The translations under genes were made by a program, and so were the position numbers. Shown here piece by piece: positions 1-37,649 of a stretch of 37,649 bases of DNA. Source of the stretch: a virus. Below the pieces are notes generated by a model that had not been told where the DNA came from, ran no database searches, and was given only the letters and a program-made list of their open reading frames with translations. Location: positions 1 through 37,649 of IMG/VR virus record IMGVR_UViG_3300046713_000166, one strand, 5' to 3'. How positions within the stretch are numbered: the first letter of the stretch is position 1; each line of letters starts with the position of its first letter.

Positions 1-1118
1 AGACGCTCATCGGATCCGTGGTCCCGACGACGGGACTTGATCCGTCATTCGGTGGCCAGAACGGCGCGAATGCCAGCACCGCGCGAGCCTACGCGCTCTG
101 TGAGGGAGCGGCGTACCTGCGTCAGGGTTCAGCGAACAACAAGATCCAGATCGCCCCTGGAACGCTGCTCCAGAAGATCGCGAACGCCGATGGTAGCGAC
201 TCGACGCTCGTGGCCTACAAGTTCGCGGGCTCCGAAGAGTGGACGCTCACCGCCGGTGACGGCACAAACCCTCGCGTGGATCTGCTGCAGATGGCGCTGA
301 GCTACACGACCGACACCCCGCTCAACGTCGACTTCCAGGATGCGATCACTCGGGCCAACACTACGGTGGCCGGCACCGCGACGAAGCGGCGGCTGCTGTG
401 CACGCTATCGGTCAAGCAGGGCACGCCAGGCGCCTCGCCAGTGGTGCCAGAGCCGGACGCGGGCGCCGTTGCCGTCGGATCGGTCCTCGTGGGGAACAGC
501 TGGGCCACGGGAGGCAACGCCCCGATCATGGGCATCGATACCACAGCGGTAAATAATGCCGTGGTGCACGATCAGCGGATTCCGCTCGGGGTTAGAACCT
601 ACGTTGCCGACCCGTCGACCTACAAGCTGGTCACCGCGTGGTCGACGAGCAATGCCGTGAGTACAGTGACATCGACGAACGCAACCAACGTTCTGATCAT
701 TCCCTGTCCGGTGACGATCGGGCGGCTCGTAGGCATCGGCATATCGCATGACGCCGGGTCGACGATGGCGTCGATGCTGCTCGGCCAGACCTCGGGGACG
801 AACCTCTCTGGCACGTTCGCATCGCGGATCTCGGTGCCCCAGCTGAGCTCCGGTGCCGACGCGGATGACATTCTGCCGTTCTGGGCCTTCGAGAACACGC
901 AGTCACCCGCCGCTGGGCCGACCGTGGTTCATTCGACGACGACCAAGGTGGGGGTGCCAATCTGGTGTAACGGGCGGCGAATGCCGTTCGAGAAGAACCG
1001 CATCAACCAGGCCATCCCAGCGGCCGTGCCGACCGATCGCCTGATGCTCAAGATCGCCAGCGGACAGAACGGCACGGTGATCGGCGCAGTGACGTTCTAC
1101 ATCGCCGAGGGGCTATAG
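1..1118 (+). CDS. Phage structural (tail/appendage) protein, 5' end cut by window
   Basis: The frame is open from the first bases of the window, so the gene probably starts upstream. A GTG at 18 has no ribosome binding site before it. The visible 366 residues are rich in Gly, Ala, Thr and Ser, with alternating beta-strand-like segments and no signal peptide, which fits a virion surface or tail protein. I do not recognise a family. It lies upstream of other tail-type genes at 3391-8023. Its TAG stop lies inside the palindrome CTATAG and overlaps the stop of the convergent lipoprotein gene by six bases. Structural role is inferred from composition and neighbours. Confidence 0.6.
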   Translation, partial: TLIGSVVPTTGLDPSFGGQNGANASTARAYALCEGAAYLRQGSANNKIQIAPGTLLQKIANADGSDSTLVAYKFAGSEEWTLTAGDGTNPRVDLLQMALSYTTDTPLNVDFQDAITRANTTVAGTATKRRLLCTLSVKQGTPGASPVVPEPDAGAVAVGSVLVGNSWATGGNAPIMGIDTTAVNNAVVHDQRIPLGVRTYVADPSTYKLVTAWSTSNAVSTVTSTNATNVLIIPCPVTIGRLVGIGISHDAGSTMASMLLGQTSGTNLSGTFASRISVPQLSSGADADDILPFWAFENTQSPAAGPTVVHSTTTKVGVPIWCNGRRMPFEKNRINQAIPAAVPTDRLMLKIASGQNGTVIGAVTFYIAEGL

Positions 1119-1463
1119 CCCGCAGGTTCCGCTCGTCTCGAGGTTGCCGGCGATCGTTTGCCCCTGCTTGACCGTCACGGCGCTATAGAGCACGGGCCGC
1201 CAACGCTCCGGCAAAACCTGCGCCACAGCGATCATGCTAACAGCAGCGGCGGCGAAGTACAGATCGACCGTGACCGGGCTTGGCGCGGTTCCCATGATCG
1301 GGTTCGCCTCGTACTGGCCGCGCCATGACCTGCGCGCGGCGGCGTGCGTCTGGCCCCAATCGCACGCGAGCGATGCCAACGCCAGCGTCGCGGTACCGTG
1401 GCGGACGTAGCCGTTAGCGCACCCCAGCATCGACACGGCAATCATGGCCAGCGCGGTCTTCAT
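1113..1463 (-). CDS. Small phage-encoded lipoprotein with E-x-NP-x-MG motif
   Basis: 116 residues. The N-terminus is a lipoprotein signal (hydrophobic residues 1-14, then MLGC with Cys15). The body carries CDWGQTH and EANPIMG, a D/T-helix plus E-x-NP-(I/L)-MG pattern that I associate with small membrane proteins of the DUF5658 type, followed by a second hydrophobic helix around residues 67-82. It probably sits in the host envelope; superinfection exclusion or lysis is possible but unproven. It has its own promoter and lies antisense to the tail genes, as a moron gene would. The start is the ATG at 1463, six bases after a -10 element. Confidence 0.65.
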   Translation of the reverse strand: MKTALAMIAVSMLGCANGYVRHGTATLALASLACDWGQTHAAARRSWRGQYEANPIMGTAPSPVTVDLYFAAAAVSMIAVAQVLPERWRPVLYSAVTVKQGQTIAGNLETSGTCGL

Positions 1464-1497
1464 ACCAGAACTATAAACCGCGTTAGCGCGATGTCAA
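1464..1497 (-). promoter_or_regulatory. Leaderless-type sigma70 promoter for the 1113-1463 gene
   Basis: On the minus strand TTGACA (1492-1497), a 16-base spacer and TATAGT (1470-1475) are followed by six bases (TCTGGT) and the ATG at 1463. Transcription should begin at or next to the start codon. The 18 bases GTTTATAGTTCTGGTATG recur with one mismatch before the gene at 25610. Confidence 0.7.
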
Positions 1498-1498
1498 G

Positions 1499-2308
1499 TC
1501 ATGGCGTCGGATGATCGTATGACGCGCTGAATGATCCGACGGTCAGCCCGCCAGCGTTGACGACCATTTTCAGCACGACGCGATCGGTCACGCCGAGCGC
1601 GATCGGGGATGGAATCGAGAACGGGACGCTGTTCAGTGCCAGCGGAACGTTGCTGAACGCGCCGTTGACGAGGTTCGTCGTGTTGTCCGACGCCGAGACC
1701 ACGTCCAGCGAAATGGTGGTGATGTCGACCAGTCCATCGCCGACGACAACGATCGCCCCATTCTTGAGACGGTCACCTGCCCGCATCGGCAGCGTCCAGA
1801 AAAGCACGGTCGGCCCGGTGGTCAGGATGTTGTCGGGCTGGTTGCGGATGATGCTGGCATTCGATGCCACGGCATTCGCCGCGCCTAGCAGTATGGTGCT
1901 CGTGGCGCTGCTCGCGATGTCAGTCCCCGTTGCGACCCCGCAGCCGGGTATGCCCAGGTCGCTCATCGAGCCATCGGTGTACACAGCTTCGATCGCGTAG
2001 CAGTACGACACGCCACCAGCGAGACCGGTTGCCGTCCACGTCGTCGGAGCGGGCGGCAGCGCGCTTGGCAGCAGCACGCTCGCGACGTCCACGAACGCGC
2101 CACCGGCCGTCGACTGAAACACGTAGAACTTCCAGGCCGAGGCGTCGGCAGTCCACGTGATCAGCTGCTGGCCGGCCGCCGGTTCCATCACGGCGACACC
2201 GCCAGGTCCAGCGACGGCCTGCTGCGCCGCCCGTTCGCCACCCCCTCCTAGGCACGCAGACACCCACGGAACTCCAATCAATGCAAGAAGTTTCAGCGAA
2301 GAGAACAT
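1499..2308 (-). CDS. Phage-encoded lipoprotein with fibronectin III-like domain
   Basis: 269 residues from ATG 2308, chosen because GGAG lies six bases upstream; a TTG at 2320 is in frame but worse. A lipoprotein signal (MFSSLKLLALIGVPWVSAC) ends in the lipobox VSAC, followed by a Gly stretch. Residues about 35-125 look like a fibronectin type III or Ig-like beta domain (ITWTADASAWKFYVFQS, then a SYCYAIEAVY strand). The C-terminal half is a second beta-rich domain (LFWTLPMRAGDRL). An exported, membrane-anchored protein encoded against the tail genes suggests a host-surface or virion-decoration role; no function is recognised. Confidence 0.6.
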   Translation of the reverse strand: MFSSLKLLALIGVPWVSACLGGGGERAAQQAVAGPGGVAVMEPAAGQQLITWTADASAWKFYVFQSTAGGAFVDVASVLLPSALPPAPTTWTATGLAGGVSYCYAIEAVYTDGSMSDLGIPGCGVATGTDIASSATSTILLGAANAVASNASIIRNQPDNILTTGPTVLFWTLPMRAGDRLKNGAIVVVGDGLVDITTISLDVVSASDNTTNLVNGAFSNVPLALNSVPFSIPSPIALGVTDRVVLKMVVNAGGLTVGSFSASYDHPTP

Positions 2309-2697
2309 GCAAATCTCCAATTCTTGGGCGGAAGCATCGCCCTGCCATATTCATGGCGCATGGTTTGCGCGTTTTGCAATATCCGTTTGCGAGTTTTACT
2401 TACGTGAGATTTTCCCCGCAGGGAAACGCACAGTTTGCGTCCGTGGAACAATTTGCGTGACCGGCGCCGCCAGGGGTCCCTCTCAGCGAAGTGGACGAAG
2501 CAACCAGGCCGCGCCGGTCGCTTGGCACGGTACCGCGAGATTCGGCTATTGCGTTGCGCCTACATACAAGAATTGCCTACGATTCTGCGGTGGAAGTCGA
2601 TTCGAGCCACCCTGCAGAATACTTACCGGCGGACCCCACACCCGAGGAACGGCTGCTTGTTCCGCATTGTGACCAGCATTCCGTACCCAAGGTAGCG
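2309..2697. promoter_or_regulatory. 389-base intergenic region with repeated TTTGCG
   Basis: This gap separates divergent genes (starts at 2308 minus and 2698 plus) and is less GC-rich around 2340-2460 than its surroundings. TTTGCG occurs at 2364, 2386, 2434 and 2452, with TTTGCA at 2373. Such direct repeats could be operator sites for a regulator of either gene. I find no convincing -35/-10 pair and no coding sequence. Confidence 0.35.
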
Positions 2698-3045
2698 ATG
2701 CGCGCTCACCGAGTCGCCGAGTGGGCCGGCAACATGGACGGCATGTTCAAGCGCGCGCGACGTCACGTGATCGCTGGCGTGATCATCGCCGGAACGAACC
2801 TTGCCGCGGTCGGCGCCTACTGGCTGCATGCGCACGATGCACAGCTCTCTGCTGCGATCGCCGCGGAAGAACAGGCGCGGTCGTTCCACGAATATAAGAG
2901 CGCGCGGACGCTCGAGCTCGACGACCTGCGCCACCAGATCGCCGAGCTGCGCGCGGTGCTACTGCGCCTCGGCGTATCGGTCCCGGCGACGGGCGGGGAG
3001 ACCGACGTCCCGAGCGATGCGGATCGCGTGTCGGTGCGGCGGTAG
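2698..3045 (+). CDS. Membrane-anchored coiled-coil protein, inner-spanin-like
   Basis: 115 residues from ATG 2698, with AAGG six bases upstream; ATGs at 2734 and 2743 are alternatives. A basic N-terminus is followed by one transmembrane helix (about residues 24-43) and then a helical, charged stretch (52-92) that looks like a coiled coil. This is the architecture of inner-membrane spanins (Rz) but also of many other small phage proteins. Its TAG abuts the stop of the convergent Pro/Cys-rich lipoprotein (TAGCTA), a possible outer-spanin partner. Function is inferred only from shape. Confidence 0.5.
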   Translation: MRAHRVAEWAGNMDGMFKRARRHVIAGVIIAGTNLAAVGAYWLHAHDAQLSAAIAAEEQARSFHEYKSARTLELDDLRHQIAELRAVLLRLGVSVPATGGETDVPSDADRVSVRR

Positions 3046-3348
3046 CTATCGCGCCGCGGCGCGCAGGACGGCGCCGCACTCGCCGAGGTCGCACCACACC
3101 GGCCGGGGCTCGATGTTCGGCGCGCAAGCCTGCTGGCACGCCTTGAGCTCGGGCCGGACCCCCGAGCAGGTGCCGAACGAACAGAACGGACACCGCTGCA
3201 GGATCCCGAAGGAGCATTCCGTGTTGGAGCTGCAGATGTTGAAGCACGCCAAGGGGCCGGGGCGAGGCGGTGGCACGGCGGCGGCCGGCGGCGAAGAAGA
3301 TCCGCAGGCGACAAGGACAAGGAACAGGACGCAGAAGGCCAGCCTCAT
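3046..3348 (-). CDS. Pro- and Cys-rich lipoprotein
   Basis: 100 residues from ATG 3348. The signal MRLAFCVLFLVLVAC ends in lipobox LVAC. A short Ser/Pro-rich stretch follows (SSSPPAAAVPPPRPGP), then a domain with many Cys residues (CFNIC, CPFC, and several later single Cys) probably held by disulfides in the periplasm or at the outer membrane. The style resembles lipoproteins common in Myxococcota. The size and Pro-rich linker could also suit an outer spanin. It has its own -10 element six bases before ATG and is divergent from the 3391 gene. Confidence 0.6.
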   Translation of the reverse strand: MRLAFCVLFLVLVACGSSSPPAAAVPPPRPGPLACFNICSSNTECSFGILQRCPFCSFGTCSGVRPELKACQQACAPNIEPRPVWCDLGECGAVLRAAAR

Positions 3349-3384
3349 GCAGTGGTTGTACCGCATCTGCACCTCGTGTAGGGT
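3349..3384. promoter_or_regulatory. Overlapping divergent promoters
   Basis: Plus strand: TTGTAC (3356-3361), 17-base spacer, TAGGGT (3379-3384), six bases, ATG 3391. Minus strand: -10 TACAAC (3355-3360), six bases, ATG 3348, with no clear -35. The plus -35 and the minus -10 share bases 3356-3360, so RNA polymerase should not be able to occupy both at once. Confidence 0.5.
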
Positions 3385-3390
3385 GGTGCC

Positions 3391-3831
3391 ATGCCCTTCG
3401 CGAACACCGCGATCCTGGATCTGCTCAAGCTCCTGCTCAACAACACGACGTGGGCCGGTGTCGGAGACGCCACCGGGATCGTCGGCTCGGGCGCGGCCGG
3501 CTCGTGGTTCCTGAGTCTCCACACGGCCACACCCGGCGCCGGCGGCGATCAGACCACGAACGAGATCTCATACACCGGGTACGCGCGCGTGGCGGTTGCC
3601 CGAACCTCGGGCGGATGGACCGTCTCGGGCAACCCAGCCACGCTGGCGACCACGGTGAGCTGGCCGATCAGCAGCGGTGGCACCGGCGGCACCGCGACGT
3701 TCGTGGGGCTGGGCAAGTCGTCCAGCGGCGCCGGCGAGCTGGCGCTGTTCGGGGCGATCTCGCCGACGATCACGGTCAACAACGGCGTCACGCCGCAGCT
3801 CACCTCGGCCACCACCGTCACGCTGACCTGA
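3391..3831 (+). CDS. Phage tail fibre-like structural protein
   Basis: 146 residues. The pattern SLHTATPGAGGDQTTNE, followed by SYTGYARVAVAR and GGWTVSGN, is a conserved signature of small phage tail/fibre proteins. Near the C-terminus ELALFGAIS and ITVNNG continue the beta-rich fold. It is expected on the virion. It opens the plus-strand tail group running to 8023 and appears to start without a leader, with -10 TAGGGT six bases upstream. Confidence 0.7.
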   Translation: MPFANTAILDLLKLLLNNTTWAGVGDATGIVGSGAAGSWFLSLHTATPGAGGDQTTNEISYTGYARVAVARTSGGWTVSGNPATLATTVSWPISSGGTGGTATFVGLGKSSSGAGELALFGAISPTITVNNGVTPQLTSATTVTLT

Positions 3832-3853
3832 GGGGCGCCGCGGCGCATCCCCG

Positions 3854-4564
3854 ATGGCCTTCGCGTTCGTCCAGCAGAACTCGGCCGACAACGCGGCGAG
3901 CGCGGCGACGATCACCGTCACGCTCACGCCGACCGCGGGGAACCTGCTCGTGTTCGCGGCCACGGGCGATTCGGCCGACACCGCGAGCATCGCGTTCTCC
4001 GACAACCTGGGGACGCACAACACGTTCACCCAGATCGGCACGGACCTGGTCACCGGCAACGCCCAGCGCTGCGCCTGGTACTTCGCGGCGAACTGCAAGG
4101 GCGGCGCGACCACGTTCACCGTGACGTTCTCGACCGGCACGCGCTTTCGCGCGGTCTACGTCGCCGAGTACTCCGGCATCACGACGGCCAGCCCGTTCCT
4201 CAACGGGGCGCGCGCCGAGAACGATGCACCGGGAACCACGGCCGATGCAGTGAGCTCGGGCAACGCCAACGCGACCAGCCAGCCGGCGCTCGTTTGGGGC
4301 ATGTGCATCGACACCTCGGGGACCACGACCCCGAGCGCCGGCACGGGGTTCACGGCACGCACGAACGTGTGGAGCACGAACACCTGCCTCGGGAAGCCCG
4401 AGGACAAGCGGGTCACGGCGACGGGCAACGTGGCGGCCACGTTCACCGCGACCACGGGCGGCGACACGCATGCGACCGGCATTGGCGTCTTCGCCGAGAC
4501 CGTGACCGCGGTGTCCGACGCGCCGTCCAACCCGCGCACGCCGAACTATCTGCATTCACTCTAG
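3854..4564 (+). CDS. Phage virion protein, beta-rich
   Basis: 236 residues from ATG 3854. The sequence is Thr/Ala/Gly-rich with regularly spaced strands (ATITVTLTPTAGNLLVFAAT; FRAVYVAEYSGI), like phage proteins with a jelly-roll or lectin-like surface domain. I recognise the architecture but not a specific family. The 22 bases before it contain a perfect 12-base palindrome (GCGCCGCGGCGC, 3835-3846) and no good ribosome binding site, so it may depend on coupling with the gene upstream. Confidence 0.6.
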   Translation: MAFAFVQQNSADNAASAATITVTLTPTAGNLLVFAATGDSADTASIAFSDNLGTHNTFTQIGTDLVTGNAQRCAWYFAANCKGGATTFTVTFSTGTRFRAVYVAEYSGITTASPFLNGARAENDAPGTTADAVSSGNANATSQPALVWGMCIDTSGTTTPSAGTGFTARTNVWSTNTCLGKPEDKRVTATGNVAATFTATTGGDTHATGIGVFAETVTAVSDAPSNPRTPNYLHSL

Positions 4565-4575
4565 GGAGATAAACC

Positions 4576-5046
4576 ATGCGCTGCTACACCGTGAACCTGA
4601 CCCCGACGGCGATCGCTGTGGCGACCACCGATCTGATCGCGTTGCTCGCCGCCACCGATTTCCCGATCAAGGTCCGCGCGATCCGCATCTGGCAGACCTC
4701 GGACTTCGGCGACGCGCAGGACGAGGTGGTGACGATCAACCTGGTGCGCGGCAACACGACCGTGGGATCGGGCGGGCCAGGGGCATTCACGCCGATCCGC
4801 AAGGTCCGCACCGACGCCGCGGCATCGTTCACCGCGCGGACCGCGGACACCACGGCGGCGAGCGCGGGCACGGCCGAGACCCCGTACTCGACGGGGTGGA
4901 ACGTTCGCAACCCACTGGAGGTCATCTTCCCCGACGAGATGATGGTCGGGACGCACGGCAACCAGTTCCTCGTGCTGCGGTTCGGCGCCGCGCCGGTCGA
5001 CTCGCTCACGATCGGCTGTTCGATCGACGTGTGGGAGATGAACTGA
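4576..5046 (+). CDS. Phage structural protein, probable tail or decoration protein
   Basis: 156 residues, with GGGAG nine bases before ATG 4576. It has no signal peptide and a beta-rich composition (AIRIWQTSDFG, VVTINLVRGN, NPLEVIFPDE, FLVLRFGAAP). It lies between two virion-type genes and upstream of the tailspike, so a structural role is likely. The family is not recognised. Confidence 0.6.
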   Translation: MRCYTVNLTPTAIAVATTDLIALLAATDFPIKVRAIRIWQTSDFGDAQDEVVTINLVRGNTTVGSGGPGAFTPIRKVRTDAAASFTARTADTTAASAGTAETPYSTGWNVRNPLEVIFPDEMMVGTHGNQFLVLRFGAAPVDSLTIGCSIDVWEMN

Positions 5047-5053
5047 GCGCACC

Positions 5054-8023
5054 GTGTCGCTCTTTCGTCCCCCACCGCTACCGCAGCAGCGGCGACCTGG
5101 CTCGCTCAGCGGGGTCCCGGCCGCTGCGGGCGACGGCGCGTTCACCGGCTCTGGCGACATAGCTGGCGCCGGGGTCGGCGGGGTCGCGGGCGCCGGAACG
5201 TTCGCAGGATCTGTAGCGTTCGCCGCCACGAGCGCCGGGCAGGGCGTCGGCGTCCTCACCGGCTCCGGCGCACTCGCCGGCGGTGGCGCATCGCTGGCGG
5301 GCGGCGCGGGCGCGCTCGTTGGCGTCGGTGCGCTCGCTGGGGTCTCGAACAACTCCTTCCCGGTCAGCATCTCGGCGAACGGGCGCTACCTGGTGCACCC
5401 CGATGGCACGCCATTCCTGCTCTGCGCCGACACCACGTGGTCGCTGTTCGAGGACATCCCGCTTGCCAGCCTGAACACGTATTTCTCCACGCTTATCTCG
5501 CAGGGCTTCAACGCGGTCTCCAGCAACGCGATGGAGCACCACTACACCCTGGTCAAGCCGCCCAAGGAGCGCGGCGGGCTGCTGCCGTTCACGCAGAAGA
5601 TGGACGGGACCACGTTCACCGGCTCGCCGAATGGCACGACAGGGGCGGCCGGCACGCAGGGCCAGTTTGCGAGCGACAATTACTCGAACATCAACAATCA
5701 GGCGCCGGACTGCACGTTCATCAATAACAGCTACTGGACCACGGTCGAAACGATCCTGAACGCGGCGCTGGCCAGCGGTCTGATCGTGCTGATCTGGCCC
5801 GGCTACCTCGGGTTCCACCGGAACGACGAGGGCTGGCTCAACGAGATGGTCGTGTGGGACGCGGTGACCGGCGCTGGCGGGTTCACCGGGCAGTCGTTCG
5901 CGAATCCCGCCAAGTCGAAGATGTGGAACTACGGCGCATGGATGGCGGCGAGGTGGAAGAACTACCCGAACCTCATCTGGGTCATGGGCGGCGACTACGG
6001 CTCGAACACGCAGACGCTCAGCACCGCCGAATCGGCGGCCGTGAGCAACTTGATGGCCGGCCTCAAGTCGGTGGCCGGTCAGGCGTCGCTGCTGTTCACC
6101 GCGCACTGGGATCGCCCGGCGCTGTCGACGGATACGGTGCTCGCCGCTGGGTCGTTCGACCTGAACGGGTGCTACGCCGACGAGTCGGTGGCCGAGCTGG
6201 CGCGCCGCGGGTTCGCGGCCTCTCCGACGAAGCCCGTGATCGGCCTGGAATACTTCTATGAGCTCGACCTGTTCGGCGGCTCGGCACCGTTCCGCAAGTA
6301 TCCCTACTGGCAGTTCCTCGGCGGCGTCGCGGGCGGGTTCTACGGCCACGAGCAGCTCTGGAGATTTGACACGGGATCGCCAGGGACGGACTGGACGACG
6401 CTGCTTGCGACGCAGGGCCGGCTCGATGCGGCCCGGCAGTTCGCGCTGTGGAAGACGCTGCCGTGGCACCGGCTGAAGCCCTCGGGACTCGGCGGCATGA
6501 TCTCGCTGATCACAGCCGGCGGGGGCACCGCGAGTCCGCAGAGCACGACGTACGTCGCGGCGGCGGCGACCTCCGAGGGCGACCTCCTACTCGCGTACAT
6601 CCCGCCGGACCACACGGGGACGATCACCGTGGCCATGACCGCGATGGCGGCCTCGGCGCGCGCGCGGTGGTTCGACCCGACGAATAGCTCCTTCACGGCG
6701 ATCGGCGTGATCGCCAACACGGGCACGCACGTGTTCACAACGCCGGCCACGAACAACGCCGGGGACACGGACTTCCTGCTCGTGCTGGACACGCCGGCCG
6801 GCGCCTTCACGGGGTCCGGGGACATGTCGGGGCACGGTGCCGCGCTCGGCTCGGGGTCCAGCGGTCTCACGGGGGCCGGCGCGATCGCCGGCGGCGGCGC
6901 CGCGCTGATCGCGGCTGCTGGCGCGGCGACTGGATCGGGGACGCTCGCCGGCGTGGGTGCTGCTGCGGTGCAGGGCGCCGGCGCGCTCTCCGGGTCAGGG
7001 GCCATAGCCGGCACCGGCGCAGAGCTCGCAACCGGGATCGGCGCGCTCGCCGGGACCGGCGCGCTCGCTGCGGTCAGCACCTCAAGCGCGGCTGGCGCGG
7101 CATCCCTTGCGGGCACCGGCACGCTGGCCGCGGTCGGTAGCGGCTCGGCGGCCGGATCGGGGACGCTCTCGGCCAGCGGCACCATCGCGGCGACCGGCGC
7201 CTCCCCGGCGCCGACCGTGGGTGCGTTCACCGGATCGGGCGCGATCGCCGCGGCCGGCAGTGCCGGATCTGCGGGCACGGGCACCGGAAGCCTGGCCGGA
7301 TCGGGCGCGATCGCCGGCGCTGGCGCGCAGCTCACCGCGGGTGCGGGCGCGGCGGCAGGCGCGGGCAGTCTCGCCGGTGCCGGCGCTCAGATCGTCGCTA
7401 CGGTCGGCGCCATGACCGGCTCCGGCGCGTTCTCGGGCGCGAGCGCAGCGCTCAACTCGGGGGCCGGCGTGGGCGCGCTCAGCGGTGGCGGAGCGATCGC
7501 CGGCGCAGGCACGGCGCGGGCGGCCGGAGCATCAGCGATCGCGGCGACGGGCACGATCTCCGGGCATGCCGTAGGCATCACGATCGGCCCGGTGTCCGGC
7601 TCGCTTACCTGGAGCCCGCTCTTTGGTCGACTGCAGGACGGAGGCCCGAACATGATCGAGCTCTCAGGACCGCTCACCGTGTACCGCGGCGACGATGTGG
7701 ACTATGTGCTCGTCGTCACCGACGACACTGATACCCCGATCGACCTGACCTCGGTTGCCGCGCTCGAGGTCCAGGTGAAGACCGCGATCGGCGCCGCCGA
7801 CCCGCCGACGCTCTCCAAGTCCATCGCAGCCGGAACCGTTGTGCTGCTCGACCAGACCGCGCCGGCCACCAAGGGCCGCGCGTCGTTCGGGTTCACGTCG
7901 GCCGAGACGAACATCACCCCCGGGCTCTACTGGCTCGACATCGTGCTCGTGCTCGCCGGCAAGCGGACCCACGTGATCACCCCGCGCGCGTTCACGATCA
8001 CCGACGTGGTGAACCCGCCATGA
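5054..8023 (+). CDS. Tailspike: Gly/Ala repeats, GH140-like glycosidase, Ig-like C-terminus
   Basis: 989 residues from GTG 5054. Domains: a Gly/Ala/Ser repeat (about 27-98); a DUF4038/apiosidase-like (GH140) TIM-barrel domain (about 103-475) opening with NGRYLVHPDGTPFLLCADTTW; a small beta domain (about 490-580) resembling the collagen-binding-like C-terminus of GH140 proteins; a very long Gly/Ala repeat (about 584-840); and a C-terminal domain (about 867-989) that resembles the N-terminal Ig-like domain of baseplate protein BppU (VYRGDDVDYVLVV; PGLYWLDIVLV). Predicted acid/base and nucleophile positions are D314 in VMGGDYG and E399 in IGLEYFYE, by family analogy. It probably degrades a surface polysaccharide during adsorption; the substrate is unknown. 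Confidence 0.75.
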   Translation: MSLFRPPPLPQQRRPGSLSGVPAAAGDGAFTGSGDIAGAGVGGVAGAGTFAGSVAFAATSAGQGVGVLTGSGALAGGGASLAGGAGALVGVGALAGVSNNSFPVSISANGRYLVHPDGTPFLLCADTTWSLFEDIPLASLNTYFSTLISQGFNAVSSNAMEHHYTLVKPPKERGGLLPFTQKMDGTTFTGSPNGTTGAAGTQGQFASDNYSNINNQAPDCTFINNSYWTTVETILNAALASGLIVLIWPGYLGFHRNDEGWLNEMVVWDAVTGAGGFTGQSFANPAKSKMWNYGAWMAARWKNYPNLIWVMGGDYGSNTQTLSTAESAAVSNLMAGLKSVAGQASLLFTAHWDRPALSTDTVLAAGSFDLNGCYADESVAELARRGFAASPTKPVIGLEYFYELDLFGGSAPFRKYPYWQFLGGVAGGFYGHEQLWRFDTGSPGTDWTTLLATQGRLDAARQFALWKTLPWHRLKPSGLGGMISLITAGGGTASPQSTTYVAAAATSEGDLLLAYIPPDHTGTITVAMTAMAASARARWFDPTNSSFTAIGVIANTGTHVFTTPATNNAGDTDFLLVLDTPAGAFTGSGDMSGHGAALGSGSSGLTGAGAIAGGGAALIAAAGAATGSGTLAGVGAAAVQGAGALSGSGAIAGTGAELATGIGALAGTGALAAVSTSSAAGAASLAGTGTLAAVGSGSAAGSGTLSASGTIAATGASPAPTVGAFTGSGAIAAAGSAGSAGTGTGSLAGSGAIAGAGAQLTAGAGAAAGAGSLAGAGAQIVATVGAMTGSGAFSGASAALNSGAGVGALSGGGAIAGAGTARAAGASAIAATGTISGHAVGITIGPVSGSLTWSPLFGRLQDGGPNMIELSGPLTVYRGDDVDYVLVVTDDTDTPIDLTSVAALEVQVKTAIGAADPPTLSKSIAAGTVVLLDQTAPATKGRASFGFTSAETNITPGLYWLDIVLVLAGKRTHVITPRAFTITDVVNPP
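5132..5347 (+). repeat. N-terminal Gly/Ala-rich coding repeat
   Basis: This encodes about residues 27-98 of the tailspike as imperfect copies of a Gly-Ser/Ala-Gly-x-(L/I/F)-Ala-Gly unit (TGSGDIAG, AGAGTFAG, TGSGALAG). It looks like a short copy of the large repeat further on and may act as a flexible or collagen-like stalk segment. Confidence 0.7.
6803..7575 (+). repeat. Long Gly/Ala coding repeat of the tailspike
   Basis: About 250 residues made of imperfect eight-to-twelve-residue units such as TGSGAIAG, GAGALSG and AGAGSLAG, with Gly at nearly every second or third position. The DNA repeats are imperfect and in frame, so copy number could change by recombination without breaking the frame. 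It separates the enzymatic domain from the C-terminal domain. Confidence 0.75.
7640..7654 (+). promoter_or_regulatory. Strong internal ribosome binding site inside the tailspike gene
   Basis: GGAGG (7640-7644) lies seven bases before an in-frame ATG at 7652, exactly where the C-terminal Ig-like domain begins. Translation from here would give a separate 123-residue protein containing only that domain. Confidence 0.45.
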
Positions 8024-8036
8024 TATGGTCGTCGCG

Positions 8037-8255
8037 ATGAAGCCAACCATCGGACGAATCGTCATCTACACCCTCCCTGTGCCTCACGATCTGCGCAACA
8101 ACGGAGCCGTCGAAGCTCCCGCTGTCGTTGTGCGCGTCTTCGATGACGGCAAGATCAACATCAAGGTGCTGCTTGACGGCAACGACACCACATGGGCGAC
8201 CTCGGTGCTCGAAGGCACGGCGCCGGGCACCTGGCACTGGCCAGCGCGCGTCTGA
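8037..8255 (+). CDS. Small conserved phage protein
   Basis: 72 residues from ATG 8037; an in-frame ATG lies at 8025, one base after the tailspike stop. The N-terminus MKPTIGRIVIYTLP and the C-terminal pattern GTAPGTWHWPARV are seen in a widespread family of small phage proteins of unknown function. A TATGGT hexamer ends seven bases before ATG 8037 and may be another leaderless -10, although no good -35 is visible. It lies between the tailspike and the holin-like gene. Confidence 0.6.
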   Translation: MKPTIGRIVIYTLPVPHDLRNNGAVEAPAVVVRVFDDGKINIKVLLDGNDTTWATSVLEGTAPGTWHWPARV

Positions 8256-8302
8256 CGTGACTCTCGCGCGGTAAACTGGTACCGTGGTCCGAAGGAGACC
8301 AC

Positions 8303-8962
8303 ATGGCAGACATCAGCGTACCTGTACAGGTTCAAGTAGCACCTCCACCGACCACCCCCAAGCCCGGGTACAAGACGACCGAGTGGTGGGGGCATCTCGC
8401 CGCAATGGCGCTCACGCTCATCTTCGCGAGCGGCATCCTGACGAACGCCACGGAGATCCAGATCGCCGGCATCGCGGCGGCATGGCTCGGCTCGTTCGGC
8501 TACCAGGTCACCCGGAGCTGGGTGAAGACCTCCGCCGTGCTGCTGCTCGTGGGCGCGCTCGGGACCGCGCAGACCGCCTGCACGAGCGCCGAGCGCAGCG
8601 CCGTCGCGACCAGCGCGGGCCACGCGGCGATCAACTGCACCGCCACGGCGATCGGGACCACGCCAGGGCTCGACCTCGCAACCCTCGCCGCGGTCGTCAA
8701 CCTGACCGCCGCGGAGCGGTCGAAGTGCATGACGGCGGCCGGGCTCGACTGGAAGTGCGTCGAGGCCGACGCGATCGGCCAGGGCGTGACTCTCGGCGGG
8801 TGCGCGCTGGTCCAGCTGGTTGCCGCTGCGGCCAAGGCGATCCAGCCCTCGACGTCCGGCCTGGCCGCCAACCCAGCGCCGCCACCGGGCCGGGTCGAGC
8901 TCGAGGACTTCCGCGCCAAGATGGGCGGCGCGAGCTGGCACACGGCGGCGGGTGACCAGTGA
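8303..8962 (+). CDS. Holin-like membrane protein with Cys-rich C-terminal domain
   Basis: 219 residues, with AAGGAG six bases before ATG 8303. The N-terminus (KPGYKTTEWWGHLAAMALT) matches a common phage holin-like family. Hydrophobic helices are at about 30-47, 52-68 and 75-92. The third ends in QTAC, a poor lipobox, and is followed by a soluble domain with paired Cys residues (INCTAT, KCM, KCVEAD, GGCALV). A membrane role in lysis is likely; the tail domain is unusual for a holin. TAAACT at 8272-8277 may be its -10. The next start overlaps its stop (GTGA). Confidence 0.6.
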   Translation: MADISVPVQVQVAPPPTTPKPGYKTTEWWGHLAAMALTLIFASGILTNATEIQIAGIAAAWLGSFGYQVTRSWVKTSAVLLLVGALGTAQTACTSAERSAVATSAGHAAINCTATAIGTTPGLDLATLAAVVNLTAAERSKCMTAAGLDWKCVEADAIGQGVTLGGCALVQLVAAAAKAIQPSTSGLAANPAPPPGRVELEDFRAKMGGASWHTAAGDQ

Positions 8963-9132
8963 AGCGCAAGACCGGCAAGCTCCCGCTCCGACGCGAGGAG
9001 CTCCGCCGCGTCGAGCCGGCCCAGGTCAACGGCGGCATCACGACGTACACCACGACGGCCGATGAGGCATGCTCGGGGCCGTGCTGCGGCAAGGTGACCG
9101 TGAGCTACTGCGCGGGCAAGAACGGCGCGTAG
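8959..9132 (+). CDS. Putative RiPP precursor peptide (class I lanthipeptide-like)
   Basis: 57 residues from GTG 8959, coupled to the holin-like gene by a GTGA overlap. The leader (1-26) is basic and holds KLPLRREELRRV and ends QVNGG, matching the K-L-x-L-x-(K/R)-E-x-(L/I) plus double-Gly pattern of class I lanthipeptide precursors from Myxococcota and Bacteroidota. The 31-residue core contains Thr 28, 29, 31, 32, 33 and 47, Ser 39 and 49, and Cys 38, 42, 43 and 51 (ACSGPCCGK; SYCAG), the residues needed for thioether rings. No dehydratase or cyclase is in the window, so any modification must come from elsewhere. It could instead be an unmodified Cys-rich peptide. Confidence 0.6.
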   Translation: MKRKTGKLPLRREELRRVEPAQVNGGITTYTTTADEACSGPCCGKVTVSYCAGKNGA

Positions 9133-9133
9133 C

Positions 9134-9748
9134 TCAGTCCTTGAACGAGTCGCGCATCGGCATGATCACGTAGCGCGTGCCGCCATAGCCCTCGAACAGC
9201 ATCGGCTCGTGCACGTTGCCGTTCTTGTCCGGAGCGCCCCACATCGTGAGCCGGATGCCGTGCTGCTCGCCGTCGTTGACCACGTCTTGGATGTCGGCGA
9301 TCGACGCGAGGTAGCGCGGGTTGACGACGTACCCCGTGGGCGGCGACTTCCCCGGTCCCTTCGGCATGGCCCTGTCGAAGGGCGGGTAGTCCTCGATGCG
9401 GCCCGCCGGCACGACCATCCCGAACGGACCGAGGTCGAGCATGATCGTTTTGCCGTCGGGGCGGATCTCGATGACGCGCTTCCCGTCCTCGTTGGTCAGG
9501 ACGCCATCGCGGAGCTCATGCTGCGCCGCGGCGGCGGCGAAGATGTGTTCGCTCTCGATCGAGAACTTGGCGAGCTTGTGGGCGCCGACCGGGATGCGCG
9601 CGAGGCGGTGACCATCGGTCGCCACCAGTTCGCCATCGAGCACGGCGACGACCGCTAGATGCGGCCGATCCTCGGGTGACGAGCTCTTGTAGCTCCATTG
9701 CGCGACGGCGCGGAGCAAGTCGGTTCGGATGCGGAGTGGATCAGACAT
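9134..9748 (-). CDS. Sliding clamp-like protein (DnaN family, phage type)
   Basis: 204 residues from ATG 9748. TDGHRLARIP (residues 44-53) is the hallmark strand-turn of the bacterial beta clamp, and the C-terminus YVIMPMRDS resembles the MPMR end of DnaN. At roughly half the bacterial length it would cover two clamp domains and might trimerise; this is inference. It should tether the replicative polymerase to DNA. No polymerase gene lies in the window, so the phage may use that of the host. It has its own promoter, with TATAAA six bases before ATG. Confidence 0.75.
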   Translation of the reverse strand: MSDPLRIRTDLLRAVAQWSYKSSSPEDRPHLAVVAVLDGELVATDGHRLARIPVGAHKLAKFSIESEHIFAAAAAQHELRDGVLTNEDGKRVIEIRPDGKTIMLDLGPFGMVVPAGRIEDYPPFDRAMPKGPGKSPPTGYVVNPRYLASIADIQDVVNDGEQHGIRLTMWGAPDKNGNVHEPMLFEGYGGTRYVIMPMRDSFKD

Positions 9749-9783
9749 CCGATGTTTATAGCGCAACGGTGGAGCAAGCGCAA
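9749..9783 (-). promoter_or_regulatory. Leaderless-type promoter of the clamp gene
   Basis: Minus strand: TTGCGC (9778-9783), 17 bases, TATAAA (9755-9760) preceded by the extended -10 context GC, six bases (CATCGG), ATG 9748. Confidence 0.6.
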
Positions 9784-9786
9784 GCG

Positions 9787-9975
9787 CTACGCGCGCCGGG
9801 CGAGGATCTCGGCGACATCCACGATCGCGGCCAGCTCGGCGTTGCCCCGCTTCTGACCGCCGTCGTACTCGCGGATCGCCGCGCGCTCCTCGACGAGCTC
9901 CGCGACCTCGGCGGCGTCGGCGCGGAAGGTCTTCGCGAGCGCGGTCACCTTCTGGCGGAGGATCTCGGGCTTCAC
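9787..9975 (-). CDS. Small helical phage protein
   Basis: 62 residues from GTG 9975, with GGAG seven bases upstream and a GTGA overlap with the gene before it. ERAAIREYDGG (about residues 28-38) is a motif I know from many small phage and plasmid proteins of unknown function. It is helical and charged and probably cytoplasmic. It is the last gene of the 11882-9787 operon. Confidence 0.6.
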   Translation of the reverse strand: MKPEILRQKVTALAKTFRADAAEVAELVEERAAIREYDGGQKRGNAELAAIVDVAEILARRA

Positions 9976-10154
9976 TTTGGCGCTCCGTGTCCTCGGCACA
10001 GCAGAATTGGCGCCTCGCAAATCCCGCATCGTGTCTCGACCCCAGCGGCAATGCCTGCGAGGATGGTCTCGTCAGTTGCGTGGACCTCCAGCAAGACGCC
10101 GCTGGGAGCGCGAAACAACACCAACCGAACCTTCGGCATTCCCGGGACGGTCAT
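9972..10154 (-). CDS. Small zinc-finger-like protein
   Basis: 60 residues from ATG 10154, with AGGAGGAG just upstream. The C-terminus holds CGICEAPILLCRGH, a C-x2-C-x6-C-x2-H arrangement that could bind zinc. The 60-residue protein at 36656-36838 has the same RCxIC-AxI-C-x2-HG arrangement, so the two may be related. Overlapping starts and stops tie it to both neighbours. Confidence 0.6.
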   Translation of the reverse strand: MTVPGMPKVRLVLFRAPSGVLLEVHATDETILAGIAAGVETRCGICEAPILLCRGHGAPK

Positions 10155-10609
10155 TTCTCCTCCTGGTGCTCCGGGATCTTGAACCCGATGTCATTCTGGT
10201 GCCACGACGCCATGCAGCGCTGGCATCCGATGCGCTCGTCGACCGGCTCAGTGATGCCGGCCCCGGAGCCGCCGCATCGCCCATCGGCAGGGAGCCCCGT
10301 CTCGGCATCGGTGATCGAGATCTCCAGGTCCGCGAGCGATGGCCGTTCCCCGGTCTCCGCGCAGCGCCTGAGCACCGCGCGGACCCCGTCGATCTGCATC
10401 CTCAGCTGGCGCCGGAACCCCTCCTTGGCGCGCGGGCTCAGCCGCTCGAAGAACGCCCGCAGGTCACGGTAGCCCTTGGTCTGGGTCAGCCGGACGCGCG
10501 GGGAGCCGGCGAGCGCCACGGGGTCGATCGAGAGCGCGCCGTGGTCCTCGGTGATCCGCGCCTGCAGCGTGGCGAACTCGAGCAGAAGCTTGGCATCGGC
10601 GAAGTTCAT
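10151..10609 (-). CDS. Unknown phage protein with C-terminal CxxC
   Basis: 152 residues from ATG 10609, overlapping its upstream neighbour by ATGA. The first 100 residues are helical (FADAKLLLEFATLQARI; LRAFFERLSPRAKEGFRRQL). The C-terminal third has single Cys residues and CQRC near the end, possibly a metal site. Not recognised. Third gene of the operon. Confidence 0.6.
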   Translation of the reverse strand: MNFADAKLLLEFATLQARITEDHGALSIDPVALAGSPRVRLTQTKGYRDLRAFFERLSPRAKEGFRRQLRMQIDGVRAVLRRCAETGERPSLADLEISITDAETGLPADGRCGGSGAGITEPVDERIGCQRCMASWHQNDIGFKIPEHQEEK

Positions 10610-10938
10610 GACATCGCCCACGCCATGGCGCCCTCGCCGCGCAGGAACTCCGCGAGGTCGTCCATGTACTGCGCGAACACCGAGCGCGCCACGCCGATGT
10701 GCGTGTCGCTGGCCCAGCGCCGGCGCATGGCGCAACGACGCTGACCGGGCATGGTCCAGCAGAGCGCGCGCGACCAGCCCGGATCGGCTTGCTCGGTCCA
10801 CTCTGCCCCGCCATGCTGGTCGTGCGCCCTGGCTATGGTGCTCGGCGAATCCCGTACCAATGGCGGGACCTCGGCGCGCCACCGCTCCAAGTCCGCGTCC
10901 GTAGCCCGCGGTCGGCCGCACGTGCACTCGTCGCTCAC
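10606..10938 (-). CDS. Unknown small phage protein with CxCG N-terminus
   Basis: 110 residues from GTG 10938 (GTGA overlap). The N-terminus MSDECTCGRPRATDADLERW carries a CxCG motif followed by a helix. The C-terminus is helical (SVFAQYMDDLAEFLRGEG). Similar CxCGRP starts occur in small phage proteins; no function is known to me. Confidence 0.6.
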   Translation of the reverse strand: MSDECTCGRPRATDADLERWRAEVPPLVRDSPSTIARAHDQHGGAEWTEQADPGWSRALCWTMPGQRRCAMRRRWASDTHIGVARSVFAQYMDDLAEFLRGEGAMAWAMS

Positions 10939-11882
10939 GTTGCCCCGGTCAGCGCGGCGACCTCCGCGTCCGTCATCTTCACCCCGTCGAGCTCTACTAG
11001 GCGCTTGACCTCGGCGCGCAGCGCCGTGATCTGCGCGGCCTGGTCCACGACGGTGGTGATCCCGCGCGCGTTGATGACCTGCAGTTCATGGATGGTCTTT
11101 GCCTGCGTCCCGTTGCGCTCCTCGAGAATGTCGATGCGCCGTCGCAGCGAGCCGAGCGCGGTCACGGCTTCGACGGCCTGGCGCACGAGCTCGAGAGCGC
11201 GAGGCCAGGAGATCGACTCCGGGGCCAGGCTCAGCGCCATCGTGAGCGAGCGCTCCATCGCGACGGCCAGATCGTTCTCCCGATCGATCGGGCGACCGTC
11301 CGGGTGCGCGCCGGCCGCGGCCATCACGGCGTCGATCACCCAGTCGACGGCGTGCCATCCCGATCCAGTTCCCCAATCCGCCCCCTTGCCCTCTCGAGCA
11401 CGTTTCGCCTCCCTGGTGAGCGTGTCGGCCAGTTCGCGCGTGATCGTCTGCCCGAACAGCGCGGCGGCGCAGCGGACCCGGAGCGCGTCATCGGTCTCAT
11501 CGATTTGGTACGGCCAGCCCTTGCGCGAAAGGCCAAGCGCATCGGCTACCTCGTCGAGGTCTTCGCCGGTCGACGTGGCGATTCGGTCCGCGGTCACCGG
11601 GACGTCGCGCATCGCGGACAGCTTGCGCATGTCGTCGGCCATGCCATTCACGACGTCGCCCATGGACGGGGACTCGAGCTTCTTGACGCGGTCGCTCAAG
11701 TCCGCGACCGCCCCGAGGATGGCGCGGTAGTCGGTCTTGCTGGTGGCGCTCGCCCTTCGCGTGTCCTCCAGCGCGACCGCGACCTGATGCAGGTCAGCGA
11801 CGGTCGGCGCGCAATCCTGGAAGCGCGCGGCGTGGAGTTTCTCGATGAGGTTCTGCAGCATGTCGTCGATCGGTGTCGTCAT
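10935..11882 (-). CDS. Unknown helical phage protein heading a five-gene operon
   Basis: 315 residues from ATG 11882. It is helical throughout, with likely coiled coils at about 60-75 and 245-300 (RRRIDILEERNGTQAKTIHEL; LRAEVKRLVELDGV). It has no membrane segment, no signal and no recognised domain. It leads an operon whose four downstream genes all overlap by four bases. The start is set by TATAAA six bases before ATG; an in-frame ATG further upstream lies across that promoter and is not favoured. Confidence 0.65.
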   Translation of the reverse strand: MTTPIDDMLQNLIEKLHAARFQDCAPTVADLHQVAVALEDTRRASATSKTDYRAILGAVADLSDRVKKLESPSMGDVVNGMADDMRKLSAMRDVPVTADRIATSTGEDLDEVADALGLSRKGWPYQIDETDDALRVRCAAALFGQTITRELADTLTREAKRAREGKGADWGTGSGWHAVDWVIDAVMAAAGAHPDGRPIDRENDLAVAMERSLTMALSLAPESISWPRALELVRQAVEAVTALGSLRRRIDILEERNGTQAKTIHELQVINARGITTVVDQAAQITALRAEVKRLVELDGVKMTDAEVAALTGAT

Positions 11883-11917
11883 GGGATGTTTATAGCTCAT
11901 CTACGCCACAAATACAA
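11883..11917 (-). promoter_or_regulatory. Leaderless-type promoter of the five-gene operon
   Basis: Minus strand: TTGTAT (11912-11917), 17 bases, TATAAA (11889-11894), six bases (CATCCC), ATG 11882. The -35 directly follows the terminator of the upstream operon. Confidence 0.6.
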
Positions 11918-11942
11918 ACGCCCCGGTGGGGTTCCGGGGCGT
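11918..11942 (-). terminator. Rho-independent terminator of the RusA operon
   Basis: A nine-base-pair GC-rich stem (ACGCCCCGG with CCGGGGCGT) and a seven-base loop are followed on the minus strand by TTTGTATTT. It lies about 20 bases after the stop of the 11963-12364 gene. Confidence 0.75.
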
Positions 11943-11962
11943 GAGGCGTCAGGGCGAGATCC

Positions 11963-12364
11963 TCAGCTGACGGGCGGGGGCGTCGGCACCGGGTTGCGCG
12001 GGTCGTTGCCCAGCACGTCGAGCCGGCTCGCCTGCGCGGTCGTGGTCGTCACGACGTCGGCGATCGCCGCCTGAATCGCGGCGGCCTGGTCCAGCAGCGA
12101 CTGTGGCACGCCGGCGGTGTTGACGAGGTCGGTGATCAGCGCCTGGATCTTGTCCAGCTTCGGCAGGTTCGCGGTGAGGAGTGCGGCCTCCTGCGAGGTC
12201 GCGACGGCGACCGCATCGAGCGCGGCCTTCATGGTGTCCTGATTGCTCATGATCTGAATCTCCCTGGTGATGACGTTAAGCAGCAGCGACCGCAGCGCCG
12301 CCACGTCCGCCGCCAGGCTTGCCTGCGCTGCTTCAATGCGGTCCAGTTGAGTCGGTGCGGCCAT
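11963..12364 (-). CDS. Unknown helical/coiled-coil protein
   Basis: 133 residues from ATG 12364. An internal ATG at 12250 has a better ribosome binding site (GGGAG, eight bases away), so a 95-residue form may also be made. The chain is one long helix pattern (AAQASLAADVAALRSLL; LLTANLPKLDKIQALITDLV) ending in a Pro-rich tail. It resembles small phage coiled-coil proteins of unknown role. Last gene of the operon, just before the terminator. Confidence 0.55.
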   Translation of the reverse strand: MAAPTQLDRIEAAQASLAADVAALRSLLLNVITREIQIMSNQDTMKAALDAVAVATSQEAALLTANLPKLDKIQALITDLVNTAGVPQSLLDQAAAIQAAIADVVTTTTAQASRLDVLGNDPRNPVPTPPPVS

Positions 12365-12395
12365 GCGCCACCCTGCCATAGTCCGCAGGCAAACG

Positions 12396-12830
12396 CTACA
12401 GGGCGCTCACGGTGATCTGCACGCCAACGGGACTGCCACAGGTGATCATCTTGGTGACTCGCAGATCGTCCACCTGCTCGTCGTCGATCCATACGATTCC
12501 CGTGAGCGCGTCGAGACACGAGCGTGCCAACTTGTCCGCGTCGCGGCGATTCTTGCGCGTGCGGTCGGGCGGCGCCGCGAGCGTGAACGCCAGGACCACC
12601 GCATACCGGCGCGAGTCCGGCTGCGGGTGGCGCGCGGTCAGCATGGCGGCCTTCGCGGCCCAGCCCACGGCCTCCGCCCATGCGTGCTCGCGCGGGTTGT
12701 CGGCGCGGACGCGCCCGCCGCCGATGCGGACGCGCCCGCCGCCGATTGGGACCCACGAGCCCTTGGTCTCGGGCATGCCGGACACCCAGAAGGTGGCTGT
12801 GCGGAACGGGGCGAGGGCGCCGCGAATCAT
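12396..12830 (-). CDS. rusA: RusA-family Holliday junction resolvase
   Basis: 144 residues from ATG 12830 (ATGA overlap). It cleaves Holliday junctions during phage recombination or DNA maturation, acting as a homodimer. The RusA signature is clear: D97 and D99 in RRDADK, CLDALTG (105-111) and WIDDEQVDDL (114-123). These match the catalytic aspartates of E. coli RusA by family knowledge. The segment IGGGRVR is present twice in tandem because of a perfect 21-base duplication at 12705-12746. Confidence 0.85.
   Translation of the reverse strand: MIRGALAPFRTATFWVSGMPETKGSWVPIGGGRVRIGGGRVRADNPREHAWAEAVGWAAKAAMLTARHPQPDSRRYAVVLAFTLAAPPDRTRKNRRDADKLARSCLDALTGIVWIDDEQVDDLRVTKMITCGSPVGVQITVSAL
12705..12746. 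repeat. Perfect 21-base tandem duplication inside rusA
   Basis: Two identical 21-base copies (12705-12725 and 12726-12746) add seven residues in frame near the N-terminus of RusA without touching the catalytic motifs. It is probably a recent slippage or recombination event. Confidence 0.85.
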
Positions 12831-13096
12831 CGGCGGACCTTGGCGAGCGCGTCGATGAGGCGGGCGATATGCCGGGCAACCGCGCACGATTCGTGATGCG
12901 TGTCTCCGGCGCATTCACCCTGCATCACAGCGACCGTATAGTCGTCGGTGTCACAGGATTGCAGATCGCACGTCGTGGCCTGCCACGCCAACGCCGCGGC
13001 GACAATCTCCAGCAGGATTGGCGTGGCCGGCGCCAGCTTCGCCAGAATTTCCGACATCGCCTGCAGCTCCGATATGCTCGGCATGTCGTCGCTCAT
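12827..13096 (-). CDS. Paralogous small protein family, member 1
   Basis: 89 residues from ATG 13096, with GGAGG upstream and ATGA overlaps on both sides. The N-terminus (DDMPSISELQ) and the central/C-terminal blocks (PILLEIVAAALAW; ALAKVRR) recur in the proteins at 27095 and 28185. The middle is Cys-rich (CDLQSC, GEC, ESC) only in this copy. Cytoplasmic, function unknown. Confidence 0.65.
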   Translation of the reverse strand: MSDDMPSISELQAMSEILAKLAPATPILLEIVAAALAWQATTCDLQSCDTDDYTVAVMQGECAGDTHHESCAVARHIARLIDALAKVRR

Positions 13097-13263
13097 GGAA
13101 CGCACCTCCATCCGTACTTCAAGCCCTGTTCGACGCGCCCGCCGGACTCGCGGCAGACGTCGCGCTCTCGGCACTGCTGTACCGCGCACACGATGACGAT
13201 CGTCGCCACGAATGCGACACCGATCGCGACCATGCCCGGGATGATGTCCGGCCGGCGCTTCAT
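13093..13263 (-). CDS. Small single-pass membrane protein
   Basis: 56 residues from ATG 13263. A basic start is followed by a transmembrane helix (about 8-28) and a short soluble tail with CRERDVCRESGG and a C-terminal WRCVP. Three of its four soluble Cys residues could form disulfides if the tail is periplasmic. Function unknown. It lies in an operon with another tiny membrane protein. Confidence 0.6.
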   Translation of the reverse strand: MKRRPDIIPGMVAIGVAFVATIVIVCAVQQCRERDVCRESGGRVEQGLKYGWRCVP

Positions 13264-13481
13264 TTGTCGTCCTCGCACCACGGATCGCCGTGGCACTCGC
13301 ATGGCTCCGGGTCGGGCACCTTGGCCTTGCGCTGGTTGTCGCAGACGCGTTGCACCAGCAGCGCCTCCAGTTGTTTCTCCTCGTCGCTTCCCTTGCGCGC
13401 ACAGCCGTACGCCCACGCCAAGCGCTTCAGGCTCGCATCGGCCGCGTTTGCGATCGTCGAAGTGATGCCGGGCGCGGTCAT
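13260..13481 (-). CDS. Small Cys-rich protein
   Basis: 73 residues from ATG 13481, chosen because it overlaps the upstream stop by ATGA; an ATG at 13490 is also possible. The first part is helical, and the C-terminus (EPCECHGDPWCEDDK) has a CxCH...C cluster that could bind a metal. Not recognised. Confidence 0.55.
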   Translation of the reverse strand: MTAPGITSTIANAADASLKRLAWAYGCARKGSDEEKQLEALLVQRVCDNQRKAKVPDPEPCECHGDPWCEDDK

Positions 13482-13579
13482 GACAGGCATCCCGCTGCCT
13501 TGGTCATCCACCACAGGGCGAGCGCGCCCATCGCGAGGTAGAGCGCCCACCAGAGCGTCTGGGTCTTTCGAGTCACCAT
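13478..13579 (-). CDS. 33-residue membrane microprotein
   Basis: The ORF runs ATG 13579 to TGA 13478, with GATAAA six bases before the start and an ATGA overlap into the next gene. The product is a basic start (MVTRKTQT), then one Trp-rich hydrophobic helix (LWWALYLAMGALALWWM), then a short tail with one Cys. It is the first gene of a six-gene operon, so its promoter and coupling support it being real. Function unknown; a holin accessory or membrane toxin is possible. Confidence 0.55.
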   Translation of the reverse strand: MVTRKTQTLWWALYLAMGALALWWMTKAAGCLS

Positions 13580-13614
13580 TCCAAGTTTATCGCACGGCTA
13601 CGAGTCGACGTCAA
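13580..13614 (-). promoter_or_regulatory. Leaderless-type promoter of the RusA operon
   Basis: Minus strand: TTGACG (13609-13614), 17 bases, GATAAA (13586-13591), six bases (CTTGGA), ATG 13579. The -35 overlaps the lysozyme stop codon. Confidence 0.6.
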
Positions 13615-14324
13615 GCCTTGCAGAGCGCGTGCAGCGCGGCAATCCCGCCCGGCAGCGTGACCGCCGAGATGTCGACGTTCCCCGCGCCCGGCGCAGAGGT
13701 CGGGTAGCCATCCGGTACCGCGGACTTCCCACCCGCCTCACGGTACTGCCAAAGCAGCAGATGCTCGAGGTCGGTCCCGGTCCGCGCCAGGAATGCCGTC
13801 GTCGTGGGTACGCCCAGTGCCGCAAGGCGCGCCCCGTACAGCGCGACCGCGGAGAGCGCGCAACCGAGCCGGTCGGCGATCCCCAGGCTCCGCAGCAGCT
13901 CGCCGCCGTACAGCGTCGGGCGTCGGCCGGTGAGCACGTAGTAGCGATCCGCGAACGTGCGTACGCGCTCCTCCACCAGCGCGCGGCTCGGATCCTGGAT
14001 CCGCTGGCCGCCGCGCTCGACGTCCACCATCATCGGCAGCGTGTTGTCCCGCCGGCCGCCCGCGCTGGTCACCGCATAGTCCGCCTGGGCCGCCCCGTCG
14101 ATCCCGAAGTCGAGATAGTGGTATGCGCCCTCGAAGTGGTCCGGGCCGGCCGACCGCAGGAACTTGGCGCGCTCGCTCACGTAGGCCCCCGGGCGGTAGT
14201 ACGTCCCCTGCGAGCACTTGAAGATGGCCACGTGCCACGGCGGACCGGCGGCGCAGAACGAAGCCCAGTTCTTCGGGCCATCGCCGGCGTACACGTCCAC
14301 CGCGAGAGGTTGGAGTTTTGTCAT
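13611..14324 (-). CDS. GH25 muramidase endolysin
   Basis: 237 residues from ATG 14324. It hydrolyses the MurNAc-GlcNAc bonds of peptidoglycan to release progeny. GH25 features: VDVYAGD at 9-15, FKCSQGTYY (35-43), AYHYLDFG (67-74), the catalytic MVDVE (99-103, D101 and E103), TLYGG (about 137-141) and LWQYREAG near the C-terminus. No signal peptide and no cell-wall binding domain are visible, so it needs a holin to reach the wall; candidates are at 8303 and 15857. Its -10 TATCAT lies six bases before ATG. Confidence 0.85.
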   Translation of the reverse strand: MTKLQPLAVDVYAGDGPKNWASFCAAGPPWHVAIFKCSQGTYYRPGAYVSERAKFLRSAGPDHFEGAYHYLDFGIDGAAQADYAVTSAGGRRDNTLPMMVDVERGGQRIQDPSRALVEERVRTFADRYYVLTGRRPTLYGGELLRSLGIADRLGCALSAVALYGARLAALGVPTTTAFLARTGTDLEHLLLWQYREAGGKSAVPDGYPTSAPGAGNVDISAVTLPGGIAALHALCKA

Positions 14325-14336
14325 GCCGGCATGATA
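14325..14336 (-). promoter_or_regulatory. -10 element of the endolysin gene
   Basis: Minus strand TATCAT (14331-14336) lies six bases (GCCGGC) before ATG 14324. No convincing -35 is visible. Confidence 0.4.
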
Positions 14337-14383
14337 GCATTCCGGCCAGTTTACCGCTATGGTATGCAGCCAAGAGGTGACAC

Positions 14384-14746
14384 ATGGCAAAGCCGGATGA
14401 CGAAGACTTCGATTTCAGCAAGTTCCTGGAGGAGTTCGGGCACGGTGCCACGAACAAGCAGGCGTCCGACCAGCTGCGCAAACTGGTCAAGGCGTGCCAG
14501 GAAACCGGCAGGAAGGGCAACATGGTGTTGCGCTTCGAGGTCGCCGCCGGGGCGGGGCCGGGTGCGCTCGCCGAGTTCCGCGCCAGCATCAAGACGACCG
14601 CGCCCCAGCCGAACCTCCCCGGTGACACCTACTACGTGGGCGAGGACGGTACGCCGGTCAGCAACGACCCGCGCCAGCAGACCCTGCCGCTCAAGGCGAT
14701 CCCGATCAACCCCCTCACCAGCATCAAGCCCAAGGAGCCCTCGTGA
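14384..14746 (+). CDS. Conserved phage protein upstream of DUF2303
   Basis: 120 residues, with GAGGTG seven bases before ATG 14384. The acidic N-terminus (DDEDFDFSKFLEEF) is followed by a helical block and a low-complexity C-terminus. It overlaps the DUF2303 gene (GTGA). In many phages a similar small acidic protein precedes DUF2303; the role is unknown, and I base this on gene order and general appearance. Confidence 0.6.
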   Translation: MAKPDDEDFDFSKFLEEFGHGATNKQASDQLRKLVKACQETGRKGNMVLRFEVAAGAGPGALAEFRASIKTTAPQPNLPGDTYYVGEDGTPVSNDPRQQTLPLKAIPINPLTSIKPKEPS

Positions 14747-15612
14747 ACGATCAGAACCTCACCGACACCGCCGCCGCCATCGAGGCCGGCATCGCATGCA
14801 CCGTCGCCAACAACCGATGGACGCTGGTGGAGCATCCCGAGGATAGCAGCATCGCGATCCCGATCTGTGTCAACGACGGCATGGTGTCCATGATGGACGG
14901 CGTGCTCGCCGAGATCGACAAGCGCTGGCGCGACCGGCCGCGCGCCGGCGCGACCACGCTGACCGAGGTCGACAGCTTCATCGCCCACCTGGTGCGCTGG
15001 GGCAGCGAGAGCACCGTGGTCTACGCCAACACCGCCGCGATGTCGTTCGAGGCCGTGCTCGACGATCACCCGCCGGACGAACACACCACCGCCGCTCGCC
15101 AGCACCGCGCGAGCTACACGTGCCCGCGGTCGGCCGAGTGGCTGGCGTGGACCCAGCTCGATGGCAAGCCGATGGGCCAGGTCGCATTCGCCGACCTCAT
15201 CGAGAGCCGGCTCGAGGACATGGTCGACGGCTCCAAGGTGACGCCGCCGGTGGAAGGCTTCCCGCGGCCGCTCGACGTCCTGCAGGTCGCCCGGTCGCTG
15301 AACATCCTCACCAAGGGGACGTTCCAGCGCGAGGTCAACCCCACCAACGGAGATTCGATCTTCGTCTGCAAGACGGAGACGGACGCCAAGTCGACGCAGA
15401 TCCCGCGCGCGTTCATGCTCGGAATTCCTGTGTTCGATGGTGGCAAGAGGTATCCGATCGAGTCGCGCGTTCGGTTCGCGCTCATCGAGGGACGGCCGTC
15501 GTTCTCGTTCACGCTGCACCGGCGCGCCGAAGTCGAGCGCGACGCGTTCGGCGAGGTCCGCGCGAAGGTCGCGAAGGACACCGGCCGGCTCGTGCTCGCA
15601 GGCACCCCGTGA
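14743..15612 (+). CDS. DUF2303 (YfdQ-like) phage protein
   Basis: 289 residues. The DUF2303 pattern is clear: FADLIESRLEDMV (mid-protein), then TQIPRAFMLGIPVFDGG, YPIESRVRFAL and FSFTLHRRAEVERDAF. These proteins are common in the early regions of temperate and lytic phages near recombination genes, and their biochemical role is not known. Normal length, no signal. Coupled to both neighbours by GTGA overlaps. Confidence 0.85.
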   Translation: MNDQNLTDTAAAIEAGIACTVANNRWTLVEHPEDSSIAIPICVNDGMVSMMDGVLAEIDKRWRDRPRAGATTLTEVDSFIAHLVRWGSESTVVYANTAAMSFEAVLDDHPPDEHTTAARQHRASYTCPRSAEWLAWTQLDGKPMGQVAFADLIESRLEDMVDGSKVTPPVEGFPRPLDVLQVARSLNILTKGTFQREVNPTNGDSIFVCKTETDAKSTQIPRAFMLGIPVFDGGKRYPIESRVRFALIEGRPSFSFTLHRRAEVERDAFGEVRAKVAKDTGRLVLAGTP

Positions 15613-15860
15613 AGACCGCGTCTCCGGTGCTCGTCGGCTGTGCCGAGATCGTCATCGCCAAGGACCAGCCGCCCTACACCCCGATCAGCGCCGTCGTCGT
15701 CGACTCGGCCACTATCCTGACCCGCTGGAGGTTGTCCTGGTGGGAGCGGTTGATCGTGCTGTTCCGCGGTGACGTCTACCTCTACGTGATGACCTTCGGC
15801 AAACCACTTCAGCCGCTCGCGATGCAGGCCGCCAAGCCGCAGATCGAGCGCACCCCGTGA
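15609..15860 (+). CDS. Small conserved phage protein (W-R-x-ERL-VL type)
   Basis: 83 residues from GTG 15609. The C-terminal half (LTRWRLSWWERLIVLFRGD, then VMTFGKPLQP) follows a pattern seen in many small phage proteins with a membrane-associated amphipathic helix. No function is known. It lies between DUF2303 and a tiny membrane protein. Confidence 0.65.
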   Translation: MKTASPVLVGCAEIVIAKDQPPYTPISAVVVDSATILTRWRLSWWERLIVLFRGDVYLYVMTFGKPLQPLAMQAAKPQIERTP

Positions 15861-16042
15861 ACAGCCACGAGCGTGCAGCCCTGGCGCGCGGTGCGGTCGC
15901 GGTGATGCTCGGGCTCGTCCCGTTCGCCGCGCTCGGGTACTGGGTCAGCTGGTGGCTCGCCGGTGGCCTGTTCGCAGCCGGCGTGGTCGGCGCGGGCTGG
16001 TGGCTCATCCGCTCGACGCCGGCGCAGCTGAGGCCGTGGTGA
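15857..16042 (+). CDS. Small two-helix membrane protein, holin-like
   Basis: 61 residues from GTG 15857. Two hydrophobic helices (about 12-30 and 33-52) are joined by a tight turn, with charged ends (MNSHERAALARG; RSTPAQLRPW). The size and topology fit a class II holin or an inner-membrane accessory protein. It sits in the early region rather than beside the lysozyme, so its role is open. Confidence 0.55.
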   Translation: MNSHERAALARGAVAVMLGLVPFAALGYWVSWWLAGGLFAAGVVGAGWWLIRSTPAQLRPW

Positions 16043-16569
16043 AGCTCCGGTCCATCATCTCCGGCGGCCAGACCGGGGCCGACCGCGGCGCGCTCGACGC
16101 CGCGAGAGATCTCGGGCTCCATCGCGGCGGGTGGGCTCCGCTGGGCTGGCGTGCCGAGGACGGCACGATTCCGATCGAGTACCGCGATTGCATGCAGGAG
16201 AGCGCCTCGGCGGCATACCCCGTGCGCACCCGGCAGAACATCGAGGCGAGCGACGGCACGCTGGTCGTCTCCCTCGGTGAGCTGATGGCCGACAGCGGCA
16301 GCATGCTCACCACCAAGATCGCACGCAAGCTCGGGAAGCCCTGCCTCGCACTGACGGTCGACCGCCTCGAACTATCGGTTGGTCGCGCGATCGTGCGTGG
16401 CTGGCTCGATGGCGCCAGCATCGTGACGCTCAACGTGGCCGGACCCCGAGAGAGCCGAGAGCCCGGGATCCATGCCGCGACGCGCGCGGTGCTCGCCAAG
16501 ATGATCGCCGAGTGGTGGGCGGCGGACGTTCGGCTCAAGGCGCTGAATGCCCTGGCTGACCGTCGGTAG
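16039..16569 (+). CDS. YpsA-like SLOG family nucleotide-binding protein
   Basis: 176 residues from GTG 16039. It matches the circularly permuted YpsA/molybdenum-carrier type of SLOG protein: IISGGQTGADRGALDAA (6-22), GWAPLGWRAEDGTIP (31-45), RTRQNIEASDGTLVVS (63-78) and LNVAGPRESREPGI (131-144). SLOG proteins bind nucleotides or NAD/ADP-ribose derivatives and some act in immunity conflicts. Here it may sense or consume a nucleotide signal; that is inference. Full family length with no partner domain. Confidence 0.8.
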   Translation: MKLRSIISGGQTGADRGALDAARDLGLHRGGWAPLGWRAEDGTIPIEYRDCMQESASAAYPVRTRQNIEASDGTLVVSLGELMADSGSMLTTKIARKLGKPCLALTVDRLELSVGRAIVRGWLDGASIVTLNVAGPRESREPGIHAATRAVLAKMIAEWWAADVRLKALNALADRR

Positions 16570-16572
16570 CAC

Positions 16573-16600
16573 TTGACTTCGCGTAGAAGTGCGGTAAACT
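16573..16600 (+). promoter_or_regulatory. Leaderless-type promoter of the YqaJ operon
   Basis: TTGACT (16573-16578), 16 bases, TAAACT (16595-16600), seven bases (GTACGGA), ATG 16608. Confidence 0.6.
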
Positions 16601-16607
16601 GTACGGA

Positions 16608-16874
16608 ATGAACGGAAACGACATCAGGGTTGGGTTCACGCAACGGAGGATCGGCTCCGCCATCGCCGAAGAGATCGACGCTCTCGACGCGTGGCGCGAC
16701 GCGAAGTGCGCCGCGATCCGTATCAAGGAGCCGACCTCCGACGCGGGCGAGTACGGCTGCGACGTCGGGTACGACGGCGAGGGAGAGCACGATGGCGGGC
16801 ATCACGAGGCGTGCCCGGTCGCCATCGCGCGCGCCGCGTTCTTCGCGGCGACCGACCGGAGGCGGGCGCTGTGA
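16608..16874 (+). CDS. Unknown protein, first gene of recombination operon
   Basis: 88 residues from ATG 16608. A helical N-terminus (IAEEIDALDAWRDAKCAAI) is followed by an acidic, His-rich segment (YGCDVGY to GEHDGGHHEAC) with two Cys and three His residues that could bind a metal, then a C-terminal helix. Not recognised. It heads the operon leading to the exonuclease. Confidence 0.55.
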   Translation: MNGNDIRVGFTQRRIGSAIAEEIDALDAWRDAKCAAIRIKEPTSDAGEYGCDVGYDGEGEHDGGHHEACPVAIARAAFFAATDRRRAL

Positions 16875-17044
16875 CCCCGGAACAGAAAGTCGCCGCGATC
16901 GTCGCCATCCTGGAGCCGATCATCGACCCGGTGACGCCGGAGGCGACGGACGATGAGCTTGCGGATGCGATTCGCGACATCATCAACGTTGTTCATCCAG
17001 GCAAGGCGATTTATGCGCCGAGTCATCGACGGAGCCAACGATGA
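16871..17044 (+). CDS. Small unknown phage protein
   Basis: 57 residues from GTG 16871, overlapping both neighbours by four bases. It is helical and acidic at first (TPEQKVAAIVAILEPI; DDELADAIRDIINVV), then basic at the end. No recognised family. Confidence 0.5.
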   Translation: MTPEQKVAAIVAILEPIIDPVTPEATDDELADAIRDIINVVHPGKAIYAPSHRRSQR

Positions 17045-18198
17045 CGCTCACGCCCGACCAGCTGGCCCTGCGCCTGCGCGGGATCACCGCCACCGACTGC
17101 GCGGCCATCGCCGGCGTCCACCCCGAGCGCTCGCCGATAGACGTCTGGCGCGAGAAGCGCGGCGAGGCGCCCCCATTCGACGGCAACAAGCGCACGAAGT
17201 GGGGCAACCTGCTGGAGCCCGTCGTCCGCACCGACTACGAGGAGCGCACCGGCCTTCGCATCGAGGTCCCTGGCACGCTCGAGCACCCCGACTCGCCGTG
17301 GATGCTCGCCACCCCGGACGGTGTCGGATATCTGGACGCCGAGCCCGTGCGCGGCCTGGAGATCAAGTGCCACACCGTGCGGCTCGCCCACCTCTACGGG
17401 GCGCCCGGGTCCGACGAGGTCCCGGCGTACGTCCTCGTGCAGTGCGTCTGGTGCATGGCGGTCACCGGGCTGGTGCGGTGGGACGTGGTCGCCTTCATCG
17501 ACGGCCAGCCGAACGACTACATCATCGATCGCGACGACGAGCTGATCGGCATCCTGCGTGACCGCTCGGAGCGGTTCCTGATCGACAACGTGCGCGGCGG
17601 CGCCGTGCCCGATCCCGACGGATCGGAGAGCTTCGATGCGTGGCTCAAGGCGAGGCACGAGAAGAACACGGACGCGCTCATCGAGCTCCAGGCCGATGCG
17701 GACCGTGAGCTGCTGGTGCTGATCGACCGCGCCAAGGAACTGCGCGAGCAGGGCGCCGACGTGGAGCGCGAGCTGGTGCAAATCGGTCAGCGGTTCAAGC
17801 TGCGGATCGCCGGAGATGCCGGGTTGACCTGGAACAACGCCAAGGGGAAGCCCGAGAAACTGACGTGGAAGCGCAACAAGGCGTCGCGCAAGATCGACTA
17901 CACCGGCATCGCGAACGACGCGCGGACCGATGCGCGGATGGCGCTCTCCGCCAAGCGCGCCGACATCGAGCGGGCCAAGATCTGCCTGCAGGTCATGGGC
18001 GAGCGCACGCCGGTCGGTCCGAACTCGCGCGCGGCGATGACTGCCGGCGAGATCCGTGAGCTCGTTTCTGTGCTACAAACGTCGCTCGAAGAGGTCGCGT
18101 CGCGGACGGACGCGGCGTACACCCACGAAATTCCCGGCAAGCGTCCGCTTTGTTACCCACGAACATGGAAAGCCCCGAAGGGCGAGGAGCAGGAATGA
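17041..18198 (+). CDS. YqaJ-like recombination exonuclease
   Basis: 385 residues from ATG 17041. It should resect double-stranded ends 5' to 3' in the manner of lambda exonuclease, making single strands for annealing. Motifs: ITATDCAAIAG (15-25), WGNLLEP with E59, TPDG with D93, and LEIK (106-109) as the E-x-K element. These form the YqaJ/PD-(D/E)XK active site. The C-terminal half is helical, charged and of unknown role. It is translationally coupled to the candidate annealing protein. Confidence 0.85.
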   Translation: MTLTPDQLALRLRGITATDCAAIAGVHPERSPIDVWREKRGEAPPFDGNKRTKWGNLLEPVVRTDYEERTGLRIEVPGTLEHPDSPWMLATPDGVGYLDAEPVRGLEIKCHTVRLAHLYGAPGSDEVPAYVLVQCVWCMAVTGLVRWDVVAFIDGQPNDYIIDRDDELIGILRDRSERFLIDNVRGGAVPDPDGSESFDAWLKARHEKNTDALIELQADADRELLVLIDRAKELREQGADVERELVQIGQRFKLRIAGDAGLTWNNAKGKPEKLTWKRNKASRKIDYTGIANDARTDARMALSAKRADIERAKICLQVMGERTPVGPNSRAAMTAGEIRELVSVLQTSLEEVASRTDAAYTHEIPGKRPLCYPRTWKAPKGEEQE

Positions 18199-19520
18199 CC
18201 GACGAGGAACAGGACTATACCGACGAGCCGGCCGGCGCGCTCACCACGCAGCGCGGCAACAACCAGATCGCCCGCCAGGACTTCCAGGGCGGCAGCCTCG
18301 CCACGCAGAACGGGGCGATCGAGGCGATGGTCGCCAAGTCCCGCGCCGAGGTCGAGGCGGCGTGCATCATGGCGAAGAGATGGCCGCGCAACCCGGACCA
18401 GGTCCGCCAGGATCTGATCGCCGAGTGCAAGCGGCCCGGGTTCGCCGCGGTGGCGATCTACAGCCTGCCGCGCGGCGACAAGAAGATCGAGGGCCTCTCG
18501 ATCCGGTTCGCCGAGGTCGCCATGCGGTGCTCAGGCAACATGTCCGCGTCCAGCGAGACCATCTACGACGACCCGGCCGTGCGCTGCATCCGCGTCAAGG
18601 TGGTGGACTACGAGCGGAACAGCATGTGGCAGACCGACATCACCATCAACAAGACCGTCGAGCGCCGGCAGCTCAAGCGCGGGCAGAAGCCGCTCGGCGA
18701 GCGCATCAACTCGTACGGTGACCGCGTGTTCATCGTCGAGGCCACCGACGACGACGTGCGCACCAAGCAGAACGCCGAGATCAGCAAGGCGAGCCGCACC
18801 GGAATCCTGCGGATCATCCCCGGCCACCTGCAGGACGAAGCCCGGCGGCTGTGCAAGGACGTGGCGAGCAAGGCGGACGCGGCGGACCCGGCGGCGGCGC
18901 GCAACAAGCTGTTCGACGCGTTCGGCTCGATCGGCGTGAAACCGGCGGCGCTGGAGCAGTGGCTCGGGCACAGCACCGACACGATCAGCCCGGCCGAGCT
19001 CGACGACCTGCGCGGGCTGTTCGCGGCGATCCGCGACGGCGAGACCACGTGGGCCGACGCGCTCAAGGAGGTTGCGGCGGAAGGCGAGGTCAAGCCCGCC
19101 GCGAAGCCCGCGACCAACGGGGGTGCTCCGCCGGCGCCCGTAGCAACCCCGCAGGGGCCGCCGCCTGGCGTCCCGCAGACGCATGCCGAGGCGATCGCGC
19201 GCAAGATCGAGCTGGATGCGCAGACCCCCGGCAGGCCGCCCACCCCGCCAGCGGACCTGACGCGAACCGGGCCGCGCACCAGTTCGGGCAAGGGCACCGC
19301 CGCGCTCAAGGGCGCCCTCACCAGCAAGTCGGCGCCCGCCGCCCCGCCGCCCGTGCAGCAGGCCATGCCGATGGCGGACCTGCCGCCCGGCACCCCGCCG
19401 CCGTCGGAGGGCAACGAGTACCGCACCTGCGCGGGCTGCAGCGACACGATCGAGGTCCCGAAGTCGGACATGGCTGGCGCGCTTTGCGATTCCTGCTCGT
19501 CCGCCGGCCGCGGCGAGTAG
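18195..19520 (+). CDS. Candidate single-strand annealing protein with C-terminal zinc ribbon
   Basis: 441 residues from ATG 18195 (ATGA overlap with the exonuclease). Residues about 30-250 form a conserved phage domain with MAKRWPRNPDQV, LSIRFAEVAMRCSGN and GILRIIPGHLQDEA, which I have seen next to exonucleases where RecT would be expected. A Pro/Ala-rich linker follows (about 300-410), and the end has CAGC and CDSC, a zinc ribbon. The position and coupling argue for strand annealing; it shows no RecT, Erf or Sak motif that I can identify, so the function is inferred. Confidence 0.55.
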   Translation: MTDEEQDYTDEPAGALTTQRGNNQIARQDFQGGSLATQNGAIEAMVAKSRAEVEAACIMAKRWPRNPDQVRQDLIAECKRPGFAAVAIYSLPRGDKKIEGLSIRFAEVAMRCSGNMSASSETIYDDPAVRCIRVKVVDYERNSMWQTDITINKTVERRQLKRGQKPLGERINSYGDRVFIVEATDDDVRTKQNAEISKASRTGILRIIPGHLQDEARRLCKDVASKADAADPAAARNKLFDAFGSIGVKPAALEQWLGHSTDTISPAELDDLRGLFAAIRDGETTWADALKEVAAEGEVKPAAKPATNGGAPPAPVATPQGPPPGVPQTHAEAIARKIELDAQTPGRPPTPPADLTRTGPRTSSGKGTAALKGALTSKSAPAAPPPVQQAMPMADLPPGTPPPSEGNEYRTCAGCSDTIEVPKSDMAGALCDSCSSAGRGE

Positions 19521-19533
19521 CGTCGTTTTGCTC

Positions 19534-19565
19534 TTGCATCGCTGAGTAGCGGTGCTATAAACAGA
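19534..19565 (+). promoter_or_regulatory. Leaderless-type promoter with extended -10
   Basis: TTGCAT (19534-19539), 16 bases, then TGC-TATAAA with TATAAA at 19556-19561, six bases (CAGAGC), ATG 19568. Bases 19545-19565 are identical to 35125-35145. Confidence 0.7.
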
Positions 19566-19567
19566 GC

Positions 19568-19906
19568 ATGACGAACTCGAAACTTCCCGAGACCCGCTAC
19601 GAGCGGATCGCGTTGGCCCGCGCCACGATCGTGCAGACGATCTACTACGAGGACGCCACGGTCACCGGGGACCACGCGTCGGACGCCGGTGCCTATCCTG
19701 GTGCCTATCCTGGATGCTGGTGCTTCACCCTGCAGGCCGGCTCGTTCGACCTCGGAGTGCAGGTCAGCAAGGCCATCGCTGTCGCGCTCGTCGCGGCTGG
19801 GTTCGGCTCGAAGACCACGCCGGCGGTGACCTACGGATTCCCCGTGGGTGCGCCCGACCAAGCGCACGTTGCGCTGTACTTTCACGTTCCGGTCGGTGCA
19901 TCGTGA
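19568..19906 (+). CDS. Unknown phage protein
   Basis: 112 residues from ATG 19568, just behind a strong promoter. It has an N-terminal helix (RYERIALARATIVQTIYY), then a beta-like core (CWCFTLQAGSFDLGVQV) and a hydrophobic C-terminus. A perfect 12-base tandem duplication (19688-19699 and 19700-19711) gives GAYPGAYPG. No recognised family. Confidence 0.6.
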   Translation: MTNSKLPETRYERIALARATIVQTIYYEDATVTGDHASDAGAYPGAYPGCWCFTLQAGSFDLGVQVSKAIAVALVAAGFGSKTTPAVTYGFPVGAPDQAHVALYFHVPVGAS

Positions 19907-20496
19907 CCGCGCCGCGCTGGATCTCGGAGGCGCTCGCTGCGTCGTGGGATGGGCTCTCGATGGGCGACGTCCCGGGATTCGACGATATCGCCAGGGAGCT
20001 GCTCGAGCGCCTGCCGATCGACGCGATGCGCGCGGCTGCGCTCACCTCTCTCGATGATGTCGCCGCCAACCGGCCGGCGGAGCAGCACTCCGCGATCGCC
20101 ACAACCGCGATCGTCCGCGTGCTCTCGGACGGCGATCCCGAGGTCGTCGAGCTCACCGAGATCTACCAGGGTGCCAGCAAGGCGCTGGACGCCGCGGGCG
20201 TGCCGTACGCGGTGGCAACGAGCGACAGCGAGGGGAACGACTGCAACAGGGAACTCGATCTGGCCAGCCGCATCCGGTGGCTCGCGCAGCAACGTCCGAA
20301 CCGGCTCGATCTGCAGCGCGTCGAGGCCGAGCGGGACGCCTGGCACCGTCGCAACGACGAATGCATCGTGACGATCACGGCGAATCAGCGGAGCATCGCT
20401 ACGCTGATCGACGAGAGCGAGGCTCGGCGGCGTGAGCGCGACTATTGGAAGGAGCTTGCGGAGGCGACGGCGGCTGTCGCTGAGGCCGGGCGATGA
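19903..20496 (+). CDS. Unknown phage protein with C-terminal coiled coil
   Basis: 197 residues from GTG 19903 (GTGA overlap). It is acidic and helical, with no membrane segment. Residues about 140-195 (RVEAERDAWHRRNDE; DESEARRRERDYWKELAEA) look like a coiled coil of the kind common at the C-terminus of small phage early proteins. Not recognised. Confidence 0.6.
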   Translation: MTAPRWISEALAASWDGLSMGDVPGFDDIARELLERLPIDAMRAAALTSLDDVAANRPAEQHSAIATTAIVRVLSDGDPEVVELTEIYQGASKALDAAGVPYAVATSDSEGNDCNRELDLASRIRWLAQQRPNRLDLQRVEAERDAWHRRNDECIVTITANQRSIATLIDESEARRRERDYWKELAEATAAVAEAGR

Positions 20497-20819
20497 CCCC
20501 GCCGACCCGCCGCATCTGGCTGTTCCCTGCCCCGGACGGCACGCTCGAGGTCATCCTGCTGGGTTCGATCGGCGAGATCGCGTGGGAATTCGCCGCCGTC
20601 CTCAAGTCCGCCGAGGCATGGCTCGGGTTCTCGAAGGTCGACCCGATCACGATCGGAAACACCGTGCTCGGCATGCGGTGCAAGCTCGGTCACCTCGCGC
20701 AGCACGTCGATCCGGTCGCCGAGGGCCTGACGTGGCTCGCGACCGAGGATCGATTCATCCACCGCGTGGAGTGGTGTGGGGCCGACAGCCCGCGCGCCGG
20801 CAAGGTCGGCACGTGGTGA
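20493..20819 (+). CDS. Unknown phage protein
   Basis: 108 residues from ATG 20493 (ATGA overlap). It has mixed alpha/beta content (RRIWLFPAPDGTLEVILLG; CKLGHLAQHV) and no motif I recognise. Last gene before the regulator promoter. Confidence 0.55.
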   Translation: MTPPTRRIWLFPAPDGTLEVILLGSIGEIAWEFAAVLKSAEAWLGFSKVDPITIGNTVLGMRCKLGHLAQHVDPVAEGLTWLATEDRFIHRVEWCGADSPRAGKVGTW

Positions 20820-20825
20820 CCGAGG

Positions 20826-20855
20826 TTGACGATCCCCACCCTGATGCGGTAAACA
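20826..20855 (+). promoter_or_regulatory. Promoter of the Cro-like regulator
   Basis: TTGACG (20826-20831) and TAAACA (20850-20855) are 18 bases apart, five bases before ATG 20861. A GGTAAA register with a 16-base spacer and a seven-base gap is equally possible. Confidence 0.45.
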
Positions 20856-20860
20856 GTGCT

Positions 20861-21205
20861 ATGGCACTCAGATCGCTACCACTGACAGACAAGGCCGGGC
20901 CCGGCGGGCGCCCACGGGACAGCCGAGCGCCTGGCAACGCGTTCAGCGAGTGGCTCGCGACCTGCGGGCTCACGCCGAAGGAGGTTGCCGATGGCCTCGG
21001 GCTGTCCGACTCGAGCGTCTACAACATGCGCAACGCTTACTTCAAGCCCGGTCGCGAGCTGGCCAACAAGATCGCCGCGTTCACGAAGGGCAAGGTGAGC
21101 TCGGCGAGCTGGGACCAGGTCAAGGGCAGGCCGCGCGCTGCGGCGCCCAAGCGGGCGAGGAAGCGCAAGCCCCGCAAGCAGCCCGCGGCAGAGGTCACCC
21201 CGTGA
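20861..21205 (+). CDS. Cro/XRE-like helix-turn-helix regulator
   Basis: 114 residues from ATG 20861. Residues about 28-70 form an XRE-type HTH: FSEWLATCGLTPKEVADGLG followed by the recognition helix LSDSSVYNMRNAYFKPG. The C-terminus is very basic (KRARKRKPRKQ). It probably binds DNA and controls early transcription; the targets could be the nearby promoters at 19534, 21716 or 21734. No peptidase domain, so it is Cro-like rather than CI-like. Confidence 0.7.
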   Translation: MALRSLPLTDKAGPGGRPRDSRAPGNAFSEWLATCGLTPKEVADGLGLSDSSVYNMRNAYFKPGRELANKIAAFTKGKVSSASWDQVKGRPRAAAPKRARKRKPRKQPAAEVTP

Positions 21206-21423
21206 GTCCGATCGAGCGGGCGTTTCGCGCTGGATATGAGGCTGCCGGTGACGGCGACAGCGGCGTCGACTCGTCTCTGGATTCTCATCTCGACGAGAAC
21301 CCGGACCCGCCGAGCGCCGCCGACCTCGCCACGCTGCGTCGGTTCTGCGGCACGGACCACGCGCGCACCGAGCACCCGAAGACCTACGACGCACTGATCC
21401 GGCTGCTCGCCGCGTGGACCTGA
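21202..21423 (+). CDS. Small unknown acidic protein
   Basis: 73 residues from GTG 21202, overlapping the regulator gene (GTGA). A short N-terminal helix, an acidic Asp/Ser-rich middle (DGDSGVDSSLDSHLDENPD) and a C-terminal helix. It may be a regulator partner. Not recognised. Confidence 0.5.
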   Translation: MSPIERAFRAGYEAAGDGDSGVDSSLDSHLDENPDPPSAADLATLRRFCGTDHARTEHPKTYDALIRLLAAWT

Positions 21424-21556
21424 CTTCGCGCTCGTAACTCGGCTCGCGCATCGCAGGGCGACAACCTCCGCCCCGGTAGCGCGCCAAGGTGAGGCTCACG
21501 CTGCGTCTGACATCTGCGCGAGCGAGAGCCGGTCCACCTGCCGAGCACGAGCGCAC

Positions 21557-21709
21557 CTATCCGGGCGGCTTGCAGCCGCAACCCGTGCAGCTGTCGCACG
21601 ACAACACCGGGTTCGAGACCGCCAGGCCACCGGCGGCAGCGAGGTCGAGCGCGGTGAGGAAGCGGATGGATTCGCGGTTGAGGCGGAGACGTGTGGGTTG
21701 GCGCTTCAT
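21557..21709 (-). CDS. Putative RiPP precursor peptide 2 (class I lanthipeptide-like)
   Basis: 50 residues from ATG 21709, antisense between plus-strand genes, with -10 TACCGT six bases upstream. The leader holds RLRLNRESIRFL, very close to the L-x-L-(N/K)-(K/R)-E-(T/S)-(L/I) leader motif of class I lanthipeptides, and ends LAAAGG. The core (about 28-50) contains Ser 32, 36 and 39, Thr 41 and Cys 37, 40, 43 and 45 (SCDSCTGCGCKPPG). It shares M-K-R, the L-x-L-x-R-E core and a double Gly with the peptide at 8959. No maturation enzyme is present. A Cys-rich metal-binding peptide is the main alternative. Confidence 0.6.
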   Translation of the reverse strand: MKRQPTRLRLNRESIRFLTALDLAAAGGLAVSNPVLSCDSCTGCGCKPPG

Positions 21710-21715
21710 AGTCCC

Positions 21716-21739
21716 ACGGTAGCACGAGCGCCCTTGACA
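21716..21739. promoter_or_regulatory. Divergent promoter elements between RiPP 2 and the RHH gene
   Basis: Minus strand: CGTGC-TACCGT, with the -10 at 21716-21721, six bases before ATG 21709. Plus strand: TTGACA at 21734-21739, 31 bases before ATG 21771; its -10 (perhaps CACTGT, 21757-21762) is weak. Confidence 0.45.
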
Positions 21740-21770
21740 CAGCTGTCCTGTCGGCGCACTGTTCCAGAAT

Positions 21771-22004
21771 ATGGCCAAGCGCGTAGGACGAAGACGGCGG
21801 AACCTCAAGCCCCGGATGAGGCTCGACGCTCCCTCGCTGGAATGCACGGTCCCTGTGTCCACCGCGCTGCCGGGCACCATGGTGAACGCGATCGACGCTG
21901 CCGCGGAGACGCTGGGCGAGATCAGCCGGTCGGAGTTCATCCGGCGCGCGGTAGAGGAACGGCTCGCAAGGATTGACGCGGCGAGCGCCAGCAAGGCGGC
22001 CTGA
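21771..22004 (+). CDS. Ribbon-helix-helix DNA-binding protein
   Basis: 77 residues from ATG 21771. A basic arm (KRVGRRRRNLKPRMR) is followed by a CopG/Arc-type fold: a beta strand around VPVSTALPG, helix A NAIDAAAETLG and helix B SRSEFIRRAVEERL. Such dimers repress promoters through the N-terminal strand. It precedes the replication initiator by one base, so it may regulate replication or its own divergent promoter region. Confidence 0.7.
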   Translation: MAKRVGRRRRNLKPRMRLDAPSLECTVPVSTALPGTMVNAIDAAAETLGEISRSEFIRRAVEERLARIDAASASKAA

Positions 22005-22005
22005 C

Positions 22006-22926
22006 GTGGCGAAATGGCGGCCGGTCGACGTGAGGCTGTGGAACGACCGCAAGGTCGCCGCCCTCACGGATCGAGGGAAGCTACTTTGGCTATACTTGCT
22101 TACATCTCCGTTCATGCTTCCCATCCCCGGGGTGATCATCGCGGGGGAGATGGCGATCGCAGAGCAGATCGGGTGGAGACCGGAAGGGGTCGGGGAAGGG
22201 TTCCGGGAACTCCTCGCCAAGGGGCTTGGGGTTTCCATCCACGAACGCCTCATCTGGCTCAGAAAAGCTCTTACTTACCAGCCCATCCAAGGACCGAACC
22301 ACATCGCGGCGATCGCGAAGTCATGGGACGACGTTCCACACTGTGGCATGAAATTTGAAATCTGGCAAGCTCTTGAAATAGCTTGCAAAGGCTGGAGGAA
22401 CCTCTTTACCAAGGGGGTCCCCAACCCCTTCCCCAACGGGATCCAGGAAGGGGTTGCCGACGGGGTTGCCGACCCCTTTCATACAGTATCAGTATCCGGA
22501 ACAGTATCCGGAACAGGAACAGTATCCGGAGAGCTAGCGCTCTCCCCAGATTCGGATTCGCAAGCGAATCCTCCCAAGCAAATCAACGCGCGCGCGCGTA
22601 AACCACGGGTACAGGTAGCAGCACACCGCATGCCCCCGGAGTGGGCACCCAGGCAGCAGGAGATCGACAAGGCCGCAGCCATGCACCTGCAGCTCCCTGC
22701 CGAACTCGATCGGTTTCGCGATCACCACGCGGCCAAAGGCTCGACGTTCGTCGACTGGGACGCGGCGTTCCGGACCTGGCTCGGCAACGCGGTGCGTTTC
22801 GCAAGCGGAACAGTCAACGGGCACGGCAACGGGCGCTCCGGACCGCAGCACGCCAAGAGCCCGATCGAGCTCCAGATGGAGCGGATTGCCATGCTCAAAG
22901 CACAGGAAAGAGCCGAGAACAAATGA
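22006..22926 (+). CDS. Phage replication initiator protein (O/DnaD-like)
   Basis: 306 residues from GTG 22006, one base after the previous stop. The N-terminus (MAKWRPVDVRLWNDRKVAAL; LLWLYLLTSP) is a winged-helix type found in phage replisome organisers. The C-terminal half has RFRDHHAAKG and DWDAAFRTWLGNAV, the W-rich helix of DnaD/DnaT-like initiators. Between them lies a low-complexity linker encoded by iterons and hairpins (22450-22571). Codons of the 5' half are AT-richer than the neighbours. It should melt the origin and recruit the helicase through the loader downstream. Confidence 0.75.
   Translation: MAKWRPVDVRLWNDRKVAALTDRGKLLWLYLLTSPFMLPIPGVIIAGEMAIAEQIGWRPEGVGEGFRELLAKGLGVSIHERLIWLRKALTYQPIQGPNHIAAIAKSWDDVPHCGMKFEIWQALEIACKGWRNLFTKGVPNPFPNGIQEGVADGVADPFHTVSVSGTVSGTGTVSGELALSPDSDSQANPPKQINARARKPRVQVAAHRMPPEWAPRQQEIDKAAAMHLQLPAELDRFRDHHAAKGSTFVDWDAAFRTWLGNAVRFASGTVNGHGNGRSGPQHAKSPIELQMERIAMLKAQERAENK
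22450..22571. other. Probable replication origin: iterons and hairpins inside the initiator gene
   Basis: Two perfect tandem 12-base copies of GGGGTTGCCGAC (22450-22473) are followed by CAGTATCCGGA at 22490, 22502 and 22520 and a truncated CAGTAT at 22484. Two hairpins come next: GGAGAGC/GCTCTCC (22528-22545, four-base loop) and GGATTCG/CGAATCC (22554-22571, four-base loop). Iterons inside the initiator gene followed by structured DNA is the layout of the lambda origin within gene O. Confidence 0.65.
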
Positions 22927-23528
22927 ACAATTCCCAAGTAGCCGAAGTCGTGGCTGTGCTCATGGTGAGCTATCCGAACGCGCGATGGATCCCGACGACG
23001 CCGGGGACCGACGGCGGCCCGGACTCCCCAGGAACCTCGACGGCGTACGAGCACATGTTGCGGGATCTGGACTACGAAACCGCGCTCGCCGCGCTCGAGC
23101 GGCTGCTGGCGACGAAGCCCAACTTCCCGCCGACGGTCGCCGAAATCCGCGAGGCTGCGCTTGCGCTCACCGTCGGAGAAGTCCGGCCCGGCGGCTCGGC
23201 CTGGGGCGATGTCGTCAAGGCGATCCGACGCTACGGGTACATGCGCTCGCCCGGCGTCGACTTCACGTTCCCCGATCCGCTCGTCGCAGAAGCCGTGTCC
23301 GCGATGGACTGGGTCGAGCTGTGCTCGTCGGAGAATCAGGTCGCGGATCGCGCTCGGTTCATCGAGCTTTACGACCACCTCGCGGCAACGCGCCGGAGAT
23401 CGCAGCTCAGCGAAAGCTTGCCGGCGGTCCGCCAGCTGCGCGCCAAGCAAGAGCTCCAGCGAATCGAAGATCAGCCCGCCAAGCCCATCGGCCAGCTGAT
23501 CGGTGAGATTCTCAGGAAGTCCACGTGA
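22923..23528 (+). CDS. Helicase loader-like replication protein
   Basis: 201 residues from ATG 22923 (ATGA overlap with the initiator). DLDYETALAALERLL followed by KPNFPPTVAEIREAA is the pattern of phage G39P/gp59-like helicase loaders. The rest is helical and ends in a coiled-coil-like tail (LRAKQELQRIEDQPA). It would carry the host replicative helicase to the origin; no phage helicase is in the window. Confidence 0.65.
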   Translation: MNNSQVAEVVAVLMVSYPNARWIPTTPGTDGGPDSPGTSTAYEHMLRDLDYETALAALERLLATKPNFPPTVAEIREAALALTVGEVRPGGSAWGDVVKAIRRYGYMRSPGVDFTFPDPLVAEAVSAMDWVELCSSENQVADRARFIELYDHLAATRRRSQLSESLPAVRQLRAKQELQRIEDQPAKPIGQLIGEILRKST

Positions 23529-23947
23529 GCGACGACCGCACAGAATCGCGCAGGAGCGCGCGAGATGGGGGGGTGCAGGAAGATGCCGTCCGGTCAAACG
23601 GATCGCGTGGCAAGGATCCTACGCGACAAATCAGGCACGCCTCGCAGGACGTGCTCAGCCAGACCGCTCAGGCGCTCAAGATGGCGCGGTTGCTCGCATC
23701 CTCTATTACGGAGAACAATCCAACCGGAATTCTCGCGCAAGCGACTCAACGATTACGCGAGGATACGATGCTTCAATGGGCGAGCGAGCTGAGCGATATC
23801 AACAAGATAGACGGTAGGTCCTGGCCCGAAATCGAGCGCGCAATCACCCTCTCCCAGCGCTCCGGACGCTGGCAGATCGTCGTCCTAGGTCCATGTAAAC
23901 TCAGGGAACACTGGGACGCGATAAACGTACCACGTAACCACATGTAA
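23525..23947 (+). CDS. Replication-associated protein with DnaD-like C-terminal domain
   Basis: 140 residues from GTG 23525 (GTGA overlap). The C-terminal part (about 75-135) has MLQWASELSDINKIDGRSW, then IERAI and LGPCKLREHWDAIN, a motif found at the C-terminus of many phage replication initiators. Here it stands as a separate small protein. A run of seven G at 23567-23573 lies in the coding region. Probably a replisome accessory. Confidence 0.6.
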   Translation: MSDDRTESRRSARDGGVQEDAVRSNGSRGKDPTRQIRHASQDVLSQTAQALKMARLLASSITENNPTGILAQATQRLREDTMLQWASELSDINKIDGRSWPEIERAITLSQRSGRWQIVVLGPCKLREHWDAINVPRNHM

Positions 23948-23969
23948 TATCAGAGGAATGGAGCAAAAG

Positions 23970-24545
23970 ATGGCGAAACGTGACAAGTTGGCGCAGTGCG
24001 ACCATCGAGGCAGGGTCAACCTGGGGACGCACCTGCGATGCGCTGTTTGCAAGCAGCTGCTCTCCCTCGGCGAGGCCAACGAGCCTGAGGTTGACATCGC
24101 GGCGGGGCGGATCGCGGCCCAGGGCGGTCTGGCCGACGGTGAGAACCTCTACGAGCTGCCGCTCGGGTCGCACAGGATCTCCACCGGAGACCAGGGCGAC
24201 GCCTGGGCCTGGGACATCTCGCGTCCGCTTGCGGAACAGCTGGCCGAGACCGCGCGCGATGCCATGCGCGAAGTGCGGGCGTGCCTGCATCTCGCGAACA
24301 GCGATACCCCTGATGCCGACCTGATGCCGGATCCATGCCCGAAGTGCGGGCTCTACTATATGGGCGACAACAGCGTGGAGGAATCACGCGGTAGGGGGTT
24401 CGTTGGCATCGACCGCTCGCTCGCGCCGACGTTGGTCCAATATCCGCTGCCGCGCCCGCTGCTCGGCGCGGAGACCTGCACGCATGACCACATGACGGAG
24501 GCGGAGACCGCGCTGTCCTTCGGCGTGGATGGAGAGCTCGGATGA
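23970..24545 (+). CDS. Protein with two zinc-binding motifs
   Basis: 191 residues from ATG 23970, chosen for GGAG six bases upstream; ATG 23958 is in frame. The N-terminus has CDH followed by CAVC; further on are CPKC and CTHDH near the end. Two metal sites seem likely. The middle is helical (EQLAETARDAMREVRACL). No family is recognised. Confidence 0.6.
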   Translation: MAKRDKLAQCDHRGRVNLGTHLRCAVCKQLLSLGEANEPEVDIAAGRIAAQGGLADGENLYELPLGSHRISTGDQGDAWAWDISRPLAEQLAETARDAMREVRACLHLANSDTPDADLMPDPCPKCGLYYMGDNSVEESRGRGFVGIDRSLAPTLVQYPLPRPLLGAETCTHDHMTEAETALSFGVDGELG

Positions 24546-24769
24546 CGCGCGATCGATGGCAGGCAGGCCAAGACAAGCGCGCCGCCGTGAACGCAGCAGA
24601 GGCGGCCGGAGAGGTAGCCGACTCGATGTCCGTGCGCGCCGTGCTCGTCGAGCGGATGAAGTCCGGCGAGATCACGCATGAGCAGGCGCTGGCCGAGCTC
24701 AAGCGAATCAAGCGCGGCGCCAAGGCGGCCGGCAAGACGACGCGGGCGCGCGCATGGAGGGCCGGATGA
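24542..24769 (+). CDS. Small basic helical protein
   Basis: 75 residues from ATG 24542 (ATGA overlap). It is helical, and the block EITHEQALAELKRIKRG resembles the short-linear helix of small phage DNA-binding proteins. Its last 16 bases overlap the upstream region of the next gene, which starts at ATGA. Function unknown. Confidence 0.5.
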   Translation: MTRDRWQAGQDKRAAVNAAEAAGEVADSMSVRAVLVERMKSGEITHEQALAELKRIKRGAKAAGKTTRARAWRAG

Positions 24770-25053
24770 GCTCGTTCACCGCCACGCTGCTCTCGCTCCT
24801 CTGCCTGGCGCTCGCCGCGGTGGCGCGCCCGACCTCGGCGAGGTGCCCTGGCAACCTGGATCTGCGCACCGGGGTCCGGCGGGACGGCCGGTTCTCGTGC
24901 TGGCCGCACCCAGTCGGGGATCCGGAGTGGGATGGAACCTACCTCCGACCGGATCGCAGCGTGCAGCCGGCGTGGGTGCTCGAAGGCCGGGTTTATTGCA
25001 CTGGTACGACGCGACCCACCGTGGTAGACTGGCAGACCGTGAGGTGCAGATGA
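24766..25053 (+). CDS. Secreted small protein
   Basis: 95 residues from ATG 24766, set by the ATGA overlap. MSSFTATLLSLLCLALAAVA is a classic Sec signal; cleavage is expected near ARPTSA. The mature part has four Cys residues (RCPGN, SCWPH, VYCTG, VRCR) that could form two disulfides in the periplasm. It is unusual for a phage early gene and may alter the host envelope. Confidence 0.6.
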   Translation: MSSFTATLLSLLCLALAAVARPTSARCPGNLDLRTGVRRDGRFSCWPHPVGDPEWDGTYLRPDRSVQPAWVLEGRVYCTGTTRPTVVDWQTVRCR

Positions 25054-25253
25054 AGGGTGAAGGAACTTGCAAGAAGTCCCCGGACCACTCTGAGGAACAT
25101 CCAGCGCACTGCATCCACTACCGTGTGCGTCACGGGGACTTCGTTTGCTGCTGGTGCGGCGACTTGTTCGAGGGGCACGAGACGACCCGCGGTGCGCATG
25201 GGCAGTATCGACCGCGCGGGGAGCGTCGGCGCTCCGCGAGGGCCTCATCATGA
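25050..25253 (+). CDS. Small Cys/His-rich protein
   Basis: 67 residues from ATG 25050 (ATGA overlap). CKKSPDHSEEHPAHC and VCCWCGDLF give several Cys and His ligands, consistent with a zinc ribbon. A basic tail follows. Not recognised. Confidence 0.55.
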   Translation: MKGEGTCKKSPDHSEEHPAHCIHYRVRHGDFVCCWCGDLFEGHETTRGAHGQYRPRGERRRSARASS

Positions 25254-25573
25254 ACCACCGCAAGCCCAAGCTGGCCGATGGCACGCAGCCCGGCCGCAGG
25301 CTTGCGCGCCGGGAGTCCGAGCTGCTCGGCCGAGGCGGTCGCGGTGTCTCCGCTCTGATCCCGGACGTCGGCGAGTCGCTAGCGCTGCGCGCCGCCGAAC
25401 GCGATCGCGTGCTCGACCTGTTGGACCGGCTCGAGCGCATCGTGCCGCGCGACGGGTTCCTTCCTCCGGCAGACCAGGACGTGCTGCGTGAAGTCCGCGC
25501 CGCGCTGGTCGAGCTCGGCAAGCGCGCGCCGGAAGAACGCCCGGTCTGGGTTGACAGGGGCGCACGCGAATAG
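25250..25573 (+). CDS. Unknown helical phage protein
   Basis: 107 residues from ATG 25250 (ATGA overlap). Basic N-terminus, then helices (ALRAAERDRVLDLLDRLERI; VLREVRAALVELGKRA). The stop lies between two copies of a promoter-like repeat. Not recognised. Confidence 0.5.
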   Translation: MNHRKPKLADGTQPGRRLARRESELLGRGGRGVSALIPDVGESLALRAAERDRVLDLLDRLERIVPRDGFLPPADQDVLREVRAALVELGKRAPEERPVWVDRGARE

Positions 25574-25603
25574 TTGACAGGGGAGCACTGGGTAGTTTAT
25601 AGT
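25551..25603 (+). promoter_or_regulatory. Duplicated -35 block and leaderless promoter of the GP88-like gene
   Basis: TTGACAGGGGCGCAC (25551-25565) and TTGACAGGGGAGCAC (25574-25588) are direct repeats 23 bases apart. The second TTGACA, 18 bases, TATAGT (25598-25603) and six bases (TCAGGT) lead to ATG 25610. The first copy may be a decoy or an operator. Confidence 0.65.
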
Positions 25604-25609
25604 TCAGGT

Positions 25610-26455
25610 ATGGTCACAGCGCGCAAGGTTCTCCCCGTCCTCGACGATCGCTTCACGTCCCTGCAGGTTCACGAGCGCGACCTGATGCTCGAGATCGACG
25701 GCATGACGCTGGAACAGCTGTGCAAGTTCCCGCTGCTGAGCTCGAACGCGAAGACCTCCCTCTCGCTCGACTTCCCGATCGGACACACGTGCGCACCCAC
25801 CGCGCTGTGCTCGAAAGTCTGCTACGCCAGCCGTCCCGGCACGCCGGCGCGGTGGGACAAGAGCCTGCGCATGCGACTGCGGACGCTGCGCTACTTCCAA
25901 CTCGCCACCCCGCGCGCCGCGGCGAACCGGCTCTGGCACGAGTTCTCGCGCCGGCGCACCACGGCGAAGTGGACGAGCCGGGGCGTGCGCATCGACTTCC
26001 TGCGGGTCAACGGAACCGGGGACTTGGTGCCGGCGGTGGTGGCGGCGCTGAACCTGTTCATGGTCGACCACCCAGAGGTGGCGCTGTGGGTGGTGAGCCG
26101 GCGCCCGCTGATCGCCGCCGGCCTGGAGCCGAGGCCGAACCTGTTCCTCCAGCTTAGCGTGGACGCGACCACGACGCAGCAGGCCGGATATCTGACGCGC
26201 GAGCTGGTCCGCACGAATCCGCGGGCGTACGTCTCGTTCCTGCGCACGAAGGTCACCGACGACGTGAGCGGCGCGGCGATCGTGTTCAACGAGAAGCAGA
26301 CCGAGGGCCTTCCGTACGATGGGATCGCCGATTGTCCGGTCGACGCGGGCCGGCTCGAGCTCGGCAACGTGCGCGGCGTGGGCGGGACGGCGTGCAGCAA
26401 GTGCCGCAAGTGCTTCAGCCCGAAGACCCTCGAGCGGCAGAGGGCGGCGCTGTGA
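25610..26455 (+). CDS. GP88-like phage protein with Cys clusters
   Basis: 281 residues from ATG 25610. It resembles the phage GP88 (gene product 88) family: LSSNAKTSLSLDFPIGHTC followed by CSKVCYA, a C-x5-C-x3-C cluster (about 60-70), and CSKCRKC near the C-terminus. Such Cys clusters may bind iron-sulfur or zinc. The middle is an alpha/beta domain (VRIDFLRVNGTGDLV; VALWVVSRRP; NLFLQLSVDATT). The biochemical role of the family is not known to me. Confidence 0.65.
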   Translation: MVTARKVLPVLDDRFTSLQVHERDLMLEIDGMTLEQLCKFPLLSSNAKTSLSLDFPIGHTCAPTALCSKVCYASRPGTPARWDKSLRMRLRTLRYFQLATPRAAANRLWHEFSRRRTTAKWTSRGVRIDFLRVNGTGDLVPAVVAALNLFMVDHPEVALWVVSRRPLIAAGLEPRPNLFLQLSVDATTTQQAGYLTRELVRTNPRAYVSFLRTKVTDDVSGAAIVFNEKQTEGLPYDGIADCPVDAGRLELGNVRGVGGTACSKCRKCFSPKTLERQRAAL

Positions 26456-26625
26456 CGAAGCGGCTCACACCGATTCAGGCGCTGGAGCTGAAAGAGAAGG
26501 TCGGGGCGCCGCTGCTCGCACCTCGGCTCAAGCGCAGGCGCGGTAGGTCCGGCGAGGCGTCGGCCCTGTCCAGCCGTGCGCGCGAGATCATCGACCGAGC
26601 GCGCAAGGCGCGGACGGTGCCATGA
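26452..26625 (+). CDS. Small basic protein
   Basis: 57 residues from GTG 26452 (GTGA overlap). Strongly basic (RLKRRRGRSG; RAREIIDRARKAR), so it may bind nucleic acid. Not recognised. Confidence 0.5.
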   Translation: MTKRLTPIQALELKEKVGAPLLAPRLKRRRGRSGEASALSSRAREIIDRARKARTVP

Positions 26626-26677
26626 CCGCTACCCCATCGCTACCCCACCCGTACCTGATGACCGGGCGGGGAGTGAG

Positions 26678-26683
26678 TAGATT
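26678..26683 (+). promoter_or_regulatory. -10 element TAGATT
   Basis: TAGATT lies six bases (GAGGGC) before ATG 26690. No good -35 is visible. Just upstream, CGCTACCCCA occurs twice (26627-26636 and 26638-26647). Confidence 0.4.
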
Positions 26684-26689
26684 GAGGGC

Positions 26690-26938
26690 ATGACGAACCT
26701 ACCCGCACAGCCCACCTATCAGAACACCACCTGCGATCGCGCGAGCTGTCACGCGCCGAAGGCGGCCGGAACCGCCACCCTGTGGTGCGACGCGTGCAAC
26801 CTGCTGCCGATCTGCGATGACTGCGGCGAGGCCGAGATCGACTGCACCGCGCGGCCCGGCGGATGCTCGTACGAGTCCGGCCACGGCAGTCATGCGCAGG
26901 ATGCGCAGGCCGAGCGCCGGCAGATGGGGATCGGATGA
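26690..26938 (+). CDS. Small zinc-ribbon protein
   Basis: 82 residues from ATG 26690. Cys and His ligands run through it: CDRASCHAP, WCDACN, CDDCGEAEIDC and GGCSYESGHGSH. It probably binds two zinc ions. Such proteins may bind DNA, RNA or host proteins. Not recognised. Confidence 0.6.
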   Translation: MTNLPAQPTYQNTTCDRASCHAPKAAGTATLWCDACNLLPICDDCGEAEIDCTARPGGCSYESGHGSHAQDAQAERRQMGIG

Positions 26939-27090
26939 TCGCCGCCGAGCGCCTCGCGATCTACGCCGAGACCGCCGCGAAGCTCCGGGCCACAGGCGAG
27001 CACGGCTCCGAGGTCGCGGCCCTGCTGGTCGAGCAGCTGGCGGACGAGCTGACCGAGCGCTTGCAATCGCCCGGCGTAGTGGTAGGGTAA
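26935..27090 (+). CDS. Small helical protein
   Basis: 51 residues from ATG 26935 (ATGA overlap). One helix block (AERLAIYAETAAKLRAT; EVAALLVEQLADELTERL). The -35/-10 of the next gene lies in its 3' end. Not recognised. Confidence 0.5.
   Translation: MIAAERLAIYAETAAKLRATGEHGSEVAALLVEQLADELTERLQSPGVVVG
27061..27088 (+). promoter_or_regulatory. Leaderless-type promoter
   Basis: TTGCAA (27061-27066), 16 bases, TAGGGT (27083-27088), six bases (AAACTC), ATG 27095. Confidence 0.55.
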
Positions 27091-27094
27091 ACTC

Positions 27095-27304
27095 ATGAGT
27101 GACATGAGACCGAGCATCGCTGATCTGAAACGCGCGCACGAGAGGGACACGTTTTCCGACGAGGGACGTCTACTCGATGCCGCGCCGGTGCTCCTCGAGA
27201 TCGCCGCATCCGCGTTGGCGTTGAAGGACGCGTATGGCTCACCGGAGCGCGAGCGAGAAACCTTGACCATCATGTTCCGCGTTCTCGCAAAGGTGCGCCC
27301 GTGA
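27095..27304 (+). CDS. Paralogous small protein family, member 2
   Basis: 69 residues from ATG 27095. It shares DMRPSIADL at the N-terminus, DAAPVLLEIAASALAL in the middle and LAKVRP at the end with the proteins at 12827-13096 and 28185-28523. The junction with the next gene, including its GTGACCGACCT start, also recurs at 28520, so the unit has been duplicated. Function unknown. Confidence 0.65.
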   Translation: MSDMRPSIADLKRAHERDTFSDEGRLLDAAPVLLEIAASALALKDAYGSPERERETLTIMFRVLAKVRP

Positions 27305-27483
27305 CCGACCTCGCGCAGCTTCGCTTCGCGGCCCCGGCATTCTGCATCGTCTGGGTCGATGGCGCCGATTTGTGGGCAGACGACCCGGTCGCCGCTGCAT
27401 GGTGGCAGCGCGTCGCGGCAGCGTATGAGCGACTCGAAGGGAATCCGCTTGTCATCGTCGGAGACTCAAAGGGGACGTGGTGA
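27301..27483 (+). CDS. Small unknown phage protein
   Basis: 60 residues from GTG 27301 (GTGA overlap). It starts MTDLAQL, like the gene at 28520, and has a hydrophobic core (FCIVWVDGADLWADD; PLVIVGDSKG) but no signal or membrane helix. Its end overlaps the methyltransferase start. Confidence 0.5.
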   Translation: MTDLAQLRFAAPAFCIVWVDGADLWADDPVAAAWWQRVAAAYERLEGNPLVIVGDSKGTW

Positions 27484-28154
27484 CCTGGTCCGTCTCACAG
27501 GACGACGCGGTGCAGTGGCTGCGCGGCCTACCCGATGCCTCGGTCGACCTGGTCATTACGGATCCGGCCTACGAGTCCCTGGAGAAGCACCGCGCCATCG
27601 GCACGACCACCCGGCTCAAGCACAGCGCCGGCTCGAGCAACGACTGGTTCGAGATCTTCCCGAACGCCCGCTTCCCCGAGTTCCTCGCCGAGGTCTACCG
27701 GGTGTTGCGCGCGGACCGGCACTTCTACCTGATGTGCGACCAGGAGACGATGTTCGTCGTCAAGCCGATGGCGGAGGCCGTGGGGTTCCGGTTCTGGAAA
27801 CCCCTGGTGTGGGACAAGGTCACGATCGGCATGGGGTACCACTACCGCTGCCGGTACGAGTTCGTGCTGTTCTTCGAGAAGGGCAAGCGCAAGCTCAACG
27901 ACCTCGGCGTGCCGGACGTGATCGCCGCGGCCCGGGTGCGCGATGGGTACCCGACCGAGAAACCAGCCAAGCTCTCGACCGTGCTGATCGAGCAGAGCAC
28001 GCAGCCGGGCGAGCTGGTGGTGGACCCGTTCATGGGCTCGGCGTCGGTCGGTGCCGCCGCGTTGATGGTCAGGCGCTCGTTCCGAGGATGCGACCTCAGC
28101 GCGGAGAGCGTGGCCCTCGCGTCGCGCCGGCTGGCGATGATCGAGCCGGCTTGA
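27480..28154 (+). CDS. DNA methyltransferase (N6-adenine or N4-cytosine)
   Basis: 224 residues from GTG 27480, set by the GTGA overlap (GTG 27477 is possible). It should methylate phage DNA using S-adenosylmethionine. Motif IV reads DPAYESLEKHRA; the usual DPPY has Ala in place of the second Pro. The SAM-binding motif I, VVDPFMGSASVG, lies near the C-terminus, so the order is IV then I (beta class). PTEKPAKL is the conserved block before it. No restriction enzyme is nearby, suggesting anti-restriction or regulation. Confidence 0.85.
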   Translation: MTWSVSQDDAVQWLRGLPDASVDLVITDPAYESLEKHRAIGTTTRLKHSAGSSNDWFEIFPNARFPEFLAEVYRVLRADRHFYLMCDQETMFVVKPMAEAVGFRFWKPLVWDKVTIGMGYHYRCRYEFVLFFEKGKRKLNDLGVPDVIAAARVRDGYPTEKPAKLSTVLIEQSTQPGELVVDPFMGSASVGAAALMVRRSFRGCDLSAESVALASRRLAMIEPA

Positions 28155-28178
28155 CATCGTCCACCGACGTGCTATAAA
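28151..28178 (+). promoter_or_regulatory. Leaderless-type promoter, best match to consensus
   Basis: TTGACA (28151-28156), 16 bases, TGC-TATAAA with TATAAA at 28173-28178, six bases (CGTGGC), ATG 28185. The methyltransferase stop codon overlaps the -35. Confidence 0.75.
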
Positions 28179-28184
28179 CGTGGC

Positions 28185-28523
28185 ATGGACGACACGAGAC
28201 CGAGCATCGCGGAGCTGCAGCAGAGTGAACAGGCGATGGATCGAGCGCCATGGTACTCGGCTGAGAGCCGCTGGCAGTCGGATTGTGCGCTGACCGGAGC
28301 CCCAGACGCTGACTTCTCGAGCGACGGTCGCGTCGTGGTGCAGGCCAACCCGAACTTCCCGTACCGCGCCAACCTCGACGGCATCGTCGGCCTGCGCAAC
28401 GCGGCGCCCGTGCTCCTCGAGATCGTCGCGGCGGCGCTGGCGTACTACAGCCCGGCATCCGATGAGCCTGGCGGTCAGGCATGGGCCGCTGTCGAGGCCG
28501 CACTCGCCAAGGTCCGCCCGTGA
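28185..28523 (+). CDS. Paralogous small protein family, member 3
   Basis: 112 residues from ATG 28185. The ends match the copies at 12827 and 27095 (DDTRPSIAELQ; NAAPVLLEIVAAALAY; AALAKVRP), while the middle (WYSAESRWQSDCALTG to RVVVQANPNFPY) is unique. It looks like a shared frame with an exchangeable centre. Function unknown. Confidence 0.65.
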   Translation: MDDTRPSIAELQQSEQAMDRAPWYSAESRWQSDCALTGAPDADFSSDGRVVVQANPNFPYRANLDGIVGLRNAAPVLLEIVAAALAYYSPASDEPGGQAWAAVEAALAKVRP

Positions 28524-29368
28524 CCGACCTTGCGCGGCTGTACGAGTCCGCGATTCTGCGCTGGGGCGATGGCGAGACCCCCAAGGCGACCGACCTCGAG
28601 AACGAGGTCCATGAGCTGCAAGAACGGCTCTGGGCCGCTGGTCCGCTTGGCGACGGGACCGAGCAGCTCGCCCTCGGCGTGATCGAGTTCATCGGCGGCT
28701 CGTTCGAGACCGAGGACGCAGAACACGCGGTCGAGTGCCTGGGCAAGGCGATGGTCTGCGCGGCCGGCTACGCGTACCAGCGCGGCCTGGCGCTCTCGCC
28801 GATCCTGGACCTGGCGCGCGCCCTCACGCGCCGCGACGACGTCCAGCCGGTGCACGGGGTGACCCGGCTCGCGGCGCTGGAGCGCCAAGACCTGGTCGAG
28901 TCTCATCACGTGGTCGCGGCGTTGGGGCTGTGCATCGCGAAAGGGACCGACGACTGCGAGATCGTGCACGGCCTGACGATCGAGCCCCACGGCGTGTTCC
29001 TGACGATCGGCAGGGAGATGCTGGAGCGCAACGATCCAAAGCTGCAGGCTGCCCTCGCCGAAGCGGTCACGTCATCCCTGGAGCCGGCCGCCAGGGTCCG
29101 GCTCTCCAAGGGGCAAGTCGGCGAGTGGATCGACGGCATCGATCGTAGGCCGTTCGCACCGGTGGTGTTCGACCCCATGCGGCACGTCAGCCCGCTCGCG
29201 ATCTGCCCGCAGTGCGCTGCGCTGATGACGAGGGCCGCAGGCGCGGCTGGCCCCGGCTCGTCAGAGGTGCGTGATACCGGCTACCGATGCGAGAACGGAC
29301 ACGAGCTGACCGCGGAGCAGATGGACGCCCTCCTTCGTGCGAGCACTGCGCCCAGCGACGGGTCGTGA
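28520..29368 (+). CDS. MazG-like helical protein with C-terminal zinc ribbon
   Basis: 282 residues from GTG 28520 (GTGA overlap). The N-terminus resembles an all-alpha NTP pyrophosphatase (MazG-like): ENEVHELQERL (27-37) and EHAVECLGKAMVCAAGYAY (69-87). The second acidic motif is damaged, with Lys where Asp is expected, so NTP hydrolysis may be lost. The middle domain (VTRLAALERQDLV; EPHGVFLTIGREML) is unknown; the end has CPQC and YRCENGHEL. It might act in nucleotide sensing or be an inactive derivative. Confidence 0.5.
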   Translation: MTDLARLYESAILRWGDGETPKATDLENEVHELQERLWAAGPLGDGTEQLALGVIEFIGGSFETEDAEHAVECLGKAMVCAAGYAYQRGLALSPILDLARALTRRDDVQPVHGVTRLAALERQDLVESHHVVAALGLCIAKGTDDCEIVHGLTIEPHGVFLTIGREMLERNDPKLQAALAEAVTSSLEPAARVRLSKGQVGEWIDGIDRRPFAPVVFDPMRHVSPLAICPQCAALMTRAAGAAGPGSSEVRDTGYRCENGHELTAEQMDALLRASTAPSDGS

Positions 29369-29457
29369 TGGTCGCCATGGTCGGAGGGTGGTGGCTGTGC
29401 TCGCTCTGCTGGCTCGACGGCGTGCGCACGATGCACGTTGACAGCGCAGCGCAGTAG
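29368..29457 (+). CDS. Possible 29-residue peptide
   Basis: ATG 29368 overlaps the preceding stop (TGATG) and runs to TAG 29455-29457. The product is MVAMVGGWWLCSLCWLDGV followed by a short tail; it is Trp- and Cys-rich and partly hydrophobic, with C-x2-C. No ribosome binding site other than coupling. Its 3' part carries the promoter of the next gene, so it may be chance. Confidence 0.35.
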   Translation: MVAMVGGWWLCSLCWLDGVRTMHVDSAAQ

Positions 29458-29465
29458 TCTATGCT
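29438..29465 (+). promoter_or_regulatory. Sigma70-type promoter with leader
   Basis: TTGACA (29438-29443), 16 bases, TATGCT (29460-29465). ATG 29492 follows 26 bases later behind AAGGAG, so this one has a conventional leader. Confidence 0.65.
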
Positions 29466-29491
29466 GGCGCGGTAAACCAAGGAGCAACGAC

Positions 29492-29662
29492 ATGGGGCTA
29501 CCACGACGGGATCCGACCGCACAGGAACTCTACGAGTTCGGGCTATCCGAGGGCGCGCCAGCATGGGTCCGATTGCCTGATGAAGCGAAAGCAGCATGGG
29601 AACGCATCGCGAAGGAGCGAGCGGTCAAGCTCGAGGCGGCAAGGCGAAAGGCTGGAGTGTGA
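29492..29662 (+). CDS. Small HMG/AT-hook-like basic protein
   Basis: 56 residues from ATG 29492, with AAGGAG upstream. DPTAQELYEFGLSEG and LPDEAKAAWERIAKER form two helices of a type seen in small phage proteins. Not recognised with certainty. TGATG links it to the next gene. Confidence 0.5.
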   Translation: MGLPRRDPTAQELYEFGLSEGAPAWVRLPDEAKAAWERIAKERAVKLEAARRKAGV

Positions 29663-30162
29663 TGGTGGCCATCCCACGTCGAATCAAGCGCACGAGCCAG
29701 CTGGCCTACGAGGGCCTCGTGGCCTCGGGCCAGCTCAAGGGCAAGTGCATGCGAGTCCTGAACGCTCTGGTCGAGAACGGCCCGGCTACGAGCGGCGAAG
29801 TGCTCAACGCGTACATCTCCGGCGCGACCAACGTCAACGCGTGGCGCGGCCGGTTCACCGAGCTCCAGGCGCGCGGGCTCATCCGCCAGATCGGCGAGCG
29901 CCCGTGCAAGATCAGCGGCCGGCTGTGCATCGTGTGGGCACCGACCGGGCGAGACACTGCGCTCGACGAGGGGCGCAAGCACGTGGCGACCAGCCGGGCA
30001 GCGGAGTGGCAGGAGAGCGCGCGGCAGTGGCGCGACATGGCGGACCTGCTGGCCAAGGAACTTGCGAACGACGCCACGGGCCCGGCGCGAGCGGTGGTAT
30101 CCGCGTACCTCGATCTGGCCAAGCAGGAGCGGACGCGCGAGCGGCGCCGGGGGCGGTCGTGA
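29662..30162 (+). CDS. Winged-helix DNA-binding protein
   Basis: 166 residues from ATG 29662. The N-terminal 90 residues look like a winged helix: KCMRVLNALVENGPATSGEV (helices 1-2), INAWRGRF-type recognition (NVNAWRGRFTELQARGLI) and a wing (RQIGERPCKISGRLCIVW). The C-terminal 70 residues are a charged helix. It probably regulates transcription of the packaging/late region. Confidence 0.6.
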   Translation: MVAIPRRIKRTSQLAYEGLVASGQLKGKCMRVLNALVENGPATSGEVLNAYISGATNVNAWRGRFTELQARGLIRQIGERPCKISGRLCIVWAPTGRDTALDEGRKHVATSRAAEWQESARQWRDMADLLAKELANDATGPARAVVSAYLDLAKQERTRERRRGRS

Positions 30163-30674
30163 CCCGCCGTGTGCTGTACGTCGCGCATCCGCTCGCGCCG
30201 ACGATGGAAGAGGTCGAGAGGGTGCGCGAGGGCGCCTCGTGGCCAGAACTGTGGACCGAGACCGCGCGTGTTCGGTCCGCGCTCTCGGCGAACATCGACG
30301 TCGCCCTCCGCTGGCTCGCGTGGCTCCGCCGATCGTTCCCGGAGACCACGTTCATCGCTCCGTGGATCGCGGCCGTCGTATCGGGCGAGGACGACTCCGA
30401 TCCCAAGGCGCGTGAGGCCGGCATGGTCGACGACTGTGCGGTGGTCGAGCGCTGCGACGGCATCGTGCTGTGCGGCGAGCGGATCTCTAGCGGGATGCGG
30501 AGGGAGATGGAGCACGGCCAGTGCCATCGCGGTCCGCTCGGGGATCCTCCTTCCCCGGTGTTCGAGGTCTACGACCTGACGAGCTACCAGATCGAGGGCG
30601 CGTCCGGCCGCAACGAGGACGGCCGCACGTTCGAGCAGTGGGTACGCGGCTATCGGGAATCGTGCACCCGATGA
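30159..30674 (+). CDS. DUF4406/nucleoside deoxyribosyltransferase-like protein
   Basis: 171 residues from GTG 30159. The pattern VLYVAHPL at the N-terminus, NIDVALRWLAWL, FIAPWIAAV, then REAGMVDDCAVVERCDGIVLCGERISSGM matches phage proteins of the DUF4406/NDT-like Rossmann fold. Enzymes of this fold handle nucleosides or nucleoside 2'-deoxyribose. The exact substrate is unknown; roles in nucleotide salvage or NAD-type signalling are possible. Confidence 0.7.
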   Translation: MTRRVLYVAHPLAPTMEEVERVREGASWPELWTETARVRSALSANIDVALRWLAWLRRSFPETTFIAPWIAAVVSGEDDSDPKAREAGMVDDCAVVERCDGIVLCGERISSGMRREMEHGQCHRGPLGDPPSPVFEVYDLTSYQIEGASGRNEDGRTFEQWVRGYRESCTR

Positions 30675-30943
30675 CCGCGTTCGTAGGCTACACCTCGGAC
30701 GCGACCCGGCGCCTCGCCGAGCGCCGGCGGCTGATCGCCCAGCGCAACCGTGTCCTGCAAGCCCGGCGCAAGGGCAGGCCGAGCCCAGAGCGGCGAGAGA
30801 AGCTGCGCGAGGCGGCGCGTGCACGCTGGGCCGCCGACCGCGAGCGGCTCGGGCTGGAGCCGCGCGACCGGACGATCGAGAACGGCGGAAGCCCGGACTA
30901 CGCGATGGACCAGGTCCCGGACTCGCTCACGGAGGACAGGTGA
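30671..30943 (+). CDS. Small basic DNA-binding-like protein
   Basis: 90 residues from ATG 30671 (ATGA overlap). A long Arg-rich helix (RRLAERRRLIAQRNRVLQAR) and the segment RKGRPSPERREKLREAARAR resemble AT-hook/NUMOD-like DNA-binding peptides. The C-terminus is acidic. Not recognised. Confidence 0.5.
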   Translation: MTAFVGYTSDATRRLAERRRLIAQRNRVLQARRKGRPSPERREKLREAARARWAADRERLGLEPRDRTIENGGSPDYAMDQVPDSLTEDR

Positions 30944-31143
30944 CGATGCTCCGTAGGTTCGACGGCGACATTCGTCCCGACGTTGACTCCAATGGCGTTC
31001 CCTGGTGCTCGGAAGCGTCGTGTCCGAAGTTCGACGGGAAGCGATGCCTGGCGGTGGCGCGACATGGCCGACAAGATGCGATCTGCGAGCCTGCCGTGAT
31101 CCAGCTGCAAGCGTTCATCGACGAGATCGAGTGGACCGAATGA
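30940..31143 (+). CDS. Small Cys motif phage protein
   Basis: 67 residues from GTG 30940 (GTGA overlap). WCSEASCPKFDGKRC and ICEPAV form a four-Cys pattern (W-C-S-E-x2-C-P-x-F/Y-D-G-K-R-C ... C-E-P) that I recognise from many small phage proteins near packaging genes. Probably zinc-binding; function unknown. Confidence 0.6.
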   Translation: MTMLRRFDGDIRPDVDSNGVPWCSEASCPKFDGKRCLAVARHGRQDAICEPAVIQLQAFIDEIEWTE

Positions 31144-31168
31144 CCGCGCCGTCCCGCGGTAAACCCCG

Positions 31169-31197
31169 GTGACACGCGCGAGCGCCGGTGGTACGCT
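31169..31197 (+). promoter_or_regulatory. Promoter of the packaging genes
   Basis: GTGACA (31169-31174), 17 bases, TACGCT (31192-31197), then 12 bases containing GGAG and ATG 31210. Confidence 0.5.
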
Positions 31198-31209
31198 GGA
31201 GACGGAGCC

Positions 31210-31731
31210 ATGGAAGACGAACCACAGAAAGGCCGCGGGCGCCCGCCCGCCCACGTGCACCGTGCCAACTTGGCGCGCCTCGAGAGCCTGATCGTCGAGG
31301 GCTACTCGATCGAACAGTGCATCGAGATCGTCATCGCCGACGGTCGCACCGACAACGAGGACACGGTGCGCCGCTGGCGCGCCGAGGTCTTCGCCCGGTG
31401 GACGAAGGAGGACATCGAGCTCCGACCGGCCCGGCGCGACATGATGCGCCAGCAGCTCATGATGCTGTTCCGCGCGAGCTATCAGGCGAGCACAGACACC
31501 GAAGGCCGACCGCTGACGACGATGGCGGCGACGCTGAGCCGGGCCGAGTGCACGAAGATCGCCAAGCTGTCGTGCCAGCTCGACGGACTGCTCGCGCCGA
31601 CGGTGGTCAAGGTCGATGCCGCGGTGGACCCGCTGTCGATGTCCCCGAGCGAGCGCCGGGCGGAGATCGACGAGCTGCTGGCCAAGCGCGAGGCCGCGAT
31701 GCGCGAAGCAGCTGGCAGGGATGGAAACTGA
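31210..31731 (+). CDS. Probable terminase small subunit
   Basis: 173 residues from ATG 31210, with GGAG upstream. It is helical and charged with a likely HTH (GYSIEQCIEIVIADGRTDNE). RRDMMRQQLMMLFRASYQAS and PLSMSPSERRAEIDELLAKR resemble phage small terminase proteins that bind pac/cos DNA. It lies upstream of the large terminase in a coupled set of genes. The assignment rests on context and general features. Confidence 0.55.
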   Translation: MEDEPQKGRGRPPAHVHRANLARLESLIVEGYSIEQCIEIVIADGRTDNEDTVRRWRAEVFARWTKEDIELRPARRDMMRQQLMMLFRASYQASTDTEGRPLTTMAATLSRAECTKIAKLSCQLDGLLAPTVVKVDAAVDPLSMSPSERRAEIDELLAKREAAMREAAGRDGN

Positions 31732-31733
31732 CC

Positions 31734-31922
31734 GTGGAGTGGCACGGACCTCGCGAGTCTGACCTCATGCCGGATGGCGTCACGCTGCGCCACCCGGTAC
31801 CGCCTGAGCGTTGGCCGTTCTGCCGACCCGAGGAGCACGATCGGGGCTGCAAGCTCCATGCGGGCGGCCTGTACTGCGATTGTGGCGCAAGCTGCGCCGA
31901 TGATGACGGGATCGTCCGATGA
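31734..31922 (+). CDS. Small Cys-rich protein
   Basis: 62 residues from GTG 31734, three bases after the preceding stop; CTG 31728 or ATG 31767 are alternatives. FCRPEEHDRGCKLHAGGLYC followed by DCGASC gives five Cys and two His residues, a likely zinc site. Not recognised. Confidence 0.55.
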   Translation: MEWHGPRESDLMPDGVTLRHPVPPERWPFCRPEEHDRGCKLHAGGLYCDCGASCADDDGIVR

Positions 31923-32197
31923 CCGGACTGCTCACGGTGCATCCGATGACCCCGGCGCAGATCGCGGACCTCGTCGAGCGGACGCGCGAGAGCATGCGGA
32001 ACCTCGGCAGCGATGACCCGTGCATCGCGACGAGGCTGGCGCGGCTCGCCTGCAGGTATGCTGCGGTCGAGGACATCACGTTGCCCGAGGCGTGGCGCCA
32101 GGTGATGGCCCTGACCCGGTGCTCGTTCACGCAGTCGGCGGTGTACCGCTGGTGGGATGTGCTCTACCCCCGGCAGCGAAGGCCCGGGCGACCATGA
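31919..32197 (+). CDS. Unknown phage protein
   Basis: 92 residues from ATG 31919 (ATGA overlap). Helical, with a C-terminal helix-turn-helix-like stretch (LPEAWRQVMALTRCSFTQSA, then YRWWDVLY). Possibly DNA-binding. Not recognised. Confidence 0.5.
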   Translation: MTGLLTVHPMTPAQIADLVERTRESMRNLGSDDPCIATRLARLACRYAAVEDITLPEAWRQVMALTRCSFTQSAVYRWWDVLYPRQRRPGRP

Positions 32198-32754
32198 TCC
32201 CCTGCCGATGCTGTGGCGTGATTCAGGTCGGCCTCCGCGCCGAGCTGCGCCGGTGCGTGCTCTGCGATTCGTGCGACCGCCGGCACGGCCTGGAGCGCGA
32301 GGCGCTGGTGATGGCGCTGTTCGCCGTTGGCCGGCTGAACATGTGGGAGGCGATCGGTCAACTGGCGATCGATGATGCGCACCACGCCGGCATGCTGATG
32401 TTCCGCGGGACCAGGGACTCCGCGGACCTGTGGGTCCCGCGTCCGGTGCCGCGCTGGGCGGTGGTGATCGGTCGGGCGCTTGCGCGCCAGGAACAGCCCG
32501 CGGCCGGGGATGTGGTCGCCGCGATGATGCAGCGCTACGTCCCGGGTCCCGCGAGCGCTCTGCCCGAGCTGCGCGCCGAGCTCACCGCCGCGCTCCAGGC
32601 GTTCGACCCGGACGTGCTCGGCGTCGAGGTCACGTGCGAGCGGGACGTGCTCGACCCGGGCCACATGCTGATCAACATCCTGCACCGCACCGCGGCCGGG
32701 CCGGAGGTCGAGATCCCCACGGACATCGGGCGCAGGCCGCGGGGGCAGGCGTGA
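32194..32754 (+). CDS. Protein with N-terminal zinc ribbon
   Basis: 186 residues from ATG 32194 (ATGA overlap). CRCCGV (4-9) and CVLCDSC (21-27) form a zinc ribbon. The rest is helical, with VGRLNMWEAIGQLAIDDA and LRAELTAALQAFDPDV. No recognised family. Placed just before the terminase. Confidence 0.55.
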   Translation: MIPCRCCGVIQVGLRAELRRCVLCDSCDRRHGLEREALVMALFAVGRLNMWEAIGQLAIDDAHHAGMLMFRGTRDSADLWVPRPVPRWAVVIGRALARQEQPAAGDVVAAMMQRYVPGPASALPELRAELTAALQAFDPDVLGVEVTCERDVLDPGHMLINILHRTAAGPEVEIPTDIGRRPRGQA

Positions 32755-32984
32755 CACTCGCCGATGTCGCGCGTTGGCTGGTTGCCCGTCTGAGGCAGCC
32801 GAGCGGATTCTCCGACGACGGAATCCGGCAATGGCACACCGTCTTTCCTGGTCGCTGCATGTACTGCAGCTACACGCGTTGGGCGAACACCGAGCAAGGT
32901 CAGAACCTCGCGATCGAGGTGCACGACTGCATCGAGGGGAACAGCCCGCCGGCTCCGTTGCCGGTCGCCAAGATCCACAGGTAA
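32751..32984 (+). CDS. Small protein with CxxC
   Basis: 77 residues from GTG 32751 (GTGA overlap). An N-terminal helix (LADVARWLVARLRQPSGF), then RCMYCSYTRW and HDC, giving three Cys and a His as possible metal ligands. Not recognised. Confidence 0.5.
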   Translation: MTLADVARWLVARLRQPSGFSDDGIRQWHTVFPGRCMYCSYTRWANTEQGQNLAIEVHDCIEGNSPPAPLPVAKIHR

Positions 32985-32987
32985 CGC

Positions 32988-34550
32988 GTGGTCGCCTTCG
33001 GGACCGCAGAGGAGGCGCGGCTCACCGCTCTCCTGCGCGCGGACCACGGCGAGTCGTTCCGGGACTTCGTGGCGCGCGTCTCGCCGCACCACAGCATCAA
33101 GCGCCACCTCGAGCCGGTCGCGGACCTGTGGGAGCGCACGCGGTACGAGCGGGTGTTCGCGTGCGTGATGCAGCCGCCGCAGACCGGCAAGAGCACCACG
33201 GGGCTGCATGGCCTGGCCTGGCGGATGGCGCGCGACCCGGTGCTGTCGCACGGGTACGCGACGTACAACGACCAGCTGGCCGCGTCGAAGTCTCGCATCT
33301 GCCGGCGGATGGCCACCGGGGGCGGCGTGGAGATCCCGCGCGGTTCTGCGGCGGTGCACGAGTGGCAGACGGATCGCGGCGGGGGGCTGCTGGCGCACGG
33401 CTATAAGGGCCAGTGGTCGGGCATGCCGATCAATGGCGTGGCGCTCCTCGACGACCTGTACAAGGACCGCAAGGACGCCGAGAGCAAGGTGATCCGCGAG
33501 AACGTGTGGGAGTTCTTCACAGACGTCCTGTGGCCGCGCCTTCACCCGCCGAGCAAGCGCAACATGGGCGCCTCGGTGATCGCGCAGTTCACGCGCTGGC
33601 ACGCCGACGATCTGATCGGGCGTTTACTGCAGGGCAAGTACAAGGGGTACCAGTTCGAGGAGGTCCGCCTCCCCGCGATCTGCGAGGACGAAGACGACAT
33701 CCTGGGGCGTCAGATCGGAGAGGCGCTGTGGCCCGAGCAGATGCCAATCGAGGAGCTCCGACGCATCGAGGAGAGCTCGGGACCGTACAGCTTCGCATCG
33801 CTCTACCAGCAGCGACCGCGACCGAAGGGCGCCGACATCTTCGGCGAGCCGGCCACGTTCTCGCTGGCCGACTGGCGCCCCGACGAGCATCGGATCATCA
33901 TCTGCTGCGACCCCGCTGCGACCGACGACAACCGCGCCGACTTCAGCGCCGCGTTCGTCCTCGCCGCGAAGGGATTCGGCCTCGACATGAAGGTCTGGAT
34001 CCTCCACGGCTGGCGCGACCACATCACGGTACCGGCCGTCGCGCGCAAGCTGTACGAGATCCAGCAGCGGCACTGGGGCGACCGCTACCCGGTGCCGATC
34101 GCCGTCGAGTCGGTCGGCGGGTTCAAGGCGGTCCCGCAGATCCTGAAGGAGATCGAGCCCCGGCTCCGCATCCGCCCCATCAAGCCGAAGGGCGACAAGT
34201 TCACCAGGGCGCAGGGCTTCGCGTCGGCCTGGAACGCGGGCCGGGTGCTCGTGCCGATCGATTCGGACCTGTGGTGGGACAGCAAGGCGGCGTGGCCCGA
34301 CGGGCGCCAGGGCCGGTTCCTGCTGCCGGCGAACGAGGTCACCGGAGAGCGATTCGCGCGCAAGCTCCGCGCCGGCGTTCAGGCCGGCATCACCTGGGCC
34401 GACGAGCTGCTGTGGGAGGCGGACAAGTTCACCGGCGTGGGTGATCTGGAGGACGACCAGATCGACGCGCTCGCACACGGGTACAATGAACTCTGGGAAG
34501 TCAAGCAATCTCAGAGAGGTACATCTCCATCAAAGGCCCCATTTGGCTAG
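32988..34550 (+). CDS. terL: Terminase large subunit
   Basis: 520 residues from GTG 32988. It translocates DNA into the prohead and cuts it. The ATPase domain has a variant Walker A PQTGKST (64-70), Walker B VALLDD (151-156) and the coupling motif QFTRWHADDLIGRLL (200-214). The nuclease domain has CCDPAATDD (D308), VESVGG (about 370) and DLEDDQIDALAHGYNEL near the C-terminus. Normal length. Its last 21 bases overlap the convergent HNH gene, and the final residues may have been altered by that insertion. Confidence 0.9.
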   Translation: MVAFGTAEEARLTALLRADHGESFRDFVARVSPHHSIKRHLEPVADLWERTRYERVFACVMQPPQTGKSTTGLHGLAWRMARDPVLSHGYATYNDQLAASKSRICRRMATGGGVEIPRGSAAVHEWQTDRGGGLLAHGYKGQWSGMPINGVALLDDLYKDRKDAESKVIRENVWEFFTDVLWPRLHPPSKRNMGASVIAQFTRWHADDLIGRLLQGKYKGYQFEEVRLPAICEDEDDILGRQIGEALWPEQMPIEELRRIEESSGPYSFASLYQQRPRPKGADIFGEPATFSLADWRPDEHRIIICCDPAATDDNRADFSAAFVLAAKGFGLDMKVWILHGWRDHITVPAVARKLYEIQQRHWGDRYPVPIAVESVGGFKAVPQILKEIEPRLRIRPIKPKGDKFTRAQGFASAWNAGRVLVPIDSDLWWDSKAAWPDGRQGRFLLPANEVTGERFARKLRAGVQAGITWADELLWEADKFTGVGDLEDDQIDALAHGYNELWEVKQSQRGTSPSKAPFG

Positions 34551-35051
34551 ACGGCGGTCTGCTGGTCTCGATCTGCTGAGGCCGAGGATGATTGACCTAA
34601 CGTTGGTGGCGCACGTCTTGAACCTATTGGCCAGTGACTTTCGGCTCTCACCGTTCTTCGCTCTGCGGCGAAGATCTGCGACCTGGGCATCACTGAGCTT
34701 GGCCATTCCGCTCAACTCTCCGTTACGCACGAAATTCCGCTTCTTGCGGAGCATGTCCTGGGTGTTCTGCTGGGGCGTTCCAAGAAAAAGATGGTCGATC
34801 CTCACGCAGGCAGGGTTGTCGCATTTGTGCAGCACGAACATCCCGTCCGGGATGAGCCCGTGGGTCTGCTCGAAAATCCAGCGATGCGCCAAGCATGTTG
34901 CCTTGGGCCGGCTGGTTCTGTGAGCAAAAATCCCGTACAGGGTTCCCCCTTTACCGAGCCTGGTACCCTGCCAGATGTGACACGTTTCTGTCTTCAAGAC
35001 CTTGGAATTAAAGCGTTCCATCGGGTCGCGCTTGGTGTAGATCCTTGGCAT
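34530..35051 (-). CDS. Free-standing HNH homing endonuclease
   Basis: 173 residues from ATG 35051; upstream in-frame starts exist and no clear ribosome binding site decides. HNH_3 motif: CHIWQGTR, LAHRWIFE, then VLHKCDNPACVRIDHLFLGT and a QDM tail. A C-terminal HTH (KLSDAQVADLRRRAKNGES) probably gives site specificity. Base composition is clearly AT-richer than the neighbours, and the gene is opposite in strand, so it looks like a recent invader beside terL. No intron is visible. Confidence 0.8.
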   Translation of the reverse strand: MPRIYTKRDPMERFNSKVLKTETCHIWQGTRLGKGGTLYGIFAHRTSRPKATCLAHRWIFEQTHGLIPDGMFVLHKCDNPACVRIDHLFLGTPQQNTQDMLRKKRNFVRNGELSGMAKLSDAQVADLRRRAKNGESRKSLANRFKTCATNVRSIILGLSRSRPADRRLAKWGL

Positions 35052-35112
35052 GACATGATGGTAACATGTCTTGCTGACATTGTACCAGGGTAACCGTTCG
35101 GACGATTGCCCC

Positions 35113-35145
35113 TTGCGCGAGCACAGTAGCGGTGCTATAAACAGA
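35113..35145 (+). promoter_or_regulatory. Leaderless-type promoter, repeat of that at 19534
   Basis: TTGCGC (35113-35118), 17 bases, TGC-TATAAA with TATAAA at 35136-35141, seven bases (CAGAACC), ATG 35149 followed directly by ATG 35152. Bases 35125-35145 equal 19545-19565. Confidence 0.65.
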
Positions 35146-35148
35146 ACC

Positions 35149-35441
35149 ATGATGACGACGATGCAGACCCAGACCGACCCATTCGCCGCCCTGACGGCTC
35201 ACATCGAGATCCTCAAGCTCACCCTTCAGGCGGCGTTCGGCGCCCCTGTGGTGCGCGACTACGCGGCCGGCGCGGTCGTGTGGATGTGGACCACTACAAC
35301 ACCGCGGTGGTCACCGGACCCGGGACCGAGGCCGACCATTGGGCCATCACCACGACGGACGCGGACGGGTCGGTGAACGAGTACGAGTACATGTCCGCCC
35401 ACCTGCGGCCCGCTGTGGCGCCAGTGGAGTTCCGCTGGTGA
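35149..35441 (+). pseudogene. Phage gene with an apparent frameshift
   Basis: From ATG 35149 the frame encodes a sensible helical start (FAALTAHIEILKLTLQAAFG) but becomes Arg/Pro-rich nonsense after about 35275 and ends at 35376. From about 35277 another frame continues sensibly (VDHYNTAVVTGPG; ADHWAITTTDADGSVNEYEY) to TGA 35441, which overlaps the next start as GTGA. Re-reading one base would join the halves. It may be a mutation, a sequence error or a programmed -1 shift; no slippery heptamer is obvious. A separate gene from GTG 35280 is the alternative. Confidence 0.55.
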
Positions 35442-35581
35442 TCTCGGAGACACTCGAGGAATTCCGAGCCCGCATCGCGGCGCGCCTCGACGAGCACTTC
35501 GCCAAGTTTGCGCCTGCCATCGCCGCGATCAACGCCGGCATGGAGAAGACCGGCAACCGTAAGCAAGGAGAGCGACGATGA
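35438..35581 (+). CDS. Small helical protein
   Basis: 47 residues from GTG 35438 (GTGA overlap). A single amphipathic helix (SETLEEFRARIAARLDEHF) and a basic tail. Its end overlaps the lipoprotein gene by ATGA. Not recognised. Confidence 0.5.
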   Translation: MISETLEEFRARIAARLDEHFAKFAPAIAAINAGMEKTGNRKQGERR

Positions 35582-35922
35582 GAGCGACGATCCTGTTCCT
35601 GATATGCGCAACGGCCTGCGCGCTCGACGTGGCACCGTCCACGTCCGACAGCACGCAGGCGCTGCAGGTGCCGTGCGACTACGACGACGACGGCAACCCG
35701 ATCTATTGTAGCGGAGGTGGCGGCGGAGGCGGTGGGGCGCCCGTCAATCGATGCTCGTCGGTCACCTCGAACTGCGATCCGACGCTGCTGTTCGGCCTCG
35801 CGGACCAAGCGTGTCAGACGATGTGCCTGGACAGCAACGCCGTGTGCCAGCACTCGTACACATGCCCGGCCGGGACCGATACCCCGATCTGCCACCTCGG
35901 CTACTGCGCGGACTGGCGATGA
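35578..35922 (+). CDS. Cys-rich phage lipoprotein
   Basis: 114 residues from ATG 35578. MRATILFLICATAC is a lipoprotein signal (ATAC, Cys14). A poly-Gly linker (residues about 46-53) separates a short acidic part from a Cys-rich domain with RCSSVTSNC, CQTMC, CQHSYTC and CHLGYC. It likely sits in the host envelope with disulfides. The style matches the lipoprotein at 3046-3348. Confidence 0.6.
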   Translation: MRATILFLICATACALDVAPSTSDSTQALQVPCDYDDDGNPIYCSGGGGGGGGAPVNRCSSVTSNCDPTLLFGLADQACQTMCLDSNAVCQHSYTCPAGTDTPICHLGYCADWR

Positions 35923-36278
35923 GCACCGGAACCAAGGTTGGTCCGCTCGCGGCTCGCCTCCCCGCGGATTCGCGGTCTCGCGGTCGTCTGCTGCGCCTGG
36001 CGCAGCGCGGCGCCGAGGTCTGCCACAAGTACCGGGCGCCGTACCTCGCGCTGATCAGCGACACGGCGGCGGCGGCGCTGGTGGAACTGGCGATCGCCGA
36101 GTCCCGGGCGACGGTCGCCGAGCGCTCGCTCGCGGCGGCGTTGGTTCGGATCGACCAGCTCAAGCGCCAGCTGCGCGAAGAGACCTTTGACGAGCCTACC
36201 AGGCAGGGCGACGCCAAGGTCACCGCGCAGCTTCGCGAGCGCTCGTCGCGCACCGACATGATCAAGATCGTCGGCTGA
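35919..36278 (+). CDS. Unknown helical phage protein
   Basis: 119 residues from ATG 35919 (ATGA overlap). Mostly helix (GRLLRLAQRGAEVCHKY; ALVELAIAESRATVAERSL; ALVRIDQLKRQLREE), and no membrane segment. It might be a packaging accessory given its place between terminase and portal; not recognised. Confidence 0.5.
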   Translation: MSTGTKVGPLAARLPADSRSRGRLLRLAQRGAEVCHKYRAPYLALISDTAAAALVELAIAESRATVAERSLAAALVRIDQLKRQLREETFDEPTRQGDAKVTAQLRERSSRTDMIKIVG

Positions 36279-36330
36279 TTTGTTCGATTCCGACGTTCTG
36301 GGCGTCTACATGAAGTGAAAGGATACGATC

Positions 36331-36669
36331 ATGACCATCACTAAGAATGCCATTCTTCAGAAACTTCTCCGCAGCGCCATCAAGAACCGACTCGAATGCG
36401 AGTACATGGAGAAGGGCGCCTCTCCCTCGAAGCGTCGCTACTACGAGGGACGCACCGCAGCGCTCATCTAGTGCCTGACTGATGATGCCAGCGAGGTACT
36501 CGCCAAGTCGACCAAGCGATACACCACCGAGCATCACGTTCCCGGAGACGACATCACGTATCCTGAAGGCACCGTCGTGGAGTGGATGCGCGGATGCATC
36601 CAGGCTGCGCAGGACGTCGTCCGCGGCGACGGAGAGCAGACATTCGGCTCCCCGATCATCCTGACGTAG
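36331..36669 (+). pseudogene. Gene interrupted by an in-frame amber codon
   Basis: ATG 36331 has AAGG eight bases upstream. The first part (46 residues: KNAILQKLLRSAIKNRLECEY; SPSKRRYYEGRTAALI) ends at TAG 36469-36471. The same frame then continues 65 residues (CLTDDASEVLAKSTKRYTTE; EWMRGCIQAAQDVVRGDGEQ) to TAG 36669. Codon use is slightly AT-richer than the neighbours. A nonsense mutation is the simplest reading; suppression by a host tRNA or readthrough is possible. No homologue recognised. The convergent zinc-finger gene overlaps its end by 14 bases. Confidence 0.6.
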
Positions 36670-36838
36670 CGCAGTGCCGCTCGCGCTCGCGCGCCATGCT
36701 CGCCCCGTGGGTCCCGCAGCGCGCGATGACCGCCTTGCAGATCGTGCAGCGAATCAGGCGCGAGGCGCGCTCGCGACACCCGGCCGTGCCGCATACGTGC
36801 TTGCCGAGGTGGAGCAAGAGGTGCGCGGTGGAGAGCAT
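36656..36838 (-). CDS. Small zinc-finger-like protein, minus strand
   Basis: 60 residues from ATG 36838. HVCGTAGC, RCTICKAVIARCGTHG and a late HC give the C-x2-C-x6-C-x2-H pattern shared with the protein at 9972-10154. The C-terminal helix (MARERERHCATSG) is charged. It probably binds zinc. It has -10 TACAAA five bases before the ATG and is divergent from the portal. Confidence 0.6.
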   Translation of the reverse strand: MLSTAHLLLHLGKHVCGTAGCRERASRLIRCTICKAVIARCGTHGASMARERERHCATSG

Positions 36839-36843
36839 GCTGG

Positions 36844-36870
36844 TTTGTAGCACGGCAAACGTGCTACCGT
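36844..36870. promoter_or_regulatory. Divergent leaderless promoters built on a palindrome
   Basis: The inverted repeat GTAGCACG (36847-36854), five-base centre, CGTGCTAC (36860-36867) gives each strand the extended -10 CGTGC-TAC. Plus: TACCGT (36865-36870), seven bases, ATG 36878. Minus: TACAAA (36844-36849), five bases, ATG 36838. The palindrome could also be a repressor operator. Confidence 0.55.
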
Positions 36871-36877
36871 CGGTCCC

Positions 36878-37649
36878 ATGGCTTCCATCCCCGGCTCCAT
36901 GATCGGCGTCCAGCTCGACAGCCTCCCCGGCGGCCCGGCGCTCGCCGCGGCCACCGCGCTGAACATGCGGCTGCGGTCCGACGCGCCGGCCGGGGGCACC
37001 GCAACCGCGCAGCTCAACCTCGCGTCCGACGCGCTCTCGCTGACCTGGGGGGACCTGTGCCAGCGCCACCCCGAGTGGCTGGGCGACTACTGGGCGGAGT
37101 GCCGAGCGCTGTATGCCGGCGGTCAGCGCCTGCTTGCGGACCCGGCGCTGATGAAGCGCCTGTTCCCGCAGAACCTGTACGAGGACGCGCAGGTCTACGA
37201 GCAGCGCAAGCGCCGCGCCCATTACTACCCGTACCCGGGGACGATCATCGACCACCTGCTGGCCGGGCTCGGGACTGACCCGCTCAAGGTCTCGTTCACG
37301 CTGCTCGACGCCGACGACGGCAAGGCCAAGGAGCCCGATGCGAAAGCGAAGTGGTGGCAGGAGTGGGTGTCCGACGTCACCGACGAGGCCGAGCGCCCAG
37401 CTGACTACGGGCTCGAAGACACCAACGACGAAGACGAGGACGACGAGGGCGGCCGGTCGATCCACCGCTTCTGCGTCGACACGTTGCGCGAGGCGCTGCA
37501 GACCCGCACGGCGTGGGTGCTCGCCGACCTGCCGCGCGCCGGCGAAGAGGAGCCGGGCGAGGGCCTGGACCCGTATCTTCGCCTGATCCCCGCGGAGCAG
37601 GTGGTGGACTGGCAGTACGACGACGAGGGCCGGCTGACCTGGGCGATGG
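36878..37649 (+). CDS. Portal protein, N-terminal part (runs past the window)
   Basis: 257 residues visible. The portal forms the ring through which DNA enters the capsid. RHPEWLGDYWAECRALYAGG (about 63-82), LFPQNLYEDAQVYEQRKRRA and TIIDHLLAGLG follow the DUF4055-type portal pattern. An acidic stretch (DTNDEDEDDEGG) lies before CVDTLREALQTRTAWVLAD. It is the first gene of the head module and should continue for some 200 residues beyond 37649. Confidence 0.75.
   Translation, partial: MASIPGSMIGVQLDSLPGGPALAAATALNMRLRSDAPAGGTATAQLNLASDALSLTWGDLCQRHPEWLGDYWAECRALYAGGQRLLADPALMKRLFPQNLYEDAQVYEQRKRRAHYYPYPGTIIDHLLAGLGTDPLKVSFTLLDADDGKAKEPDAKAKWWQEWVSDVTDEAERPADYGLEDTNDEDEDDEGGRSIHRFCVDTLREALQTRTAWVLADLPRAGEEEPGEGLDPYLRLIPAEQVVDWQYDDEGRLTWAM

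What the first reader, a model, noticed from the sequence alone, without database searches (positions are those of the whole stretch)
8959..9132. Phage gene for a class I lanthipeptide-like RiPP precursor beside the holin-like gene
A 57-residue ORF, coupled to the holin-like gene by GTGA, encodes a basic leader with KLPLRREELRRV and a QVNGG end, then a core with Cys 38, 42, 43 and 51 and many Thr/Ser. This is the layout of class I lanthipeptide precursors: ring-forming residues only after a double Gly. Phages carrying RiPP precursors are, to my knowledge, hardly described. Expression with late genes would release or activate the peptide at lysis, perhaps to kill or signal to competing cells. 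The sequence shows the motif; the modification is inference.
Basis: partly seen in the sequence, partly recalled or inferred. Interest (0 to 1): 0.9.

Follow-up and report, generated by a model that had tools for sequence, protein, structure and literature searches.

The report
Phage genes for orphan RiPP-like peptides
This uncultured phage carries a real, conserved gene for a small peptide built like the raw material of ring-forming antibiotics, and at least one more such gene, but none of the enzymes that would finish the peptides, so if they are finished at all the infected cell must do it.

Summary
Window 8959-9132 (+) is a real gene (GTGA overlap, GC3 0.95, orthologues 96% and 89% identical in two related IMG/VR phages, dN/dS 0.34-0.41). 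All Cys and all core Ser/Thr are conserved. The leader-GG-core reading gains support outside the coordinates. With a generic definition (LxLx[RK]Ex[LIV], GG-like end, Cys tail) the window holds a second such ORF (21557-21709, -) and the sister phages a third. About 0.01 per genome is expected by simulation, and there were none in 676 kb of other viral loci. An otherwise different 53-kb phage carries a fourth, scoring 16.6-19.9 bits against NCBIfam's class I lanthipeptide leader (cutoff 22).

The strict label 'class I lanthipeptide' is not proven. The reported peptide hits no RiPP HMM, its leader is 3 residues short, and no LanB, LanC, radical SAM or C39 protease was found in these phages. Best reading: phage-borne orphan RiPP precursors, modified in trans by host enzymes; the host is perhaps Myxococcota-like (inference). 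Prophage bacteriocin clusters are known; several orphan precursors without enzymes on one phage are, to my knowledge, not described.

The parts
8959..9132 (+). P1, the reported gene: 57-aa leader (1-26, ends NGG) plus Cys/Thr/Ser-rich core (27-57), GTG start
8303..8962 (+). 219-aa membrane-type (holin-like) gene with a Cys-containing C-terminal half; translationally coupled to P1 by GTGA
   Evidence: no convincing family hit
5054..8023 (+). 989-aa tail-type gene with apiosidase-like and collagen-binding-like domains, upstream in the same direction (late operon)
21557..21709 (-). P2, second precursor-like gene: MKRQPTRLRLNRESIRFLTALDLAAAGG + LAVSNPVLSCDSCTGCGCKPPG; orthologue in G1, absent at this place in G2
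21661..21709 (-). 5' part of P2 (MKRQPTRLRLNRESIR), identical in DNA to G1 together with the upstream region; downstream of it the gene is abruptly diverged (recombination junction inside the leader)
21771..22004 (+). small gene divergent from P2, similar to a 77-aa G2 protein (ribbon-helix-helix-like by eye); end coordinate inferred from G2

Best explanation
P1 is a phage-borne orphan RiPP precursor. Its first 26 residues act as a leader of the LxLx(K/R)x5(L/V)...GG type known from GG-cleaved class I lanthipeptide precursors; residues 27-57 are the core. It is one of a small set: P1 and P2 in this window, P1-P3 in sister phage G1, P1 and P3 in G2, P4 in an otherwise different phage (G7). Mechanism: P1 is translated by coupling from the tail/holin-like operon. 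No modifying enzyme was found in the phages, so host machinery (most likely LanB/LanC, then a C39-type GG protease/exporter) would bind the leader, dehydrate Ser/Thr, close thioether rings on the conserved Cys and release the core, giving a phage-supplied bioactive peptide that acts on competing cells or on the host. Shown: the genes, their conservation, the leader-GG-core design, no match to enzyme profiles in the phages. Inferred: coupling and late expression, host enzymes, chemistry, release and activity.
For: Real conserved gene with all Cys and core Ser/Thr kept. P3 was found in a leader-blind list of small Cys-rich genes; P2 and G1's P3 with a generic regex. A leader+GG+Cys definition gives 2/3/2/1 hits in window/G1/G2/G7, all P1-P4, against 0-0.013 per simulated genome and 0 in 676 kb of other viral loci. 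P2-P4 fit the published LxLxKx5L...GG class I leader motif with Arg for Lys (PMC7268733). P4's leader scores 19.9 bits against NF038153, cutoff 22. Cores are constrained: P3's core is identical in G1 and G2, with all three replacements in the leader and 11 synonymous codon changes in the gene. No Cys occurs in any of the four leaders.
Against: P1 itself matches no RiPP HMM, even with a neutral spacer, and its leader is 3 residues shorter before GG. All HMM scores for P3 and P4 are below cutoffs. The leader definition was written after P1 was seen, and G7 was found with a P1-like pattern, so P1 and P4 are not independent tests. A looser motif gives chance hits. No enzymes in the phages; the host is unknown and could not be searched. 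Conservation of P1 rests on three closely related sequences.
Confidence: 0.55

Rival explanations
1. P1 is an ordinary small Cys-rich phage protein (metal-binding, disulfide-bonded, or an accessory of the lysis/tail operon), and its leader resemblance is coincidence.
For: No RiPP HMM hit for P1; leader 3 residues short; a similar string (KLLLHREELRK) occurs in SmpB; these phages have several other small Cys-rich proteins.
Against: P2 and P3 in the same phages with the same design, not expected by chance; AlphaFold finds no confident fold (pLDDT 54, only 3 sequences, so weak evidence); no significant PDB match.
Confidence: 0.2
2. The peptides are RiPP precursors, but of another class: Cys-rich targets of a host radical-SAM or other Cys-modifying enzyme, not lanthipeptides.
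For: P3's best family hit is TIGR04149, a radical-SAM-target family (16.8 bits, cutoff 25); the synthetic L1a control also scored against TIGR04149, so the two leader types are hard to tell apart; cores are Cys-dense.
Against: P4's leader prefers NF038153 (class I lanthipeptide); many Ser/Thr precede Cys in P1 and P3.
Confidence: 0.15
3. Decoy role: the phage leaders occupy host lanthipeptide enzymes and so blunt an antiphage lanthipeptide; the cores matter little.
For: Lanthipeptides that inhibit phage transcription, late genes in particular, are reported in Streptomyces (PMC12360287). The phage brings substrates without enzymes. P2's upstream region and leader start are identical in two phages while the rest is exchanged.
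Against: Cores are under constraint: P3's core is identical despite synonymous changes, P1 keeps every Cys and core Ser/Thr, P2 keeps SCDSCTGCGCKPPG. A pure decoy would not need this. No such host system is known here.
Confidence: 0.1

Closest known systems
Class I lanthipeptide precursors with LxLxKx5L...GG leaders (Walker et al. 2020, PMC7268733); NCBIfam NF038153 lant_leader_L1a
   Same: Leader motif LxLx(K/R)x5(L/V), GG-type end, Cys confined to a Ser/Thr/Cys-bearing core; P4 scores just below the NF038153 cutoff
   Different: Arg replaces Lys, P1 ends in Val and is 3 residues shorter, P1-P3 give no NF038153 hit, no LanB/LanC/C39 nearby, encoded by phages
TIGR04149 radical-SAM-modified RiPP (GG_sam_targ_CFB)
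   Same: Weak leader similarity for P3 (16.8 bits)
   Different: Below cutoff 25; no radical SAM gene found in the phages; P1 has no hit
Prophage-borne bacteriocin clusters (Dragos et al. 2021, cited in PMC7616364)
   Same: Phage carries peptide weapon-type genes
   Different: Those are biosynthetic gene clusters on prophages; here precursors only, no enzymes, no tyrosine integrase found
Prochlorosins (many precursors encoded far from their enzyme; mentioned in PMC7268733)
   Same: Works alike: unlinked precursors that rely on an enzyme encoded elsewhere
   Different: Nif11-type leaders on a cyanobacterial chromosome; here the enzyme would be in another genome, the host's

Membership tests
Class I lanthipeptide precursor (GG-leader type) | Leader motif LxLxKx5L (published) | tested here: inconclusive
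   Strict form with Lys: no hit in any of the phages. With Arg allowed: P2, P3, P4 fit; P1 also needs Val for the last Leu
Class I lanthipeptide precursor (GG-leader type) | Match to NCBIfam NF038153 at or above its cutoff | tested here: not met
   P1: no hit; P4: 16.6 bits whole, 19.9 leader alone, cutoff 22
Class I lanthipeptide precursor (GG-leader type) | Double-Gly end of leader, Cys only in a core with Ser/Thr | tested here: met
   P1: G25-G26, 4 Cys and 8 Ser/Thr after it, none of the Cys before; conserved in 3 phages
Class I lanthipeptide precursor (GG-leader type) | LanB and LanC encoded nearby or in the same genome | tested here: not met
   None in the phage records (PF14028 and controls were silent). 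Host genome not available, so trans supply is untested
Class I lanthipeptide precursor (GG-leader type) | Dehydrated, thioether-linked product | not testable with these tools
   Needs co-expression and mass spectrometry
Radical-SAM-modified RiPP (TIGR04149) | Family score above cutoff and a radical SAM partner | tested here: not met
   P3 16.8 bits against 25, P1 none; no PF04055 hit in the four records while all 14 controls rang
Prophage-borne bacteriocin cluster | Temperate phage with a biosynthetic cluster | tested here: not met
   No tyrosine integrase (serine recombinases not tested) and no modification enzymes found

The most novel reading that the evidence does not exclude
A lineage of environmental phages maintains a small, exchangeable set of orphan RiPP precursor genes and uses host enzymes to make new peptides during infection, with cores that can be swapped behind a fixed leader (P2 junction). 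Phages would then diversify the host's peptide chemistry, or turn it against rivals or against host defence.
Probability: 0.4. Interest if true: 0.85.

Novelty: new variant of a known kind. Interest (0 to 1): 0.7.

Why it matters
If the peptides are modified in the infected cell, a phage would be supplying substrates to the host's secondary-metabolite enzymes. That would be a new kind of phage-host metabolic interaction, and a source of RiPP cores that cluster-based genome mining misses because no enzymes lie nearby. It makes a direct question testable: do host RiPP enzymes accept phage-encoded precursors, and what do the products do? It also bears on how GG-leader genes with different cores spread.

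Tried and rejected
NCBIfam, Pfam and PHROGs with P1: only a chance RNase HII hit. P1 with neutral spacers, to test whether the 3-residue gap hides a leader match: still no hit, so the HMM case for P1 is absent; the earlier 21-bit hit came from L1a-like residues I had put in. tblastn in isolate phages and plasmids: nothing convincing. Genome-contig scan with the peptide alignment: none; with a KLxLxREELR...GG pattern: four loci, all unrelated proteins such as SmpB. Viral contigs pattern scan: most of the 86 stretches are chance; one accidental pass (L059) looks like an M15-type peptidase. A low-GC, Lys-type leader pattern in viral contigs found nothing. P4 has no second copy in viral contigs. 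Relatives of a Sulfuritalea MAG have no L1a hit. Host assignment by terminase or capsid failed (closest isolates about 30% identical). AlphaFold of P1 uninformative. PDB: only non-significant matches.

Full report
Observation. The ORF 8959-9132 (+) is present as described: VKRKTGKLPLRREELRRVEPAQVNGGITTYTTTADEACSGPCCGKVTVSYCAGKNGA, GTG start, GTGA overlap with the 219-aa gene 8303-8962. The frame is closed just upstream, so the start is fixed. Codon-position GC is 0.59/0.57/0.95, clearly coding in a genome of about 68% GC. The only relatives found are in two IMG/VR phages of 64.8 and 63.6 kb (G1, G2), with 96% and 89% identity, no indels and dN/dS 0.34-0.41. Every Cys and every core Ser/Thr is conserved.

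What the window is. It is a 37.6-kb fragment of a phage of about 64 kb. G1's two ends overlap when mapped on the window (15295-15419), as expected for a circular or permuted genome. The phage has a terminase, a portal, a YqaJ/RecE-like exonuclease, RusA, a DNA methyltransferase, a GH25-type endolysin and a tail-type gene with an apiosidase-like domain. No tyrosine integrase was found. The closest isolate phages share only about 30% of terminase or capsid residues, so relatives give no host. The phages carry Cys-rich lipoprotein genes with strings such as STQAL and SNQSL after the lipobox. I associate these with Myxococcota, from memory only; this is a lead, not a test.

Is it a RiPP precursor? 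By profile search alone, no. P1 hits no RiPP family in NCBIfam even at E=10, nor do its orthologues or a version with three neutral residues inserted; positive controls worked. The case comes from elsewhere. A list of small Cys-rich genes of these phages, made without regard to leaders, contained G2 18636-18827, MKQTNKRVLKLSRESVRVLSSRQLTRAGGGFIPDPTTAATDGNNGCPSEATGCHTGLSGCGSC (P3). A generic leader regex then gave P3 in G1 (36402-36593) and P2 in the window at 21557-21709 (-), MKRQPTRLRLNRESIRFLTALDLAAAGGLAVSNPVLSCDSCTGCGCKPPG, with an orthologue in G1. With a simple definition (LxLx[RK]Ex[LIV], [GA][GA] within 5-15 residues, at least 2 Cys in a tail of 8-60 residues, a start codon nearby) window, G1, G2 and G7 give 2, 3, 2 and 1 hits, all P1-P4. 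Simulated genomes give a mean of 0 (window), 0.013 (G2) and 0.007 (G7); 676 kb of other viral loci give none. A looser form of the published motif with at least one Cys does give chance hits: 3 in the 676 kb and up to 2 extra per phage record. The stricter definition was written after seeing P1, so the independent evidence is P2 and P3, not P1 itself.

Fit to a known leader. Walker et al. 2020 report that a number of class I LanA of Bacteroidetes have LxLxKx5L instead of FxLD, many of them ending in GG, often with a C39 protease in the cluster (PMC7268733). P2 (LRLNRESIRFL), P3 (LKLSRESVRVL) and P4 (LILDRETLRSL) fit with Arg for Lys; P1 (LPLRREELRRV) fits with Arg and a final Val and is then three residues shorter before GG. 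P4 lies in a 53-kb phage (G7) that shares only a few distant proteins with the others. It was found with a pattern drawn from P1, so its similarity to P1 is biased; its leader scores 19.9 bits against NF038153, cutoff 22.

Selection and recombination. P3 differs between G1 and G2 at three residues, all in the leader; the 33-residue core is identical although the gene has 11 synonymous codon changes. P2 in the window and G1 has identical upstream DNA and an identical start of the ORF (about 49 nt, MKRQPTRLRLNRESIR), then switches abruptly to clearly diverged sequence whose end, SCDSCTGCGCKPPG, is conserved in protein. That looks like a recombination junction inside the leader. P2 is missing at the same place in G2. 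So the cores appear constrained and the genes behave as accessory, exchangeable units.

Enzymes. No match to Lant_dehydr_N, Lant_dehydr_C, LanC-like, radical SAM or peptidase C39 was found in the phage records. For radical SAM and C39 the controls rang above cutoff. For PF14028, and for PF04738, they were silent, so those absences are less secure, although the large proteins scanned with Pfam show no such domain either. The window's own phage is known for about 58% of its length; its sisters cover the rest.

Mechanism. Most likely P1 is made with the late tail/holin-like operon through translational coupling, while P2 (divergent from a small regulator-like gene) and P3 (divergent from a tRNA-Met) are separate units. 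Host RiPP enzymes would have to recognise the leaders, modify the cores and cut at GG. The product could act on other cells or on the host. A decoy role against antiphage lanthipeptides, which are reported in Streptomyces (PMC12360287), is possible but does not explain the constrained cores. The chemistry is open between lanthionine and other Cys chemistry: P3's best hit is to a radical-SAM-target family.

Known or new. Prophages with bacteriocin clusters are known (up to 3% of prophages, PMC7616364). Unlinked precursors that rely on a distant enzyme are known for prochlorosins (PMC7268733). I found no paper on phages that carry several orphan precursors without enzymes, but the held library lacks most subscription journals. 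I rate it a new variant of a known kind; the specific label 'class I lanthipeptide' stays unproven.

Noticed in passing
window 21557-21709 (-): Second precursor-like ORF (P2) in the same window; 5' half identical to G1, 3' half diverged, a recombination junction inside the leader; absent at that place in G2.
   Followed up: yes
L019 16402-16593 (+) (G1 36402-36593); L022 18636-18827 (-) (G2): Third precursor-like gene (P3), divergent from a phage tRNA-Met; core identical between G1 and G2 despite synonymous changes. The region is not covered by the window.
   Followed up: partly
L086 1834-2040 (-), contig IMGVR_UViG_3300046694_000329: Fourth, unlinked precursor-like gene (P4) in an otherwise different 53-kb phage; leader 19.9 bits to NF038153 (cutoff 22).
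   Followed up: partly
window 1113-2320 (-) and 34530-35150 (-): Minus-strand lipoprotein-like genes and an HNH endonuclease gene are 99-100% identical between phages that differ by about 10% elsewhere: recent transfer, mobile units.
   Followed up: no
G1 17510-17899 (L018), G2 10081-10425 and 37286-37627: Cys-rich lipoprotein genes; some have clear TTGACA/TATAAA-type promoters. Their sequence style suggested a Myxococcota-like host (from memory).
   Followed up: no
upstream of P2 (window about 21717-21724, -), P3 and P4: Similar strings GCTACCGT / GCTACGGT / GTAACGGT a few bases before the ATG, perhaps a promoter or start-site element; unexplained and not tested for chance.
   Followed up: no
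window 8303-8962 (+): The holin-like protein has a long Cys-containing extension; in L007 the matching protein is only 96 aa and a small secreted-type ORF follows, so this may be a fusion.
   Followed up: no
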